Below, piece after piece: positions 1-64,000 of a stretch of DNA of 64,000 nucleotides. The notes under the pieces are model-generated. The model made no database searches. It saw only the letters and a program-made list of their open reading frames with translations, and was not told where the DNA came from. Both the position numbers and the translations under genes were made by a program. This DNA comes from Paenibacillus castaneae. GTDB lineage: Bacteria; Bacillota; Bacilli; Paenibacillales; Paenibacillaceae. The stretch is taken from the NCBI RefSeq assembly GCF_002884445.1, contig NZ_KZ614144.1, positions 2,837,551 to 2,901,550 of the forward strand, in the 5' to 3' direction. The first letter of the stretch is position 1. Every line of letters begins with the position of its first letter.

Positions 1-2
1 CG

Positions 3-158
3 GTAGAAAAACTACAGTATGTCAAATTAGCAAACGAAATAAATCAGCAAGTATATAAATTGATAAATAATACGCAACAGATCTATGATTTGTATCAGGT
101 GGAGCGGTTAAGCTTTCTAGAAAGCAGGGAACAGATGCAGCATGGTGTTGCAACGTAA
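3..158 (+). CDS. C-terminal part of an unrecognised gene (5' end outside window)
   Basis: An open frame enters from the left edge and ends at a TAA at 156-158, giving about 51 residues. The peptide is hydrophilic and rich in Gln, Asn, Glu, Leu and Lys, consistent with a helical or coiled-coil tail. It carries no motif I recognise, so the function is unknown. It runs in the same direction as the oxidoreductase that follows 94 bases later. Confidence 0.5.
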   Translation, partial: VEKLQYVKLANEINQQVYKLINNTQQIYDLYQVERLSFLESREQMQHGVAT

Positions 159-252
159 TAACCTTTGCTGACATACGCGGCTTTCCTATTTAATAGGGAT
201 CTCGTTATAATGGGAAGAGTGAAGAGCGTTTGCAGAAAGGAATGGAATCATC

Positions 253-1374
253 GTGAAGGTAATTGTCATCGGAGCGGGAATTGCTGGCGCATCCACCGCA
301 TACCAATTGGCTAAACAGGGAGCAGAAATCCTCATCATCGATCGGAAAGATGAAGGACAGGCTACGGATGCAGCTGCCGGCATTATTTGTCCCTGGCTGT
401 CACAGCGGCGAAATCAGGCTTGGTACCGACTTGCGAAAGCCGGGGCGCGTTATTACCCTGTTTTGATTGAAGAGCTTGAAAGCGAAGGGGAAACCGAAAC
501 CGGCTATGCCAGGGTCGGGGCCCTTAGCATACATATGGATTCGGATAAGATCGGCAAAATGGAAGAACGAGCTTACAAGCGTCTAGAAGACGCGACTGAA
601 ATCGGTGAAATTACAAGGCTTGATGAACATAGGACTCGTGAGCTGTTCCCACTGCTCATGGAAGGGTATTCTTCCGTTCATATTAGCGGAGCAGCCCGAG
701 TCGATGGCCGGGCGCTGCGTGATGCTTTGCTTCGATCTGCACAAAGGAACGGGGCTGAGTTTATATATGGGGATGCTGAGCTTGAATTTCACTCCAACCG
801 TGTAACAGGCGTAACGATTGGGGCAAATTGCTACACGGCTGACAGGGTCATCGTTTGTGCGGGGGCTTGGGCGGGACCGTTGCTAAAGCCATTAGGCATT
901 GATTTTAAAGTGAGTTATCAGAAAGCGCAAATCATGCACTTGCAGATTCCAGACGCCAATCAAAATACTGGCAGCTGGCCTGTCGTTATGCCGCCGTCCG
1001 ATCAATATCTGCTCGCCTTTGAACAGCAGAAAATCGTGATAGGGGCAACTCATGAGAATGATATTGAAGGCTACGATACCAGGATCACGCCTGGCGGTAT
1101 GCACGAAATTTTAAGCAAATGTCTTACATTCGCACCTGATCTGGCAGATAGCACGTTCCAGGAAGTAAGGGTGGGCTTTCGCCCTTATACAGCCGATTTT
1201 CTTCCGGTTATAGGCGCTATTCCAGATTGGGAAGGACTACTTGCGGTAAACGGTCTTGGAGCCTCCGGATTAACGATGGGCCCTTATATCGGAAGCCAGA
1301 TGGCTAAGTTAGCACTAGGAATGGAATTAGATATCGATCTAACCGATTATGACATTCGTAAGGCCATTAGCTGA
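253..1374 (+). CDS. FAD-dependent oxidoreductase, DAO family (glycine/D-amino acid oxidase type)
   Basis: A 373-residue protein starting with GTG behind a purine-rich AAAGGAATGG site. Residues 7-12 (GAGIAG) form the dinucleotide-binding GxGxxG turn right after the first beta strand, and an acidic end to strand 2 (IIDR) follows. This is the FAD-binding layout of the DAO family, which includes ThiO, D-amino acid dehydrogenase and sarcosine oxidase. The C-terminal stretch with GFRPYTADFLPVIG and NGLGASGLTMGP matches the second FAD contact and substrate domain of these enzymes. It probably oxidises a small amine or amino acid. No thiamine genes flank it, so a ThiO role is not supported by context. 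Substrate unknown. Confidence 0.85.
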   Translation: MKVIVIGAGIAGASTAYQLAKQGAEILIIDRKDEGQATDAAAGIICPWLSQRRNQAWYRLAKAGARYYPVLIEELESEGETETGYARVGALSIHMDSDKIGKMEERAYKRLEDATEIGEITRLDEHRTRELFPLLMEGYSSVHISGAARVDGRALRDALLRSAQRNGAEFIYGDAELEFHSNRVTGVTIGANCYTADRVIVCAGAWAGPLLKPLGIDFKVSYQKAQIMHLQIPDANQNTGSWPVVMPPSDQYLLAFEQQKIVIGATHENDIEGYDTRITPGGMHEILSKCLTFAPDLADSTFQEVRVGFRPYTADFLPVIGAIPDWEGLLAVNGLGASGLTMGPYIGSQMAKLALGMELDIDLTDYDIRKAIS

Positions 1375-1510
1375 CCTGTGTGACTATCACATATATGGTT
1401 GTGACCGGAATGAAGAATTTGAGTGCAAAGCAATAAACGAATAACCTTATATTACCGAACAACAGGGTTCAATGTATCTTGGTATACAATAATTAAGGAG
1501 TGTGATCACT

Positions 1511-1867
1511 GTGAGTATTATTTTAAGTAAAGTTGGGGCCGTTTTTATCCCGGTGAGTGACATTAGAGAAGCAAGAGAATGGTATTGCTCTATTCTGGGT
1601 CTGGAACCTACATTTGATATTATCGCTGGTCATCTTTGTTGTATACCATTGGATAATAATGGGTTGAATCTTGTTTTAGACAGCAATATTTATAATGGGG
1701 ATTCATACTTTAGAAATCCGGTCTTCCATTTTAACACTGACGATATACACAAGGCTTACCAATTCATGAAAGACCGTAAAATTGAACTTGTCACCGATAT
1801 AGAGAATGGCCATTGGTTTAATTTTAAAGATCCAGATGGGAACATGTTGATGATTTGTAAGTGTTAG
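1511..1867 (+). CDS. VOC (glyoxalase/bleomycin-resistance) family protein
   Basis: A small single-module vicinal oxygen chelate protein of 118 residues. It opens with VGAVFIPVSDIREAREWY, the first beta strand and helix of the fold, and ends with FKDPDGNMLMI, the typical DPDGN turn before the last strand. The GTG at 1511 is preferred over the GTG at 1502 because the AAGGAG site at 1495-1500 lies directly against 1502 but well spaced from 1511. Such proteins may be glyoxalases, dioxygenases or antibiotic-binding proteins; the substrate cannot be told. Confidence 0.82.
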   Translation: MSIILSKVGAVFIPVSDIREAREWYCSILGLEPTFDIIAGHLCCIPLDNNGLNLVLDSNIYNGDSYFRNPVFHFNTDDIHKAYQFMKDRKIELVTDIENGHWFNFKDPDGNMLMICKC

Positions 1868-1961
1868 TGTCTTAAGTGTCGTTGCACGGAGTAGCAGAGC
1901 TTCGGGTCGCTGGTGATTCACCTTGTATAAATCGCTACTTTATCTTACTGAATAAGCGCAA

Positions 1962-2010
1962 AAATAAGGACTATCCCTCAAGCAGTAAGCTTTTGGAATA
2001 GTCCTTATTT
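1962..2010. terminator. Inverted repeat, likely bidirectional terminator
   Basis: A 15-16 bp imperfect stem: AAATAAGGACTATCC at 1962-1976 pairs with GGAATAGTCCTTATTT at 1995-2010. It has A- and T-rich flanks and lies between the convergent VOC and AraC genes. Confidence 0.65.
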
Positions 2011-2105
2011 GCTGTCTAAATATCGGCTTGACTGGGTTATTCCTATTTGAAACCGTTTAGATTGCCTTCTTTTGACTTATGGAGGAGCTCTTCTGAGCAA
2101 AAGAA

Positions 2106-3023
2106 TCAAGCATGTACTTTATGATCATATTTTTGTTTGAGACGCCTTATGTCTGCTATGGGAGGAGCACCGAACATACGAGAATATTCACGGCTGAATT
2201 GGGAAGCACTTTCATAGCCAACTCGGAATGCGACATCAGCGGCATCCGCTGATTCGGATAATAATAAACGCCGAGCTTCCTGCAATCGCAGCTGTTTCTG
2301 AAACTGAATAGGGCTCATAGCGGTTACTTCTTTGAAGTGTCTGTGAAACGAAGAGATGCTCATACTTGCGATATCTGCAAGCTCTTCAATTCGCAAAGGC
2401 TTCTCACAATTATTAATAATTTGTTCAATAGCATCTCTGATTCGATAGCTGCTGCTTCCTTCCATTGCGATTTGTGCCAGTGCACCCCCATATTGCCCTT
2501 GAAGAAGCCTGAATAGAATTTCCTTTGTGTAGATGGGAGCAAGGTATGGAATGTCTTCGGGATGTTCCAGCAAACGAGCTAATCTGAGTATCGCATCTAG
2601 TATAGGCAACTCTATCTGGCCGACAAACATAGCTCGCTTAGCGTTTTCTTTCGGGGTGATTTGAATTTCAGATTCATTTAAAACCTCTAAAATTTGACTT
2701 TGTGTAAATTCTAGTTTGAAACTCATATACGGAGCCTCGGAAGAAGCGTTTATGACCCGGCCGTTCACGGGTAAGTCCATGGATGAAATAAGATAGTCAG
2801 CAGGACCATACTCAAAACGCTCCTGTGCCAGCAATATTTCTTTCTTACCTTGAGCTATGAAGCATAAGCATGGCTTGTAAACTCTGTAGACTGGCCTGGT
2901 CACATTAGAGCGGTGAATAAAAAATAAAGATGGGATAATTGTCTCGTAAACGCCTTCTCTACCCGAATGGCGCGCAATTAGTTGAGCAAGTTCATCCTGC
3001 CGTTTTAGTTTTTCCTCAGACAT
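2106..3023 (-). CDS. AraC-family transcriptional regulator with AraC_N domain
   Basis: A 305-residue regulator with a GGAGGAG ribosome site upstream. Residues about 20-160 match the AraC_N cupin-like sensor domain seen beside aldo/keto reductase and alcohol dehydrogenase genes (PVYRVYKPCLCFIAQGKKEILL followed by PADYLISSMDLPV). The last 100 residues hold two helix-turn-helix motifs (RIEELADIASMSISSFHRHF and DVAFRVGYESASQFSREYSR). It is divergent from two aldo/keto reductase genes, a common arrangement for this subfamily, so it probably controls them in response to a small aldehyde or related ligand. The ligand is an inference. Confidence 0.9.
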   Translation of the reverse strand: MSEEKLKRQDELAQLIARHSGREGVYETIIPSLFFIHRSNVTRPVYRVYKPCLCFIAQGKKEILLAQERFEYGPADYLISSMDLPVNGRVINASSEAPYMSFKLEFTQSQILEVLNESEIQITPKENAKRAMFVGQIELPILDAILRLARLLEHPEDIPYLAPIYTKEILFRLLQGQYGGALAQIAMEGSSSYRIRDAIEQIINNCEKPLRIEELADIASMSISSFHRHFKEVTAMSPIQFQKQLRLQEARRLLLSESADAADVAFRVGYESASQFSREYSRMFGAPPIADIRRLKQKYDHKVHA

Positions 3024-3145
3024 AGGCTCCTCCTTATTGTTTTATCTTTCTCAATTATAAGGCATATACTTCTGTAGTGTTAGTGGTATTGAGAGAATTA
3101 GGCAATCATTTAAGACAATTGAGATAACGGTCTTTTTTTCATTTA

Positions 3146-3331
3146 TTGCATAATAAGGTTACACTCTCAATAGTTATGGTAAGGCCGCTCATTTCAAACG
3201 ACCGTCTTCTTCTGTCTTATGCGTTCGTCCAGGGAAAGCTTAGGGATGAAGTGATTGGAGATGGTTCAAAAGAATTGCTTGAAGTGATGAATAAGATGAT
3301 TAATAGGCTTAAGAGAGGGGAATTGCGATGA
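3146..3331 (+). pseudogene. Short open frame coupled to the aldo/keto reductase, possible gene remnant
   Basis: The frame (up to 61 codons, only a TTG start and no clear ribosome site) ends in an ATGA overlap with the next gene. Its C-terminal half (AFVQGKLRDEVIGDGSKELL and onward) has protein-like helical composition and could be the tail of a flavodoxin-fold reductase, but that resemblance is weak. Either a real leader-like peptide coupled to the reductase or the 3' remnant of a lost gene. I cannot assign it. Confidence 0.3.
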
Positions 3332-4329
3332 AATTTTCTTCGCTTGGAAGAACGGGTTTACAAGTGACAAATCTTTGTTTGGGAACGATGACGTTTGGCA
3401 ATCAGGCAGACAAAAAGACCAGTTTCGAGATTCTCGACAAAGCCTTTGCTGAGGGTGTGAATTTTATCGACACTGCCGATGTGTATCCAATTGGACGGGC
3501 ATCGTATGCAATCGCGGGTGCAACGGAGTCGATTATCGGAGAGTGGCTGCAGGACAAACGAGATAAAGTGGTTCTCGCAACAAAGTGTTTTGGCGCAATG
3601 GGACCTGGTCCAAATGATAAGGGGTTAAGTCGGAAACACATCATGACAGCCGTAGAGGACAGTCTACGCCGCCTAAAAACGGATTATCTCGACCTCTATC
3701 AAACGCACCAATTCGACCCAAACACACCAATGGATGAAACATTACGCGCGTTTGATGATCTGGTTGGTCAAGGCAAAGTGCGTTACATTGGCGTATCCAA
3801 TTGGCGTGCTTGGCAAGTGGCGAAGGCAAACGGAATTGCGGACAGAAAAAATTACACCCGTATAGCGAGTGTTCAGCCACGCTATAACCTTTTGTTTCGG
3901 ATGATTGAGGAGGATTTGGTTCCAATGGCAATTGACGAGGGGGTTGGAATTATCAGTTACAACCCGCTTGCGGGCGGCATGTTAACCGGCCGCTACGGGA
4001 AAAATGCGAATATCCAAGAGGGGACCCGTTTTGGACTAGGGAACAATGCGGGTTTATTGTATCAGGAGCGATATTGGCAAGAGGCGTCGTTTGACGCTGT
4101 TGAACGATACCAATCGTGGTGCCGAGAGAACAATTTTGATCCAGTCACAACGGCCGTGCGTTGGGTAATACAACAGCCGGGAATCAACTCCGCGATCATT
4201 GGTGCAAGTCGACCAGAGCAATTGGACTCGAGCCTGCGAGCTGCGGATATGAATGAATTAACGGAACAGGAATTGACATGGCTTGATGAGCTATGGTTCT
4301 CATTGCCTCGTCGTCGAGAGCTTAGTTAA
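3328..4329 (+). CDS. Aldo/keto reductase
   Basis: A 333-residue NADPH-dependent TIM-barrel reductase. The full catalytic tetrad is visible: Asp48 and Tyr53 in FIDTADVY, Lys86 in VVLATK, and His127 in DLYQTH. The C-terminal region has the cofactor-binding IIGASRPEQL segment. The ATG overlaps the stop of a short upstream frame, and GAGAGGGG precedes it. The divergent AraC regulator suggests inducible expression. Related enzymes reduce aldehydes and ketones; the physiological substrate is unknown. Confidence 0.92.
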   Translation: MKFSSLGRTGLQVTNLCLGTMTFGNQADKKTSFEILDKAFAEGVNFIDTADVYPIGRASYAIAGATESIIGEWLQDKRDKVVLATKCFGAMGPGPNDKGLSRKHIMTAVEDSLRRLKTDYLDLYQTHQFDPNTPMDETLRAFDDLVGQGKVRYIGVSNWRAWQVAKANGIADRKNYTRIASVQPRYNLLFRMIEEDLVPMAIDEGVGIISYNPLAGGMLTGRYGKNANIQEGTRFGLGNNAGLLYQERYWQEASFDAVERYQSWCRENNFDPVTTAVRWVIQQPGINSAIIGASRPEQLDSSLRAADMNELTEQELTWLDELWFSLPRRRELS

Positions 4330-4448
4330 CAGCAGTTTATGATCCATAGGCCCATCTTCCCTCGTCATTAGCGATGGCGGTAAGCTGAGCAACAACTGGA
4401 AAACAGGCTGAACGAAACTATATCTATTGAAAAGTGAGGGACAATTAA

Positions 4449-5429
4449 ATGGAATATGTGAAACTTGGAAATACGGGTATGGATGTATCCCGGCTTTGTC
4501 TTGGTTGTATGAGCTTTGGTGTAGCAGAGAGATGGCATCATCCATGGGTACTTGATGAAGAGCGCAGTCGCCCCATTATTAAAAAGGCTCTTGATGTTGG
4601 TATCAATTTTTTTGATACGGCAAATGTGTATGCCGATGGAACAAGCGAGGAAATTGTTGGACGAGCTCTAAAAGAATATGCCAATCGTGATGAAATTATC
4701 CTCGCTACTAAAGTTTTCAGCCGTATGCATGAAGGTCCAAATGGTGCAGGTCTTTCACGAAAAGCAATAATGAGTGAAATAGATAAGAGCCTTAAGAGAT
4801 TGGGAACCGATTATGTAGATCTTTATCAAATACACCGCTGGGATTACAATACACCTATTGAAGAAACGATGGAAGCAATGCATGATGTTGTGAAGGCTGG
4901 GAAGGCAAGATACATTGGTGCTTCTGCCATGTACGCATGGCAGTTTCTGAAGGCTTTACATGTAGCTGAGAAAAATGGATGGACCCGGTTTGTATCGATG
5001 CAGAATCATTTAAACCTCATATACCGTGAAGAAGAGAGAGAAATGCTCCCACTTTGTAAGGAAGAAAAAATCGCTGTAATTCCATATAGTCCGCTTGCAA
5101 AAGGGAGATTGACGCGTGATTGGAATGAAACGACCAATCGTTCCGAAACCGATCAAGTTCAGAAATCCCAGTACGATGCGACTGCAAATACCGACCGATT
5201 GGTTGTAGAGCGGGTTGCGGCAATCGCTGAAAATCGTGGTGTTCCCCGCGCTCATATTGCGCTTGCTTGGTTGCTGCAGAAACAACCGGTAACAGCTCCT
5301 ATAATTGGTGCTACAAAAATGTCCCATCTCGAAGATGCGGTAGCTGCTCTTTCAATTACGTTAACATCTGAAGAAATTGCGTCGCTGGAAGAGCCATATG
5401 TGCCTCATCCGATAATTGGATTTCAGTAA
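4449..5429 (+). CDS. Aldo/keto reductase, second copy
   Basis: A 326-residue reductase of the same superfamily as the gene 120 bases upstream but clearly diverged from it. The tetrad is Asp56 and Tyr61 in FFDTANVY, Lys88 in IILATK, and His129 in DLYQIH. PIIGATKMSHLEDA is the cofactor segment. It resembles the YajO/YhdN group. The two reductases probably belong to one regulon under the divergent AraC protein, though the gap leaves room for a separate promoter. Confidence 0.92.
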   Translation: MEYVKLGNTGMDVSRLCLGCMSFGVAERWHHPWVLDEERSRPIIKKALDVGINFFDTANVYADGTSEEIVGRALKEYANRDEIILATKVFSRMHEGPNGAGLSRKAIMSEIDKSLKRLGTDYVDLYQIHRWDYNTPIEETMEAMHDVVKAGKARYIGASAMYAWQFLKALHVAEKNGWTRFVSMQNHLNLIYREEEREMLPLCKEEKIAVIPYSPLAKGRLTRDWNETTNRSETDQVQKSQYDATANTDRLVVERVAAIAENRGVPRAHIALAWLLQKQPVTAPIIGATKMSHLEDAVAALSITLTSEEIASLEEPYVPHPIIGFQ

Positions 5430-5466
5430 TTAGGTGAGGCGACTTCTCGCCTCCATGGAAGTTCTT

Positions 5467-5502
5467 AAAAAGAGTCGCAGGAAAATTCCTGCGGCTCTTT
5501 TT
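5467..5502 (+). terminator. Rho-independent terminator
   Basis: A long stem (AAAAAGAGTCGCAGGAA pairing with TTCCTGCGGCTCTTTTT, tiny AA loop) with a T-run, 38 bases after the second aldo/keto reductase. Confidence 0.85.
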
Positions 5503-5626
5503 AGATAGGAAAATCGACAATCAAATTCCCATTTCATGGTATAATTATGTCGATATTTCTATCCTATTTATTAGGCAACCAAGTCCTTTCGGAAATTCCT
5601 AAAAAGCGAAAGAAAGGGAGATTGAA

Positions 5627-6127
5627 ATGGAACTTCAAGAAATAAATCAAAAATTAAAAGAAACAAGAGACGAATTATTAGGAATTGTTAATCGCTTGAG
5701 TGAAGATCAACTAAACAAAAAGAATGATTCATACAGCTGGAGTATTAGTCAGATATGTCAACACCTAATTAAGACAGAAGAATTATATATCGTAGCAATA
5801 AGAAAAGGATTAAAGAGCAAGGAAGATTCATTCATAGAAAATAAACCATTAGAATTTCTACTTGATAGAAGTAAAAAGCTGGAGGCCCCTGACATGGCTA
5901 AACCTATAGACGAAATTTTAGAAAAAAAAGAAATGGTTAAAAAACTAAACAACTCAAGAGAGAAGCTAAATGAATTATTAAATACATTAGAAGATCCATT
6001 AGTGCTCAGCAGAAGACATTTTATACACCCAGTGTTTAAAGAAATGTTATTAATTGAATGGGTTAGATCACTGTACTTACATGAACAAAGACATATTAAA
6101 CAAATTAATGAAATTATAGATGGATAG
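5627..6127 (+). CDS. DinB-family protein
   Basis: A 166-residue four-helix protein with a GGGAG site upstream. It has the DinB/YfiT-like layout: an N-terminal helix, a WSISQICQHLIKTEELY segment with the first metal-ligand histidine, and a C-terminal LHEQRHIKQINEI with the HxxxH-type ligands. Many members are metal-dependent thiol transferases or stress proteins using bacillithiol. The gene is markedly AT- and Lys-rich compared with its neighbours, which hints at a separate origin. Convergent with a MerR gene. Confidence 0.85.
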   Translation: MELQEINQKLKETRDELLGIVNRLSEDQLNKKNDSYSWSISQICQHLIKTEELYIVAIRKGLKSKEDSFIENKPLEFLLDRSKKLEAPDMAKPIDEILEKKEMVKKLNNSREKLNELLNTLEDPLVLSRRHFIHPVFKEMLLIEWVRSLYLHEQRHIKQINEIIDG

Positions 6128-6192
6128 AGGCGCTTACTTTTTCTCTTGATCAAGTACAGGGAATTCGAAACCGTTATGATCAATATAATATG

Positions 6193-6567
6193 CTATCGCT
6201 TGCTGCTTACATCTTGCTCCTGAGCCAGGAACGTCATCACTCTGTTGACGGCTTTTAGTGATAGGTCTATACGATCTTTTTTCTCCTCCAGTGCTTTTTT
6301 CTGAAGCTGAAGCATATCGATTAAACTCGTAGGGGAATCGGTATGCTTGATTATTTGTTGAATTTGAGCGAGCGTACATCCCAGAGATTTAAGGCTAACA
6401 ATTTTCTGAAGTGTAATAATGTCTTGTTTAACATAGATACGATGGCCAGAGTGGAAGGCTTTGTTTGGTGAAAGCAAGCCAATTTCATCGTAGTAATGCA
6501 GCGTTCTAATCGAAATCCCTGTTTTTTTCGAGAAATCCCCAATGTTATACTCCGTATCCTTTTTCAT
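6193..6567 (-). CDS. MerR-family transcriptional regulator without effector domain
   Basis: A 124-residue regulator. The N-terminal winged helix-turn-helix is clear (YNIGDFSKKTGISIRTLHYYDEIGLL, then GHRIYVKQDIITLQKI), followed by a dimerisation helix to about residue 115. The protein then stops, so the C-terminal ligand domain found in BltR/Mta/TipA-type activators is absent. A strong AAGGAGG site precedes it, and a promoter with a 19-bp spacer and central dyad lies just upstream, consistent with autoregulation. The effector is unknown. Confidence 0.88.
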   Translation of the reverse strand: MKKDTEYNIGDFSKKTGISIRTLHYYDEIGLLSPNKAFHSGHRIYVKQDIITLQKIVSLKSLGCTLAQIQQIIKHTDSPTSLIDMLQLQKKALEEKKDRIDLSLKAVNRVMTFLAQEQDVSSKR

Positions 6568-6608
6568 ATGAATAACCTCCTTATGAGGTCAATGCCTCAA
6601 CTAACCTG

Positions 6609-6639
6609 ATCATACTCCCTAACGTTACTGTAGGTGCAA
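6609..6639 (-). promoter_or_regulatory. MerR-type promoter with 19-bp spacer and central dyad
   Basis: On the minus strand TTGCAC (6634-6639) and TATGAT (6609-6614) are separated by 19 bp (6615-6633) rather than 17. The spacer is an imperfect dyad (ACCTACAGTAACGTTAGGGAG). Overlong 19-bp spacers with a dyad between -35 and -10 are the hallmark of MerR-regulated promoters. Confidence 0.82.
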
Positions 6640-6792
6640 CTCTTTTTTTTGGTCATTCCAAAATCAAAAAATGAAATTATAATGTTCGTCAAAACATTAA
6701 GGGCTATAGCCTTCCGTGTTAAACGTACAGGTCACATCGCCTTTCCGCGAATACAATATGGTGTATTCCAAAACAGGAAGGGGATAATTACT

Positions 6793-7101
6793 GTGAACCG
6801 AAATAACTACTATAACATGGGCAATATGGGTGATATGGGTAATGTTGCTGGTGTGAATGAAGCTGAATTTTGTCCCGATTGTCCAACTCAAACGATCTAT
6901 GATCCACCAATTACACAATACGAGGACTACTACCATCCGCAGATTGTGAATGTCGTTCAAAATATTGAAACCATAAAACAACATCATTGTTGTCCTGTGT
7001 ATCAGCACTATTACACGTGTACGGAGAAAAATGTTATGGTTTCCAGCGTGAATCGCGGGAAACATGCTGCAACATCTTCCAAGAAACGTTCAAAAAAATA
7101 G
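6793..7101 (+). CDS. CotD-family spore coat protein
   Basis: About 102 residues from the GTG at 6793, chosen because AGGAAGGGG (6776-6784) precedes it. The open frame extends further upstream, but the extension has no such site and overlaps the minus-strand MerR promoter. The protein is rich in Tyr, His, Cys and Asn. The core (EFCPDCPTQTIYDPPITQYE, then VQNIETIKQHHCCPVYQHYY) matches the CotD inner-coat family. The tail is basic (SSKKRSKK). A sigma-K-like element (AATACAATA with an upstream ACA) lies near 6738-6766, which I hold only tentatively. Probably made in the mother cell and deposited on the spore. Confidence 0.85.
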   Translation: MNRNNYYNMGNMGDMGNVAGVNEAEFCPDCPTQTIYDPPITQYEDYYHPQIVNVVQNIETIKQHHCCPVYQHYYTCTEKNVMVSSVNRGKHAATSSKKRSKK

Positions 7102-7118
7102 TTATTAAATAAAACAAA

Positions 7119-7167
7119 GACCCGTAAGTACAGACCCTTGTAGGATGAAGCGGTCAACTTACGGGTC
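7119..7167 (+). terminator. Hairpin after the CotD-like gene
   Basis: GACCCGTAAGT at 7119-7129 is perfectly complementary to ACTTACGGGTC at 7157-7167, with a 27-base loop. There is no T-run, so termination is likely but not certain. It could also stabilise the mRNA 3' end. Confidence 0.5.
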
Positions 7168-7344
7168 CTAAGTATTCATTCAATAAACAAACTAACAGCG
7201 GGCTGAACTTCTTGTTGCTCATAATAGCGTATTAATTGGGTTTACATAGGAATGAATGTACAGTATTATTTTGGATAAATATGGTTTTTTTCAGATGTTT
7301 GAGATTCATCTTCATTAAAGTAATATAGAGAGTTGGGAAAGGGA

Positions 7345-8379
7345 ATGAAGAGTAAATATCATATTGATGAATCGATACTAATGATGCAACTCACTAAAGA
7401 ATATGGAGTACATATAGTGAACCTCTGTTTTATCCCATTTGGTGACTCAGCTTATTCATATCAGGTGAATGGTTTGTCAGGGGAACGATTTTATCTGAAA
7501 TTATTTGACCACGAGAACGATAGTCATAGAAGAGGCATCATTCGATTAAGTTATTACTTGCCGTTAACTTGGAGTATATATCATCAGGGTCTTTTCCAGA
7601 ATCTTACGTATCCAATAAAAACGCTGACTGACGAATTTATAGTACGTTTTAGCGATTGTACATTTGTTTTATTTCATTTTATTGAAGGACAAACATTGGC
7701 ATCTGCATATCCTTTTTCTAATAAGATTCTTAAGAAGATTGGTATTTCGGTCGCTCAAATCCAACAGTTAACTCCCTACATTGATCGCTCGATGCTTCCA
7801 ATAGAAACTTATGATGTTTCCTTTGTACCAGAACTGGAGAAATGTCTTTCTCTTCTTGAAAACACAAAAACATTTAATGATTACATTCAGCAATCTTTAA
7901 AGGAAAAGATTCTTACCAAAAAACGTCACATCTTAGTAATGATAAACCTTATTCATGAGCTTAAAGGCATTGCAATGGCTGATCCCAAAGAATGGGTATT
8001 GTGTCATGGAGACCTTTGGGGCGGAAATATGATTTTACAGGAAAATGAAATGTATCTGATTGATTGGGAATCCGTTCTAATTGCTCCTCCAGAACTTGAT
8101 TTGGTGGGATATATTGGGGAGGAATTCAATGTTTTCTTTTCTGCTTACGAACAACAACTTGGCAAATCTGTGACGATAAATCTCGATGTTTTACGATTTT
8201 ATGCTTATCGTCATCATCTTCGAAATCTAACTAATTGGTTAATGAATATTCTTTATAGAAACTTAGCAAAAAGCCAGAAAGAAAACGATTTGGATATGAT
8301 TATTTATCATTGCATGAACAGATGGGATGATATCGAGCCTGATATTAAAGTTGTGGATTCTATACTGAAAACAAGGTAA
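7345..8379 (+). CDS. APH/choline-kinase-like phosphotransferase
   Basis: About 344 residues with a protein-kinase-like fold. The Brenner motif (VLCHGDLWGGNMIL) and the metal-binding MYLIDWE about 20 residues later identify the aminoglycoside phosphotransferase/choline kinase superfamily. The start is uncertain: a TTG at 7333 and ATGs at 7345 and 7381 are in frame, and GGGAAAGGG sits very close to 7345. Members phosphorylate small hydroxyl or amino compounds. Two other members occur in this window (19999 and 46754), but they are too divergent to be recent duplicates. Substrate unknown. Confidence 0.82.
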   Translation: MKSKYHIDESILMMQLTKEYGVHIVNLCFIPFGDSAYSYQVNGLSGERFYLKLFDHENDSHRRGIIRLSYYLPLTWSIYHQGLFQNLTYPIKTLTDEFIVRFSDCTFVLFHFIEGQTLASAYPFSNKILKKIGISVAQIQQLTPYIDRSMLPIETYDVSFVPELEKCLSLLENTKTFNDYIQQSLKEKILTKKRHILVMINLIHELKGIAMADPKEWVLCHGDLWGGNMILQENEMYLIDWESVLIAPPELDLVGYIGEEFNVFFSAYEQQLGKSVTINLDVLRFYAYRHHLRNLTNWLMNILYRNLAKSQKENDLDMIIYHCMNRWDDIEPDIKVVDSILKTR

Positions 8380-8446
8380 TAGTTACAATCTGCTTGTTAC
8401 GAGGGTCTATTGTTGAATAGCACAAGATGTGAGCAGGGTCGTAAAA

Positions 8447-8478
8447 ATGAGCCTCCAGAAGCGAATCTGAGGCTCATT
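8447..8478. terminator. Bidirectional hairpin between convergent genes
   Basis: AATGAGCCTC (8447-8456) is a perfect complement of GAGGCTCATT (8469-8478). It lies between the kinase and the convergent sulfoxide reductase gene, with only short T-runs. Confidence 0.55.
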
Positions 8479-8504
8479 GCTGATAGGTGATTGCTAATGC
8501 TTCT

Positions 8505-8993
8505 TTACGCTACATGTAAGTGCTTAATTAATTGATCGACAAACCTCTCCAGGTATTGCTGGTCAATCTCGTCAAAACGATTGAGCACAGGACTATCAAT
8601 ATCCAGAACACCGAACAATTCGCCGTTTATTAAGATTGGAATAACGATTTCCGATAGAGATGCGGAGTCGCATGCGATATGTCCCGGGAACTCATGGACA
8701 TTTCCCACTCGGACTGTCATTTTGAGACTTGCCGCTTTCCCGCATACGCCTCGGTGGAATGGAATACGAACACATGCTGGCAAGCCTTGAAATGGCCCTA
8801 GAACAAGTTCTTCATTCCGATTCAAGTAAAATCCAACCCAATTTATATTGTCTAAAAATTGATTAAGCAATGCCGATGCATTGGATAGATTTGATATCAC
8901 ATCATCTTCGCCTTCCAGCAATGCTTGAAGCTGGCTGATCGCTAATTCATAATTTTGCTCTTGTGTTCCTTTGTATTGCTCTGGATGAAACAT
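8505..8993 (-). CDS. Free methionine-R-sulfoxide reductase (GAF domain, fRMsr/YebR type)
   Basis: A 162-residue single GAF-domain enzyme that reduces free L-methionine-(R)-sulfoxide using thioredoxin-type electrons. The three family cysteines are present: Cys74 (PACVRI), Cys84 (GVCGKA) and Cys108 (HIACDS). Their spacing (10, then 24) equals that of the Escherichia coli enzyme (84, 94, 118). NWVGFY and GVLDIDSP are further family signatures. Together with msrA at 16 kb the window encodes repair of free R and of S-form methionine sulfoxide, though the two genes are not linked in one operon. Confidence 0.93.
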   Translation of the reverse strand: MFHPEQYKGTQEQNYELAISQLQALLEGEDDVISNLSNASALLNQFLDNINWVGFYLNRNEELVLGPFQGLPACVRIPFHRGVCGKAASLKMTVRVGNVHEFPGHIACDSASLSEIVIPILINGELFGVLDIDSPVLNRFDEIDQQYLERFVDQLIKHLHVA

Positions 8994-9169
8994 AGTTACG
9001 ACTCCTTTAATAATGATTGGTGTTTAATCTGTAATTCCTTGTTATACATCATAGTTTAACATACTCAAGCTGTTTATATAATTTGTCTCACCATATCGAC
9101 ACATTAGTAGAAGGTTTATATAATTCAATACAGAGCACTTTATGAATTTAGATGGAAGGTGTGATGATA

Positions 9170-9898
9170 ATGAAAGAAAAGGTTCTCGTAGCTTATGACA
9201 AGCTTGCTAAAGATTACGAAAAACATGTCGATACCCAAAGTGGGTTTAATGCTTATTACGAACGACCAGCAATGATGAAGCTAATGCCAGAACATATGAA
9301 TCAATTGGCAGTCCTTGATGCTGGTTGTGCAGCGGGTTGGTATACTGAACAATTTATAAAACTGGGTTGTCAGGTAACGGCTGTTGATTTAAGTCCTGCA
9401 ATGGTAGATGCTTGTAAAAGACGAGTTGGCAATGGAGCAACTGTATTAACTTGTGATTTAGCTGAAACTCTTCCTTTTAAGAACGAGACATTCAACCTTA
9501 TCGTAAGCTCATTAACCCTTCACTACATAGATGATTTGGAGCCAACCTTTCGTGAATTCAATCGTATTATGAAACCAGGCGGAACCCTTATTTTTTCTGT
9601 ACATCACCCTTTTATGGACTTTAAACACTTTGAAAGGCCAGATTATTTCGCCCATGAGTTGCTGTCAGAAGTATGGAACAAAAAGGAAGCGGGACCTGTT
9701 GAAGTCACATTTTATAGGAGACCTCTTCAAGAAATTATTAACTTAACAACAGCTCAATTTACGATTGACCAAATCGTCGAGCCGCAGCAGGATATACAAT
9801 TCAAAGAAAACTCCCAATCTATAGATTGGTATCAGCGATGGTTTGATCGTCTTTCAACAAATCCACATTTTCTAATTGTGAAAGCACGTAAAGTTTAG
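9170..9898 (+). CDS. Class I SAM-dependent methyltransferase
   Basis: A 242-residue Rossmann-fold methyltransferase. Motif I (VLDAGCAAGWYTEQF), the acidic end of strand 2 (VTAVDLS), and the strand-4 region (FNLIVSSLTLHYIDDLE) are clear. They are followed by MKPGGTLIFSVHHPF, as in Methyltransf_11 small-molecule enzymes. The ATG at 9170 is chosen because GGAAGGTG (9153-9160) sits 9 bases upstream, while in-frame ATGs at 9152 and 9164 are too close to it or inside it. Substrate unknown. Confidence 0.88.
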   Translation: MKEKVLVAYDKLAKDYEKHVDTQSGFNAYYERPAMMKLMPEHMNQLAVLDAGCAAGWYTEQFIKLGCQVTAVDLSPAMVDACKRRVGNGATVLTCDLAETLPFKNETFNLIVSSLTLHYIDDLEPTFREFNRIMKPGGTLIFSVHHPFMDFKHFERPDYFAHELLSEVWNKKEAGPVEVTFYRRPLQEIINLTTAQFTIDQIVEPQQDIQFKENSQSIDWYQRWFDRLSTNPHFLIVKARKV

Positions 9899-10005
9899 GT
9901 GATCCTATTAACATTTCATTATGATTAGTTGTTGAACTTGAGATCATCATCAAAAAGTGCTAAAGTCGTAAATAATCTACATTATCATATAAATGAGGTA
10001 CATGA

Positions 10006-11160
10006 ATGTCGCAAACAGCTAAGAGAAAGACCTACTTAAACGAGCTTGAGATGCTGCGTGCATTCGGCATCATCGCCGTCATTATGATTCATGCGACATC
10101 TGCTGCAGTAGTTAGCTACGAACAGTCCAACCTTTTTTTGTTTTTTGCAGCACTCAACATCTTATCCAAATTCGCTGTACCCATTTTTATTATGATCAGC
10201 GGGTTAACGCTCTTTTACAATTACTATGATAAACCAATAGACATCAATACGATTAAAGTTTTTTACATGAAACGATTAACTAAACTGATGCTTCCATTCT
10301 TGATTTTTTCGTTAATTTATTATGCGATTGTGATTTATTACAGGCATGGGTTTTACGATATCGGACAATTTCTTTCTTATTTTCTAACTTGGGAATTCGT
10401 AAATAAATTGATTATAGGAAAAACATATACACATTTGTACTTTATTTTTATTATTATACAGTTCTATTTATTATTCCCGCTCATGTGGTATGTCTTGAGG
10501 AAGTGGGCTTCTGCGGTGAAATGGATGTTTGCCGTCGGACTTGTTATTCAGTGGCTGTATGTGCTCAATGCGAAGGAAATGGGTATTAAGTATGTTATGA
10601 GCGGTTTCCCAGCGTATAGCTTGTACTTCTGCATCGGGGCCTACATAGGAATTAACTATACTAGCCTGCTTAAATATCGGGAGCAGAAGCTTCAAGGCTA
10701 TGCAGGCATTTTGATAAATGGATCAATGTTTATTATATGGCTGGTTTCTGGTACCATAAGCGTGAATTTATTCATACAAGAAGCCCAAGGGAATATGTTG
10801 GATACTAATCTTTGGCTCATAGAGTGCATAAAAGAAATATATATTACTGCTTCTTGTTTGCTGCTGATGCAATTATCGCTCTGGATTAAGGCATCCCATT
10901 ATGAATTTTTGAAAAGAATGCTTATACATCTGGGCATTGCATCCTTTGGCATCTATTTGCTTCACCCCTTGTTTCTGAAATATTATCGAATGATGGGGGT
11001 TGAAGCAGGGTCTTCTATCTATGCTGCTTGGATGGTAGGTGGATTCTTGCTTGCACTGCTCGGTTCATGGGGCATTGTCACTTTGGCAGGGAAAGTGAAA
11101 GGCCATTGGGTATTATTCGGACCGATCTCTCATAGGCGTAAAGAAAAGCAATTAAAGTGA
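10006..11160 (+). CDS. Acyltransferase family 3 integral membrane protein
   Basis: A 384-residue polytopic membrane protein with about ten hydrophobic segments. The N-terminus (YLNELEMLRAFGIIAVIMIH) carries the conserved Arg and the catalytic-type His of the Acyl_transf_3 family at the end of the first membrane helix. FGIYLLHPLF near residue 305 is the conserved late motif. Such enzymes O-acetylate cell-wall glycopolymers, exopolysaccharides or lipids. No polysaccharide operon surrounds it, so the acceptor is unknown. A terminator follows, so it is a single-gene unit. Confidence 0.9.
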   Translation: MSQTAKRKTYLNELEMLRAFGIIAVIMIHATSAAVVSYEQSNLFLFFAALNILSKFAVPIFIMISGLTLFYNYYDKPIDINTIKVFYMKRLTKLMLPFLIFSLIYYAIVIYYRHGFYDIGQFLSYFLTWEFVNKLIIGKTYTHLYFIFIIIQFYLLFPLMWYVLRKWASAVKWMFAVGLVIQWLYVLNAKEMGIKYVMSGFPAYSLYFCIGAYIGINYTSLLKYREQKLQGYAGILINGSMFIIWLVSGTISVNLFIQEAQGNMLDTNLWLIECIKEIYITASCLLLMQLSLWIKASHYEFLKRMLIHLGIASFGIYLLHPLFLKYYRMMGVEAGSSIYAAWMVGGFLLALLGSWGIVTLAGKVKGHWVLFGPISHRRKEKQLK

Positions 11161-11177
11161 TGCAACAGTAATATATG

Positions 11178-11211
11178 GCCCTTATCTTGTTTCACAAGAT
11201 GAGGGCTTTTT
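11178..11211 (+). terminator. Rho-independent terminator
   Basis: A 12-bp stem (GCCCTTATCTTG with CAAGATGAGGGC, TTTCA loop) followed by TTTTT, just after the acyltransferase gene. Confidence 0.9.
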
Positions 11212-11433
11212 GACGTTTCTCCTATGAATATAGATTTTGCAGAACTCCTATTGGAAACAATCTTTTTTCGGAAAACAACAAAAAATACCTGTTATTTATA
11301 AATACATCGGGTAGGGGGACATGTATGCTTTGTTTAATAGCGCTTTCATGTCGAAAAAGAAGGGAGATTTAGTCATTCGTTGAAGAACGCAAATCGAGTA
11401 CATATTCAGAAATAAAGAAAAGGAGAATATGAA

Positions 11434-14400
11434 ATGAGAATAGCCCAAAGGCTTGTGCATCTACTTATCTTTTCAATGCTTATCTCCATCATTCTTCCGT
11501 ATAACCTATCCATTAGTCAAGCAGCAGATTCCATATCCAATGGAACGAATTATGGATTAAAAGGCGAATATTATAAAAACTCCGGACCAAGCGAATATAG
11601 GTTTGAAGATTTGATGTCGACGGTGATTGATCCGGATATTAATTTTAGTTCATTGGAAGGAACATTCATGACTCTGGTCGGCCAGAACGATCATGTAAAT
11701 GTGAGATGGACAGGACAGATCACTGCGCCATTTTCTGAAAACTACACGTTCTGGATGATTGGGGATAATGGTTTCAGACTATGGATAGATAATAAGCTTG
11801 TTATTGACCATTGGGTCGATGATTGGGATAAGGAACAAACGAGCAGTCCGATTCCAATGGCAGCAGGTCAGAAATATGATATAAAAATTGAATATTTCGA
11901 GAATGATGGCGGATCTAACTTATTCTTGCGTTGGGGAAGCCAAAGTGTGTCTAAGCAAATCGTACCTGCTTTAGCCTTTACATTGCCTGTTGGCTTTGAA
12001 AATAATGGACCGATATCGGGTTCGGTTTTTTCTGACGGGCTGCATGCAGAATTTAGCTTCTCGGAGGCTTTAGCGGAGCTTGGCAGCAACGCAAGGGAGC
12101 AGCTCTCTGTTAATGTGTTAGGGAAGGATTGGCCGCTCAAATCAGCAGCTTTAAAGCAAGACGATCCTAAAACGATCCAAATTGAATTCGATTATCCGAT
12201 GTATTCACAAGATGCTCCAATGGCAAATGTACGTTATTCTGGCGGCGGGGCACTTGTATATGCTGAAAGTAGTCAGGCAGTAAAGGATTTCTATCTAGCA
12301 ATAAGAAATGATTCTACCTATCAAATAGAAACTCCTTGGGCAAGCCATGTTGATGTGAACAATCCTCTGCCGGAATACCCAAGACCACAGATGGTTCGTG
12401 ATCAGTGGCTGAATCTAAATGGGAAATGGGAGTTCCAGCCCGCGAAAGAGGGAGATGTACTTCCAACAGGGCAGAAGCTTAGCGAGAACATCATTGTACC
12501 ATTTGCAGTAGAATCCAAGCTCTCAGGCATTTCGCGCCAAGAACAGTTAATGTGGTACAAGCGCAATTTCACAGTTCCGCAAAATTGGGACGGACAACGT
12601 GTGAAATTGAATTTTGGGGCAGTTGATTATGAAGCGAATGTGTATGTGAACGGAACGAAGATTGGCAGTCATAAGGGCGGATTCACTTCATTCAGCTTTG
12701 ATGTAACGGATCAGTTGAAGCCTGGTGAGAATGAATTGATCGTTCATGTACTCGATTATACCGATACCAAAGGGGATCAAATCAAAGGGAAACAAACGGT
12801 CGTTCAGCCAGGCGGCATTTGGTATACTTCGGTCTCTGGAATATGGCAGACTGTATGGCTAGAGCCTGTCGCGAACGCAAGTATTGAACGGATGGATATG
12901 GTGCCGGATATTTGGAACGGACAATTGAAGCTATCAGTGGATACTGTGAATGGAGCAGGCAAGACAGTAGAAGCGGTGGCTCTAAAAGATGGCGTTGAAG
13001 TCGGTCGCATTAGCGGTGGCGCCAATGAACAATTGCTGCTTCCGGTACCGGATGCAAGATGGTGGACACCGGATGATCCGTTCCTCTACGATTTGAAAGT
13101 ATTATTGAAAGATGGCGGAACGATCGTCGACCAAATTGACAGTTACTTCGGTATGAGGGAAGTCAAACTAGGAAAAGTGGATGGAATCCAGCGTCCTCTG
13201 CTGAATGGGAAATTCGTATTTCAGATGGGAACATTGGATCAGGGCTACTGGCCGGATGGGCTTTATACAGCGCCAACGGATGATGCGCTGAAATATGATA
13301 TTGAAGCTGAGAAGCGAATGGATATGAACATGATCCGCAAACATATTAAGATCGAGCCAGCCCGCTGGTATTATTGGGCTGACAAACTAGGTCTTCTCGT
13401 ATGGCAGGACATGCCGAGCGGAACCAGCAGAGAGGTTTCGGCCCAACCGCAATTTTACAAAGAATTCGATGAGATGATAAAACAATTACAGAATTTCCCG
13501 TCTATAATCGTATATATTGTGTTCAATGAAGGTTGGGGTCAATTCGACAACGGCGGGAAATATACGAGGGAAGCTATCGCATATGCGCTAAAAGCAGATC
13601 CGACTCGTCTTATTAATGGGGTCACAGGGTGGTATGATGCGGGAGGTGGAGAAAATGAATCTAAAGCGGGTCATTTCTTGGATTGGCATAAGTATCCTGC
13701 ACCGGATGCGCCTACACCTACGGAATATCGGGCAGCAACGCTTGGTGAATATGGGGGCTTAGGCCTACGTGTGCCTGGCCATGAATTCAGCCCTTTGATC
13801 GTTTACTCTGAATTATTAATGAACAATAAGGAAGAGTTAACGGACAAGTATATCAGCTATATTAACACGGTTAAAAGATTGAAAGATAAGTCCGGACTCA
13901 GTGCAGCGGTATACACACAAATCTCGGATGTGGAGTATGAGATAAATGGGTTGTTAAGCTATGACCGCAAAGTGGAGAAGGTTGACTTCGCTCGCGTTGC
14001 CGAAGCGCATAGGGAATTAATCGGGAATAGCAATAAATCCGATTTGATGAATAGCATTCAAGCTGCGAAGCAAATTCATGACAAAGCAGCAGTAGGTGAT
14101 GGACCAGGACAGTATAAGCAGCAAGTTATTAATGATTTCTCGGCTGCAATCGCAAATGCTCAAGCTATTTATGATAACACTCAGACTACCACGGATGGAA
14201 TTAAGGATGCAATAGCTGCATTGAATACCGCCGTGAAGCAATTCCGTGCCCGAATCAACAATCCTCTGCCTTTCATTGAGAAGTTTGACGATTTGAAAGC
14301 TGAAGGCTGGACGACTTATGGTGGTGAGTGGAATGCTGCCAGCGGTGCGTACACTGTGCTTAACGGCGAAGGCTTCAAAGCAGTTGCCAATGATACCAAT

Positions 14401-15399
14401 TTCCAAAATTTTATTTACGAAACGGATATTTCAATGAGTGCTAGTCTCGATTTAGCCAATGCTGGCGTTATATTTAGAGTGAATAATCCGACAGTTGGAA
14501 GTGATAATCTGCAAGGCTATTATGCAGGCATTACGCTCTCTGGGCGAGTCCAGCTGGGCAGGATGGATAATAATTGGACGGAAATAGGGAATAAAGCTGC
14601 CCCTTCTATTACAGTAGATACCGTATATCGGTTGAAAGTAGTTGCAAATGGTCCGAACATTGATGTTTATGTCAATGACACTCTTGTGGTGAGCGCTGTA
14701 GATCGTACATTTACGGAAGGTGCAATCGGACTTCGCACATACAAGGCAAATGCAACATTTGATAATATTATTGTGACAGAAATGGAAGATGAGGTGACGC
14801 CAACCGAGAGCAGCATGACTTTGGAAGGCGCTAGCCTTGTCCAAGCAGGCTCGACATTTACTGTAAAACTAGGTGTGTCTAATACAGCCAATGCTGTGAT
14901 TGCTTCTGATATTACGTTGAACTATAATGTAGATTTGTTCGAGCTTCAGGAAGTAAGCGCTGCTGCGGTTGGAATAGAAGTTGTAAAATATGTTGATGAC
15001 GGCAAGGGTAGTATTCGCATAGTGCTTGCGAATGTGGATAAAGAGCATCCAATCGAGCAATCGTTACATCTAGTTAATATCGTATTTAAAGCGAAAGGAT
15101 CTGCTAACTCTTCAGGTGAAATCTCAGTGAATAAGGCGGTGTTGGCGGATGGGGAAGGCAACGAAACGGAAGCTGCTGCCGCTGCACTTCTTGTGAGGAT
15201 TGAGGGCAGCGGCACAGATGGGGACCTGAACCATGATGGTAAAATCTCAGTTGGTGATTTAGCCATTGTTGCCAGCCATTATGGCAAGGACAGCAGCAGC
15301 CCGGACTGGAACGTTGCAAGGGCTGCCGACTTGAATGGCGATAATAAGATTGATATTGAAGATCTTGTTAGAATGGCTCAGAAGATTTTGAATTCATAA
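11434..15399 (+). CDS. Secreted multidomain glycoside hydrolase family 2 (PA14, GH2, FIVAR, LamG-like, cohesin, dockerin)
   Basis: A 1321-residue exported enzyme. An N-terminal signal peptide ends near Ala30/31. Domains in order: PA14 carbohydrate-binding (about 40-185, opening GLKGEYYKNSG); GH2 sugar-binding and Ig-like domains (about 310-580, NLNGKWEFQP, WYKRNF, GGIWYTSVSGIWQTVWLEP); and a GH2 TIM barrel with acid/base Glu699 in VFNEGWGQF and probable nucleophile Glu772 in LGEYGGLG. A FIVAR-like helical repeat (about 865-945) and a laminin-G/CBM66-like domain (about 945-1110) follow. The protein ends with a cohesin-like domain (about 1125-1255) and a dockerin-type pair of calcium loops (DLNHDGKISVGD, DLNGDNKIDIED). 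It likely acts on plant or microbial beta-galactosides, mannosides or glucuronides; the specificity is not readable. Confidence 0.92.
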   Translation: MRIAQRLVHLLIFSMLISIILPYNLSISQAADSISNGTNYGLKGEYYKNSGPSEYRFEDLMSTVIDPDINFSSLEGTFMTLVGQNDHVNVRWTGQITAPFSENYTFWMIGDNGFRLWIDNKLVIDHWVDDWDKEQTSSPIPMAAGQKYDIKIEYFENDGGSNLFLRWGSQSVSKQIVPALAFTLPVGFENNGPISGSVFSDGLHAEFSFSEALAELGSNAREQLSVNVLGKDWPLKSAALKQDDPKTIQIEFDYPMYSQDAPMANVRYSGGGALVYAESSQAVKDFYLAIRNDSTYQIETPWASHVDVNNPLPEYPRPQMVRDQWLNLNGKWEFQPAKEGDVLPTGQKLSENIIVPFAVESKLSGISRQEQLMWYKRNFTVPQNWDGQRVKLNFGAVDYEANVYVNGTKIGSHKGGFTSFSFDVTDQLKPGENELIVHVLDYTDTKGDQIKGKQTVVQPGGIWYTSVSGIWQTVWLEPVANASIERMDMVPDIWNGQLKLSVDTVNGAGKTVEAVALKDGVEVGRISGGANEQLLLPVPDARWWTPDDPFLYDLKVLLKDGGTIVDQIDSYFGMREVKLGKVDGIQRPLLNGKFVFQMGTLDQGYWPDGLYTAPTDDALKYDIEAEKRMDMNMIRKHIKIEPARWYYWADKLGLLVWQDMPSGTSREVSAQPQFYKEFDEMIKQLQNFPSIIVYIVFNEGWGQFDNGGKYTREAIAYALKADPTRLINGVTGWYDAGGGENESKAGHFLDWHKYPAPDAPTPTEYRAATLGEYGGLGLRVPGHEFSPLIVYSELLMNNKEELTDKYISYINTVKRLKDKSGLSAAVYTQISDVEYEINGLLSYDRKVEKVDFARVAEAHRELIGNSNKSDLMNSIQAAKQIHDKAAVGDGPGQYKQQVINDFSAAIANAQAIYDNTQTTTDGIKDAIAALNTAVKQFRARINNPLPFIEKFDDLKAEGWTTYGGEWNAASGAYTVLNGEGFKAVANDTNFQNFIYETDISMSASLDLANAGVIFRVNNPTVGSDNLQGYYAGITLSGRVQLGRMDNNWTEIGNKAAPSITVDTVYRLKVVANGPNIDVYVNDTLVVSAVDRTFTEGAIGLRTYKANATFDNIIVTEMEDEVTPTESSMTLEGASLVQAGSTFTVKLGVSNTANAVIASDITLNYNVDLFELQEVSAAAVGIEVVKYVDDGKGSIRIVLANVDKEHPIEQSLHLVNIVFKAKGSANSSGEISVNKAVLADGEGNETEAAAAALLVRIEGSGTDGDLNHDGKISVGDLAIVASHYGKDSSSPDWNVARAADLNGDNKIDIEDLVRMAQKILNS

Positions 15400-15413
15400 G
15401 TAACCAACCTTCT

Positions 15414-15451
15414 AAAAACCTTGATTGGCTCTAAGCCTTTCAAGGTTTTTT
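15414..15451 (+). terminator. Rho-independent terminator
   Basis: AAAAACCTTG (15414-15423) pairs with CAAGGTTTTT (15441-15450) with a T-run, right after the GH2 gene. Confidence 0.85.
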
Positions 15452-15560
15452 GGGGCTGGAGAATAATCATGAAAGAAAACACAGCCTGATAGGGTAGTGT
15501 CTATAGCTGAATCTACATGATTAGTTTGGACAATTGGATGATAGCAGCGCACGCAATCGT

Positions 15561-15893
15561 TTAGCTTCTTTGCAATATAATAAAGCTGGCAGACGATAAA
15601 TGCTTATGTTTTTGTTCAATAGTTCTCTCGATTCTATAATCGGTATAGGCTTCTAGATGCTGTATTATATCACGCTCACGAATAGTCGGTACGATGTCGG
15701 GTTCATCGGAGCCCGTAATTCGCGTATATAAGATGACATAATCGGCCTTGCACGAAAAAATATCATCCAACGTTTTACGGAAATCGTTATTATCGGTAAT
15801 ATGATACAGAACATCGAGGCAGACGACGAGCTCGTAATTTATGGAACATAATTTTTGTTTATATCGTCTTAATTTTGAGGCGATGCTTAATGG
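15561..15893 (-). pseudogene. 5'-truncated class I methyltransferase relic
   Basis: Reading the minus strand, a frame open from about 15893 encodes peptides typical of the middle and end of a small methyltransferase: YELVVCLDVLYHITDNNDF, then DDIFSCKADYVILYTRI and HLSSASFIIL at the end. LCLDVLYH corresponds to strand 4 of the fold. The SAM-binding motif I and everything N-terminal to it are missing, an in-frame stop lies immediately upstream, and the only possible initiation codon is an internal TTG at 15770. I read this as the 3' remnant of a deleted gene. Confidence 0.65.
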
Positions 15894-16075
15894 GGGATGA
15901 GGTTATAAAAATGAGGATAGATGTGGAAACTGAATGAAGTAACATCAATTAATTAAATATAAAACACAGACCGTTATTTTACCGAAACCTTTTTTTGATC
16001 ATAATAAGGGCGGAGTATCAATCGAGAATCGATTTCCGCCCCTGAACCATTTAGCAGAAGTTATAATCCAATATA

Positions 16076-16594
16076 TTACTTCCAGTATTTTTCAATTATT
16101 TCATCGCGACCTGAATATATTCGTGATTCTTTATAAAATTTCGGATTTTTGCGGTGATAATTCTGATGGTATTCCTCTGCTGGATAAAAAACGGCTGCTT
16201 CCTCAATCCCAGTTACAATTGGCTTGTCAAAGCGGCCGCTCTTTTCTAGCTCTTCTTTGGATTTAATAGCAAGCTGGCGTTGCTCTTCATTATGATATAA
16301 TATGGCAGCACGGTACTGACTTTTGCGATCATTGCCTTGTCCTTCAGCATCTGTAGGATCAATCTGCGGCCAGTATAGCTCAAGCAGCTTCTCATATGGG
16401 AAGATGTCTGGATCAAAAGTAATTTGAACCACTTCCAAATGCCCTGTTTCTCCAGTCAATACCTGTTCATAAGTAGGGTTCTCTAGCGTTCCGCCCATAT
16501 AACCAGACAGTATGCCATGTATGCCTGGCTGTTCTTCAAAAGGACTTACCATGCACCAGAAACAGCCGCCGGCAAACGTTGCTTTTTGTATCAT
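16076..16594 (-). CDS. msrA: Peptide-methionine (S)-S-oxide reductase MsrA
   Basis: A 172-residue enzyme that repairs methionine-(S)-sulfoxide in proteins and free methionine. The GGCFWC motif near the N-terminus supplies the catalytic Cys11 and a second cysteine, Cys14. No further cysteine is seen at the C-terminus, so recycling must use Cys14 or an external thiol. The family segments GYMGG, YEQVLTGETGHLEVVQ and AEEYHQNYHRKNP are intact. No msrB is fused or adjacent. A GGGGAAAG site precedes the ATG. Confidence 0.96.
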   Translation of the reverse strand: MIQKATFAGGCFWCMVSPFEEQPGIHGILSGYMGGTLENPTYEQVLTGETGHLEVVQITFDPDIFPYEKLLELYWPQIDPTDAEGQGNDRKSQYRAAILYHNEEQRQLAIKSKEELEKSGRFDKPIVTGIEEAAVFYPAEEYHQNYHRKNPKFYKESRIYSGRDEIIEKYWK

Positions 16595-16699
16595 ATGCTT
16601 TCCCCATTTCCTTGACTCATTAATTAAGTAATTGTGTAAGCATTAATTATAAATACCATTATTCTAGAAGTCTACTACTAATCTAAAGGGAGTGCTTGT

Positions 16700-17059
16700 A
16701 TGGTTGATAATGTGAGTGGAATAAAAACGGCTATGGGAATCCAAATGCTTGAGCAGGTGCGTTTGAAAGTCAAGGATTTGCCCGAGGTGATAGAATTGAT
16801 TGATGGGCACGGGCATACGACGTTCAAAGTAAAAGACAAATCATTTATTATGATGAGCGATTATGGAATTACCTTTAAATCAGATCTGGAAAATCAAGAA
16901 ATTCTTTTGCAGCAGGAGCAATTCTTCAAGCCAGCCTATATTGGTCATCGCGGTTGGGTGTCTATTCACAATCCTAAAGACTGGGATGAGATGGGAGTTC
17001 TGCTTAAAGAAGCTTATATGCGTGCTGCTCCCAAACGTCTATTAAAGCTATTTATGTAG
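16700..17059 (+). CDS. MmcQ/YjbR-family protein
   Basis: A 119-residue protein with a GGGAG site. The FKVKDKSFIMMSDYGITFKS strand pair and the later IGHRGWVSI and LKEAYMRAAPKRL match the MmcQ/YjbR (CyaY-like) fold, whose members have been proposed to bind DNA. It is followed after 11 bases by a DUF6157 gene with its own GGAGGG site, suggesting a two-gene operon. Biological role unknown. Confidence 0.82.
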   Translation: MVDNVSGIKTAMGIQMLEQVRLKVKDLPEVIELIDGHGHTTFKVKDKSFIMMSDYGITFKSDLENQEILLQQEQFFKPAYIGHRGWVSIHNPKDWDEMGVLLKEAYMRAAPKRLLKLFM

Positions 17060-17070
17060 GAGGGATTTCT

Positions 17071-17496
17071 ATGAATTGGAATTACTATAATACATTCATT
17101 ACCGTATCTGCGGATTGCCCGGTGGAATTCGGAGTGGTGCCGCCAGACAAGAAGAGCGGAAGAACAAAGCCGAGTTTAGAATATGAGCTGGCAGCAGGCC
17201 AGCCTTACCGCTATACACAGGAAGAGCTGATGTACGAGGTGCATATTCGGCATAAAGGAATATCACCAGAGGAAATAGCAGAGCGGGGAGAGGATATTCG
17301 GGCTGCCTTTTTCTCAAAGCCGCAGGCTTGCCTTCGGGCTTCTATGCTGCCGAAAAAATATGGTTGGGGCATTCATTTCAACGAAGCAGGCAAGCTTGCG
17401 CTCATACCAATGGAGTCTGCACAGTATCAACAATTTGCAGACGGGGTGCAGAGTAGTCTGAAGGTGCTAGCAGGAATGCGAAGCAGCAGATCATAA
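17071..17496 (+). CDS. DUF6157-family protein
   Basis: A 141-residue soluble protein opening with NYYNTFITVSADCPVEFGVV and continuing with YELAAGQPYRYTQEELMYEVH. This is the layout I associate with the DUF6157 family, whose function is not established. Conserved features include SKPQACLRASMLPKKYGWGI, a basic and aromatic loop. Cotranscription with the YjbR-like gene upstream is likely from the 11-base gap. Confidence 0.7.
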   Translation: MNWNYYNTFITVSADCPVEFGVVPPDKKSGRTKPSLEYELAAGQPYRYTQEELMYEVHIRHKGISPEEIAERGEDIRAAFFSKPQACLRASMLPKKYGWGIHFNEAGKLALIPMESAQYQQFADGVQSSLKVLAGMRSSRS

Positions 17497-17534
17497 CAAA
17501 AACGCGAAGTAGATGAATGCAGGATCAGTATTCC

Positions 17535-18224
17535 CTATTCATATCGTAAGCCATTAGATAGCTCATCCAAGCGCTCCCAATCCATAACAATTATTTGTTT
17601 CATTTCTTTGTTGATTATTTTCATATCTGCAAGCTTATGAATGACGCGATATAAATGGCGCGGCGTAGTGCCAATAAGGGAAGCAATCTCATGACTATGC
17701 GGAGTCTGAATTTCTTTTCCAAACTCATTCTGAGATCGAGTCGTTAGTATATAACTTGCAAAACGTTCCTCTACTGAGGCTAATAAATTAATTCGTGATG
17801 CAGTCGTGCAGGTTTGGAGCTTATAAGAAAGATGTTTCAATAGCTCATTCAAAAATTTGTGATTTTCCATTAGCTCCGCTTCAACCGTTTGTTTGTTAAT
17901 AAACAGGAAAGACGTTTGCTCAGTAGCTTCAACCTGGGACTGTACGACAACTTTTTGCAAAAGCTCAACATCCCCAAAGACAGCTAAAGGATGACAAAAG
18001 CGTAAAAGCAACTGTTTGCCTGTGTTTATACTGGATGATACCTTAGCTCGACCCTCAACTTGGAAATAAAGTCCATCTATTTCATCCCCCTCTTTTAATA
18101 TGACCTCATTGCGCTCATAAACTCGAAGTTGTATAGGAAGAAATGAAGACTCGGAAAATAGCTGCTTAAGATTAAATTGGGACATATATCGTTGTATGAT
18201 AGATTGTTCTTGAATGGTTTTCAT
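17535..18224 (-). CDS. Crp/Fnr-family transcriptional regulator (YeiL-like)
   Basis: A 229-residue protein with an N-terminal cyclic-nucleotide-binding-type beta roll (VILKEGDEIDGLYFQVEGRA, then LAVFGDVELLQ) and a C-terminal winged helix (SHEIASLIGTTPRHLYRVIHKL). There is no N-terminal Cys cluster, so it is not an Fnr-type Fe-S sensor; two isolated Cys occur (FCHP, QTCTTA). The overall order resembles YeiL-type regulators. It is divergent from a HAD phosphatase gene, and a small inverted repeat (GGACA-TC-TGTCC, 18241-18252) lies between them, a possible operator. Confidence 0.88.
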   Translation of the reverse strand: MKTIQEQSIIQRYMSQFNLKQLFSESSFLPIQLRVYERNEVILKEGDEIDGLYFQVEGRAKVSSSINTGKQLLLRFCHPLAVFGDVELLQKVVVQSQVEATEQTSFLFINKQTVEAELMENHKFLNELLKHLSYKLQTCTTASRINLLASVEERFASYILTTRSQNEFGKEIQTPHSHEIASLIGTTPRHLYRVIHKLADMKIINKEMKQIIVMDWERLDELSNGLRYE

Positions 18225-18305
18225 CGTTTTCTCCTTTTTCGGACATCTGTCCTTTTCATTATAAAGGAAACTGTTACGATAAAGATAAAGGAGGGGGCAA
18301 ACAGG

Positions 18306-19052
18306 ATGAAATTTGTTTTTGATTTAGATGGGACAATTTGTTTTAAAGGCAATCCCTTAAGCAAAGCGATGGTACAAGCATTAGATGATTTTGAGAAAAA
18401 GGGACATGAAATTATCTTTGCATCGGCGAGGCCTATCCGTGATTTGTTGCCGATTTTACCGGTTCATATGCACCACTACTCGATGATAGGCGGGAATGGC
18501 GCATTTGTTGCAGTTGGCGGGGATATCATTTCTACGATTCATTTCGATCAAGAGATAGCCGAGACGATCCTTCATTTAATCAAGAAATATGAAGCGCAAT
18601 ATTTAATAGACAGCAAGTGGGATTATGCATTCACAGGCAGCATCGAGCATCCGATTAGGCGTAATGTTGATCCTGAGCAGCGAGCGAAAAACGTAGCTTT
18701 AGAGGAGTTAAATGAGATTGTAAAAGTGGTAATTTTACAAAGTCGTAATTCGCAGCAAATGCTGGAGGAACTGCAGAAGCTGTCTATCGTTACATATAAA
18801 CATGGTCAAGAAGAAATAATTGATATTAGCCCGATAGGTGTAGATAAATGGGCGGGGCTGCAAAAGATAGGTGTAGTGCCGCAGCAATTTATCGCATTTG
18901 GCAATGATGCTAATGATGTGTCTATGTTCAAGCATGCTCAGCACTCTGTATGTGTTGGAGAGCATGCGGAGCTTACACAATTAGCTACGGAGAAAGTGAG
19001 TAGTGAAGAAGAGCATGTCATTAATAAAATAATGGAGTTAATGGAATTGTGA
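18306..19052 (+). CDS. HAD-superfamily hydrolase, Cof type
   Basis: A 248-residue phosphatase from the ATG at 18306, preceded by AGGAGGGGG; the longer in-frame extension runs into the divergent regulator and is rejected. Motif I (FVFDLDGTICF) gives the catalytic Asp pair. FASARPIRDL carries motif II. The C-terminal IAFGNDANDVSMFKHA gives motif IV, and an intervening cap region includes DIDISPIGVDKW-type residues and a conserved Lys. Cof-type members hydrolyse sugar phosphates, flavin or PLP phosphates; substrate unknown. Possibly controlled by the divergent Crp/Fnr protein. Confidence 0.88.
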   Translation: MKFVFDLDGTICFKGNPLSKAMVQALDDFEKKGHEIIFASARPIRDLLPILPVHMHHYSMIGGNGAFVAVGGDIISTIHFDQEIAETILHLIKKYEAQYLIDSKWDYAFTGSIEHPIRRNVDPEQRAKNVALEELNEIVKVVILQSRNSQQMLEELQKLSIVTYKHGQEEIIDISPIGVDKWAGLQKIGVVPQQFIAFGNDANDVSMFKHAQHSVCVGEHAELTQLATEKVSSEEEHVINKIMELMEL

Positions 19053-19163
19053 ATCCATCTAAAATACGGGGTGATGGCAGAGGAGTAGATAATGAATTTC
19101 GTATTCTATTGAAAGTAATGTTCCCCAGAATGCCTAGTTATTTCAATGACTGTTGTTAATAGT

Positions 19164-19195
19164 AAAAAAGGCCAACCAGCAATTGTTGGGTGGCC
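19164..19195 (-). terminator. Rho-independent terminator (minus strand)
   Basis: Read on the minus strand, GGCCACCCAACA and TGCTGGTTGGCC form an imperfect stem with an AAT-type loop, followed by TTTTTT. It lies about 50 bases beyond the stop of the membrane-protein gene at 19243. Confidence 0.75.
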
Positions 19196-19242
19196 TAATC
19201 AGTAGAATAAAAATTGCTTGCTAGTGATCTACACTAATCAGC

Positions 19243-19860
19243 TTATAGGTTAACCGTTCCAATGTTGGCTGTATGGTTAAGTTGTTGGGCAACCTGAGCG
19301 GCAGAGGCCATAACAAAAACATTTATTACAACTGCAGCAAGTTCTCCTACTTCGTTGATATAATTGATGACAAGAAATCCACCTTTCATGTCCTTGTCTC
19401 CGATCCCGCTCATTCCGCCTACAACCGCACCAACAGGCCCAACCAGCAGCCCGCCGACGACAGCTCTTCCGATTACACTTTTTTGCTTTTTAGCAAAATC
19501 ACTTTGCGACATTGCTGCTGCAACTCTTATTTGGTTGAGATTAATTCTCGCACTAAGTCCGGGGGCATTAAACAAAACAAAGCCACTTTCAAGTGTAACC
19601 TCCACTAACAAGCCTGTTTGAAGGGGGAGTCCGTGGATGTGTTTTCCTTTTACACGAAATAGAATCCCATTTGCTTTGTCTTCTCGTTTGCGATTAATGC
19701 TTACATTAATAAATATTGTAATAATGAAGACTGCTATAAAAACAAACACAGGAAGAAAACTATCCGATTCTGTAGTAATTACTCTACTCATTATAAATCC
19801 TTGGCCAAAACAGGCTATTATTAGCCATAACCATAATTGCATATAAAATGGTCTTTTCAA
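19243..19860 (-). CDS. Membrane protein with glycine-zipper segment, function unknown
   Basis: A 205-residue protein. Two hydrophobic helices occupy residues 8-28 and 36-55, followed by a cytosolic domain of beta strands (GILFRVKGKHIHGLPLQTGL) resembling a small PH-like or SHOCT-adjacent fold. A Gly-rich hydrophobic stretch (GRAVVGGLLVGPVGAVVGGM) can insert in or lie on a membrane. I do not recognise a family with confidence. It is a single-gene unit with its own terminator. Confidence 0.65.
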   Translation of the reverse strand: MKRPFYMQLWLWLIIACFGQGFIMSRVITTESDSFLPVFVFIAVFIITIFINVSINRKREDKANGILFRVKGKHIHGLPLQTGLLVEVTLESGFVLFNAPGLSARINLNQIRVAAAMSQSDFAKKQKSVIGRAVVGGLLVGPVGAVVGGMSGIGDKDMKGGFLVINYINEVGELAAVVINVFVMASAAQVAQQLNHTANIGTVNL

Positions 19861-19998
19861 CTTGCAGCCTCCTCAAAGCTAGCTTATGCTAATATAAATG
19901 TTCATTAATAATTCCCATCATATGGCATGATAGGTTTGTTGTACAGTGGTTATTTAGAACCTGAAAATAAAAGAGATAGAAAGAGTGTGGTTCGCTTT

Positions 19999-20865
19999 AT
20001 GATTGAACAAATAATGAAAGAGTTAGAAGCTAGATATGCTTGCAGCTTAGTTCGTCTTGCTGGGGGCTATACGAATTTTACATTTCTAATGGAGGGAACT
20101 AGTCCTGTACTCGTAGCGAAGGTAGCCAACTTATCTAATCATGATATATTAAATGAAATAAATAGTTTGATGCTTATTGAAGGGTTATGCCCTGCACCTG
20201 TAATTCTTGATGTAGTAGTAATGAATGATATGCGAATTATGGTAATGGATTATAAGGATGGTGTTAACGGACAGTCCATTCTTGATGCTAGAGACTGGGA
20301 ACAGGCGGAAATTTTGTATAAGTGCATTGGACAATTACTTGCATTACAGATCCATTCAACAAGCTTTGCTGAAAACCCAAGAGGGATACGGAAAAGTAAT
20401 ATTGCTACTTTATTAGAATCCGATTTATTGTTGGATTTCGTGGACGATGAGCTAATTAAACAATCAATAGAAATATTATCGACTGTTGATGTTAACAAGC
20501 AAAATTGGGTTTTAACGCATGGGGATTTTGGATTGCATAATATTTTAAGTGATGCGGATTACAACATGAATGTTATAGATTGGGAATGGTCTGAATGGGG
20601 AAATCCTATTAATGATATAGCATGGGTCTGTTGGTTCACTAAACTTCATTATCCCGAACATGCACATTTCTTGAATACGCACTTTATTAAAAGTTATTTA
20701 TTAAATAATCCCATTTCTATAACCCCACAACAATTAAAAGCAAGTAGTATATATAAGGTTTGGAATATTCTTTATAGGGTAAATCATGCCACCAAAGAAG
20801 TTCAAAACGAATGGGTGAGACGTTTAGAATGGACTCTTCATTTGGATTTTTCTGATTTGTGCTAA
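19999..20865 (+). CDS. APH-family phosphotransferase
   Basis: A 288-residue kinase-like protein; an in-frame ATG at 19927 would add 24 residues with no ribosome site and atypical sequence, so the start is uncertain. The N-lobe shows LVRLAGGYTNFTF (nucleotide loop) and VLVAKVA (lysine strand). The catalytic loop is WVLTHGDFGLHNIL with the metal Asp in VIDWEWSEWG. It belongs to the aminoglycoside/fructosamine/choline kinase superfamily. No resistance spectrum can be inferred. A strong bidirectional hairpin follows about 90 bases downstream. Confidence 0.82.
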   Translation: MIEQIMKELEARYACSLVRLAGGYTNFTFLMEGTSPVLVAKVANLSNHDILNEINSLMLIEGLCPAPVILDVVVMNDMRIMVMDYKDGVNGQSILDARDWEQAEILYKCIGQLLALQIHSTSFAENPRGIRKSNIATLLESDLLLDFVDDELIKQSIEILSTVDVNKQNWVLTHGDFGLHNILSDADYNMNVIDWEWSEWGNPINDIAWVCWFTKLHYPEHAHFLNTHFIKSYLLNNPISITPQQLKASSIYKVWNILYRVNHATKEVQNEWVRRLEWTLHLDFSDLC

Positions 20866-20955
20866 AACAGTTCCAGAGGTTGCGAAAGATATTACCTTCT
20901 TAAGTTTTTCAGATACAGCTTTCTTTTATATTGGACATCGTAAATTAAATAACTA

Positions 20956-20992
20956 GAAACAGGGTCTAGCCTACGTGGCTGGACCCTGTTTC
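20956..20992. terminator. Strong bidirectional terminator
   Basis: A 16-bp near-perfect stem (GAAACAGGGTCTAGCC with GGCTGGACCCTGTTTC), placed between a plus-strand kinase gene and the minus-strand VOC gene. Confidence 0.85.
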
Positions 20993-21049
20993 ATTCCGAG
21001 CTTCTGCATATTTCATATGAACAAATGATTGCAATTAGATCTCGTATTT

Positions 21050-21505
21050 TTACGGCTGCCATACTTCCCACATGTTTCCGTCAGGATCAAAGAACTGAAG
21101 GTTTGGACCACATGTTATTCGAATGTCGCCTGCAATGTTCACTCCGTTTTCCTTGAAACGGTTGAAAAGGTCTTGAATTCGAGGAGTAATAAAACAACCA
21201 ACTGCTTGACGATGGCCTTCATGGTTTGTAAATCCTAATCGGCCACCTTCAGTACTAGATTCGATAAGGAAAATTGCTGGGACGGCACCTGTAGGACCAT
21301 GAGGCGTTCCGTTAGCGTCGGGAAATCTTAAGATCGCTATTTTCATTCCAGGCTCAACAGCATGGATGTCTGTAGGCTCACATCTTAAATTTTTTTGATA
21401 CCATTTAATGGATTCAAAGACGTCATTCACCGGAACGTAAATACAAGTAATACCTGTGATGTCTTCCAGTTTTTCCTGTGATTTGACTTCTTCTTTCACT
21501 TGCAT
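21050..21505 (-). CDS. VOC-family protein
   Basis: A 151-residue single-module VOC protein from the ATG at 21505, with a GGGAG site upstream; the open frame extends further, but that part overlaps the next plus-strand gene and looks non-coding. The fold signatures are ITCIYVPVNDVFESIKWYQ at the start and LQFFDPDGNMWEVWQ at the end, with the metal-type Glu in MWEVW. Possible glyoxalase-like or dioxygenase enzyme of unknown substrate. Confidence 0.82.
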   Translation of the reverse strand: MQVKEEVKSQEKLEDITGITCIYVPVNDVFESIKWYQKNLRCEPTDIHAVEPGMKIAILRFPDANGTPHGPTGAVPAIFLIESSTEGGRLGFTNHEGHRQAVGCFITPRIQDLFNRFKENGVNIAGDIRITCGPNLQFFDPDGNMWEVWQP

Positions 21506-21690
21506 ATTCTCATTTCTCCCTTCGCAATAAATTAGTTCAAACACGATTGTATTCTCTAACCTCCCAGTAATTTCCTGCCTATTCGTTAATGAGAAATCGA
21601 AAAATCTTGATAAGAAAGTATTGAATATAAATAAGTGTGGGATAGTAATTCGGTAATTCAAAATAGGGTTAAAGGGGTAGTGAATTTCAT

Positions 21691-22866
21691 ATGCAAGAGA
21701 ATAATGGTATAGCGGATACACGTGGTAAAAACAATAAGAAAAGCGGGCTTCTTGCTAAGTACATAGGTACAGCGATTCTTGCTTTAGTTCTGATGATTGG
21801 AATGCCGCAAACAGGCCTTGCAGTTGGGAAAGGAGCGAAGGGACCGGATGTGTATGTCATTCAAGGCATGTTGAAATCATTAGGCAGCTACTCTGGTCCA
21901 ATCGATGGCTACTATAATGCTCAGACAGTGCGCGGCGTGAAATATTATCAGAAGAAGCATTCATTACCCGTGACTGGAGCAGTTGATGCGGCTACGCTTA
22001 AGTCTATAAATTATTCGTATTCGACTTTAAAAACAGAAATGAAAGCTCGCAGCAAAGCAAAGTGGAAAGGAAATGCGAAAGGCATAGGTAAAGGCGGCGG
22101 AGCTGGTGGCGGAGCAGGTGGCGGTGCAGGCGGCGGAGCAGGTGGCGGAGCAGGCGGCGGAGCTGGTGGCGGTGCAGGCGGCGGTGCAGGCGGAGGAGCT
22201 GGTGGCGGTGTAGGCGGAGGAGCTGGTGGCGGTGCAGGCGGCGGTGCAGGCGGAGGAGCTGGTGGCGGTGCAGGCGGAGGAGCTGGCGGCGGAGCTGGTG
22301 GCGGTGCAGGCGGCGGAGCTGGTGGCGGTGTAGGCGGCGGAGCTGGTGGCGGTGCAGGCGGCGGAGCTGGCATTAAGTCGGAAAATCTAGGTCCTGGCGG
22401 TAAAATTGGTGGTCAATCTGAGAATCAAAATAAACGCCGCGGACAAATCGGTAATCAAGGCAAAGGCGGGATCAAAAAAGAAAATGAGGGTCCTGGCGGT
22501 CAAATAGGTGGTCAAACTGAAAATCAAAATAAACGTCGCGGACAAATCGATAATCAAGGCAAAGGCGGCATAAAGAAAGAAAATGAGGGTCCTGGCGGTC
22601 AAATAGGTGGTCAATCTGAGAATCAAAATAAACGACGTTTACAAATTGGCAACCAAGGCCAAGGTGGAACGAGGTCGGAAAACCAGGGGCCTGGAGGCCA
22701 AATTGGCGGCCAGTCCGAGAATCAGAATAAAGGACGCGAACCATCCAGCAACCAAGGGCAAGGCGGCAACAATTCAGAAAATCAAGGGCCAAATGGTCAA
22801 ATCGGTAATCAAGGCAAAGGCGGTGCCAAATCCGAAAACGAAAATCGTAGTAAAAGTCAACAATAG
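21691..22866 (+). CDS. Secreted peptidoglycan-binding protein with silk-like Gly-Ala repeat and Asn/Gln-rich repeats
   Basis: A 391-residue exported protein in four parts. Residues 1-46: cytosolic basic leader and signal segment (GTAILALVLMIGMPQTGLAV). About 47-112: one PG_binding_1 module (GPDVYVIQGMLKSLGSYSG, IDGYYNAQTVRGVKYYQKKH, VTGAVDAATL) expected to bind cell-wall or cortex peptidoglycan. About 135-226: 23 tandem GGGA units, two of them GGGV. About 228-391: four 33-residue repeats and a partial one, rich in Asn, Gln, Gly and charge (core GPGGQIGGQSENQNK). The tail looks like a flexible, self-associating structural sleeve on a wall anchor. Function is inferred; no enzyme domain is present. 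AAAGGGG precedes the ATG. Confidence 0.88.
   Translation: MQENNGIADTRGKNNKKSGLLAKYIGTAILALVLMIGMPQTGLAVGKGAKGPDVYVIQGMLKSLGSYSGPIDGYYNAQTVRGVKYYQKKHSLPVTGAVDAATLKSINYSYSTLKTEMKARSKAKWKGNAKGIGKGGGAGGGAGGGAGGGAGGGAGGGAGGGAGGGAGGGAGGGVGGGAGGGAGGGAGGGAGGGAGGGAGGGAGGGAGGGAGGGVGGGAGGGAGGGAGIKSENLGPGGKIGGQSENQNKRRGQIGNQGKGGIKKENEGPGGQIGGQTENQNKRRGQIDNQGKGGIKKENEGPGGQIGGQSENQNKRRLQIGNQGQGGTRSENQGPGGQIGGQSENQNKGREPSSNQGQGGNNSENQGPNGQIGNQGKGGAKSENENRSKSQQ
22093..22368 (+). repeat. 23 tandem 12-bp units encoding Gly-Gly-Gly-Ala/Val
   Basis: Every unit is GGN GGN GGN GCN, with GTA in units 10 and 20. Units 7-11 and 12-16 are a 60-bp duplication differing by one base (the C/T that turns Ala into Val), and units 18-23 are three near-identical 24-bp pairs. 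The repeat has therefore grown by block duplication as well as single-unit slippage. Confidence 0.95.
22372..22866 (+). repeat. Four 99-bp coding repeats plus a shortened fifth
   Basis: 33-codon units start at 22372, 22471, 22570 and 22669, with a partial unit from 22768 to the stop. Units 2 and 3 are nearly identical, while units 1 and 4 are more diverged. Each contains a GPGG-QIGGQ-ENQNK-type core and a NQG[KQ]GG junction. Confidence 0.9.
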
Positions 22867-22891
22867 TCAAAATAATGAGTAAGGTAAAAAT

Positions 22892-22920
22892 AAGAGGTCC
22901 TCGCTGGAGGACCTCTTTCT
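22892..22920 (+). terminator. Rho-independent terminator
   Basis: AAGAGGTCCTC and GAGGACCTCTT form a perfect 11-bp stem with a four-base loop and a short T-rich tail, shortly after the repeat protein. Confidence 0.85.
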
Positions 22921-23002
22921 CATAGCAAATATGCATCTGAAGAGAAAAATTCATCTTCATGTTATAATGGGAGTTATAAATAAAATATAGGAGCTGATTA
23001 AA

Positions 23003-23407
23003 GTGGGTAATTCAAAACAAAAAATTACTACATTTTTAATGTTTGAAGGCAAGGCTGAAGAGGCAATGAATTATTATACTTCTTTATTTGATCATTCAGA
23101 AATAATTAACATACGACGTTACGGAGCTAACGAGGCCGGAGCTGAAGGATCTGTCATGCAAGCAAGCTTTTCTATAAATGGACAAGTATTTAAATGTGTG
23201 GATAGCCATGTTAAACACGGATTTACATTCACTCCTGCAATGTCCTTATTTGTAACATGTGAAACAGAGGGTGAGATCGATAAAGCATATGAGATGCTGT
23301 CTCAAGACGGTGCAGTGTTAATGCCACTGGCAGCGTATCCTTTCTCTAAAAAGTTCGGATGGGTTCAAGATAAGTTCGGTGTTTCGTGGCAATTAAGTCT
23401 TGAATAG
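23003..23407 (+). CDS. PhnB-like VOC-family protein
   Basis: A 134-residue protein starting with GTG behind TAGGAG. It has the PhnB/3-dmu-9_3-mt arrangement: ITTFLMFEGKAEEAMNYYTSLF at the start, GQVFKCVDS in the middle, and FGWVQDKFGVSWQLS at the end. These are small stand-alone VOC proteins, usually of unknown substrate. It resembles the gene at 54821 in architecture. Confidence 0.85.
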   Translation: MGNSKQKITTFLMFEGKAEEAMNYYTSLFDHSEIINIRRYGANEAGAEGSVMQASFSINGQVFKCVDSHVKHGFTFTPAMSLFVTCETEGEIDKAYEMLSQDGAVLMPLAAYPFSKKFGWVQDKFGVSWQLSLE

Positions 23408-23453
23408 AAGGAATTAGCCAATAAATAAGTCTATAAAATTTAGTTGCTAACTA

Positions 23454-23975
23454 TTACCAGTCCATTCGTTCTTTAAGAGAAGCGATTTGAGCGATATGAT
23501 GTCGACCATGCCACGCATACCTTTGGGCTGCAGCATCAAGACTCATTAAACCGTGAGTGGGACTTATAAACATCCTTTGATAGTCTGTTGGGTGTAAAGA
23601 ATGGAGTAGGGCTACAAATCGACTATGAATAGAATGCATCAGAACTAACGATGTTTCTATAGGCGTTTGATAATCCATTAGCTCTGCCCACAAATCTTCG
23701 TGGTAAGAGCTTGCTGTTGGGACATCCTCTGTAAGTGCTCTCTTAAAGCGGATAAATGCATTCATGTCATTATCTGCCATATGGTGGACGACTTGTTGGA
23801 CAGTCCAACCACCAGGACGATAAGGTGTAAGCAGCTGCCCTGAACTTAAGTGTTGCACAGTTTCCCGTAGAATTGACGCGCTCTCCGAAATATCCTTAAT
23901 CCATTTGTTGCGTTATTCGGCAGTTGGTTTGTGTATTTGTACGAATTGTCCAATAGGATAGCGGAAATGATCCAT
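23454..23975 (-). pseudogene. YfiT-family bacillithiol transferase, interrupted by one nonsense codon
   Basis: Read from the ATG at 23975, the first 20 codons give the family N-terminus (MDHFRYPIGQFVQIHKPTAE), then a TAA at 23913-23915. The same frame then continues without a shift to the end (RNKWIKDI, then TPYRPGGWTVQQVVHHMADN, AWHGRHHIAQIASL). Apart from the stop codon the gene is full length (173 codons) and keeps the metal-ligand histidines (HHMAD, HGRHH). YfiT/BstA enzymes conjugate bacillithiol to electrophiles and drugs. A truncated product could start at an internal GTG at 23858, but it would lack the N-terminal helix. This is a recent inactivation, or a sequencing error at one base. 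Confidence 0.85.
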
Positions 23976-24069
23976 ATACTCACCCTCAAATAATAGTTGT
24001 ATTGCACATGAATTCGAGAAGCAGTATATTAAATCCTTGAATGTAATTTGATTATCTTACATATCTAAT

Positions 24070-24109
24070 AGAGCAGGACGTCGCTTAGACGCTCTGCTCT
24101 TTTATTTTG
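24070..24109 (+). terminator. Hairpin with T-run upstream of the ABC exporter
   Basis: AGAGCAG (24070-24076) pairs with CTGCTCT (24094-24100), with an inner ACGTC/GACG-type pairing and a TTTTATTTT tail. It points in the plus direction and isolates the ABC genes from upstream transcription. Confidence 0.65.
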
Positions 24110-24214
24110 TTAGTACTAATCGATAAAGTTGAAATTGTAATCCTCCATTCATGAGTTGTTCATAATCCAAACGTAAACTAAACGTATCAACAGGATGAAT
24201 GGAGTGAGTTGAAC

Positions 24215-25312
24215 ATGTTTCTAGCATTGCGCGAATTGAAATATTCGAAAGGCAGATATGGTTTAATCGGATTAATTATGGTGCTTGTCGCGTGGTTAAC
24301 CTTTATTGTGTCTGGGTTAGCCAATGGGCTCTCGTCAGATAATGCTTCGATTCTGAAAAATATGGATGCAGATTACTTTGTACTGCAATCCGATTCGGAA
24401 CATAAGCTGACTCGGTCTGCGCTCCCGGTAGAGAAGCTGGATGAAGTTCGGCAATTAAATGGAGATATACAAGCTGAACCGCTTTCTCAAACCATGTTAT
24501 CCGTATACCAGACTGGCTCGAACAAAAAGATAGATATAGCTGTATTTGCTATTGAACCGGAAGGCACGCTAATGCCCAGCATCACAGAAGGCCAGAATAT
24601 GGCTGCAAACGATGAAATCGTCGTCGACTCATCCCTCAAAGAAAAAGGAATTAAATTGGGCGATACAATCGGAGATAAAGATTTAGGCATCGAATGGAAG
24701 GTCGTTGGCTTTACAAAAAATCAGAAGTTCAGCCATACACCGGTAGTGTTCATGGATATTCAATATTTTTCAGACCTGATGCAAGCATCTATGGGCAAAA
24801 AGGTCGCTTCTTATAATTCGATTGTTATTAAATCAGACAGTGTGAATAAAGACACCCTGCAAAAAAACTTGACCGATGCAGAAGTCATTACCAAACAAGA
24901 AGCTGTGCAAGGAATTCCGGGCTTTAAAGAAGAACAGGGCTCTTTGACGATGATGATCGCGTTCCTGATTGTTATTGCAGCCTTTATCCAAGCGGTATTC
25001 TTCTATGTCATTACGTTGCAGAAGATCAGCCAGTTCGGCGTGCTGAAGGCAATCGGAGCCAAGACGTCTTACCTGGCGACAAATTTAGTCGGACAAGTGC
25101 TGCTTCTAGCGATTGTCGCCGTTGCCATAAGCATTGGGCTAACGTTTGGCGTGAGTGCGATCCTGCCGGAGAGTATGCCATTTGAATTAGGTACAGATAT
25201 ACTGTCTCAGTATTCCGGCCTGCTTATTCTAGTCTCAATTATTGGCGCACTGTTATCTTTGAATCGGATTGCAAAAGTAGATGCGATTGAAGCCATTGGG
25301 AGGGTTGAGTAA
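24215..25312 (+). CDS. ABC transporter permease, FtsX/MacB fold, HrtB-like
   Basis: A 365-residue permease from the ATG at 24215 (GGAGTGAG 10 bases upstream; a TTG at 24209 is too close). One N-terminal membrane helix (YGLIGLIMVLVAWLTFIVSG), a large extracytoplasmic domain (about 35-235), then three helices in the last 120 residues. The signature FYVITLQKISQFGVLKAIGAKT and the final KVDAIEAIG match the FtsX domain. SGLANGL after the first helix and the overall size resemble HrtB of the haem exporter HrtAB. No haem-sensing HssRS pair is nearby, so haem as substrate is only a possibility. Its stop overlaps the ATPase start by one base. Confidence 0.87.
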   Translation: MFLALRELKYSKGRYGLIGLIMVLVAWLTFIVSGLANGLSSDNASILKNMDADYFVLQSDSEHKLTRSALPVEKLDEVRQLNGDIQAEPLSQTMLSVYQTGSNKKIDIAVFAIEPEGTLMPSITEGQNMAANDEIVVDSSLKEKGIKLGDTIGDKDLGIEWKVVGFTKNQKFSHTPVVFMDIQYFSDLMQASMGKKVASYNSIVIKSDSVNKDTLQKNLTDAEVITKQEAVQGIPGFKEEQGSLTMMIAFLIVIAAFIQAVFFYVITLQKISQFGVLKAIGAKTSYLATNLVGQVLLLAIVAVAISIGLTFGVSAILPESMPFELGTDILSQYSGLLILVSIIGALLSLNRIAKVDAIEAIGRVE

Positions 25313-26040
25313 TGAAAGAAAAACTCGTACTTGAAAATGTGAATAAAATCTATGGAGATGGCGAAACAGCTGTTACAGCTCTGCAAAAGGTTTCGCTAAC
25401 GGTTAAAGAAGGGGAGTTTGTGGCAGTTGTTGGACCCTCAGGTTCAGGGAAAAGTACGTTTCTCTCCATTGCAGGAGCGTTGCTTTCACCCACGAGCGGC
25501 CGCATTCTCATTAATCAGAAGGATGTCACCCATCTTACATCACGTGAAATGAGTGATGTAAGAGTCAAGAACCTAGGATTCATATTTCAGGCGTCCAATC
25601 TTGTGCCTTATTTGAAAGTGCTGGATCAGTTGCTGCTCGTGTCGAAGCTAGCGGGCAAAGTTGGCAAAGAGGCGGAACAGAAAGCGAAGGAACTGCTTGA
25701 CCAGGTAGGATTGCTGCATCGCATGAATTACTATCCGGAGAAGTTGTCTGGCGGGGAACGTCAAAGGGTGGCAATAGCCAGGGCGTTCATGAATGATCCA
25801 GGCGTTATCCTTGCAGATGAGCCTACTGCCAGCTTGGATTCTAAACGAGGCAGAGCAGTGGTTGAACTGATGGCGTCAGAAGTGAAGCAAAGAGGAAAGG
25901 CTGCTGTAATGGTTACACATGATGAGCGTGTTTTGGATTTATGTGATCGTATCGTAACCATAAAAGACGGTATGCTTTACGAGAAAAAAGCTGACATCGT
26001 TAATAAGGACAAAAAGCCTGAAGCCTCTGTCTTAGGATAA
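25312..26040 (+). CDS. ABC transporter ATP-binding protein, HrtA/LolD type
   Basis: A 242-residue ATPase with Walker A GPSGSGKST, Q-loop FIFQASNLVPYL, signature LSGGERQRVAIARA, Walker B VILADEPTASLD and the switch His in MVTHDERV. The segment around the Q-loop (NLVPYLKVLDQL) is close to HrtA-type exporters. Translational coupling with the permease makes a two-component exporter that would work as an A2B2 complex, pumping from the membrane or extruding hydrophobic compounds. Confidence 0.93.
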   Translation: MKEKLVLENVNKIYGDGETAVTALQKVSLTVKEGEFVAVVGPSGSGKSTFLSIAGALLSPTSGRILINQKDVTHLTSREMSDVRVKNLGFIFQASNLVPYLKVLDQLLLVSKLAGKVGKEAEQKAKELLDQVGLLHRMNYYPEKLSGGERQRVAIARAFMNDPGVILADEPTASLDSKRGRAVVELMASEVKQRGKAAVMVTHDERVLDLCDRIVTIKDGMLYEKKADIVNKDKKPEASVLG

Positions 26041-26072
26041 AGAAAAACTGAATTTAGTCCTTCTTAAATAGG

Positions 26073-26108
26073 AAGCCGATTCTGTGAAAACAGGATCGGC
26101 TTTTCTTT
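26073..26108 (+). terminator. Rho-independent terminator
   Basis: AAGCCGATTCTG (26073-26084) and CAGGATCGGCTT (26091-26102) form a stem with one G-T pair and a TTCTTTT tail, after the ABC operon. Confidence 0.85.
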
Positions 26109-26150
26109 TATTTAGATAACATGATAGTTTCCTCGCGATACAACAAATTT

Positions 26151-26181
26151 AGAATAATAAACGATGTTATCGTACATACTA
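26151..26181 (+). promoter_or_regulatory. Sigma-G-type forespore promoter of the ger operon
   Basis: AGAATA (26151-26156) and CATACTA (26175-26181) are separated by 18 bp. This fits the forespore sigma-G consensus (TGnATR, 17-18 bp, CATnnTA) at almost every position. It sits 65 bases upstream of the gerA-type ATG, as expected for germinant receptors, which are made in the forespore. Confidence 0.72.
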
Positions 26182-26246
26182 CGCTCATCTTTAATTGGAA
26201 AACTAAGGGAGTTTTTGCGAAGCCTATTGGAAGGGTGCTGGAGCGA

Positions 26247-27926
26247 ATGGATATCAAGAAAATGCTTAAGAAATATATCGTTGCGGATTTGTTTGCTCAC
26301 CAAAACGAGTTTTCACTAGGGAAATGGGATGGGAAGGCTGAACCTATCACACCTGAAGCCAATTCTAAGGTGAACGAAAGCAGTATGCCGCAAATTAAAG
26401 ATTTTATTCAAGATTATGGTACATTGTCTACAAGTCTGATTACGAATATAAAGTGGTTTAAAACTCATTTCACCTATCCTCGCAATAGTGGCCTAGTTGT
26501 TCGAGAGGTTGAAGTCGGAAACGCTTCTTTAAATGGAGTAGTTCTTTTCATGGATGGACAAGTGGATTGGGAGCACTTGGATCGATCTGTAATGGTGCCA
26601 TTAATGAATATGGAATTGAAGAATGATGATGATATGAATATAGATAAGATGAAGGCAGAGGTTTTTAAAGAAGGAAAAGTATCTTCCGATTCCCAGCTTG
26701 GGCAAATTACGCATAGCATTTTGACAGGTTCTGCAGCCATTTTATTAGAGAACATGAAAGAAGCAATTATTGTTCAGGTTCAAGGCTGGGAGAAAAAGGC
26801 AATTGAAAGCCCTCGAACTGAGGTTGTGGTGCGAGGATCCAACGAAGGCTTTACGGAGGAGCTTCAGACGAATTTGTCTATGATCAGAAGGAGGCTGCGG
26901 ACACCGGACCTCATCGTTGAGGAAGGATATGTGGGGACACTATCGCGCACTGAAATTGCGATTGTTTATATCAAATCGATTGCAAACGATGAGCTTGTGG
27001 CTGAAGTGAGGAAACGTATAGCAACAATCAAGTATGATTACATCGGCGATAGCGGCACGATTGAACAATTAATTGAAGAGCATTCTAATTCCTTCTATCC
27101 TAATATTCTAAGTACAGAGAGGCCTGACTGGACTGCTTCGCATATCGCAGATGGCTATGTGAGCATTATGGTTAATAACTCTCCATTCGCGCTCATCGTA
27201 CCCGCACATTTCCCACTCTTTCTGCAGACCGTAGAAGATACCTATCTTCGTTGGCCCTACAGCAGCTTTATTCGTTTCATTCGCGTGGTTGGCTTCGTTA
27301 TAGCTTTATATTTGCCAAGCGTTTATGTCGCTGTTGCTAACTACCATCAGGAAATGATTCCAACAACACTGATGCTAGCCATTGCAGGGACGCGTGAGGT
27401 CGTACCTATCCCATTAGCAGCAGAAATATTTATGCTAGAAGCAATGTTCGAAATTATTCGAGAAGCAGGAGTTCGTATACCAAGCGTAATGGGTCCGACC
27501 ATCGGCATTGTGGGGGCGTTAATATTGGGACAAGCAGCTGTTCAAGCCAATATTGTTAGTCCCATTGTCGTTATCATCACTGCTACGACAGCTCTTGCAT
27601 CTTATACAATTCCAAACTACAACATGCAATTTGCAACACGATTGCTTCGTTTTGTTAACTTGATTGCAGCTTCATTTCTTGGTTTAGTTGGTATTGTCTT
27701 GCTCTCTTTAATGCTATGGACTGACCGGTCTACCAAGAATTCATTTGGGGTTCCCGTGCTTGCTCCAATTACACCTCATCGAGCAGACCGTGATTCGATT
27801 ATTAGAAGAGCAATTAACAAGCAAATTTTCAGACCCTTTTCCATCCGCCCCAAAGAGGTGAAGAAACAATATACAGGAAAACAGCATGAATCACATAAAT
27901 CCAGGGAGCAAGGGGATGCGGAGTAG
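26247..27926 (+). CDS. Spore germination protein, GerA/GerKA A-subunit
   Basis: A 559-residue A subunit of a germinant receptor. It has a large N-terminal cytosolic part (SLITNIKWFKTHF, ENMKEAIIVQVQGWEKKAIESP region), the family segment RRRLRTPDLIVEEGYVGTLSRT, and a C-terminal half with about five membrane helices (FIRFIRVVGFVIALYLPSVY, IPLAAEIFMLEAMFEIIREA, VGALILGQAAVQANIVSPI). The ATG at 26247 is used: GGAG lies 4 bases upstream and the putative promoter at 26151-26181 excludes the longer start at 26121. It acts in the spore inner membrane and forms the receptor with the next three genes. Confidence 0.93.
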   Translation: MDIKKMLKKYIVADLFAHQNEFSLGKWDGKAEPITPEANSKVNESSMPQIKDFIQDYGTLSTSLITNIKWFKTHFTYPRNSGLVVREVEVGNASLNGVVLFMDGQVDWEHLDRSVMVPLMNMELKNDDDMNIDKMKAEVFKEGKVSSDSQLGQITHSILTGSAAILLENMKEAIIVQVQGWEKKAIESPRTEVVVRGSNEGFTEELQTNLSMIRRRLRTPDLIVEEGYVGTLSRTEIAIVYIKSIANDELVAEVRKRIATIKYDYIGDSGTIEQLIEEHSNSFYPNILSTERPDWTASHIADGYVSIMVNNSPFALIVPAHFPLFLQTVEDTYLRWPYSSFIRFIRVVGFVIALYLPSVYVAVANYHQEMIPTTLMLAIAGTREVVPIPLAAEIFMLEAMFEIIREAGVRIPSVMGPTIGIVGALILGQAAVQANIVSPIVVIITATTALASYTIPNYNMQFATRLLRFVNLIAASFLGLVGIVLLSLMLWTDRSTKNSFGVPVLAPITPHRADRDSIIRRAINKQIFRPFSIRPKEVKKQYTGKQHESHKSREQGDAE

Positions 27927-27931
27927 TGAGA

Positions 27932-29020
27932 ATGCATCACATCGGAATAAGAGAGGCTTCAGCAATAGTAATAATTTTTGTAATCACAAAAATTTTTCTG
28001 CCATTTCAAAGATCATTGTCCGAGGTGGGCGGTACTGCTGCGTGGATTATTATACTTATAGCCATACTATTCTGTCCGTTAACCTGGTGGGCTGTTAGAG
28101 GTGTTTTGAAGAATGGTCCTGAACAATGTACTTTAGTTACGGCGACTGAAAACATATTGGGTCCACTTCTCGGAAATGTGGTTAATCTGCTGTATTGCAT
28201 TTTTTTCTTTATGATTACCTTCATTGTACTTCGGGAATTTTCGGAAATTATATCTTCTGAAATTCTGCCTAGAACACCTCTTACCGTTATTTTGTTGTCT
28301 TTACTCATCCCCATTGCCTTTATCACTCATTTAGGTATTGAAGCTGTGGGTCGGATTAGCTCAGTTACGATTATTTTAATTGTTGGAAGTGTCTATATTT
28401 TGCTTATTGGCGGATTAATTACTCATATGGAGCCGAATGCACTTTCGCCTTTGTGGGGAACTGGCCGATCCCATGTGCTTTGGATGGGTGTCATTAAGAG
28501 TTCTCTATTCTCAGAGCTGCTTGTACTCGGTTTTCTTCTACCAAAAATGCGAAATCAAAAAGAGTGGGGTAAAGTTGCATGGTGGTCCATCACGGTATCA
28601 TCCATCGTATTGTTAAGTACGACAATTCTTTATCTGTATATCTTCCCTTACCCTACTGCGGCGCGAATTAATGTACCTTTATTGCAAATCAGTAAACTAA
28701 TCATATTTGGACGCTGGCTGCAGAGAATGGAGAGCTTGTTTCTCATCGTCTGGTTAATTTGTACCGTAATTAAATTAGCAGTTAGCTTATACTGCACGGT
28801 TTCATCTTTATCTCAAATTATTCGTTTGCCTAGGCATCAGTCGCTCGTTTTTCCAATAACGATAATCATATTTAGTTTTGCCATGCTGCCAGACAGTGAA
28901 ATGACTGCATACGCCTGGGACAAAAATATCCTTCGAACCTATGGTTCCATCATATCGATAGGCCTTCCGATGTTAACTTGGATAGTAGGCATTATCCGTA
29001 ATAAGAGGAGGCAGGTGTGA
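27932..29020 (+). CDS. Spore germination protein, GerB-family B-subunit (permease-like)
   Basis: A 362-residue polytopic protein with about ten membrane helices, of the endospore germination permease family (amino acid-polyamine-organocation fold). REASAIVIIFVITKIFL opens the first helix, and helix-breaking Gly-rich segments recur. B subunits carry the germinant-binding pocket in better-studied receptors. ATG 27932 is preferred to GTG 27926 because GGAG at 27920-27923 is 8 bases away. It starts 6 bases after the A-subunit stop. Confidence 0.92.
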   Translation: MHHIGIREASAIVIIFVITKIFLPFQRSLSEVGGTAAWIIILIAILFCPLTWWAVRGVLKNGPEQCTLVTATENILGPLLGNVVNLLYCIFFFMITFIVLREFSEIISSEILPRTPLTVILLSLLIPIAFITHLGIEAVGRISSVTIILIVGSVYILLIGGLITHMEPNALSPLWGTGRSHVLWMGVIKSSLFSELLVLGFLLPKMRNQKEWGKVAWWSITVSSIVLLSTTILYLYIFPYPTAARINVPLLQISKLIIFGRWLQRMESLFLIVWLICTVIKLAVSLYCTVSSLSQIIRLPRHQSLVFPITIIIFSFAMLPDSEMTAYAWDKNILRTYGSIISIGLPMLTWIVGIIRNKRRQV

Positions 29021-30300
29021 GAAGCTCAGCACGGTTTTTTCATGCTATTTTCGTTTCGATAATTAGTCTTGTCCTCTTAACAGGGTGTTGGGATCGACTG
29101 GATCCAGAAAATATGGCCTTCGTCATTGCAATTGGCGTAGACAAAGGACCGCAAAATGATTTCTTATTCAGTTTCGCTCTTGCAGTCCCTAAGATGAGTA
29201 GTTCAGGACAAAGTTCAGGAGGGAAACCAAATAAGGTTGTCGTCGTCCATACGGTTGAAGGCTCTAATCTTGTTTCTGCACTCTCCATCAGTCAAAGTTT
29301 TATCGCTCGTAGATTAACCCTTATTCACTCAAAGGCTCTAATCATAGGGGAGGATCTGGCAAGAAGTGGCGTGATGCCTTTGTTAAGCGAGGCTGTCAGG
29401 AATCGAGAATTTCGGCGTACAGTAAGCATGATTACGACAAAGGGAAAGGCGATGGATTACCTTCAAAATATTCAACCTACTACGGAGCAAGATATTAGTT
29501 TCTGGTTCGAGTTAGAGGTAGATCCCATTAATCAAGGGGGGATCATCCCGATGCATGCGCGGTTTCATGAATTCATTATGGACATCGAAAGCAAAGGGAC
29601 CGGAGCTATTACGATCCTGTCCGCGCCAAGACCAGATATCAAAAATGGAAATACCGAAATATTCTCAGATGAGAATGAATCTAATCAAAAAGTTAAACAG
29701 CCTATCATGAGCGATCAATACGCTGGAAAAATAAAACGAACGGGTGAGGTTCCAGTGGAATTTTTCGGAACCGCCGTGTATAAAAGCAGTGTTCTTGCAG
29801 GCTTCTTGAATGGATCGGAAACGCGGATTCTTAATATGCTTCGCGGAGAATTAAGTCAATCCATTTGGGATTTCCGAGACCCATCTGACAAACAGCTTAA
29901 TTTGAGCGTGACAATGAAGCCTGATAAACATGCTCATTTAAAAATAGTGCGATCAGGTGATCAGGTGAATGCAATCTTCGATATAGCAATGGAAGGGAAA
30001 TTGATTAGCGTACAATCAAAAGTGGATTACACTAAACCAAAAAATAAAAAAAAGCTGGAAGAAGCTGTGCAGTTACAGCTGCATGATCAGGCCATTAAAG
30101 TGCTGGATAAGACAGTTCATAAATGGGGAGTTGATTGCTTTAATATAAACAATCGAGTGGTATCCACCTTTTCTACTCTCAAAGAGTGGGATGCTTTCAA
30201 TTGGAGAAGCCGGTTAAAAGATATGAAGTATGAAGTCAATATAACCTTTATTTTGCATCAGACTGGAGGGCAGGTAGGACCTGCGCTAGAGGGAGAGTAG
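29017..30300 (+). CDS. Spore germination lipoprotein, GerC family C-subunit
   Basis: A 427-residue Ger(x)C protein. A signal sequence ends in the lipobox LLTGC with WDRLDPENMAFVIAIGVDKG immediately after, the hallmark start of GerAC proteins. The N- and C-terminal domains seen in GerBC-type structures can be followed (GSNLVSALSISQSF, then VEFFGTAVYKSSVLAGFLNG and the C-terminal domain). It overlaps the B gene by 4 bases (GTGA), indicating translational coupling. It is lipid-anchored to the outer face of the spore inner membrane. Confidence 0.93.
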   Translation: MRSSARFFHAIFVSIISLVLLTGCWDRLDPENMAFVIAIGVDKGPQNDFLFSFALAVPKMSSSGQSSGGKPNKVVVVHTVEGSNLVSALSISQSFIARRLTLIHSKALIIGEDLARSGVMPLLSEAVRNREFRRTVSMITTKGKAMDYLQNIQPTTEQDISFWFELEVDPINQGGIIPMHARFHEFIMDIESKGTGAITILSAPRPDIKNGNTEIFSDENESNQKVKQPIMSDQYAGKIKRTGEVPVEFFGTAVYKSSVLAGFLNGSETRILNMLRGELSQSIWDFRDPSDKQLNLSVTMKPDKHAHLKIVRSGDQVNAIFDIAMEGKLISVQSKVDYTKPKNKKKLEEAVQLQLHDQAIKVLDKTVHKWGVDCFNINNRVVSTFSTLKEWDAFNWRSRLKDMKYEVNITFILHQTGGQVGPALEGE

Positions 30301-30305
30301 GGAGT

Positions 30306-30491
30306 ATGAACAAACAAATTCTTATGTATACCGCATTAGCATTCTTCTCGTTATGGGGAAGTGTATATGTAGGCAGTCTTGCCCCGCAGCTTTGGAAACA
30401 GAGTAATTATAGGGGAGCGGTCGGAGTGGTTATTTTAGCTGGTTTCACTCTGGTCATTCCGATATTACTTAGGGTCATAAGGGAAAAATAG
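30306..30491 (+). CDS. Small two-helix protein, probable germinant receptor D-subunit
   Basis: A 61-residue protein with two hydrophobic helices (QILMYTALAFFSLWGSVYVG and GAVGVVILAGFTLVIPILL) and a basic C-terminus. It begins 5 bases after the C subunit with a GGGAG site. Small two-helix D subunits that modulate receptor activity accompany several GerA-type operons in Bacillus. The size, topology and position fit that role, but the sequence itself is not diagnostic. Confidence 0.7.
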   Translation: MNKQILMYTALAFFSLWGSVYVGSLAPQLWKQSNYRGAVGVVILAGFTLVIPILLRVIREK

Positions 30492-30634
30492 CCTGCTTCA
30501 TATATTAAAAACGTAATTAACAGTATAAGTAACAATTCACATCCAGTCATAAGAACAGAAACAATGACATAAATTAATTGAATGAAAATACCGAATTCTC
30601 CTTATAATCAATCTAGATGAGAGGAGTGAGTTTT

Positions 30635-31810
30635 TTGGAAAATCAATCTCGCAACCAAGCTTCAAAAGGAAATGTGCCTCAGCCTATAAGGTTTGATGGT
30701 GCCGGAGCGACAGACAATGGCCCTAGGGACATTATGCGGGATAGGGAGAACCCTGACATGCTGGTTCCCCCCATTACGGATTCAGGCTTGATTCCTAACT
30801 TGAAATTTTCTTTCTCGGATACTCATATGCAGTTAAACTATGGGGGATGGTCCCGTGAAATCACCATAAGGGAACTGCCGATCGCGACTACTCTTGCAGG
30901 AGTAAATATGCGCTTAACTCCGGGTGGTGTGCGAGAGCTTCACTGGCATCAGCAAGCAGAATGGTCATTTATGCTATTAGGGAGAGCGCGAATAACTTCG
31001 GTTGATCAAGATGGACGAAATTTCATTGCCGATGTTGGACCAGGTGATCTCTGGTATTTCCCTCCAGGAATACCGCATTCGATTCAGGGGCTGGATGAAG
31101 GATGTGAATTTCTGCTTGTTTTTGATGATGGTCATTTCTCGGATTTGAATACATTATCGATCTCCGACTGGTTTGCACATACTCCCAAAAATGTACTGTC
31201 TGCTAATTTCGGAGTACCCGAAAGTGCATTTGATCGTATTCCGTCTGAACAAGTATATATATTTCAGGATAGCATTCCCGGATCGATAGAGAGTCAGAAA
31301 GTACAATCTCCTTATGGGACTATTCCGCTAAGCTTCAAGCATCAATTGATGGCGCAAGCGTCTATTAAAACGTCTGGAGGAAGCGTTCGAATAGTGGATT
31401 CTTCCAACTTTCCTATTTCGAAGACGATTGCGGCTGCACTGGTTGAGATAGAACCAGGCGCAATGAGGGAGCTGCATTGGCATCCTAATAATGATGAATG
31501 GCAATATTACCTCTCCGGACAAGGACGCATGACCGTATTTGCGGGAAACGGTGTAGCAAGAACATTTGATTATAGAGCGGGCGATGTTGGTTATGTCCCC
31601 TTTGCTTTTGGCCACTATATTCAAAATACCGGAAACGAATCATTATGGTTTTTGGAGATGTTCAAGAGTGACCGATTTGTTGATATATCGTTAAATCAAT
31701 GGATGGCGCTTACTCCTCACGCACTGGTTCGAGATAATTTACACGTGGATTCCGAATTGCTTGACGCACTAAGGAAGGAAAAACAGCCAGTCGTTAAAAA
31801 TAAGGAGTAA
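30635..31810 (+). CDS. Bicupin oxalate decarboxylase family protein (OxdC/OxdD-like)
   Basis: A 391-residue bicupin. Both manganese sites are present: ELHWH with a downstream Glu and IPH in the N-terminal cupin, and [14 protein letters not shown] with GHY in the C-terminal cupin. The arginine before each HWH is retained. The N-domain lid, SENST in Bacillus subtilis OxdC, reads SDLNT here (Ser169-Asp170-Leu171-Asn172), so the proton-donating Glu is replaced by Asp. The TTG at 30635 is chosen because GAGGAG lies 9 bases upstream. Expected reaction: oxalate to formate and CO2, but the lid change makes activity uncertain. Confidence 0.88.
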
Positions 31811-31817
31811 TTCAGTT

Positions 31818-31843
31818 AGGGCTGCCAGTTGGCAGCTCTTTTT
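31818..31843 (+). terminator. Rho-independent terminator
   Basis: GCTGCC and GGCAGC (31821-31836) form a short G+C-rich stem with an AGTT loop and a T-run, just after the bicupin gene. Confidence 0.8.
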
Positions 31844-31929
31844 AATAAGCGATGATAAAAATAAATTTTGAAACCTTGTAAATGCTAAAACCGTCTATTA
31901 GATAATGAAATCAAATAGGGGGTACTTGT

Positions 31930-32355
31930 TTGCGAATTGTTAAACATATCATTCTATGGTTTTTTTGTATCATTTGCTTCACAATAGCAGCAGTCAGCTT
32001 AGAAATGCTGGAAGGGTTCAAGATCACGACAACTGAATATTATGGTCTTCGAAATTTAGGGCTTAGTTTCATTTTTATGGTATTCCTAGTATCGTTAATC
32101 TTATATCCGATTTTCCTATTCCCTTTATCTTGGGTCATTCGTTTCTTTGTGAAATCTTTAGTTGGAAAGGTATTCATTTTTTCCTGTTTAGGTGTAATAG
32201 GTGGGATATTGCTATTCCATGAGTTATATGACGATTATTTTGTCTTGGAATATGTCCTCAACATGAGAAGCTCTATTCTACTATTTGGATTTTTTGGATT
32301 CATCTATGCCTTGTTGGAAAATTACCTTCATAATAGTCAGGAATCGCGGTCTTAA
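31930..32355 (+). CDS. Four-helix membrane protein, unknown
   Basis: A 141-residue hydrophobic protein with a TTG start 7 bases after AGGGGG. Four transmembrane segments are visible: IILWFFCIICFTIAAVSL, LSFIFMVFLVSLILYPIFLF, VFIFSCLGVIGGILLF and SILLFGFFGFIYALL. There is a short acidic loop before the last. No family recognised and no informative neighbour. Confidence 0.6.
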   Translation: MRIVKHIILWFFCIICFTIAAVSLEMLEGFKITTTEYYGLRNLGLSFIFMVFLVSLILYPIFLFPLSWVIRFFVKSLVGKVFIFSCLGVIGGILLFHELYDDYFVLEYVLNMRSSILLFGFFGFIYALLENYLHNSQESRS

Positions 32356-32535
32356 ATGGTTATAGTTAAATCGTATCTTTTCCCTAAGCATCGTACCTTT
32401 TATACTAAAACATATATATAATATGCAGGAAATTGAAATGATGAGTCTGCCGGAAGTCGTAGATGGACATCCCTTTCTACGGCTGTTTACGTATGATTTC
32501 ATTTTATTTATCAACAAGGAATGGAGAATTTCGGA

Positions 32536-33108
32536 ATGCACAGAATCGAGTGGGAAAAGAGGAATAACCATAAAGGAAGCATCATATGGTTAACGGGTTT
32601 ATCCGGCTCTGGCAAAACAACGTTAGCTTGCGAAGCAGAACGTGAACTAGCGAAGCGAGAAATCAGATGCGTTGTGATCGACGGAGATCGCTTGCGGCAA
32701 GGGCTGAATCAAGACCTCGGCTTTGCAGAGGAGGATCGAATGGAGAACATGCGCCGCGCTATGGAGGTTGCAGTCATGTTCTTGGAAAAAGGGTTTGTCG
32801 TTCTTGTGCCGATGATTTCTCCTTATGAATCGTTCAGAAACTACATAAGGCAGCAGTTTCAACCCAATGATTATGCTGAGATTTATGTGAAATGCTCACT
32901 GGAAACGTGCGAACAACGAGATCCGAAAGGGCTGTATAGCAAAGCTAGAGCGGGAGAAATTAAAGATTTTACAGGGATCGATTCCCCTTACGAGCTGCCT
33001 ATGCTGTCTGATATGATCATTGATACGGATCAGTACCCGATAGAGGATTCGGTAAGAGCACTTGTTACGTTCATCGAATCTCGTATTAACAAGATCAAAA
33101 TGCAGTAA
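32536..33108 (+). CDS. cysC: Adenylyl-sulfate kinase CysC
   Basis: A 190-residue P-loop kinase that phosphorylates APS to PAPS. Walker A is WLTGLSGSGKTTLA. VVIDGDRLRQGLNQDLGF and ENMRRAMEVA match the APS-binding region. PMISPYESFRNYIR is the family ISPY motif, and GLYSKARAGEIKDFTGIDSPYE is the conserved C-terminal lid. The ATG at 32536 with GGAG 9 bases upstream is preferred to the ATG at 32521. No cysD, cysN, sat or cysH gene is adjacent, so it is an orphan in this window. cysJI lies about 18 kb away. Confidence 0.93.
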   Translation: MHRIEWEKRNNHKGSIIWLTGLSGSGKTTLACEAERELAKREIRCVVIDGDRLRQGLNQDLGFAEEDRMENMRRAMEVAVMFLEKGFVVLVPMISPYESFRNYIRQQFQPNDYAEIYVKCSLETCEQRDPKGLYSKARAGEIKDFTGIDSPYELPMLSDMIIDTDQYPIEDSVRALVTFIESRINKIKMQ

Positions 33109-33125
33109 GATATGAGGAGGACTCT

Positions 33126-33881
33126 GTGGCTATTAGAATGTCTAAACTGTTTGAGGAAAAACTTGTTGATCTAAATGGATTTAGCTTATATTCCGAAACT
33201 TATGGTGAAAACAAAGGTAATCCAACAGTTATTATGGATTCTGGTTACGGAGATGATTCGAAAGTTTGGAATCTTATCGTTCCTGAAATCGCGAAATCAA
33301 CTAAAGTACTTGTTTATGATCGAGCTGGATTAGGGAGAAGCGAAAAAAGCCCAAATCCTCGTACGACTAAAGAAATGGTGAATGAATTGGATCAACTTTT
33401 AACAGCCTCTAAATTAAAACCTCCGTATGTATTAGTTGGTCACTCATTCGGAGGAATAAACGTTCGGATGTATGCCTCGCAGTTTCCTGAAAATGTGAGT
33501 GGCATTGTTTTGGTTGACTCAACACCAGAAGACTATAGGGATAGATTTCTTCCGTACATGTCCAAGGAATTTCAAGAAGCTTACAATAATCAATTTGTTT
33601 CTGAAAGTACATATGATGAATTTATGGATAGTTTATATCAATTAAAACAAAATAAAAGACATCTTGGAAGCATCCCTTTAATTGTAATATCTGCTGGAAA
33701 GAAAGCTCATTACTCCAAGGAAGCACAAAAATTGTGGCATAAGCTTCAAACGGAAATGCTCGAAATATCTGAAAATAGTGAAATGATCATTGCACACAAT
33801 AGCACGCATTATATTCAGAACGACGAGCCTCATATCGTAATTAATGCAATTAAAAAAATGTTAAAATCTGATTGCTATTAA
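33126..33881 (+). CDS. Alpha/beta hydrolase
   Basis: A 251-residue hydrolase with GTG start 5 bases after AGGAGG. The nucleophile elbow is VGHSFGGINVRMYA, the oxyanion-side strand VIMDSGYGDDSKVW, and YDRAGLGRSEKSP is the classic DRxGxGxS segment. The acid Asp is likely in VDSTPEDY or later and the His in HNSTHYIQND. It starts 17 bases after cysC and could be cotranscribed. Ester substrate unknown. Confidence 0.88.
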   Translation: MAIRMSKLFEEKLVDLNGFSLYSETYGENKGNPTVIMDSGYGDDSKVWNLIVPEIAKSTKVLVYDRAGLGRSEKSPNPRTTKEMVNELDQLLTASKLKPPYVLVGHSFGGINVRMYASQFPENVSGIVLVDSTPEDYRDRFLPYMSKEFQEAYNNQFVSESTYDEFMDSLYQLKQNKRHLGSIPLIVISAGKKAHYSKEAQKLWHKLQTEMLEISENSEMIIAHNSTHYIQNDEPHIVINAIKKMLKSDCY

Positions 33882-33911
33882 ACTTCTAGTTTAAAAAAAG
33901 GAGCATAGAAG

Positions 33912-34790
33912 ATGTCGGATTATTATTGGGACAAACAGATTGAATATTTAAGAAATACTCGAGGGTTGTATTACAATGATGATTATTTAGAGTTTTTGGT
34001 AAAATCGGTCTGGAAGATAGATAAACCGGTGAATATGATCGACTATGGGTGTGGCTATGGATATGTGGGGTTGAAGCTGCTGCCTCTTTTACCTAACGGA
34101 TCAACCTATACGGGAATGGATAAGGGAAGCGATTTAATAAGTAAGGCGAAAGAGGTTTTTCGAAGTCTGCCTTATACGACTGAGTTTTTCGTTAGTGATA
34201 TTGAAGAAATTAGTATAGATCGAAAGTATGACATAGCCTTGTGTCATGCATTTCTACTACATATGACGGATTCGAAGAGAGCTCTTCAGAAAATGATCGA
34301 TAGTGTTGTAAATGACGGAAGGGTGATTTGCTTCGAACCCCATTGGATTGCAAATATGTCTAATTACAATCTAGATGATCAGGAGCAGTCTAAATTAATC
34401 CAGCTGGGCATATTGCAAAGGCTGTACGAGAAAGATTTCGGAAGAACGGGTAAGGACGGCAATATTGGAATGAAATTACCCTTATATTTAAGTGAATTGG
34501 GTTTGAGTAATGTGGAATGCAGAGTAAGTGATAAGGTTAATTTTCTAGATCCAAACATGGATATGCCGAGTAAGGAAAAACTTTATAGTTCTTTAATTGA
34601 GGAGGGATTAGGAGAATTACCTGGAGATTCAGATGAAGTGATCCATAATTTAATTAATCGGGGATTATCCCACGATGAAGCACGGAATCAATATGAGGCA
34701 CAATTATTATTTTCGAAGCTGTTTGGAATATCTTCTTCTTTAACCTATGCTCCTAATATGAAAATAACTTTTGGTAATGTGAAAAGATAA
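33912..34790 (+). CDS. Class I SAM-dependent methyltransferase
   Basis: A 292-residue methyltransferase with AAAGGAG upstream. Motif I is NMIDYGCGYGYVGLKL, the acidic strand 2 end is YTGMDKGSDL, and strand 4 is YDIALCHAFLLHM, followed by NDGRVICFEPHW. It has an unusually long C-terminal part (about residues 150-292) that probably forms the acceptor-binding lid. The target is unknown; it is about 30 bases from the hydrolase and might share its transcript. Confidence 0.85.
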   Translation: MSDYYWDKQIEYLRNTRGLYYNDDYLEFLVKSVWKIDKPVNMIDYGCGYGYVGLKLLPLLPNGSTYTGMDKGSDLISKAKEVFRSLPYTTEFFVSDIEEISIDRKYDIALCHAFLLHMTDSKRALQKMIDSVVNDGRVICFEPHWIANMSNYNLDDQEQSKLIQLGILQRLYEKDFGRTGKDGNIGMKLPLYLSELGLSNVECRVSDKVNFLDPNMDMPSKEKLYSSLIEEGLGELPGDSDEVIHNLINRGLSHDEARNQYEAQLLFSKLFGISSSLTYAPNMKITFGNVKR

Positions 34791-34836
34791 TGGTATAAGA
34801 AGTGTCCTCCACTCAGAGTTACTTCTTACATTGTAA

Positions 34837-34865
34837 TTGACAGAAAATTCTTTAAACTATAGAAT
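34837..34865 (+). promoter_or_regulatory. Sigma-A promoter of the first T-box unit
   Basis: TTGACA (34837-34842) and TAGAAT (34860-34865) have a 17-bp spacer, placing the start near 34872, just before the T-box leader. Confidence 0.65.
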
Positions 34866-34871
34866 GGAAAA

Positions 34872-35133
34872 AACTTATCCAAAAATGCGAAGAAGAGGAC
34901 AATTAGAATCCGGGAGCTGCACAGAGAACTGCTGGTAGGTGCGAAGCAGTCAGTGACGGGATTTGAAAAATCACCTCAGAGCAGGTCTCCGAAACTTAAA
35001 GTAGGCGGACCCGGAATCCTACCGTTATAAAGGAGCATCATTGTAGGATGATGGCAAAGAAGGGTGTATTTCGTTTACACCAATCAGGGTGGTAACGCGG
35101 ATCAACTCCGTCCCTTATGGGACGGAGTTTTTT
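34872..35133 (+). ncRNA. T-box leader controlling a GNAT gene; specifier probably AUC (Ile)
   Basis: Class hallmarks are all present. Stem I is closed by GAGG/CCUC, with the AGAGA and GGUGCGAAGC distal elements. The T-box core AGGGTGGTAACGCGG is at 35086-35100, and a strong terminator (AACTCCGTCCC with GGGACGGAGTT and a T-run) ends at 35133. The specifier loop 3' strand reads TTGAAAAATCA before the closing CCTC. Aligned by its closing helix with the trpS leader 1.2 kb downstream, the codon is ATC at 34970-34972, followed by the usual A. AAT one base earlier is the alternative. Uncharged tRNA would promote antitermination. Confidence 0.9.
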
Positions 35134-35164
35134 ACGTCTTCACACAAAAACGAGGAGGAAGAGT

Positions 35165-35980
35165 ATGTTAGAAAATCTTGTTCAGAATGATCCTGTTTTT
35201 GGAGGAAAACCGTTTCTAAGCAATGAAGTTCAGTACAATTTAGTACATCGTATTACAGAATCAGAGCATTCATTATGTCTAAAAACACCCGATGGCCAAA
35301 TGATTTTTACTCAAACGCCCGGACACAACGGCTGGTTGTGGATTTCAAAGGAAGTGAATGTCGACGAAGAGAAAGCTATGATGAAGGAATTAATCGATCA
35401 TTTGAAAGATCATCGTTTATCTGGAGTAACTGGTGATATTGAAACCGCCAAAAAATTTGCACAAGATTATTCAAAGATAAATAACCTCCATTATGATACC
35501 AAAATGAATATGGAATCTTATTTTTGTCCTATCGTTAAAAAACCTACGAATGTTAGAGGGGAAATACAACGAGCTATGAGTCGGGACATTGAAATAGTAG
35601 CTCAGTTTATGGCCGGATTCTCAGAAGGAGCATATGGCATTTCAGTTGATCCAAAAAGTCAAAGACCAGCTGCTATGGAGGCAATTGATGCAGGCAACCT
35701 ATACCTTTGGATTGTAGATGGATTTCCTGTATCGATGGCTAACATTGCACACCGTTCACCAAGACATGGACGAATCAATGCTGTATTTACACCGCCATCG
35801 ATGAGAAAGAAGGGGTATGCAAGTGCAATTGTGGCTGAATTATGCTTGCTGCTAGAGCGTGAGCATTTGATACCTATGTTGTATGCGGATTTAACAAATC
35901 CGGATTCCAATAAGGTCTATAAAAATATTGGATTTGTGGAGGGCGGGCAAATCATGGACATCAGATTTTCTGCTTTATGA
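35165..35980 (+). CDS. GNAT-family N-acetyltransferase under T-box control
   Basis: A 271-residue protein from the ATG at 35165 (GAGGAGG upstream), directly after a T-box terminator. The N-terminal half (about 1-130) is a substrate or dimerisation domain as in Eis/RimI-like two-part acetyltransferases. The C-terminal GNAT domain has NAVFTPPSMRKKGYASAIVA as the acetyl-CoA pyrophosphate loop and LYADLTNPDSNKVYKNIGF as motif B. T-box control of an acetyltransferase implies induction when an aminoacyl-tRNA runs low, for example during synthetase inhibition. A detoxifying role against such an inhibitor is inference. Confidence 0.88.
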   Translation: MLENLVQNDPVFGGKPFLSNEVQYNLVHRITESEHSLCLKTPDGQMIFTQTPGHNGWLWISKEVNVDEEKAMMKELIDHLKDHRLSGVTGDIETAKKFAQDYSKINNLHYDTKMNMESYFCPIVKKPTNVRGEIQRAMSRDIEIVAQFMAGFSEGAYGISVDPKSQRPAAMEAIDAGNLYLWIVDGFPVSMANIAHRSPRHGRINAVFTPPSMRKKGYASAIVAELCLLLEREHLIPMLYADLTNPDSNKVYKNIGFVEGGQIMDIRFSAL

Positions 35981-36019
35981 TTGGTCCATGACTTAATGAA
36001 ATTAAACAATTGACCATAA

Positions 36020-36048
36020 TTGACAAAATACTTTATGTGTAATATTCT
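36020..36048 (+). promoter_or_regulatory. Sigma-A promoter of the trpS T-box unit
   Basis: TTGACA (36020-36025) and TATTCT (36043-36048) with a 17-bp spacer. It shows that trpS has its own transcript rather than relying on the GNAT promoter. Confidence 0.65.
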
Positions 36049-36054
36049 TACAAC

Positions 36055-36327
36055 AAATAACATTCGTGCGATGATGAAGAGAGTAAACATAAGGGATTCT
36101 CAGAGAGCTGATGGTTGGTGCGAATCAGTGTAGAAATTATGTTGAATTGGGCTTCTGAGCATCCAGACCGAAAATGATTTTGTAGGCTCTGGCGAAAGTC
36201 TCATCGTTACAAGAGACACGTATTAAAACCTAGTTTAGATACGTTAAAGTGAGTCCGTCTGAAACGGGCTAATGAAGGTGGTACCACGGGGTTTCCCGTC
36301 CTTATACAGGACGAGAAACCTCTTTTT
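36055..36327 (+). ncRNA. T-box leader of trpS; specifier UGG (Trp)
   Basis: Stem I shows AGAGAG, GGTTGGTGCGAATCAG and the specifier loop TTGAATTGGG before the closing CTTC (paired with GAAG at the base). TGG at 36148-36150 is the specifier and matches the downstream gene. The T-box core AAGGTGGTACCACGGG is at 36275-36290, and the terminator (GGTTTC-CCGTCCT with AGGACG-AGAAACC) has a T-run to 36327. Uncharged tRNA-Trp is expected to stabilise the antiterminator and turn on trpS. Confidence 0.95.
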
Positions 36328-36352
36328 ATTTTATAAATGAGGAGTGTTAGTG

Positions 36353-37354
36353 ATGGCAAATAAAATTGTTTTAACCGGCATTAAACCGACGGGAAAGGTT
36401 CACATCGGTAATTATATCGGTGCAATAAAACCGGCGCTGCAACTCGCTAACCATACTGATTACACATCGCTTTATTTTATAGCAGATTATCACGGATTAA
36501 CATTTATTCAGGATCGAAATGAGTTTAATCAGTTATCATATGGAATTGCTGCTACTTGGTTGGCTTTGGGTTTAGACCCAGAGAAAGTTGTCTTTTATAG
36601 ACAATCAGATGTGCCTGAGATTTTTGAATTGAGCTGGATTTTATCTTGTACAGCCTCCAAAGGACTAATGAATCGTGCCCATGCCTATAAGGCTATCAGA
36701 GACATGAATGAACAAAGCGAAATAGATCCCGATACAGGAGTAAATATGGGGTTATTTACATACCCAATACTAATGGCTGCAGATATTCTTCTCTTTCAGT
36801 CTGATCTCGTTCCAGTGGGTAAAGATCAAATACAGCATGTTGAAATAGCACGAGATATTGCTGAGAGCTTTAATCGTACATTTGGAGAGGCATTCAAACT
36901 GCCTCATTATTTAGTTGACGATAATACTGCTGTAATTCCAGGTCTCGACGGTAGGAAAATGAGTAAAAGCTACAATAACACGATCCCCTTATTCGAATCG
37001 TCAGATATGTTGTCGAAACTTATTAATAAAATAAAAACGGACTCCATTCCTCCAACTGAGCCGAAAAATCCAGATAGCTCAAGTATTTTCACTTTATATT
37101 CGGAGTTTGCGGAACAAGATCAAGTTGCAAGAATGAGAAACAGATTTGAAAGTGGAATTAGCTGGGGAGAGGCGAAGAATGAATTATTTCAGGTAATGAA
37201 TTCATTCTTGGAGCGACCTCGCAATAAATATGATGAGCTCCTTGCCAATCCAGAACAAATTGATGCTATTCTTTCCCATGGAGCTCAGAAAGCAAGAGCT
37301 ATAGCGGCTCCTTTATTAGAAAAAGTGAAAAAACAAATTGGACGATATGTTTAA
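36353..37354 (+). CDS. trpS: Tryptophanyl-tRNA synthetase (divergent type)
   Basis: A 333-residue class Ic synthetase that charges tRNA-Trp. The HIGH-type motif is KVHIGNYIGA and the KMSKS loop is intact in GLDGRKMSKSYNN. ILMAADILLFQSDLVPVGKDQ is the tryptophan/ATP pocket segment. ATG 36353 is chosen 8 bases after GAGGAG. The sequence differs from the usual Bacillus TrpRS: it has the SCTASKGLMNRAHAYKA segment of a second TrpRS clade better known in other bacteria. It is therefore plausibly an auxiliary synthetase; whether the genome has another trpS cannot be seen here. Confidence 0.95.
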   Translation: MANKIVLTGIKPTGKVHIGNYIGAIKPALQLANHTDYTSLYFIADYHGLTFIQDRNEFNQLSYGIAATWLALGLDPEKVVFYRQSDVPEIFELSWILSCTASKGLMNRAHAYKAIRDMNEQSEIDPDTGVNMGLFTYPILMAADILLFQSDLVPVGKDQIQHVEIARDIAESFNRTFGEAFKLPHYLVDDNTAVIPGLDGRKMSKSYNNTIPLFESSDMLSKLINKIKTDSIPPTEPKNPDSSSIFTLYSEFAEQDQVARMRNRFESGISWGEAKNELFQVMNSFLERPRNKYDELLANPEQIDAILSHGAQKARAIAAPLLEKVKKQIGRYV

Positions 37355-37538
37355 GAAATTTTTAATGAAAATGGTTAGTTTAATGATTATGGCAGGAAAA
37401 AGAAGGGGTTTTTCTAAATCCTTCCGAATACAATTGGAAACGAAATCATGATTCATTTCGTTGCTCAGAGCCATCAAAAGGTCAAGCGTGCAATAATTTG
37501 AACGGTCGTGTTCCAATTTGAGAATGGAGTGTGATGAG

Positions 37539-37970
37539 ATGGAAAAAATGGAGTTAAAAAATGCATTAGAAACAAAGTATCCACATAAACAGGCTTTGTT
37601 GAAACGAATTGAATGCGTCTACATCCCAGTAACAAATGCTGAGACGGCAAAAGAGTTTTTTATGAAACATGGATTAATTACGTTATCACCCAAAGGGAAT
37701 GTGAAGCTTGCTTCTGGACAAGGTATATATTTCTTGGAGACAAGAGAAAAACAATCTTCGAATTTTGTGACACATGATTGGGATGAGAATAATGAAGAAC
37801 ATGAAATGGAAGCCATTTGTTTTGAAGTGAACCAAATAAATGAGCTTTATAGGCAAATGAAGGATAGTGGTGCAAGGGTATCCGAGCTTAAGGATAGTGG
37901 CAGCTGTGGAGGATCATTTTATTTTTTTGATCCAGATGGAAATAAGTATACGGCATGGCAAAACGTATAA
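37539..37970 (+). CDS. VOC-family protein
   Basis: A 143-residue VOC protein. ATG 37539 follows a GGAG site; the in-frame TTG at 37518 lies before that site. KRIECVYIPVTNAETAKEFF starts the fold, and GGSFYFFDPDGNKYTAWQ ends it. Architecture and ending resemble the VOC protein at 21050, suggesting distant paralogy. Substrate unknown. Confidence 0.83.
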   Translation: MEKMELKNALETKYPHKQALLKRIECVYIPVTNAETAKEFFMKHGLITLSPKGNVKLASGQGIYFLETREKQSSNFVTHDWDENNEEHEMEAICFEVNQINELYRQMKDSGARVSELKDSGSCGGSFYFFDPDGNKYTAWQNV

Positions 37971-38038
37971 CATGTATTAAATGATACTTCACATTTATCC
38001 GAATTGTGCTCAGGATAAGTGGGAGGAGGGGATTATGC

Positions 38039-38698
38039 ATGCATACTGCTTATTCGGAGTTATTGATAAGCCAGTTGACAGGTAACTTAAGTGAAGATGT
38101 TTCTAATTTCTTATCCAGAAATGGCTGTGAACAGACCGCTCTTCATAGCTTGAAGGTTGGGGGTGCAGCGAAGAGAATTGCAATAACGTTTGGTGCTGAC
38201 CCTATTGAAGCTGAGTATGCGGGTTATTTACACGATATTAGTGCTGTCTTTCCGAATGAAATTAGAATTTCTATTGCTCGTCAGCTAGGAATTGAAATTT
38301 TACAAGAAGAAGAAATATTTCCGATGATCATTCATCAAAAAATATCACAAAGTATGGCTCGGGATTTATTTAATATCAAAAATGACGCCATTTTGAACGC
38401 AATAGGCTGTCATACAACATTGAGGAAGAACTCAACGCTTCTGGATAAAGTTTTATTCGTTGCTGATAAAATAGAATGGGACCAACATGGAATTCCTCCC
38501 TACATCAAAGAAATAACGGAGGCTCTTGAGAAATCTATAGAAATTGCCTCTTATTCCTATATTAATTATCTTTGGCAGAAACGCGAAACATTAAGAGTGA
38601 TACATCCATGGTTAAGAGATGCCTATTATGAATTAACTAATGAAGAGATCGACAAAGTAGGAGGCGGAATCATTGAAAACCATTCAAAAGATGTTTGA
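38039..38698 (+). CDS. HD-domain phosphohydrolase, YqeK family
   Basis: A 219-residue HD-domain protein with a strong GGGAGGAGGGG site. Metal ligands follow the YqeK pattern: HSLKVGGAAKRIA, then YAGYLHDISAVFP (the HD), IIHQKISQSMARDLF, AIGCHTTLR and DKVLFVADKIEWD. YqeK enzymes hydrolyse diadenosine tetraphosphate symmetrically. This copy is not in the nadD-yqeK-rsfS cluster where the standard gene lies, so it is probably a paralogue. It overlaps the DinB gene that follows. Confidence 0.85.
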   Translation: MHTAYSELLISQLTGNLSEDVSNFLSRNGCEQTALHSLKVGGAAKRIAITFGADPIEAEYAGYLHDISAVFPNEIRISIARQLGIEILQEEEIFPMIIHQKISQSMARDLFNIKNDAILNAIGCHTTLRKNSTLLDKVLFVADKIEWDQHGIPPYIKEITEALEKSIEIASYSYINYLWQKRETLRVIHPWLRDAYYELTNEEIDKVGGGIIENHSKDV

Positions 38699-39119
38699 AC
38701 ATTTATATTGGGCTAATGAACGTATTTTAGAAACATTGCAAAAGAACAACGTTGAGGAGCAGCAGCTGCGTTTATTTACTCATATTTTAAATGCTGAACA
38801 GGTATGGCTAACTAGACTACAAGGAATGGACAGTTCGCAAATGCCCATCTGGTCGGAAGGTGATCTAACAGTCTGTGCAAAACTTATTAAACAAAATGAA
38901 GAAAGCTTCAAGGCATTTCTTACTGAAATAGCAGAAACTGACCTGGATAACTTAATAACATATACAAATAGTACAGGAAATACGTTTACGTCTTCTATAA
39001 GAGATATTTTAACTCATGTAGCGCTTCATGGTCAGTATCATCGAGGACAAATTAACTCGCGACTTCGAGCAGAAGGTTTTGAACCAATTAGCACTGATTA
39101 TATTATTTTTGTAAGATAG
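38673..39119 (+). CDS. DinB-family protein
   Basis: A 148-residue four-helix protein with TTG start behind GGAGGCGG, overlapping the HD gene by 26 bases. It has the DinB plan: FEHLYWANERILETL, a first-ligand HILNAEQVWLTRL, and the C-terminal LTHVALHGQYHRGQI with the paired histidines. Probably a metal-dependent thiol-transferase-like protein. Overlap with the YqeK-like gene implies joint translation. Confidence 0.87.
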   Translation: MKTIQKMFEHLYWANERILETLQKNNVEEQQLRLFTHILNAEQVWLTRLQGMDSSQMPIWSEGDLTVCAKLIKQNEESFKAFLTEIAETDLDNLITYTNSTGNTFTSSIRDILTHVALHGQYHRGQINSRLRAEGFEPISTDYIIFVR

Positions 39120-39166
39120 CGTACAACCATATCCTCACCGAGTCTATAAATCTGAAGGCTATGGCG

Positions 39167-39206
39167 AAGACTAAACCACTCCATTTTCAGGAGTGGCTTT
39201 GTCTTT
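39167..39206 (+). terminator. Rho-independent terminator
   Basis: AAGACTAAACCACTCC pairs with GGAGTGGCTTTGTCTT (one bulge) around an ATTTTCA loop. It follows the HD-DinB pair. Confidence 0.75.
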
Positions 39207-39325
39207 CTAAACTGATGTATTTTTTGAGGTCAAAATGTACTTTGGGTTTAGATAAATTACAGTGACCCGAATCTTTTTTTTGATACTCAACACGTAGAAG
39301 CAGCACTAAAATTCCCCGCTGAATG

Positions 39326-39622
39326 TCAGGAAGGAATATTCATAGCGATCTGAATGTTTTGCAGATCTAACTGAATTTGCTCGTTAACATTGTAAGGGTG
39401 ATATAAGCCTCGTTGCATCATGTAGCTGGTGATCATCTCATGAGTGTCGATGGCTTCCTCAAGCTGTTTAACTAAAATCGTTTTGATTTCAGGAGTGGCA
39501 CATTCTGTGACGGCCATAGCGTAGTTTCTGATCGCGCTTTTGGCGTTAATGAGAAAATCCATTGCAATGACTTCATCCGTTAATGTGTTCATTCCCGTCA
39601 TATGTTCCAAGATTGGGTTCAT
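39326..39622 (-). CDS. CotF-family spore coat protein
   Basis: 98 residues from ATG 39622 with a GGGAG site; the longer open frame upstream has no start support. The segment AMDFLINAKSAIRNYAMAVTECATPEIKTIL is the coat F helical-bundle motif, shared with the protein at 40996. Last gene of a five-gene minus-strand spore-coat cluster. Confidence 0.85.
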   Translation of the reverse strand: MNPILEHMTGMNTLTDEVIAMDFLINAKSAIRNYAMAVTECATPEIKTILVKQLEEAIDTHEMITSYMMQRGLYHPYNVNEQIQLDLQNIQIAMNIPS

Positions 39623-39626
39623 CCTA

Positions 39627-39833
39627 TCAACTCCCTTGCTGTGATTTAGACAGCAGTCCACTGAGTTCTTGAAGCTGCTGCGTGGATAACTGAATGTCAT
39701 GTTTTAATATTTGCTGCAGCTCCGGGTCTGACACTAGAACCTGCATGGTTTTGGATTTCGTCATGCATACCGTTTTGAAAGCGGCTACTTCATGAACCTC
39801 CAGAGTTTCGTGTAAGGCGTATGTCGTATTCAA
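39627..39833 (-). CDS. Small spore-coat-associated protein (CotF partner)
   Basis: 68 residues from the TTG at 39833, selected because AGGAGG lies 8 bases upstream and the resulting N-terminus lines up with the paralogue at 41396. It is a short helical protein (HETLEVHEVAAFKTVCMTKS, then LKHDIQLSTQQLQELSGLL). Paired with a CotF-like gene 4 bases downstream, as its paralogue is. Probably interacts with its CotF partner; function unproven. Confidence 0.75.
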   Translation of the reverse strand: MNTTYALHETLEVHEVAAFKTVCMTKSKTMQVLVSDPELQQILKHDIQLSTQQLQELSGLLSKSQQGS

Positions 39834-39862
39834 TTGGATTTCCTCCTGTATCAAATCATTAA

Positions 39863-40999
39863 TCACGGCTTCAGAATAACTTTGATGCAATCGTCCGTCT
39901 TCGTGTCGAACACCTCATATCCACGTGTCGCTTCACTTAGTGGAATAACATGTGTTACAATATCGCCTGGATTCACTTTGCCTGAAGTGATCAACTCGTA
40001 CATATACGGCATGTAATGAATAACCGGAGCTTGACCGGAACGAATGTTAACGTTGCGCTGCATAATGTCGCCAAGCGGAAATCCATTATAGCGTCCGCCA
40101 TATACCCCTGTGATTTGGATCGTTCCACACTTGCGGACAGCCTGGGATGCAATGACCAAGGGACCCAGTGTTCCCCCTTGCAGTTTCAATCCGCTTGCAA
40201 GAAATTCAAGATCACTCATTTTGCCATCCATTCCGACCGCATCAATCACGACATCGGCTCCGCCTTTGGTGATTTCCTTGAGATGGTTGCCGATATTTTG
40301 CTCTTGCTCGAAATTGACAATTTCCACATTATTCGTACGCTTCGCATGCTGTAATCGATAATCAACATAGTCTACAGCTATGACCCTCTTTGCGCCTTTC
40401 AGCCAGGCAAACTTCTGAGCGAGAAGTCCCACCGGGCCGCAGCCAAGCACGATCACTGTATCTCCGTTCTTCACTCCGGAGTTATCTACGCTCCAAAACG
40501 CCGTCGTCATCGCATCAGCTATCAGACAAAGCTTTTCGTCTGGTTCCTCACAGCTTTCGGGAATTTTGAAGTGGGTAAAATTGGCGAAAGGCACACGCAA
40601 ATATTCGGCTTGTCCGCCAGGATAACCGCCGGTCGTTCCAGAGTATCCAAAGTAAGCACCCATATCCCCGTTCTCGTTCGAATTGTCACATTGGCTTTCC
40701 AGTTGGTTTTTGCAGTAAAAGCAATCTCCACAGGCAATGTTGAACGGGATAATTACCCGGTCGCCTATCTTTAGTTTAGTAACTCCAGGGCCAACCTCTT
40801 CTACGATCCCCATAGGCTCGTGTCCGATAACATAATTTTCCTGAAGATTGGGTATCATCCCGTGAATAAGATGGAGGTCAGATCCGCAAATAGCCGTACT
40901 GGTCATTCTTACGATCATATCGTCAGGCTTCTCAATCTTAGGGTCCGGCACTTCTTTAACGACAACATTCTTAATCCCTTGATACGTTACGGCTTTCAT
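39863..40999 (-). CDS. Zinc-dependent alcohol dehydrogenase, formaldehyde dehydrogenase-like
   Basis: A 378-residue medium-chain dehydrogenase. Catalytic zinc ligands are in [14 protein letters not shown] and IGHEPMG; structural zinc cysteines are in [15 protein letters not shown]; the NAD site is [12 protein letters not shown] with Asp in [10 protein letters not shown]. The long insertion before the nucleotide domain resembles glutathione-independent formaldehyde dehydrogenases. It sits inside a spore-coat operon, overlapping the upstream CotF-like gene by 4 bases, so it is probably expressed with the coat proteins during sporulation. Confidence 0.92.
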
Positions 41000-41382
41000 G
41001 CATAATTTCCCCCAATGTGTTCATCTGGCGTACGATCGAACATCCCTTTGCGACTTGTATCCTCAGGGAACAAATTCATTTGTCCGATCATGACCGTATT
41101 TTTCGCTGAAAGCTGGTCCAACTGGTACTGTTCATTGAGCTCATAAGGATGAAACCATTTCTTGCGCATCATTAGATCGGAAATTTCCTGGTGCATAGCG
41201 ATTCCTTGCTTTAGTTGATTGCGCAGCAAAGCTCTTGCATCCGGCGAAGCCGTTTCAGTAAGGGCAATCGCCGTATTTCTTACTCCCTCTTTGGCACGCA
41301 TAAGGAAGTCCATGGCAAAGGTCATATCTGCCATTTCGGGCATATTTAATGCATTTATAGGGTCTAAATAATCGTTATTCAT
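40996..41382 (-). CDS. CotF-family spore coat protein
   Basis: 128 residues with a GGGGAAAA-type site. [33 protein letters not shown] is the coat F motif, aligning with the 39326 protein but with an extra C-terminal tail (about 25 residues, [14 protein letters not shown]). Its last codons overlap the dehydrogenase start, indicating coupled translation. Confidence 0.87.
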
Positions 41383-41395
41383 TTGATTTTCCCCT

Positions 41396-41641
41396 TTAGT
41401 TTAAGATAGGAGTGGGACGATTTTGAAGGAGAGGAGCTTGGAAAGGTGCCCTTGCATAAATGGCTTGCAAATCAGCGATAGCTTGGATGGATTGCACGAC
41501 ATCTTTTTGCATTAAATTTTTGAGCTCTTGGTCAAACACGATACCTTGCATAAGTTTTGATTTAGCTAAACAGAGCGTTTTAAAATTAAGCGCTTCGTGA
41601 AGCTCCATTGATTCATGCGGGGCTAAGGTTTGTGTATGCAT
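41396..41641 (-). CDS. Small spore-coat-associated protein, paralogue of 39627
   Basis: 81 residues. It shares the pattern HE..NFKT.CL.KSKLMQ..V.D.EL...M..D...S...I.DL with the 39627 protein. GGAGGTAATT precedes the ATG. First gene of the cluster; the pair (small protein then CotF) occurs twice around the dehydrogenase, suggesting a duplicated module. Confidence 0.78.
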
Positions 41642-41716
41642 AGTGAAATAATTACCTCCATATTTTTTTCTGAGATAGTTTTTCCTAACCCTTTTGGTTT
41701 ATGCCAAAATCACATG

Positions 41717-41744
41717 ATCCGGAGATAAAGACCTCCGGATTTTC
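41717..41744 (+). terminator. Small hairpin between the coat cluster and the next gene
   Basis: ATCCGGAG (41717-41724) and CTCCGGAT (41733-41740) form a perfect 8-bp stem, with TTTT on the plus side. The orientation does not fit the minus-strand genes well, so its role is unclear. Confidence 0.4.
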
Positions 41745-41806
41745 ATAATGGCGTAATATTTCGAAACCTATAGTAAAATACTGATGGCTGGAGAGGAGCG
41801 GTTCAG

Positions 41807-42082
41807 CTATTGTTGAGTTGGTAGGTTCAACGCATTGGCTGATGTTTGTGCTTGATCTAAAAATTCCTCTGCCTGAGTTATTTGCTTACGCGCATCTTCC
41901 AAAGCTTGAGGGTTTGTTGCTGCTTGACTAACTGATTGGATAGCCTGATCTAAAGCCGTTTGCACTTCAGAAACAGCGTTTTGTGCATGTTGCTCAAGTT
42001 CGTTTCCTCTGGAATGAAGAGCGGCATCCGCAGCTTTTCTTGAATCTTTAGTTGCAAGATCTATTTTGTCATTATTAGGCAA
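41807..42082 (-). CDS. Small Ala/Gln-rich helical protein, unknown
   Basis: 91 residues, strongly hydrophilic and helical, with no Cys or Trp, rich in Ala, Gln, Asn and Asp (LDQAIQSVSQAATNPQALED, ITQAEEFLDQAQTSANAL). GGAGGAGG precedes the ATG. It lies upstream of and in the same direction as the spore-coat cluster. Its composition fits a coiled-coil spore or cytosolic protein. I do not recognise a family. Confidence 0.65.
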   Translation of the reverse strand: MPNNDKIDLATKDSRKAADAALHSRGNELEQHAQNAVSEVQTALDQAIQSVSQAATNPQALEDARKQITQAEEFLDQAQTSANALNLPTQQ

Positions 42083-42363
42083 GGTTATTCCTCCTCCCTT
42101 AATCTCTGTGATGGATTTTAATCCAAATATTATTATGAGAAAGAGATTCTTTTATTATTCCTGAAACGCGGCCAAAGCACAGTCTCTCTAATAAATATTA
42201 GGAAATAAGGGGTTGAAGAGTGATCTCAGTCTTTTTATAATTTAATATTGTTTCCAACTGGAAACGAACTGATCTTAACTGATGAGGGAATTGAGTTTTA
42301 GGTTTTAAGTCAACCGGTATAATGCCGTAAAAAATCAAGTTGCCTTTTCTTTATTATGATTTT

Positions 42364-42404
42364 TTGATATTATTATTGTAACTTATTAAATACGTTTAAT
42401 AAGT
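42364..42404 (+). promoter_or_regulatory. Promoter and perfect 24-base operator of the ROK gene
   Basis: TTGATA (42364-42369) and TAAATA (42387-42392) have a 17-bp spacer. The -10 element lies inside a perfect inverted repeat, ACTTATTAAA-TACG-TTTAATAAGT (42381-42404), 26 bases before the start codon. The rest of 42083-42363 holds no gene that I can see. Confidence 0.7.
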
Positions 42405-42429
42405 GTCGCGCTAAAAGGTGGTGATTACA

Positions 42430-43458
42430 GTGAATGAGTTACTTTCAAATCCAAAAGAGATAAAGCAGGTTATCCTTCGGGGTATACGAGCAGCTCTTCT
42501 AGCACTTGGAAGTGCTACGAAGGTTGAATTAAGTCACAAATTGGGTATTAGCTTCCCCACCATAAGTAAGTTTCTCACCCAAATGGAAAAGGACGGGGAG
42601 CTGCTATTAGTTGGAATCGATGATTCTAGCGGCGGAAGAAGAGCAAAAAGATATGCATACAATCCAGAGTATATGCTGGGTTTAGCTATTTTTTTGGAAA
42701 AGACAGAAACAAACTACACGATTTTTAATTGTCTGGGAGAAGTGAAGGAACAAGGGAATACTTCGAGTGTGTTAATGGATGACGTTAACAGCTTAGCGAA
42801 GCATATTGAAAACATTATTGAAAATTATCCGAAGATCAATTCCTTGTCTATTGGCGTACCGGGTTCGGTCAAAAATGGTCGAATTATTTATATACCAAGC
42901 TATGAGCAGTTTCATGATTTTGATATGAAAGGATACTTCGAAGATCGTTTATCTATTCCTGTCGTTGTAGAAAACGATATGAATGCTGCCGTCCTTGGAT
43001 ATAACGATAATTGGGGAAATAAAGACCAATCATCATCCTTGATCTATCTATACTTAGGCCAAAATGGTCCGGGTGCCGGCATTATGATCAATGGAGATGT
43101 GGTTCGAGGTAGTACGTTTTTCTCTGGGGAGGTTTCATTTGTCCCTCAGTATGATGATAGAAACTTTCTGCAAGCTTTAAACAATGGAAGCGGAACAGCC
43201 AATCTTCGTGAGGAAAGTGAGATTGATGCTATTAGCCGGTTGGTTGCTTCGTTCTCAGCTATAGTGAACCCACACACGATTATCTTTTGTAACGATGAAT
43301 TGACCGAATCAACGATCAACCAAATAGCAGTTAGAAGTGCAGTATATATTCCGGCAGAACATCTTCCAGAACTAATAAAAAGCGACTGGAAACAAGATTA
43401 TTTATATGGATTACAGAAGCTCGGACTTGATCTTATGATCTCTGGAACAAGAATATAG
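42430..43458 (+). CDS. ROK-family transcriptional regulator
   Basis: A 342-residue repressor-type protein; the GTG at 42430 follows AAAGGTGGTG, which rules out the GTG at 42418. The N-terminal winged helix (ATKVELSHKLGISFPTISKF) is followed by a ROK sugar-kinase-like domain (SLSIGVPGSVKNGRI, VVENDMNAAVLG, YLGQNGPGAGIMINGDVVRG). The zinc-binding CxCGxxGCxE motif of active ROK kinases is absent and the middle domain is shortened. It is therefore likely a sensor without kinase activity. A palindrome overlapping its own promoter suggests autorepression. Confidence 0.87.
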   Translation: MNELLSNPKEIKQVILRGIRAALLALGSATKVELSHKLGISFPTISKFLTQMEKDGELLLVGIDDSSGGRRAKRYAYNPEYMLGLAIFLEKTETNYTIFNCLGEVKEQGNTSSVLMDDVNSLAKHIENIIENYPKINSLSIGVPGSVKNGRIIYIPSYEQFHDFDMKGYFEDRLSIPVVVENDMNAAVLGYNDNWGNKDQSSSLIYLYLGQNGPGAGIMINGDVVRGSTFFSGEVSFVPQYDDRNFLQALNNGSGTANLREESEIDAISRLVASFSAIVNPHTIIFCNDELTESTINQIAVRSAVYIPAEHLPELIKSDWKQDYLYGLQKLGLDLMISGTRI

Positions 43459-43515
43459 TATGAATATTAGGTTTCTTATTAAATAAATACAAACAAATAC
43501 TAGGAGTGGTTCGGA

Positions 43516-44085
43516 GTGAAATCAGAAAAAGAGAAAATGATAAATGGAGAGCTTTATCATGCTGGAGACGAGGTTTTAGTAAAGGAGAGACTAAACGCTC
43601 GAAGGCTTACCCGGTTATATAACCAAACACTAGAAACGGAAAATAGCAAAAGAACGGAATTACTTAAAGAATTGTTTGGTTCGACTGGTAACCATTTATT
43701 CGTTGAACCAACATTTCGTTGTGATTATGGCTATAACATTCATGTTGGCGAAAACTTCTATGCTAATTTTGATTGTGTGTTTTTGGATGTTTGTGAAATC
43801 CGGATAGGTGATAATTGCTTCATTGCACCAGGAGTGCACATCTATACGGCGACTCACCCATTAAATGCACAGGAAAGAATAACGGGTGCAGAATTCGGGA
43901 AATCCGTAACAATTGGACATAATGTATGGATAGGCGGGAGAGCCGTCATAAACCCAGGCGTTAAAATAGGCAATAATGTCGTAATCGCTTCCGGAGCAAT
44001 CGTTACCAAAGATGTACCTGATAATGTAGTAGTAGGTGGAAATCCCGCGAAGGTAATAAAACAAATTGAAATATTGATGAAATAA
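43516..44085 (+). CDS. Sugar O-acetyltransferase, maltose/galactoside acetyltransferase type
   Basis: A 189-residue left-handed beta-helix enzyme with hexapeptide repeats. The N-terminal Mac domain is [20 protein letters not shown]. The catalytic His lies in IYTATHPL, and the acetyl-CoA site in [20 protein letters not shown]. The GTG start follows GGAGTGG. It probably transfers acetyl from acetyl-CoA to a sugar 6-OH. It lies 57 bases after the ROK gene in the same direction and may be one of its targets. Confidence 0.92.
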
Positions 44086-44088
44086 ATT

Positions 44089-44127
44089 AAGGCCTACGAG
44101 ACGCAACAGAGCGTTCCCGTAGGCCTT
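44089..44127 (+). terminator. Hairpin after the acetyltransferase
   Basis: AAGGCCTACG (44089-44098) and CGTAGGCCTT (44118-44127) form a perfect 10-bp stem with a 19-base loop; the T-run is weak. Confidence 0.6.
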
Positions 44128-44241
44128 ACCTCTAAGCTCACCTGATTCTCCAATAAAACCCAGTTATTAGATCAAATGAGGTATAATTGATCCATTGGAA
44201 TTATGAGCAGAGGTGCTCAAGAGCAAAACATTTTTTTGAAA

Positions 44242-44610
44242 TTAGCCTGCATTCTCCAAATATAGATTCAACATAGGGGTGGTAAAAGAATCAAATTTAT
44301 CATTGTCATCTAAGTTAATCCATGCAATTTCAACGATATCTTGGTTATATTCGTTCACTGTATCAAGAAAAAGTTCTCCGCCAATGATTTCGGCTAAATA
44401 AGTGTATTTTTCGTTCTTTTCATGTAGTAGTTTTGTTATCCGAACGTCATATCCAGTTTCTTCTTTTACTTCTCTGATACAAGCTTGTTCAGAGGTTTCG
44501 TTATCTTCGATGCCACCACCTGGAAAATTCCAAACGAGGTCCCCTCGTTGGACAAACTGCTTGACCATCAATACACTATTACCTTGAACGATTATTCCTT
44601 GAGCAATCAT
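44242..44610 (-). CDS. Nudix hydrolase
   Basis: A 122-residue single-domain Nudix protein. The full Nudix box is present: GGGIEDNETSEQACIREVKEETG (G-x5-E-x7-REVxEETG), at about residues 30-52, preceded by WNFPGGG. Hydrolyses a nucleoside diphosphate linked to another moiety; substrate unknown. It is divergent from another Nudix gene about 320 bases away. Confidence 0.9.
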   Translation of the reverse strand: MIAQGIIVQGNSVLMVKQFVQRGDLVWNFPGGGIEDNETSEQACIREVKEETGYDVRITKLLHEKNEKYTYLAEIIGGELFLDTVNEYNQDIVEIAWINLDDNDKFDSFTTPMLNLYLENAG

Positions 44611-44933
44611 TGGTCGAACCTCCCGTTTTGGATTAGCAATTACGCAGATTTGAATGATTGTGTGGTTGTATGATTAAGTATCTTACATTCTTATGTTTGC
44701 TAAGTTGTTTATCCAGTTGTTTGTACAATTCTAAGAAACGGAACCACTATTATAACATACACCTATGATAGCAAAAAAAATTCAGAATAGAGCATAAATA
44801 AAAGAATTAACTTCAGAAATCGCCGCGTTAACGACCCGCTAAATTAGATAGGATACCACTTCTATTATCTGACGCACTTCGTTTTGACTACTTTCAACAA
44901 TCTTTTATATCAACCTCAAAGAAGGTGATTACA
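44611..44933. other. Intergenic region between divergent Nudix genes
   Basis: Very A/T-rich. It must hold the promoters of both divergent Nudix genes, but I cannot single out a convincing -35/-10 pair, and I see no hairpin terminator, small gene or known riboswitch. Confidence 0.4.
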
Positions 44934-45461
44934 TTGCGTTTAATTTACCGCTTAACTGATAGTGATTTCTTACGTGGAGCCCCTGAATTCATCAATACGG
45001 TTTCTCGATTTGCTTCCAGAGGCGTTCTAATTGATAACCATAATAATGTTGCAATGTTGTATATGTCGCGAATGGATCTTTATAAACTACCTGGCGGTGG
45101 AATCGAGAAGGGTGAAACGAAGGAAGAGGCCTTTTTACGTGAAATAAGGGAGGAAACAGGCTTCTCTGCTGAAATAATTGGTAATTTAGGCTACATCGAA
45201 GAGCATAAGAACAAAAATAATTTCTTTCAATATTCCTATTGTTTTGTAGCAAAAGCGATTAAAAAAAATAAAGATATCAATTTAAGCGACGATGAGATGA
45301 AAAGTGGAATGGTTGTCGAATGGATGGCAATAGAGAGGGCATTAGAAAAAATGAATGATTCCATTCAGAGCTGTGATGATTACTCATCAAAATTTATGAT
45401 TTTAAGAGATCAGATTGTCCTTCAAGAAGCTGTTAAATTGTTCTTTCTAGGAGTGAAATAG
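44934..45461 (+). CDS. Nudix hydrolase
   Basis: A 175-residue Nudix protein from the TTG at 44934, 7 bases after GAAGGTG. The Nudix box is GGGIEKGETKEEAFLREIREETG with LPGGG before it. Extra N-terminal residues (LIYRLTDSDFLRGAPEFINT) and a helical C-terminus set it apart from the gene at 44242, so the two are not a recent duplication. Substrate unknown. Confidence 0.89.
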   Translation: MRLIYRLTDSDFLRGAPEFINTVSRFASRGVLIDNHNNVAMLYMSRMDLYKLPGGGIEKGETKEEAFLREIREETGFSAEIIGNLGYIEEHKNKNNFFQYSYCFVAKAIKKNKDINLSDDEMKSGMVVEWMAIERALEKMNDSIQSCDDYSSKFMILRDQIVLQEAVKLFFLGVK

Positions 45462-45470
45462 TTAAAAAGG

Positions 45471-46025
45471 ATGATTATAGTTATTTCTTTTCTCCTTACC
45501 TTTACAATAATTCTAAACGGTTGCAATGATACAATCACAGACAGCATTACAGATAAGAAGATAAAGGCTTTAGAGAACTCGGATCAATCCTTAACGAAGA
45601 AGAAAGTAGAAACAGATGGTATGGTAGTGAATGGTTATGATTCGCCTCATCCTCTCGGAATGAATCAGGAAGTGTTGGTCGATTATGATTACTATGACAA
45701 AAACGAAGTTTCCCGTGGTGATATTGTTGTTTTCAAGACAAAGAACAATATAAATCAGGATACGGATATTGCAAGAATTGTAGGTCTTCCTGGTGAGACT
45801 ATAATTATAAAAAAGGGTCAGGTTTATATTAATGGAAATAAATTAGACACGTTCTATGGAAAAGATTACTCGACCCAAACCAATGACTCAATGGATATTC
45901 CCTTACAATTAAATGAAAAAGAATACTTTATCTTGGCAGATATCCGCTGGAGAGGTATGAACGACAGTCAATCAGCAGCTGGATTTCGAAAAGAAGAAAT
46001 AGTAGGGAAAGTAGTCGGATATTAG
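45471..46025 (+). CDS. Signal-peptidase-I-fold lipoprotein lacking the catalytic dyad
   Basis: 184 residues. The signal sequence (VISFLLTFTIILNGC) ends in a lipobox-like ILNGC, so it is likely a lipoprotein. The rest follows the S26 leader peptidase fold: GDIVVFK, IARIVGLPGETIIIKKGQVYINGNKL, and a final ADIRWRGMNDSQSAAGF matching the SGDNR..SxDSR..G box. The catalytic Ser motif (SMxP) is replaced by TDGMVVNGYD, and the catalytic Lys before R-I-GLPG is Ala (DIARIVGLPG). It therefore cannot be a normal signal peptidase. Only AAAAAGG right against the ATG serves as ribosome site; it may be coupled to the Nudix gene 9 bases upstream. Confidence 0.8.
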   Translation: MIIVISFLLTFTIILNGCNDTITDSITDKKIKALENSDQSLTKKKVETDGMVVNGYDSPHPLGMNQEVLVDYDYYDKNEVSRGDIVVFKTKNNINQDTDIARIVGLPGETIIIKKGQVYINGNKLDTFYGKDYSTQTNDSMDIPLQLNEKEYFILADIRWRGMNDSQSAAGFRKEEIVGKVVGY

Positions 46026-46136
46026 AGATGAGTGAAAAAATGCAATTGCTGTAGTGTTTAAAGCTATACATTAGGATACTACATGCAGTAATGTTGATGT
46101 AGTAAACGTAACTGCCAACAAACGGGGGAAATCATC

Positions 46137-46463
46137 ATGAGTAAGATTGCTAAAACACCACAACCGCCTTATTTTGCTGTGATTTTTACATCTGAACGTA
46201 CAGATGGGGATAATGAATATGCGGAAATGGCCGACGAAATGGAGAAGCTTGCATCCGTCCAACCAGGGTTTCTCGGCGTAGAAAGTGCTAGAGAAGGAGT
46301 AGGTATTACTGTATCCTATTGGGAATCGCTTGAAGCGATACAAAAATGGAAACAAAACGAACGACACTTAGTAGCTCAAAGAAAAGGTATTTCTGATTGG
46401 TATCTGACTTATAAAACAAGAGTTTGTAAGGTTGAACGAGATTATGGATTTGAGAAAGTCTAA
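46137..46463 (+). CDS. Antibiotic biosynthesis monooxygenase (ABM) domain protein
   Basis: A 108-residue dimeric ferredoxin-like fold protein. YFAVIFTSERTDGDNEYAEM, QPGFLGVESAREGVGITVSYW and WKQNERHLVAQRKG follow the ABM pattern (strand, helix, GF-x-G-x-ES, W-x-x-H). GGGGGAAA precedes the ATG. Members degrade haem or oxidise quinol-like or antibiotic precursors; this one resembles the YqjZ-type stand-alone group. Function unproven. Confidence 0.85.
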   Translation: MSKIAKTPQPPYFAVIFTSERTDGDNEYAEMADEMEKLASVQPGFLGVESAREGVGITVSYWESLEAIQKWKQNERHLVAQRKGISDWYLTYKTRVCKVERDYGFEKV

Positions 46464-46525
46464 ACATGCCGAATATGGTTTAATCACTAACTCAATTAGA
46501 GCATAAATTTAATCATCATCATCAT

Positions 46526-46569
46526 CAATAAACGTTGCTGCCAGATCAGATTGGCAGCAGCGTTTATTG
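46526..46569 (+). terminator. Long perfect hairpin terminator
   Basis: An 18-bp stem (CAATAAACGTTGCTGCCA with TGGCAGCAGCGTTTATTG, one G-T) around an eight-base loop. It follows the ABM gene and is likely bidirectional. Confidence 0.7.
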
Positions 46570-46753
46570 ATGTGTAGTAATTTTTAATTATAATTGAGTG
46601 TAATCAACCAAATATAGAAATATGAAGTATAATTTATATATATTGTTACATAGTTAGAAATCGACTAATATATTTAATCGCCGTTATGGTTTCTGTATTC
46701 CATAGAGTCTAAGGTGGTCTATATGAATATGGTGTAAGGGCAGGTGATTATTA

Positions 46754-47749
46754 ATGAATTTACAGCTAGCCGAAAATCAAGTGAAAGAGTGGGCCGAAGC
46801 AAATTCATATTCTTTAGGACTAATTCGCTCGAAAATAGAAGCGAAGTATATTTGGAATCCAGGAGGATTTGTCAATCAGTCCTTCCGTTTATCTGATGGA
46901 GAAACCATTCGGCATTTAAAACTCGTGCAGGAACGAAATGCTCCTCGTCTTAAACAATGGGCCTTGCTAAGTAACTATCTGACTAATAATTATAATGCGC
47001 CTCGACTTATTAGAGAGGTGTCACAAGAAATCATTACAGGTTATTGTTACGGTTTAGTTTTTGAATTCATTAAGGGAAAGCCACTCAGTTCCTTTTCGAA
47101 TCCAGCACCTGTGATTGAAAAAGTACTTCACGCGCTAAGCCGATTACATAAGGATAAGAACATCAAAACGGTAATGACAAGTGTGCCCACAAAGCCAACT
47201 TACTCAGATGCTTTTATTGAGGAATACATAAATCGATTTGAAGAAGATTTACAGGTCATTCGAGCTGAGAAACATTTACTTTACTTCGTGACAGAAGACA
47301 CTTTAAATTGGTTTGAGTCAGAAATTGAAGAATTAAGAAAGATAGTAAAGGAAACGCCTTCTTTTCAGAAGAAAGCGACTGATGTGGTTCATAACGATCT
47401 GAACTGGGAAAATGTCTTAGCAAATGATAATTTTGATTTTTGGATTATCGACTGGGATAGTCTAGCAGGAGAAGGGGATGCAGCCATGGATTACTCTGTC
47501 CTGCTGTGGCCGTTGTATCATTCAGAAGATTGGGCACATTGGAAAAATAGGCTAATCGCCTCAGCAGGTGAAGAAGTTTTCGAAAGGGTTGCGATTTATT
47601 TTAGAGCGAAGCTTCTCGATGATGTGATAGATGTTCTTGCTGATTACGTTGATGCTGAGAATGTACCCGAAGTGAAAGAAATGACTCAGAAACGGGCGAA
47701 AGAAATACATCTTCGTGCGTACTCTGAATATGTAAGCCTATATAAATGA
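46754..47749 (+). CDS. APH-family phosphotransferase
   Basis: A 331-residue kinase-like protein. The glycine loop is YIWNPGGFVNQSF, the catalytic loop DVVHNDLNWENVLA, and the metal Asp lies in FWIIDWDSLAGEGDAAMDYS. It resembles the phosphotransferase group that includes aminoglycoside, macrolide and choline kinases. It is followed 22 bases later by a GNAT gene, and a kinase next to an acetyltransferase is reminiscent of small-molecule modification or resistance pairs, but no substrate can be named. Confidence 0.85.
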   Translation: MNLQLAENQVKEWAEANSYSLGLIRSKIEAKYIWNPGGFVNQSFRLSDGETIRHLKLVQERNAPRLKQWALLSNYLTNNYNAPRLIREVSQEIITGYCYGLVFEFIKGKPLSSFSNPAPVIEKVLHALSRLHKDKNIKTVMTSVPTKPTYSDAFIEEYINRFEEDLQVIRAEKHLLYFVTEDTLNWFESEIEELRKIVKETPSFQKKATDVVHNDLNWENVLANDNFDFWIIDWDSLAGEGDAAMDYSVLLWPLYHSEDWAHWKNRLIASAGEEVFERVAIYFRAKLLDDVIDVLADYVDAENVPEVKEMTQKRAKEIHLRAYSEYVSLYK

Positions 47750-47771
47750 CGTTCTGAAAGGACGAATCCAT

Positions 47772-48647
47772 GTGATACATAGTTATGATTTTAAACAGCA
47801 AGATCACTATCGAGCCAGTTTCAATCGCCTTTCCCAACTCGTTTTTGGCATTGAATTTGAAGCTTGGTTTCAAAAAGGATGCTGGGATGATGACTACATT
47901 TGCCACTCAATCGTTAGTGATAACGAAATCATTGCGAATATTTCTGTAAGCAGGATGAACTTGGTCGTCGAAGGCGTGACGATGAACGCGATACAGATCG
48001 GTACGGTTATGACGCATCCCGAACATAGGGGTAAAGGTTACTCCAAACAGTTAATGGAATATGTACTAAAGACGTACGAAAAAACATGTGATGTCGTTTT
48101 TTTATTCGCAAATAGCACTGTGCTCGATTTTTATCCTAAATTTGGGTTTAAAGCAACAGATGAATCTCAATTTTTTATAAATGTTAATACAACTTCAACC
48201 AAAGAAGTAACTTTAAACAGATTAAATGGTTCGAGGGAAGAAGATTGGAACTTGATAAAAAATATTGTTCAATCCCGACGACCAATATCACAACGGTTCG
48301 GTGTTACTAACAATCAAGCACTTTTTACATTTTATGCTTTGAGCGTTTACCCAGAGTGTTTATATTACTCGCCAAAAGACGATGCCATTATTATTTACGA
48401 ACATGATGGTGAAGTGCTTCATCTATATGATGTCGTTAGTACTGAAGAGATTGATTTAGAGTATTTGATAGTCCATATTGCTGCAAAAGAATCACGAAAA
48501 ATCAAGTTTTATTTCACACCTGATCAACTGCTAGACCAAGTGTACATGGCGCCTTTTGATAAAAAGGAAGACGTTTTGTTCGTGAAGTCAAATTCTGATT
48601 TAAGTCATATTCCGCCTTTTTGTGTGCCTAAGCTTGCTCATGCGTAG
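47772..48647 (+). CDS. GNAT-family N-acetyltransferase (Eis-like two-domain type)
   Basis: A 291-residue protein with GTG start. The N-terminal GNAT core has IQIGTVMTHPEHRGKGYSKQLMEYV, the acetyl-CoA loop R-G-K-G-Y-S, and FLFANSTVLDFYPKFGF as motif B. The C-terminal half (about 150-291) is a second GNAT-like or sterol-carrier-like domain as in Eis-type enzymes. Probably cotranscribed with the kinase upstream. Confidence 0.87.
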   Translation: MIHSYDFKQQDHYRASFNRLSQLVFGIEFEAWFQKGCWDDDYICHSIVSDNEIIANISVSRMNLVVEGVTMNAIQIGTVMTHPEHRGKGYSKQLMEYVLKTYEKTCDVVFLFANSTVLDFYPKFGFKATDESQFFINVNTTSTKEVTLNRLNGSREEDWNLIKNIVQSRRPISQRFGVTNNQALFTFYALSVYPECLYYSPKDDAIIIYEHDGEVLHLYDVVSTEEIDLEYLIVHIAAKESRKIKFYFTPDQLLDQVYMAPFDKKEDVLFVKSNSDLSHIPPFCVPKLAHA

Positions 48648-48792
48648 GTGAGTTATTGTGAAACAGCGTCAATCACATTCCATAATGAACATCAGATTAT
48701 GAAATAATTTCAAAAATTAAGGTGTCTACAACGATTTAGTGTTAAATTATGAAACTAACTCGAAACCTAGCTTGTTTTAAAAACGTATGCCA

Positions 48793-48821
48793 TTGACAAT
48801 GAGAATCGTTATCGATATGAT
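48793..48821 (+). promoter_or_regulatory. Sigma-A promoter overlapped by a Fur box
   Basis: TTGACA (48793-48798), 17-bp spacer, TATGAT (48816-48821). GACAATGAGAATCGTTATC at 48795-48813 matches the 19-base Fur consensus GATAATGATAATCATTATC at 16 positions and covers the -35 and spacer. Iron-bound Fur would block the promoter. Confidence 0.85.
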
Positions 48822-48856
48822 AGGTTGTAAATAATAACCTTGTAGGAGGTACTTCA

Positions 48857-49195
48857 ATGTTCATCCAAATGAGATCGATTGTTGTAGAGAAGGGCAATTC
48901 CGAGCAGGTTGTGCAAAATTTCAGTAAAGAGGGCCATATTGATGGAAAAGAAGGCCTGATCGACATTAACATAATGGTCAATCGGAAATCAAAAGAGTCC
49001 GAGGAAGTAGTCATCATGATTCGTTGGGAATCAGAAACTGCCTGGAAAAATTGGGAGAAGGACCCCGTCCATATTGCTGGGCACCGCAACCGCAAGAATG
49101 AGGAAAGACCAGCTTACATCATCGATTCATCAGTAAATATGTATGATGTGAAAAAAATAAAACAAGGCACATTTAGTAAAGAAACAGCCGTTTAG
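48857..49195 (+). CDS. Haem-degrading monooxygenase, IsdG/HmoA type
   Basis: A 112-residue ABM-fold protein closely resembling HmoA of Bacillus subtilis. FIQMRSIVVEKGNSEQVVQNF opens the fold, and VVIMIRWESETAWKNWEKDP leads into the haem-ligand segment VHIAGHRNR. It opens the haem ring to release iron. AGGAGG precedes the ATG, and the Fur box upstream indicates expression under iron starvation, as expected for haem-iron use. No haem importer gene is adjacent. Confidence 0.92.
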   Translation: MFIQMRSIVVEKGNSEQVVQNFSKEGHIDGKEGLIDINIMVNRKSKESEEVVIMIRWESETAWKNWEKDPVHIAGHRNRKNEERPAYIIDSSVNMYDVKKIKQGTFSKETAV

Positions 49196-49253
49196 ATAAC
49201 GTATCATAATCAAGCTGCTTCTGCTCGTTTATCATTTAGAATCTTTTATATAA

Positions 49254-49298
49254 AAACAACAACCGCCGGCAAGCGTATGCTCCGGCGGTTGTTGTTGT
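49254..49298 (-). terminator. Strong hairpin terminator
   Basis: AACAACAACCGCCGG pairs perfectly with CCGGCGGTTGTTGTT around a 12-base loop. On the minus strand a TTTTT tail follows, right after the secreted small-protein gene. It may also stop the plus-strand hmoA-like transcript. Confidence 0.88.
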
Positions 49299-49306
49299 TC
49301 CTTTCT

Positions 49307-49633
49307 TTAATAGCAGTAGTAATTTTTCCAAATGTCTTTTGATTCCAAACACAAGGCATCCCATGCTTTGTCGTGCATCCAGTTTTTACTGTCAAAACCA
49401 AGGAACCAATCAAACCAACCCGTTTTGACCGGTTTGTTGTTATTGTTATTATTGTTTGAATTACTCGGCGGGCTGCTTGGACTTTTTGGTGATGTAAAGA
49501 AAGATAAAATACTTGATAAAATGCCTTGCTTATTATCTGACGATGCTTTGCTTGATGATGCAAATGCAGAAGTAGGTACCATAAACATACTAATCAGGAT
49601 GGTCAGACATATAATTTTCTTGTATTTGGACAT
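49307..49633 (-). CDS. Secreted small protein with Asn-rich linker, unknown
   Basis: 108 residues from the ATG at 49633 (GGGGGGTGT upstream). A clear signal peptide (KIICLTILISMFMVPTSAFA) has a probable cut after AFA, then a Ser/Pro-rich stretch, a run of Asn (about eight), and a compact Trp-rich C-terminus (TGWFDWFLGFDSKNW, with ESKDIWKNYYCY at the end). Two cysteines near the C-terminus could form a disulfide. Not recognised. Confidence 0.7.
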   Translation of the reverse strand: MSKYKKIICLTILISMFMVPTSAFASSSKASSDNKQGILSSILSFFTSPKSPSSPPSNSNNNNNNNKPVKTGWFDWFLGFDSKNWMHDKAWDALCLESKDIWKNYYCY

Positions 49634-49897
49634 GACATTAACACCCCCCAAAAAAATTTATTAAGAACAATTCGTTCTTTATAAAGAATATTATAATAGA
49701 TCTGACCTAATGTAAACGTATTATTTTATTGAAATAGATATGTGTGTAAAGCTGCAGTGTGCAATCATTTGGGGGCAAAAGAAGAAAGAAAAAATGGAGA
49801 AGCCGGAACATTCAAAAGGCCCGCAAATGGGGCCTGTTGTTGTATTATTTTTAAGGGAAATCACGGTTGTTTACAGGAGGTTAGTTTAGCCGCCAAA

Positions 49898-50017
49898 TTA
49901 GTAGCCTTTACCCCAGCCGCCGAATATGCCGCAACTACAAGCAATGATTACTAACAAAATGAAAAGGACCAGAATTATACCAGTGTTATTAAATGCTCCA
50001 CCAACGTAACCTGACAT
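49898..50017 (-). CDS. YjcZ-family sporulation protein (39 residues)
   Basis: A tiny gene with AAGGAGGTG well spaced before its ATG. Its product begins MSGYVGGAFNNTG, has one hydrophobic helix (IILVLFILLVIIACSCGIFG) and ends GWGKGY. This is the usual form of the YjcZ family: small, single-helix, Gly-rich proteins linked with sporulation in Bacillales. The overlapping plus-strand frame is a shadow. Confidence 0.88.
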   Translation of the reverse strand: MSGYVGGAFNNTGIILVLFILLVIIACSCGIFGGWGKGY

Positions 50018-50473
50018 TTTTCAATGCACCTCCTTACTTGTTGAGTACATTGTATAATATGCACAGCAGATCCTACATGTTTGGGTGTTTATCCCGGAGA
50101 AATAGAGTAACGTTCATTCAACTAAGGAATGTTCATTTGGTGAGCTCATCCATGAGACGCACAAACTTTCCGACTTAATAAAAGGAAATTCCCCGCTAAA
50201 ACTAAAAATACATCTCATTTTTTTCTCATCCGCTCATCATTTTTTCTAATAGATATCATCATTTTTTATAATGAAATTACGAAAATCAGGGTGAATACCC
50301 CTGATTTCTTGGGTTTTGAGTTTAAATTAGAAAAATATGTAATTGAAGAGACGAAAACGCTCTAAAATCCTCATTGATCGTTTCCTCATATTGTGTTAGT
50401 TTGATAGTCGACAAAGGTTTATATTGAGGGTTTAAAATAAGGAAGATTTTATGTCTATGAGAGGTGGATTTTG
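50018..50473. other. Upstream region of cysJI
   Basis: About 450 bases without a credible gene. A hairpin of AAATCAGGG with CCCCTGATTT lies at 50283-50307, a possible terminator or regulatory stem. The remainder is A/T-rich. I found no S-box (SAM) riboswitch or T-box here. The cysJI promoter should lie in the last 100 bases. Confidence 0.45.
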
Positions 50474-52333
50474 TTGCAACTTCAAGTAACGAACAGTCCC
50501 TTTAATCAGGAGCAAGCCGAGCTTTTGAATCGTCTTCTGCCGTCATTAACGGAGACACAGCAAATATGGCTCAGCGGCTATTTGACCGCATTACAGAAAA
50601 CAGCGGCAGTAGGCCCGATTGGCGCTGAACTGCAAGCAGCAGTCGCAGTCTCGGAAGTATTATCCCCGATCAGCCAACCGGTTGGTTCACGGGAAGTAAC
50701 GATATTGTTTGGTTCCCAAACCGGAAACTGCCAGCGATTAGCGGGCAGCTTGTCCCGCAAGCTGGAAGAACGCGGATTTCAAGTAACGCTTTCTGCAATG
50801 AACAGCTTTAAGCCAAACGGTTTGAAGAAGGTCGAGAACTTACTTATTCTGGCCAGTACCCACGGTGAAGGGGAACCGCCTGACAATGCAATATCTTTCC
50901 ATGAATTTTTGTATAGCAAAAGAGCTCCTCAATTAGATAATCTGTGGTTCTCTGTGCTATCCCTTGGTGATACTTCATATGAGTTTTTCTGTCAAACTGG
51001 CAAAGATTTCGATCAACGCCTCGAGGAAATCGGAGGCAAACGGCTTAGTCCGCGTGTCGATTGTGACCTGGATTATGATGAGCCGGCAGCTGAGTGGTTT
51101 GAGCAGGTTTTAAGCGCTTTAAATGAACGCTTGAATGTATCAGCAGTGGCTGTGACTGAAGCAGCGGCAGGCGCAGCAGGCAGCGCTTTAGCGGTGGAAC
51201 AGTCGGCGTACTCGCGTACCAATCCGTTTAAAGCAGAAGTGCTTGCCAATATAAATTTAAATGGCCGTGGTTCAGACCGGGAGACCCGTCACCTTGAGCT
51301 GTCCCTTGAAGGCTCTAATTTGCAATATGAACCAGGTGATTGTCTAGGTATCTATCCGGAGAATCATCCTGAGCTTGTTGAGAAGCTTATTGAAGCATTG
51401 GGCTGGAAGGCTGATGAGATTGTTCCTATAAACAAGAAGGGCGAGGAATCTTCCTTACAGGATGCGCTAACACATCATTACGAAATTACAGTGTTGACGA
51501 AGCCATTAATGGAGCAGGCTGCTAAGCTTTCATCCAATGATTCACTTCGTGATCTGCTTGCTGCAGGCAATGAGCAGAAGCTTAAAAGCTATGTAGAGGG
51601 TAGAGATTTACTGGATCTTGTAACAGATTTCTCACCATGGCAAGTATCAGCACGTGAATTTGTGACTATACTCCGGAAGCTTCCGGCGAGACTTTATTCT
51701 ATTGCGAGCAGCAACAAAGCGAATCCTGACGAAGTACATCTGACAGTAAGATCCGTTCGCTATCAGGCTCATGGCCGCGATCGTTACGGCGTCACGTCTG
51801 TTCAACTTGCAGAGAGGGTACAACCTGGCGATTCTCTGTCCATCTATATTCAGAATAACCCGAACTTTAAGCTTCCAGCTAATCCGGATACACCGGTTAT
51901 TATGATCGGTCCTGGTACAGGCGTTGCGCCTTTCCGTGCTTTTCTGGAGGAGCGCGAGGAGCTAGGATCGGAAGGAAAATCATGGTTGTTCTACGGAGAT
52001 CGCCATTTTGTTACAGACTTCCTGTATCAGACAGACTGGCAGCGGATGCTTAAGGATGGAGTGCTGACACGCATGGATGTTGCATTCTCCCGTGATACGG
52101 ATGAGAAAGTCTATGTACAGCATCGTTTGCTCAAGAATAGTCGTGAGGTTTATGAGTGGCTGCAAGAGGGAGCACATGTTTATGTATGCGGGGACGAGAA
52201 GCATATGGCACATGATGTTCAGGCTGCACTTATAATGATTCTAGAACGTGAGGGCGGATTAAGCCCAGAAGACGCATCGGCGTACTTAGCTGAATTGCAG
52301 CAACAGCAGCGCTACCAGCGTGATGTGTATTAA
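50474..52333 (+). CDS. cysJ: Assimilatory sulfite reductase (NADPH) flavoprotein subunit
   Basis: A 619-residue diflavin reductase. Flavodoxin domain about 70-215 (LFGSQTGNCQRLA FMN loop, STHGEGEPPDNA, LGDTSYEFFCQTGKDFD). FAD domain about 235-460 (RLYSIASS). NADPH domain to the end (MIGPGTGVAPFRAFLEER, WLFYGDRH, VYVCGDEKHMAHDV, and the C-terminal DVY). The TTG at 50474 gives MQLQVTNSPFNQEQAELLNR, matching the known Bacillus CysJ N-terminus, with GAGGTGG 6 bases upstream. It passes electrons from NADPH to CysI. Confidence 0.97.
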   Translation: MQLQVTNSPFNQEQAELLNRLLPSLTETQQIWLSGYLTALQKTAAVGPIGAELQAAVAVSEVLSPISQPVGSREVTILFGSQTGNCQRLAGSLSRKLEERGFQVTLSAMNSFKPNGLKKVENLLILASTHGEGEPPDNAISFHEFLYSKRAPQLDNLWFSVLSLGDTSYEFFCQTGKDFDQRLEEIGGKRLSPRVDCDLDYDEPAAEWFEQVLSALNERLNVSAVAVTEAAAGAAGSALAVEQSAYSRTNPFKAEVLANINLNGRGSDRETRHLELSLEGSNLQYEPGDCLGIYPENHPELVEKLIEALGWKADEIVPINKKGEESSLQDALTHHYEITVLTKPLMEQAAKLSSNDSLRDLLAAGNEQKLKSYVEGRDLLDLVTDFSPWQVSAREFVTILRKLPARLYSIASSNKANPDEVHLTVRSVRYQAHGRDRYGVTSVQLAERVQPGDSLSIYIQNNPNFKLPANPDTPVIMIGPGTGVAPFRAFLEEREELGSEGKSWLFYGDRHFVTDFLYQTDWQRMLKDGVLTRMDVAFSRDTDEKVYVQHRLLKNSREVYEWLQEGAHVYVCGDEKHMAHDVQAALIMILEREGGLSPEDASAYLAELQQQQRYQRDVY

Positions 52334-52381
52334 TCATAGCGAACAATACGGATTGAATGATTGCGAGAGGAGACTGCAACA

Positions 52382-54106
52382 ATGGCGAATGATCAAATTG
52401 TGAAGCCGATTGGCGGACCGCCGAGCGAGGTTGAGCATATTAAAAGTGAGAGTAATTATTTGCGCGGAGCGCTTGTCGAAACGCTGGGAAACCGGATTAC
52501 CGGCGGTTTGCCTGAGGACGACAATCGTTTATTGAAATTTCACGGGAGTTATATGCAGGATGACCGTGATCTGCGCAATGAGCGTGAACGGCAGAAGCTG
52601 GAGCCGTCTTACCAGTTCATGATTCGTGTAGTAGCACCTGGAGGTGTTGCTACTCCAGAGCAGTGGTTAGTGATGGATAGCCTTGCTCATAAATATGGCA
52701 ACAACACGCTGCGCCTGACGACGCGTCAAGCCTTCCAAATGCATGGCATATTGAAATGGAATTTGAAGAGTACGATTAAAGGCATTAACGATACGCTGAT
52801 GACTACATTGGCTGCCTGCGGTGACGTGAATCGGAATGTGATGAGCAACCCGAATCCGTATCAATCCGAAATTCATGGCGAGGTTTATGAATGGGCACGG
52901 AAGATAAGCGATCATCTAGCTCCAAGAACACCTGCTTACCATGAAATATGGCTGGATGGCGAGAAGGTTGTAAACAGCTTGGATAACGCAGTGGAAGTGG
53001 AGCCGATTTACGGTCCTGTTTATTTGCCTCGTAAGTTCAAAATTGGTATGGCAGTTCCTCCTTCTAACGATGTTGATGTATATTCCCAGGATTTGGGTTA
53101 TATTGCAATCATTGAAGATGGGAAACTGGCGGGCTTTAACATCACTGCCGGCGGCGGTATGGGCATGACTCATGGCGATACGGCAACATATCCGCAGCTG
53201 GGACGTATTATTGGTTTCTGTACACCGGAGCAAGTAATTGACGTGGCAGAGAAAACCGTTACGATCCAACGTGATTACGGCAACCGTTCCGTACGCAAAA
53301 ATGCTCGTTTTAAATATACAATCGACCGTCATGGCATTGAATGGTTTATTGAAGAGCTTCAGAACAGATTGGGCTGGAAGCTTGAAGCAGCGCGTTCGTA
53401 CCATTTCGACCATAACGGTGATCGCTATGGCTGGGTTAAGGGAAGCAACGGCAAATGGAATTTGACGCTTTATATTCAAAGCGGCCGTATTCACGATGAA
53501 GGCGATTATAAGCTGATGACTGGATTGCGTGAAATCGCTAAGATTCATACAGGAGACTTCCGTCTTACGCCAAACCAGAATCTTGTTATTGCCAATGTAA
53601 CTGCGCAGAAGAAACGTAAAGTAATTGAATTGCTGGAGCAGTACGGACTGAATGCTGGTTCGCATCATTCTGCATTGCGCAGAAGCTCATTATCTTGTGT
53701 TGCACTGCCAACATGTGGTCTTGCTATGGCTGAAGCAGAACGTTACTTGCCAACCTTGATTGATAAGCTGGAGCCGATTTTGGATGAAGCAGGATTGCGT
53801 GATGAGGAAATAGTTATTCGTATGACTGGCTGTCCTAATGGCTGTGCACGGCCGGCTTTAGGTGAGATTTCGTTTATTGGAAAATCACCAGGCAAGTATA
53901 ATATGTATTTGGGTGCAGGCTTTGTCGGTGACAGGCTGAATAAGCTATACCGTGAAAACATCGGTGAGAACGAAATTGTGGAAACACTGGAGCCGATTAT
54001 TCATCGCTACGCGAAGGAGCGCCAAGCTAATGAGCATTTTGGAGATTTTGTTATCCGAAGCGGATATGTAGAAGCGGTTACTTCAGGACTGAATTTCCAT
54101 AATTAA
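52382..54106 (+). CDS. cysI: Assimilatory sulfite reductase hemoprotein (beta) subunit
   Basis: A 574-residue sirohaem/4Fe-4S protein that makes the six-electron reduction of sulfite to sulfide. The iron-sulfur cysteines are in [19 protein letters not shown] and [27 protein letters not shown] and [12 protein letters not shown] are substrate and sirohaem segments. The start at 52382 has GAGAGGAG upstream. It begins 48 bases after cysJ and forms one operon with it. No cysH, sat or cysG is in the window. Confidence 0.97.
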
Positions 54107-54130
54107 GCTTGGATTAGAGCAATAAACATA

Positions 54131-54190
54131 AATAAGGGACTGGCATCTGCTTATGAGTGAACACTCTTAGGCAAAGGCTAGTCCCTTATT
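54131..54190. terminator. Hairpin after cysI, likely bidirectional
   Basis: AATAAGGGACTGG (54131-54143) pairs with CTAGTCCCTTATT (54178-54190), with one mismatch and a long loop. It is placed between cysI and the convergent CBS gene. Confidence 0.75.
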
Positions 54191-54195
54191 TCTAA

Positions 54196-54600
54196 TTAAT
54201 CGGTAATATTTCTTGTGTAGTATGCGATTATATCTTTTCGACGAATAATTCCAATAAAAATACACGCATCGTCAACGACCGGAACGAAATTCTGATCAGC
54301 AGCCAGTGTGAGCATATCCTCCATTTGTGCATTAATGGAAACAGACTCATTCCGAACACGGTTTTGAATTTCACTTACGGATATCTCATGCAAATTGCCA
54401 AAGTGCAAGCCAGGTGTGTTTTTAAGCTTCCACAATAGATCGCCTTCAGATAGAGTTCCTATATACTTTCCAGCACTGTCAATGATGGGGATTGCCGTAT
54501 AATGATGATGCTCCAACTGCTCCATTGCTTCAAGCATGGATACGGAGGACGTAATATAGGCAACCTGCTCCTTCGGTAATAAAAAAGAAGATATTTGCAT
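54196..54600 (-). CDS. Protein with two CBS domains
   Basis: A 134-residue stand-alone CBS pair. Each half has the SMLEAMEQLEHHHYTAIPIID / DMLTLAADQNFVPVVDDACI pattern, with IGTLSEGDLLWKL and IGIIRRKDIIAYY. Such pairs bind adenosyl ligands and signal energy or redox state; the partner is unknown. A single gene with its own upstream region. Confidence 0.88.
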   Translation of the reverse strand: MQISSFLLPKEQVAYITSSVSMLEAMEQLEHHHYTAIPIIDSAGKYIGTLSEGDLLWKLKNTPGLHFGNLHEISVSEIQNRVRNESVSINAQMEDMLTLAADQNFVPVVDDACIFIGIIRRKDIIAYYTRNITD

Positions 54601-54820
54601 TGTTATGAACTCCTTTACTCCGCAATTTTATTAATTTCCTATTACTATTAAAACAAACTTTTCAAGTAAAATAAAATGCATTAATATTTCCAAACGAAGT
54701 ATGGGTTCGAAAAAGCATTTTTTAAGTCTAGTTCCGTAAATCATTTGAATTATTTCGAGTAAAGGATATAATGATAAATGGAATACCTTGTAAGACAAGT
54801 AATCTGAAGGAGTGGTGTAG

Positions 54821-55243
54821 ATGTCTGTTGATGTGTATATGAATTTTAATGGTAATTGCCGTGAAGCAGTCGAGTTTTATGCTCAGGTGTTTGAAACGGA
54901 AGAACCAAAAATGATGACATTTGGTGAAGCGCCGCCTAATCCGGAATATCCACTGCCAGAGGAAGCTAAAAGTTTAATCATGCACACACGCCTTAACATT
55001 AATGGAAGCAATGTGATGTTTTCAGATGTTTTTCCTGGTATGCCTTTTGTTGTCGGCAACAACATAACTTTAGCAATTGTAAGTGACAACAAAGACGAAA
55101 TTAGATCGTTTTTTGATAAACTTAAAGTTGGCGGTAAAGTAGGCATGGAGCTGCAGGAAACATTTTTCAGCAAACTATATGGCTCTTTAACGGATAAGTT
55201 TGGTGTGGAGTGGCAGTTAAACCTTGGGATGGCAGATTGGTAA
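54821..55243 (+). CDS. PhnB-like VOC-family protein
   Basis: A 140-residue protein (AAGGAG upstream) of the same PhnB-like plan as the one at 23003: VDVYMNFNGNCREAVEFYAQVF, then NVMFSDVFPGMPFVVGNNI, and YGSLTDKFGVEWQLNLG at the end. Substrate unknown. Confidence 0.87.
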   Translation: MSVDVYMNFNGNCREAVEFYAQVFETEEPKMMTFGEAPPNPEYPLPEEAKSLIMHTRLNINGSNVMFSDVFPGMPFVVGNNITLAIVSDNKDEIRSFFDKLKVGGKVGMELQETFFSKLYGSLTDKFGVEWQLNLGMADW

Positions 55244-55290
55244 CGACCTGCTTCTTCAAGTCATAATTTCGATCTAATAGCTTATAAGAT

Positions 55291-55347
55291 AACCGTTCTT
55301 TCGTAAATGGTGGGATGCACCTCCATAACTTAAGAGCGGTTTCTTTT
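55291..55347 (+). terminator. Hairpin terminator with inner stem
   Basis: AACCGTTCTT (55291-55300) pairs with AAGAGCGGTT (55332-55341), with an inner TGGTGG/CCTCCA stem and a T-rich tail. It follows the VOC gene. Confidence 0.65.
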
Positions 55348-55426
55348 TGTTGTTTTAATACAAGTATTGAATTATGCCAGAGTATTCTTAGTTTAATTAT
55401 AACAGAAAGGAAAAGGCGGTTTTGAT

Positions 55427-55612
55427 ATGGAAGAAAAGCTCGTTTTCTTGAGAGAATTTCCTTTTTTTCAATAGTTAGAGCTAGAAGAGCTAAAAATGGT
55501 TGCGTCACTTTTCATGACAAGAACGTATGACAAAGGATTGAATGTGTTTCTAGAGGAAAATCAGAATTTGATTGAAATCGATAAAAAGAAAGATTTTGAT
55601 TTGCGATATTGA
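55427..55612 (+). pseudogene. Relic of a Crp/Fnr-type regulator gene (N-terminus with a stop codon)
   Basis: With a GAAAGGAAAAGGCGG site and ATG at 55427, the frame gives a typical regulator start (MEEKLVFLREFPFFQ), then TAG at 55472, then continues in frame as LELEELKMVASLFMTRTYDK and GLNVFLEENQN. This is the first beta strand of a cyclic-nucleotide-binding domain. After that the sequence diverges and stops at 55610-55612; the rest of the domain and the helix-turn-helix are absent. So one nonsense mutation and a large 3' deletion. Confidence 0.7.
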
Positions 55613-55702
55613 GAAATTCAAACATATAGTTGTTGGCTTGTAATTGACAAGCTGCTTGATTAGGCTGGAATCTGGAATCAGGCGGCAATAAGACCAAAGA
55701 AG

Positions 55703-55738
55703 AAAACAGCCGAACAGGTGTAGAAACCTTGATCGGCT
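55703..55738 (-). terminator. Terminator of the hydroxy-acid oxidase gene
   Basis: On the minus strand, AGCCGATCAAGGT and ACCTGTTCGGCT form an imperfect stem followed by GTTTTCTT, about 50 bases after the stop. Confidence 0.65.
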
Positions 55739-55786
55739 AATTTATTGAAATAAAGCTTCATTTTTAAAATTAGGTTGCCCTCGGAA

Positions 55787-56950
55787 TCATCTCATTTTAC
55801 ATACAAGAGATTGATCGATATCGGGTATTGAGCTTCTACCGGAAATAGCTAATTGTAATTCCGTTTCAGCTATCAAATTATTAATCACTTCTTTCACTCC
55901 TGACTCACCCGCGACAGCGAGTGCATAGGCATAGGGCCTGCCAATCAGTACGGCAGAAGCTCCTAACGCGATAGCTTTAATAACATCTGCTCCCCTGCGA
56001 ACGCCACTATCAAGCAGAATAGGAATTTTCCCCTTTATTACTTCGCTAATCAAAGGCAGTGAATCTAATGTGGCCATAGCTCCATCAAGCTGGCGCCCTC
56101 CGTGATTTGAAACGATGATTCCATCTACACCATGCTCTAATGCCAAAATAGCATCATCAGGATGCGTAATTCCTTTGATCAAGACGGGTAGTTTAGTATG
56201 TTCACGTATGAAATCGAACTCCTTCCATGTGAAACAAGTATTATTTCCTTCTTCCAGAGCTGTCAATACTGCTTTTTTTAGGTCCTTTTCTGGCGATTTG
56301 TCTAGCATGGAGCAAAATATAGGATCGGTGAAATAATTTCCCATTCCTTGCCCAGTTAGAAAAGGTAGATAAGCGTTTCGTAAATCCGTTTCCCGCCAAC
56401 CAAGAAGGGTGGAATCTACGGTGACAACAATAGCAGAATAACCTGCTGCTTCAGCACGCTGCAGAAAGCTTTTGGTTAGGTCGTGATTTTTGGGCGGGTA
56501 TAGTTGAAACCATCTTACGCTGTCTTCCATTGCTTCAGCGACCTTTTCTAAAGGTATGCTTGACACATTGCTCAGAATATAAGGGATCCCGGACTTCGCA
56601 GCAGCTTTTGCTGGAGCTATTTCGCCATCGTGATGAAGAATCGTATTGACACCTATCGGGGCCAACAAGAATGGAGCAGGTAATTTACTTCCGAATATGG
56701 TGGTTGAAATATCGCATTTGGAAATATCGCAGCAAATTCTTGGCCGCAGCCGATATTTTTGAAAGGCATCGACATTGGCCTGATGTGTATGCCCTGCGCC
56801 GGCTGCTCCGTAGACATAACCAAAGGGAGCGGCTGCAAGAAGCTCTTTCGCTCGTTTTTCCCATTCATCAAAAGATACAGGTAAAAGCTTCGCTGCTTCA
56901 TCGCCGCATTTATAAATTTTCATTTGGATGTCTTCACTATTGTTTGCCAA
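55787..56950 (-). CDS. FMN-dependent alpha-hydroxy-acid oxidase/dehydrogenase
   Basis: A 387-residue TIM-barrel flavoenzyme. The TTG at 56950 has GGAGGTGA 5 bases upstream, so the longer reading is rejected. FMN and active-site segments: APFLLAPIGVN, SNVSSIPLEKVAEA, WFQLYPPKNHDL, VVTVDSTLLGWRE, LPVLIKGI, and IVSNHGGRQLDGAMATLDSL with catalytic His and Arg; ILLDSGVRRGADVIKAIALGA binds the phosphate. The family oxidises L-lactate, glycolate or similar acids; this lineage resembles lactate 2-monooxygenase/oxidase-like proteins. Substrate unknown. Confidence 0.9.
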   Translation of the reverse strand: MANNSEDIQMKIYKCGDEAAKLLPVSFDEWEKRAKELLAAAPFGYVYGAAGAGHTHQANVDAFQKYRLRPRICCDISKCDISTTIFGSKLPAPFLLAPIGVNTILHHDGEIAPAKAAAKSGIPYILSNVSSIPLEKVAEAMEDSVRWFQLYPPKNHDLTKSFLQRAEAAGYSAIVVTVDSTLLGWRETDLRNAYLPFLTGQGMGNYFTDPIFCSMLDKSPEKDLKKAVLTALEEGNNTCFTWKEFDFIREHTKLPVLIKGITHPDDAILALEHGVDGIIVSNHGGRQLDGAMATLDSLPLISEVIKGKIPILLDSGVRRGADVIKAIALGASAVLIGRPYAYALAVAGESGVKEVINNLIAETELQLAISGRSSIPDIDQSLVCKMR

Positions 56951-57098
56951 TTCAGTCACCTCCATGCGTATGTTTACTGTACTATCCTTTGTAAAATTAC
57001 TCTTGAGCATTCCTTGTGAAATTAAAAAAACGAAAACCAAATGAGTAATCAGATAGGAACCCGCTAGTTCCAAAGTCATAAACAGTTATATTTAAATA

Positions 57099-57127
57099 TT
57101 GACAGAGTTCGACAAACGATGTAATAT
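57099..57127 (+). promoter_or_regulatory. Sigma-A promoter of the nucleoside operon
   Basis: TTGACA (57099-57104), 17-bp spacer, TAATAT (57122-57127). Transcription would begin near 57134, just ahead of the first operator. Confidence 0.72.
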
Positions 57128-57144
57128 GAAAAAACAAACAAACA

Positions 57145-57158
57145 TGTAACCGGTTACA
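57145..57158 (+). promoter_or_regulatory. LacI-family operator 1
   Basis: TGTAACCGGTTACA is a perfect 14-base palindrome with the central CG typical of LacI/PurR/RbsR operators. It lies about 11 bases beyond the predicted transcription start, where bound repressor would block elongation or initiation. Confidence 0.85.
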
Positions 57159-57232
57159 CATCATATCACAAAATGATTAATTTATACCCAGATTATGGGG
57201 TCTATCGACAAGTTAATCTTGTGAAATGAGTA

Positions 57233-57246
57233 TGTAACTGATTACA
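57233..57246 (+). promoter_or_regulatory. LacI-family operator 2
   Basis: TGTAACTGATTACA repeats operator 1 with two central changes and the same flanks (AT before, CAT after). The 88-base offset equals about eight helical turns, compatible with looping between two repressor dimers. Confidence 0.82.
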
Positions 57247-57296
57247 CATAGTTAAATTCATCAAGCAGTGTATTGATTGTGGAGGTGGGATGAGAT

Positions 57297-58301
57297 GTGG
57301 CTACAATTAAAGACGTAGCAAAATTAGCAGGAGTATCTGTGGCAACGGTTTCACGGTTTATTAACAAAAATGGATATGTAAATGAAGAGACTAAGCTTCG
57401 GGTAGAGCAAGCAATCGATAAACTCCAATATGAGCGAAATGCGATGGCAAGAGGTCTTGCTACGAAGAAAACAGAGACGATCGCGCTTATATTGCCAGAT
57501 ATATCGAACCCCTTTTTCCCGGAATTAGCCAGAGCAGTGGAGGATGTGGCAAGGACATACGGTTACACAGTCATCCTTTGCAATTCTGACAATCAGGTGA
57601 ATAAAGAAAAGGGCTACATTCATGTGTTGAAGCAGCGGTACATTGATGGCATTCTATTTGCCTCCCATACATTGGGAGCTGAAGAAGTTGGGCTTATGAA
57701 GAAAAACAACATACCTTTTGTTGTGTTGGATAGAGTCCCGGCTGAGGTAGAATGTTCCGTTGTCCGCTCCAAAAACTTCGAAGGTGCTCAAATTGCTTTT
57801 CAGCATCTGCAAGAGGTGGGCTGCCGTAAAATCGCTCATATCTATGGACCGCAAGAATTAGCTACTGCCAAAGAACGACTGATGGGTTATGAACAATTAG
57901 CTAGAGAGTTTGATTGGTTCTCGCCTAGTTTAATGGTGCAGGGAGATTTCACCATCGATGGCGGAGGAATAGCGGTCGAGCTGCTGATGAGTCGCCATCC
58001 TGATATTGACGGCATATTTATCGGCAATGATCTTATGGCATTAGGAGCAATGAAAAAGCTTAAGCAAATGGGCATTCATGTTCCTGATCAAGTTGCAATA
58101 TGCGGATTCGACGGCATTCATTTGACTAAGATAGCAGATCCGGAGCTGACCACAATCGCTCAACCGACCTATGAGATTGGCATGATGGCAACTCGATTGT
58201 TAATTAAAAAAATTGAAGGTTTGATGGAAGAAGATCAAACACATGAATTTGATGTGACCTTACTATCAAGAGGCTCTACAGAAAGGAAAATACAAGTATG
58301 A
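57297..58301 (+). CDS. LacI-family transcriptional regulator (RbsR-like)
   Basis: A 334-residue repressor with GTG start behind GGAGGTGGG. The headpiece is ATIKDVAKLAGVSVATVSRF with the hinge helix YERNAMARGLATKKT. The periplasmic-binding-like core begins IALILPDISNPFFPELARAV and contains DGIFIGNDLMALGAMKKL. It is the first gene of the operon and overlaps ribokinase by 4 bases. It probably binds the two operators upstream and releases them with ribose, ribose phosphate or a nucleoside; the inducer is inferred. Confidence 0.93.
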   Translation: MATIKDVAKLAGVSVATVSRFINKNGYVNEETKLRVEQAIDKLQYERNAMARGLATKKTETIALILPDISNPFFPELARAVEDVARTYGYTVILCNSDNQVNKEKGYIHVLKQRYIDGILFASHTLGAEEVGLMKKNNIPFVVLDRVPAEVECSVVRSKNFEGAQIAFQHLQEVGCRKIAHIYGPQELATAKERLMGYEQLAREFDWFSPSLMVQGDFTIDGGGIAVELLMSRHPDIDGIFIGNDLMALGAMKKLKQMGIHVPDQVAICGFDGIHLTKIADPELTTIAQPTYEIGMMATRLLIKKIEGLMEEDQTHEFDVTLLSRGSTERKIQV

Positions 58302-59221
58302 AACAACCGAAAATTGTGGTCATAGGGAGTCTGAATATGGACATCGTCACGAAGACCTCCCGATTCCCGCAAGCCGGTGAAACCTTGACGGGAGAGGAGG
58401 TGCATTTCATACCCGGCGGTAAAGGTGCCAACCAAGCAGTAGCGGCTGCCCGTTTAGGAGCACAAACAACAATGATCGGCGCTGTGGGGAATGATGCATT
58501 CGGCAGTACGCTGCTTGAATCATTGCAGGTCAATAACATCTCTGTTGATAAGGTGAAGGTTATTGATGAAGCAGCTACAGGAGTAGCGAGTGTTATGCTT
58601 ACTTCAGACGACAACATGATTATTGTTGTGCCTGGTGCTAATGCTTTATATCTTCCTTCTAACATTGAACAGCTTGAAAGCGTGATCAAAGACACAGATA
58701 TCGTGCTTCTGCAATTGGAGATCCCGATAGAAACAGTTGAGGCAGCAGCAGTGTTAGCGAGGAAGCACAATAAACTAGTTATTCTCAATCCTGCTCCTGC
58801 TCAGAAGCTATCTCCATTGCTGTTGAATTGTGTTGATGTTATTACCCCAAACCGATCAGAGCTAGAGCTTCTAACCGGTTACGATACTTCCAAGGGACAT
58901 CTGAAGGAAGCCATGGAAGCACTGCTTGCTCAAGGACCTAAGCATGTCGTAACTACTTTGGGAGAAGATGGAGCCGCTTACAAAGCATTTGGGAAAGAGA
59001 TGGCAGCGCTTCCTTCTCACCGTGTTCCGGTCGTTGATACGACAGGTGCAGGAGATGCTTTCAATGCTGGTCTGGCATACGCTCTGGCAACAGGTAATGA
59101 ATTGCATCAGGCGATCAAATTCGCCAGTCAGGTTTCCGCTCTTGCAGTAACCAAATTCGGTGCACAAGAAGGAATGCCTACTTTTGAAGAGGTAGAAACT
59201 TTTGCAGCATCGCTCTGTTAA
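58298..59221 (+). CDS. rbsK: Ribokinase
   Basis: A 307-residue PfkB-family kinase phosphorylating D-ribose to ribose 5-phosphate. The N-terminal signature GSLNMDIVTKTSRFP and GGKGANQAVAAARLGA bind ribose. ILNPAPAQKL and TPNRSELELLTG are family segments. The anion-hole and catalytic-Asp motif is DTTGAGDAFNAGLAYAL. ATGA overlap with the regulator. In this operon it would consume the ribose freed by the nucleoside hydrolase at the 3' end. Confidence 0.95.
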   Translation: MKQPKIVVIGSLNMDIVTKTSRFPQAGETLTGEEVHFIPGGKGANQAVAAARLGAQTTMIGAVGNDAFGSTLLESLQVNNISVDKVKVIDEAATGVASVMLTSDDNMIIVVPGANALYLPSNIEQLESVIKDTDIVLLQLEIPIETVEAAAVLARKHNKLVILNPAPAQKLSPLLLNCVDVITPNRSELELLTGYDTSKGHLKEAMEALLAQGPKHVVTTLGEDGAAYKAFGKEMAALPSHRVPVVDTTGAGDAFNAGLAYALATGNELHQAIKFASQVSALAVTKFGAQEGMPTFEEVETFAASLC

Positions 59222-59267
59222 ACCATCTATGAATTCGAACAAACACACTTTAGGGGGACACTCAATT

Positions 59268-60311
59268 ATGAAACGTTCTTTCGGCAAACTAAGCTTGTTT
59301 ATACTAGCCATTACTTTAGTTCTTTCAGGCTGCGGCGCAAAAAATGGTGGAAGTAAAGACGATACGACAAATAATAAGGGCGAAAAGCTTTCCATTGGCT
59401 ATTATGTGAACGGTAATTTGGGCGATAGTGGATTTTTTGACTCTGCCAAAGCAGGCTTGGACCGCGCGGAAGCTGAGCTTGGCGTAACCGTAAAAACGGT
59501 GCAAGGCGGCACTAACCAATCAGATTGGCCTGTTGGATTGGAATCGATGGTTTCAAGCGGCAAGTATGACGCTATCGTAGTAGGTACAAGTCAAATGAAA
59601 GATACGACCATCGATTTGGCTAAGCGTTATCCGAAAGAGAAATTTATTTACTTTGATGAGACAATCGTGGATATTCCAAATATATATTCAGTGAAATATG
59701 ACCAAAGAGAAGGCTCCTTCCTTGCTGGTGCATTCGCTGCATTGGTTACAACGAGCAAAGAGCTGACTGGTGCAAATCCCGAGAAAGTAATCGGTTTTGT
59801 TGGCGGTATGGATATTCCGATTATTAATGACTTTAAAGCGGGTTATGAACAAGGTGCAGCATTTGTTGATCCTGAAGTAAAAGTTATTGCTTCTTTCGTC
59901 GGCGATTTCAGCAATGCTCCTAAGGGCAAGGAATTGGCACTGGCACAATATAACTCCCAGAATGCTGACATCATCTTCAACGTCGCAGGTCCAGCAGGAA
60001 TTGGCGTATTGGAAGCTGGTAAAAGCGCAGGTAAATATTCGATCGGTGTCAACAGCAACCAGAATGCGATTCAACCAGGAAGCGTTTTGACTTCCATGTT
60101 AAAGAACGTAGACAACTCCATCTTCCGGGCAGTAGATTTACTCAGCAAAGGTGAACTGAAATTCGGTTCGAATGAAGCGCTAGGCTTTGTAGAAGGCGGA
60201 GTAGGCCTGGCAACTGATGATTTGTACAAGAAATATGTCCCGCAATCCATTCAAGATAAGATTGAAGACATTCGGGCAAAACTTATCTCGGGAGAGATTA
60301 AAGTAAAATAG
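59268..60311 (+). CDS. BMP-family nucleoside-binding lipoprotein
   Basis: A 347-residue exported solute-binding protein. The signal sequence ends in LVLSGC (lipidated Cys near residue 21). The mature part is the Bmp/Med family: KLSIGYYVNGNLGDSGFFDSA, GTSQMKDTTIDLAKRYP, VKYDQREGSFLAGAFAALVT, IGFVGGMDIPIINDFKAGYEQG, FNVAGPAGIGVLEAG and IGVNSNQNAIQPGSVLTSML. Relatives such as NupN and BmpA-type proteins deliver nucleosides to ABC permeases. Start 59268 has AGGGGG upstream; the longer frame overlaps rbsK. Confidence 0.93.
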   Translation: MKRSFGKLSLFILAITLVLSGCGAKNGGSKDDTTNNKGEKLSIGYYVNGNLGDSGFFDSAKAGLDRAEAELGVTVKTVQGGTNQSDWPVGLESMVSSGKYDAIVVGTSQMKDTTIDLAKRYPKEKFIYFDETIVDIPNIYSVKYDQREGSFLAGAFAALVTTSKELTGANPEKVIGFVGGMDIPIINDFKAGYEQGAAFVDPEVKVIASFVGDFSNAPKGKELALAQYNSQNADIIFNVAGPAGIGVLEAGKSAGKYSIGVNSNQNAIQPGSVLTSMLKNVDNSIFRAVDLLSKGELKFGSNEALGFVEGGVGLATDDLYKKYVPQSIQDKIEDIRAKLISGEIKVK

Positions 60312-60321
60312 GAGGTACCGT

Positions 60322-61869
60322 ATGTACGACCTGTTGGAAATGAGAAATATTCATAAGGTATATCCGAATGGGACAAAAGCGAATAAAGGTGTATCTTTTT
60401 CCGTAAGGAAGGGAGAAATTCATGCTTTAGTTGGGGAGAACGGTGCCGGTAAATCAACGCTAATGAAAATATTATTTGGATTAGAAGCACCAACAGAGGG
60501 CGATATTTATTACAATGGAGAGAAAATTGTTCTAAAAAGCCCTAAGGATGCTATCAAATATGAAATAGGTATGGTGCATCAGCATTTTATGCTTGTCCCA
60601 TCCTTCACAGTAGCGCAAAATATCGTTCTCGGCTCTGAACCACGTAAAGGAGCATTGTCCTCCCTTGCTGACCATAAACGAGCCATTGCTGAAACGGACA
60701 AGCTTATCCAAGAATTTGGACTTCAGGTGGATCCGCAAGCGAAGGTGGAACATATTTCGGTCGGGCTTAAGCAGCGGGTTGAAATTTTAAAGGTTCTGTA
60801 CCGGGGTGCCCGGCTCATCATTCTTGATGAGCCGACAGCAGTCTTGACTCCGCAGGAAACAGTAGAATTGTTCCAATCATTAAGAAAACTGGTTAACCAA
60901 GGGTATACGATCATTTTTATAACTCATAAATTGAATGAAGTTATGGAAATCTCGGATCGCATTACGGTTCTGCGAGCAGGAAAGACGATATCTACACTTG
61001 ATACGGCAGCAACGAGTAAAGAGGAAATATCGCGTCTGATGGTAGGTAGGGATGTTCTTCTACGAGTGGAGAAGGGTCCGGCCAAACCGAAAGAAACGGT
61101 GCTGTCGGTTCGTAAGTTAAGCGACTTCACGGAGACGGGAAAAGCGATTTTGAAAGATGTATCGTTTGAGCTTCGCGCTGGTGAAATATTAGGAATTGCA
61201 GGAGTTGAGGGCAATGGTCAAACGGAATTGATCAACGCTATAACGGGCTTCAGCAAAACCTATGAAGGCAGCGTTCATTTTCTGAATGAGGCGTTATCCG
61301 GAAAAACGATTAAAGAAATCCGTGATATCGGAATTGGTCATATTCCCGAGGACAGACAGACCAAGGGTGCTTGTCTTACTTCTTCTGTTAAGGAAAATTT
61401 AATTCTTGATTTGTATCAAGATAAGCAGTTTAGAAGAGGGCCTTTTCTTAATCAGAGAAAGATCAGAACGCATGCGAAGCGATTAATTGAACAATTTGAT
61501 ATCCGTACGACAAGCGAGGATACGTTAGCAGGCTCACTTTCAGGAGGCAATATTCAAAAAATAGTTGTCGCACGAGAGGTTTCGAAGAGTCCTAAGCTTC
61601 TTATTGCAGCACAACCAACGCGAGGCGTTGATATCGGTTCAATTGAATTTATTCATAAGGAAATCGTAAAGAAACGGGACGAAGGGACAGCGGTCTTGCT
61701 CGTATCGGCGGAATTGACGGAAGTGATGAGCTTAAGTGACCGCATTGGCGTTCTTTACAACGGAGAGCTCGTGGCTGTATTAGAAAATTCCGAGGACTTA
61801 ACAGAAGAAGAGATAGGCTTCTATATGTTGGGTGTGAAAAAGGGAGAAAAGAAGGCGGTTACATCATGA
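60322..61869 (+). CDS. Nucleoside ABC transporter ATPase (two ABC domains, NupO/YufO type)
   Basis: A 515-residue fused ATPase. The first domain is complete: Walker [42 protein letters not shown], and [10 protein letters not shown]. The second has the degenerate [15 protein letters not shown], then [20 protein letters not shown] and [14 protein letters not shown], lacking the usual Walker B Glu. This asymmetric pattern is standard for sugar and nucleoside importers. AGGAGG precedes the ATG, 10 bases after the lipoprotein. Confidence 0.94.
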
Positions 61870-62933
61870 AGAACAGAAGTGCAATATATCTAGATGTGAT
61901 AGGAATTATCGGAGCTGTCCTTGCAGCTTTGGTAATCGGAATAATCATAATCTTCTGCGTGAGTAATGAGCCGATTTCCGCGATTCATGCTTTCTTGGTC
62001 GAGCCGTTGACGAACGCATTCACGCTTGGGTCCGTTCTGAATCGGATGGTGCCCTTAGTATTCACAGGTCTTGCGATTGTTGTCGTTTTTCAGAGCGGCG
62101 TATTCAGTATGGGAGCAGAAGGCCAATTGTATATTGGTGCCTTGACAGGGGCGTTAGCCGCAGTTTATATTCCAGGACTTTCACCTTGGCTTCATATTCC
62201 TTTGGTTATTCTATGCTCCATCGTTGGCGGCGGATTGTTCGGCATGCTGCCGGGACTTCTGAAAGCATATTTCAAGGCAGATGAGATCGTATCAACCTTG
62301 ATGTTCAACTTTATTGCGGTCTTATTCGTTTCTTATTTGCTCAATAATGTGTTTAAGGATGCTAGCAGCGGTGGATTTGCTCGCACACCTTATATTCAGG
62401 ACAGTGCAAAGCTATTTCAGATTATCCCTGGATTCCCTACTCATTATGGATTTATCATTGCGCTCCTAGCTGTGGCCGTTGTTTATTTATTGCTTTACAA
62501 AACAAGGACTGGCTATGAGCTGAGACTGGTAGGGAAAAATCCGTTATTTGCACAATATGGTGGAATAAAAACTAAAAAAGTAATCGTACTAAGCATAACA
62601 ATCAGCGGTGCGCTTGCGGGATTAGGCGGCGCTGTTGAAGTGATGGGTGTACATGGCGCTTTGAAGGATAATTTCTCTGCTGGTCTGGGGTTTGACGGAA
62701 TTATCGTATCTCTTCTCGCAAGAAATCATCCGGTTGCGGTCATTATTACAGCTTTCTTCTACGCTTATTTACAAATCGGCGGTCAAACGATGCAAGCTAA
62801 TAGTGATGTTCCTCGTGATTTAGCGATTATTATCCAGGCGATTCTTGTAGTATTTGTATCATCCCAAGCGATATTCAACTATTTAAAGCAAAGAAAAGCA
62901 TCGAGAACGGGAGGTGCTAGCATTGCTAAGTAG
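61866..62933 (+). CDS. Nucleoside ABC transporter permease 1 (NupP/YufP type)
   Basis: A 355-residue BPD_transp_2 permease with about nine hydrophobic helices. The N-terminus has GAVLAALVIGIIIIFCVS; VVFQSGVFSMGAEGQLYIGA and FKADEIVSTLMFNFIAVL are conserved permease segments; ALAGLGGAVEVMGVHG is the coupling region. Overlaps the ATPase gene by 4 bases. Forms the heteromeric channel with the next gene. Confidence 0.93.
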   Translation: MKNRSAIYLDVIGIIGAVLAALVIGIIIIFCVSNEPISAIHAFLVEPLTNAFTLGSVLNRMVPLVFTGLAIVVVFQSGVFSMGAEGQLYIGALTGALAAVYIPGLSPWLHIPLVILCSIVGGGLFGMLPGLLKAYFKADEIVSTLMFNFIAVLFVSYLLNNVFKDASSGGFARTPYIQDSAKLFQIIPGFPTHYGFIIALLAVAVVYLLLYKTRTGYELRLVGKNPLFAQYGGIKTKKVIVLSITISGALAGLGGAVEVMGVHGALKDNFSAGLGFDGIIVSLLARNHPVAVIITAFFYAYLQIGGQTMQANSDVPRDLAIIIQAILVVFVSSQAIFNYLKQRKASRTGGASIAK

Positions 62934-63861
62934 TATTTGGGAACAGTTCATTAATTTAAGTTTGATCGTGATTGTTCTGCGGATGCTGCCTCCAATATTG
63001 CTTGGAGCACTAGGCGGGCTCATGACAGACCGAGCGGGTGTTATCAACATCGGAATAGAGGGACTAATGCTGGTATCAGCATTCTCCTCAATTGCAATTG
63101 GCGCATGGACAAATAATTGGTTCTTAGGTGTAGTGGGCGGTACTGCTGCTTCCATGCTGGTTAGTTACGCTATGGCATTTTTCAATTTGAAGATGAAAGT
63201 AGATATTATTGTTATTGGATTTGCGGTCAATATTTTTGGAGCAGGTATCACGGTATTGCTAATGAGCATTTTGTTCGGCTCGCATGGTAATTATATTCCC
63301 GCGACCCCTGTGAGCATCCCAGCAATCGTAATCCCTTTCATTGATCAAATACCCGTTATTGGGAAATTGCTAAGCGGCCATAATTTGATGGTCTGGATTT
63401 CTATACTTGCTGTCGTTTTCTGTTATTTCATTATTTATCATACGCCATATGGGTTCCATCTGCGTGCAACCGGAGAAGAGCCGTCAGCTGCAAGATCACT
63501 CGGAATTCGTGTCGAGCGTATCCAATATTCAGCACTTATATGGAGCGGATTTTTCTCGGGGCTGGCAGGTGCCTATTTATCAATGGGAATGACAAGTATG
63601 TTTGTAAGAGATATGACGGCAGGTACCGGTTTCTTGGCTCTAGCTGTTGTTATTTTTGGGAATAAGAATCCATTCGGAATCCTGTTCGGCTCACTCGTAT
63701 TTGCCTTAGCACAAGCAGTTACGCTTGTTATAGAAACTGCACCGGGAAATGCTGTACCAAGCCAACTTATTAAGATGGTTCCTTATACCGTAACGATCAT
63801 CGCTCTAGTTGTTTATGCATTACGCAAAAGATCCTACAAAAAAATACGGACAAGCGCATAG
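62923..63861 (+). CDS. Nucleoside ABC transporter permease 2 (NupQ/YufQ type)
   Basis: A 312-residue permease. The TTG at 62923, 6 bases after GGGAGGTG, is chosen; it overlaps the end of permease 1. LGALGGLMTDRAGVINIGIEGLML is the conserved entry segment and GFAVNIFGAGITVLLM and SGFFSGLAGAYLSMG follow. It belongs to the same family as permease 1 with a shorter N-terminus, as usual in NupNOPQ-type systems. Confidence 0.92.
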   Translation: MLSSIWEQFINLSLIVIVLRMLPPILLGALGGLMTDRAGVINIGIEGLMLVSAFSSIAIGAWTNNWFLGVVGGTAASMLVSYAMAFFNLKMKVDIIVIGFAVNIFGAGITVLLMSILFGSHGNYIPATPVSIPAIVIPFIDQIPVIGKLLSGHNLMVWISILAVVFCYFIIYHTPYGFHLRATGEEPSAARSLGIRVERIQYSALIWSGFFSGLAGAYLSMGMTSMFVRDMTAGTGFLALAVVIFGNKNPFGILFGSLVFALAQAVTLVIETAPGNAVPSQLIKMVPYTVTIIALVVYALRKRSYKKIRTSA

Positions 63862-63873
63862 GAGGAAGGATAT

Positions 63874-64000
63874 ATGAACGAATTGAAAAAAATTGTGATG
63901 GATTGTGACACTGGAATAGACGATTCTTTGGCTATTATTTACGCATTGAAAACACCGGGTGTTAAGGTAGAAGGAATTAGCACGGTGTTCGGTAATGCTA
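63874..64000 (+). CDS. Nucleoside hydrolase (3' end outside window)
   Basis: Only the first 42 codons are inside. They include the family-defining calcium and ribose motif VMDCDTGIDDSLAIIYAL (DxDxGxDDxxAI) and the following VEGISTVFGN. GGAGGAAGG precedes the ATG, 12 bases after permease 2. The enzyme splits nucleosides to base and ribose and completes the salvage operon. Confidence 0.93.
   Translation, partial: MNELKKIVMDCDTGIDDSLAIIYALKTPGVKVEGISTVFGNA

Follow-up and report, generated by a model that had tools for sequence, protein, structure and literature searches.

A protein of Paenibacillus castaneae with a peptidoglycan-binding domain and a repeat tail whose silk-like glycine alternation is maintained across unlike units

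In the window (the whole stretch of 64,000 nucleotides that was analysed, from a host genome of 6.3 Mb), one gene encodes a protein in which a single peptidoglycan (PG)-binding domain, with the fold of the N-terminal domain of SleB, is followed by a long tail where every second residue is glycine. This alternation, called here the Gly-X register, is kept by selection in a family of related proteins whose repeat units differ. The product is probably a structural protein anchored to peptidoglycan, irrespective of when it is made. That it is more precisely a spore-wall polymer of Gly-X type which the forespore makes and exports and which binds to peptidoglycan is a reading to which we give an even chance. 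The features of the locus are the following.

21618-21648, plus strand: promoter-like element made up of GTATT (21618-21622) and TGGGATAGTAA (21638-21648), corresponding to the one conserved upstream of the orthologues
21671-21677, plus strand: ribosome-binding-site-like AAAGGGG, with the ATG 13 nt further on (from the sequence)
21691-22866, plus strand: whole gene, PG-binding-domain protein with a Gly-X tail, 391 aa
21691-21822, plus strand: signal-peptide-like N-terminus, a hydrophobic helix and TGLA followed by VGK, with a putative cleavage point (from the sequence)
21841-22005, plus strand: PG_binding_1 domain, residues 51-105 (Pfam E 2e-16; model compared with SleB 6tci)
22093-22368, plus strand: 23 GGG(A/V) units in strict Gly-X register, residues 135-226
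22375-22863, plus strand: Asn/Gln/Lys/Gly-rich C-terminal region, four 33-residue repeats plus part of a fifth
22892-22917, no strand assigned: inverted repeat just 3' of the stop codon, possible terminator

The composition announced by the original prediction was correct: a signal-peptide-like start, one PG_binding_1 domain, exactly 23 GGG(A/V) units and slightly more than four repeats of 33 residues. Judged by eye, the N-terminus is basic, then hydrophobic, and ends in TGLA-VGK like that of exported proteins; a helix occupies residues 18-37 in the AlphaFold model. The PG_binding_1 score was 60.3 bits, against a curated cut-off of 23. As no catalytic domain was found in the protein at E 0.01 (Pfam, NCBIfam), its description as a PG-binding domain with a repeat tail rather than an enzyme is also supported. 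The C-terminal repeats appear in the DNA as a 99-nt period across 22375-22790 (TRF). Orthologues have RBS-like sites at the matching place, mostly AAGGATGGTG or AAGGAAGGTG. The possible terminator was called by the scan on the minus strand only, and the tail has fewer T on the plus strand. Open reading frames lying opposite the GGG(A/V) array on the other strand were taken as mirror readings. No RNA leader was detected for the gene by Rfam; the only two hits above the cut-off in the window are T-box leaders elsewhere (34881-35118 and 36062-36306, plus strand), about 1.2 kb apart. The stretch 26121-29020 of the window (plus strand) holds a GerA-type germination receptor gene (Pfam GerA), which starts about 3 kb downstream of the Gly-X gene, and after it another ORF for a membrane protein (27926-29020).

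The variation inside the window array is almost wholly synonymous. Among the 23 units of twelve bases, variation is seen at every one of the four third codon positions, at none of the first, and at second positions only in two GTA codons (Ala to Val); the array is under selection as protein. When the four complete 33-residue repeats were compared in pairs, the differences numbered 80 at third, 30 at first and 26 at second codon positions.

The PG-binding anchor is well conserved, with a mean column identity of 75% and 34 invariant columns in an alignment of 20 members and 107 columns. In the AlphaFold model of the window protein, residues 51-120 reached a pLDDT of at least 92 in blocks of ten, and the best PDB match of the model was the N-terminal domain of SleB (6tci; rmsd 0.7 A, TM-score 0.93 by target, 31% identity). 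Furthermore, the three best chains found with the anchor sequence profile were named spore cortex-lytic enzyme. SleB, like the window protein, has one PG_binding_1 domain of this fold after an N-terminal hydrophobic segment, but its catalytic domain is replaced here by the Gly-X tail; the SleB family model TIGR02869 matched the window protein over residues 45-119 only, at 45.3 bits against a cut-off of 236.5. By sequence, the nearest relatives of the anchor outside the Gly-X family are PGBD-CAP (YkwD-type) proteins, in all seven cases read, one of which (L189) is TIGR02909 spore_YkwD. These carry a CAP domain where the window protein has its tail: CAP (TIGR02909, PF00188) was present in 7/7 of the comparison proteins and was not found in the window protein. 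The closest relatives of the anchor are thus spore-type proteins, SleB by structure and PGBD-CAP by sequence.

The tails of the family are built of very unlike units. GGGA units occur in the window protein and in many relatives, GGGAGQGGGQGI in four genomes (G034, G047, G048, G002), GQGAGQGQGT in G015 and GNGAGGGA in G013; GGGQGQ is the unit of genus g10, GGGKGQ is also found among the orthologue units, and a second family, recovered in the order, uses GGGKGQGGGEGT. Common to nearly all of them is glycine at every second residue. In the window tail, a 98-residue segment has glycine at 100% of the alternate positions and a score of 49, where the maximum among shuffles was 11. When each tail was compared with 300 shuffles of its own residues, the alternate-glycine score lay above all of them in 58 of the 64 family tails and in 10 of the 12 second-family tails. 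The 64 were drawn from 69 family copies, leaving out three broken or partial ones (L130, L135, L139) and loci G007 and G042, and include four cut at a contig end (L085, L127, L145, L146). The tails not above their shuffles were L065 (masked by N), L071, L075, L122, L125 and L128, with L183 and L187 in the second family; L071 and L075 are Gly-rich tails devoid of register. In L182, proline stands at X positions, which speaks against a beta-sheet there.

Since repeats copy any chance pattern, a test on single changes was added, confined to arrays in which an intact unit on either side fixes the frame. Among 44 single glycine changes in GGGA arrays, 39 affected the middle glycine, which is at an X position, four the third and one the first. 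Counted as distinct combinations of protein, position and residue, the middle glycine accounted for 22 of 28, the third for four and the first for two (binomial p 1.2e-6 against one third), in a count where GGGQ was also taken as an intact unit, the second family was included and relatedness was left uncorrected. This concentration at the X position indicates that selection keeps the alternation. The word 'silk-like' in the original prediction was therefore apt, as the alternating-glycine register is kept even where the repeat unit differs, a feature of the likeness that goes beyond what had first been stated. Selection acts on the register and on an approximate tail length, a fixed repeat unit not being its target, which is more in keeping with a bulk material than with a specific site of binding. 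The AlphaFold model gave no confident structure for the tail (nearly all of it past residue 131 has a pLDDT below 50), a result that neither shows nor excludes assembly.

The tails have a median length of 219 residues, with 10th to 90th percentiles of 167 to 269 (57 proteins). Between pairs of different close species with anchor DNA 93-97% identical (the contig-cut L085 being left out), tail lengths differed by 0 to 63 residues: the tails of L045 and L047 have 236 and 259 residues and those of L177 and L179 have 169 and 232, while L066 and L069 both have 220. The predicted length variability is thus supported in part, being seen between close species, though some close pairs are equal. Phase variation, which had also been suggested, is not supported in its on/off form, because the units measure 12 and 99 nt and the gain or loss of whole units keeps the frame, so that it affects length and not expression. 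Several Gly-rich arrays contain a contig end or N (L019, L024, L028, L085, L127, L065, L131, L182); some tail lengths are for this reason unreliable, and draft genomes will under-report the family.

That unit and length differ between close species is what would be seen if the tail were a functionless low-complexity repeat that slippage had expanded where a PG-binding gene ends. The mostly synonymous variation of the window array, the register shared by unlike units and the conserved upstream element described below all oppose this explanation, which is highly improbable and can be regarded as nearly excluded.

The gene family is conserved and sharply bounded. It was found in 42 of the 51 genomes of the genus, with one profile match each, and the same 42 were recovered by a full-length search. 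In the taxonomic family, the profile search found it in 69 of 394 genomes, belonging to 6 of 19 genera; as the other 325 are without it, the gene answers no general need of spores. Named carriers are Paenibacillus endophyticus, P. paridis, P. glycinis, P. lycopersici (a partial copy) and a Cohnella. Across the order, a match at E 1e-15 was obtained in 104 of 392 genomes, at most 12 candidates per genome being scored here and in the family search. These matches fell into two grades, of which 20 loci were read: the 12 stronger ones, which belong to the second family, all had the anchor followed by a Gly-rich tail, while the eight weaker ones were seven PGBD-CAP proteins and one SleB-like protein (Pfam). 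The original prediction had called for a search for the same domain order, and the recurrence of anchor and Gly-rich tail in the orthologues argues against both chance and an artefact of assembly.

A tree built from 81 anchor domains groups the Gly-X proteins of the two families together on the same side of a branch with support 96/52; the CAP proteins come next, and SleB lies far off; L125, L128, L131 and L190 were left out, and with 81 rows on 75 columns the deep forks are weak. Two weak matches in the host genome were rejected: L002 is a SleB-like gene (PG_binding_1 and Hydrolase_2), and L003 (C1, about 3878942-3879088) lies in an 876-aa ORF named permease-like by eye. The latter contains a stretch rich in GGGS, GGGA and GGGN, another Gly-rich array in this genome. 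Around the Gly-X gene, no neighbour family recurred at over 16 of the 34 loci that entered the comparison (out of 39, five being dropped where the focal gene was missed in the ORF calls), so that the unit of conservation is the single gene. The broken or partial copies L130, L135 and L139, in three genomes, indicate that the gene is also lost.

Anchor and tail can be found apart. L125 and L128 retain the anchor with almost no tail, while a gene of G043 (L083:1024-1908, minus strand) has the upstream element, a ribosome site, a signal-peptide-like start and a Gly-rich repeat tail, with no PG-binding domain found in its product (Pfam, NCBIfam). Neither part is thus strictly needed for the survival of the other, which argues for a dispensable, adaptive role.

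These cases bear on another explanation, by which the protein would regulate cortex lysis: a SleB-type anchor would compete for sites with enzymes of the SleB/SleC type, and the tail would serve as bulk or as a spacer. The anchor and the SleB N-terminal domain are almost superimposable, the two copies with hardly any tail keep the anchor, and tail sequence evolves fast, as such a role would allow. However, the maintained Gly-X register and the G043 gene, which keeps element, export-like start and Gly-rich tail without a recognisable anchor, speak against this idea, and we consider it rather unlikely.

An element of the form ATGAAA...TTGGGNATAGTAA was found upstream of 78 of 79 copies, the sole exception being the broken copy L130. 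The 79 upstream regions came from 64 copies, two broken copies, the 12 second-family genes and the G043 gene. The core, GGGNATAGTAA, is nearly invariant; the pattern used to find it was flexible, with an estimated chance match in about 6% of regions, and a stricter form was met in 75 of the 78. ATGAAA or a variant of it lies 15-20 nt before the ATA of the core, and the loose pattern for this part was matched in 52 of the 78. When the 51 genus genomes were searched with the strict pattern ATGAA-N11-GGRRATAGTAA, 32 hits were obtained, against two for the reversed control. Thirty lay just 5' of a Gly-X gene, one was 5' of the G043 gene, and one, in G008, was taken as chance as it falls inside a 642-aa reading frame. 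The pattern was unmatched in 12 of the 42 genus genomes that bear the gene, the host genome included; in the window element, the first G of the -10 box is missing. By these sequence matches, the element is nearly private to the Gly-X gene. In the host genome, TGGGRATAGTAA occurred once, elsewhere (L087, where no anchor homologue was found), against two control hits.

No wider set of genes with the element emerged in eight genomes searched with up to three mismatches, where 211 hits were obtained against 204 for the reversed pattern; among the best matches listed for seven of the eight (all save G048), those with zero or one mismatch were the sites of the Gly-X gene only. This argues against a forespore promoter, for which kin would be expected, though the strict pattern could miss such kin.

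To score the element, 50 non-redundant copies were compared with 12 sigma-factor consensuses, against dinucleotide shuffles, a spacing of 13 being admitted after the data had been seen; the z values obtained were 13.2 for sigma-F, 12.2 for sigma-G, 9.9 for sigma-W, 6.9 for sigma-B, 6.6 for sigma-M, 2.4 for sigma-X and at most 0.7 for the rest. Mean scores of the Gly-X family were 0.82 (F) and 0.81 (G). Same-genus yardsticks scored 0.81 (gpr, F), 0.90 (spoIIR, F) and 0.97 (ssp, G), at loci chosen by sequence-derived patterns (gpr 22/25, spoIIR 14/26, and ssp 14/14 out of 29 ssp loci) and with the sigma dependence of these genes carried over from B. subtilis. As in gpr, GTATGAAA stands at -35 in 9 of the 78 elements. 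The fit is imperfect: the best spacings for sigma-F were scattered over 13-16 nt, the -10 box of the element has G at a position for which sigma-F calls for A or C, and only 2 of the 78 elements have the C with which the sigma-G box begins. The published sigma-F -10 box of B. subtilis csfB, GGGGAGGCTA (PMC4383634), resembles the GGGGATAGTA of the element. We take a promoter of the forespore type (sigma-F/sigma-G) to be likely upstream of the Gly-X gene.

During this work, conserved candidate forespore promoters were also noticed in the genus upstream of gpr (GTATGAAA..AACAATAAC) and of spoIIR (GGTTTATA..GGACATAATGA), at many loci (L226-L276 for the two genes together). The element is absent from six of the seven PGBD-CAP loci read; at the seventh, L190 (G505), its ATAGTAA core alone is present: GCATA-N18-CATAGTAAG lies 5' of the PGBD-CAP gene there, a single case noticed afterwards. 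This site, GCATA-N18-CATAGTA, is a full match to the sigma-G consensus.

The same scores leave room for a vegetative cell-wall protein, made by growing or stressed cells, in which the tail would cover the surface of the wall as a hydrophilic, disordered brush or act there as a spacer. TGAAA is present in the element, which scores well for sigma-W and sigma-M, the tail has no confident AlphaFold structure, and PG_binding_1 domains are also found in vegetative wall enzymes. On the other hand, the forespore consensuses score above those of sigma-W and sigma-M, the -10 boxes of the ECF sigma factors (CGTA/CGTC) do not occur in the element consensus, and the nearest relatives of the anchor are of the spore type. 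We regard a vegetative role as possible, if on the doubtful side.

We return to the forespore-made polymer of the spore wall, proposed for Paenibacillaceae, whose timing, place, binding and material we infer as follows. The gene would be transcribed in the forespore from the promoter of the sigma-F/sigma-G type, the 5' end of the transcript being expected several nt past GGGATAGTAA. The N-terminal signal peptide would then export the protein across the inner forespore membrane, and the SleB-kind domain, itself evident in the protein, would retain it on the peptidoglycan of the germ cell wall or cortex. There, the (Gly-X)n tail could extend within or across the peptidoglycan and, as a flexible chain with weak self-association, fill or cross-bridge the mesh. 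More speculatively, the basic Asn/Gln/Lys-rich C-terminal repeats might add contacts, perhaps with anionic polymers. The cortex, to which the protein had been assigned at first as one of two locations, would be favoured by the anchor of the SleB/YkwD type together with the promoter-like element of the forespore type, both of which give this placement indirect support. The cortex and germ-cell-wall layer is generally described as essentially peptidoglycan. The most specific form of the proposal, a forespore-made polymer in silk register, pinned by its SleB-type anchor, with the Gly-X tails as a protein matrix within this peptidoglycan, is tentative and, as a whole, doubtful.

The modules of the protein are known; as far as our literature searches go, their combination and the alternation rule are undescribed, and none of the open-licence PMC papers listed describes this protein. 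A 'bacterial silk' from a Bacillus strain is reportedly the subject of one paper (PMC8883917). Plant cell-wall glycine-rich proteins of the petunia GRP-1 type are secreted and have Gly-X or GGX arrays; they resemble the present family as wall proteins with Gly-X arrays and differ in that they are not known to have a PG-binding domain. The repeats of the mycobacterial PE_PGRS proteins follow a GGX period of three, in contrast with alternation, and no PE domain was found in the window protein, for which Pfam at E 0.01 gave PG_binding_1 only. As bacterial envelope proteins with Gly/Ala-rich low-complexity repeats, PE_PGRS proteins are otherwise comparable (PMC11939664). Silk fibroin shows the register in the form GAGAGS or GAGAGA, where some A or S are exchanged for Y or V, and the fibroin of Bombyx mori shares with the tails long alternate-glycine stretches in which X is often A and also V (PMC12512099). 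In the Gly-X family, by contrast, the X positions are often occupied by G, Q, N or K, runs of GAGAGS were not seen and a PG-binding domain is present; the likeness is one of sequence register, and beta-sheet crystals are not implied.

Silk-type alternation that is selected while the units turn over would be a clean natural example of how a bacterial structural protein, here linked to a PG-binding domain, can follow a design rule, and such proteins would be a potential source of wall-anchored, genetically short Gly-X material modules. As a single gene with a nearly private promoter-like element is concerned, the idea is easy to test. Should the protein be located in the spore, a group of soil bacteria would have a protein polymer in its cortex or germ cell wall, which would bear on the resistance of their spores and on the control of cortex lysis.
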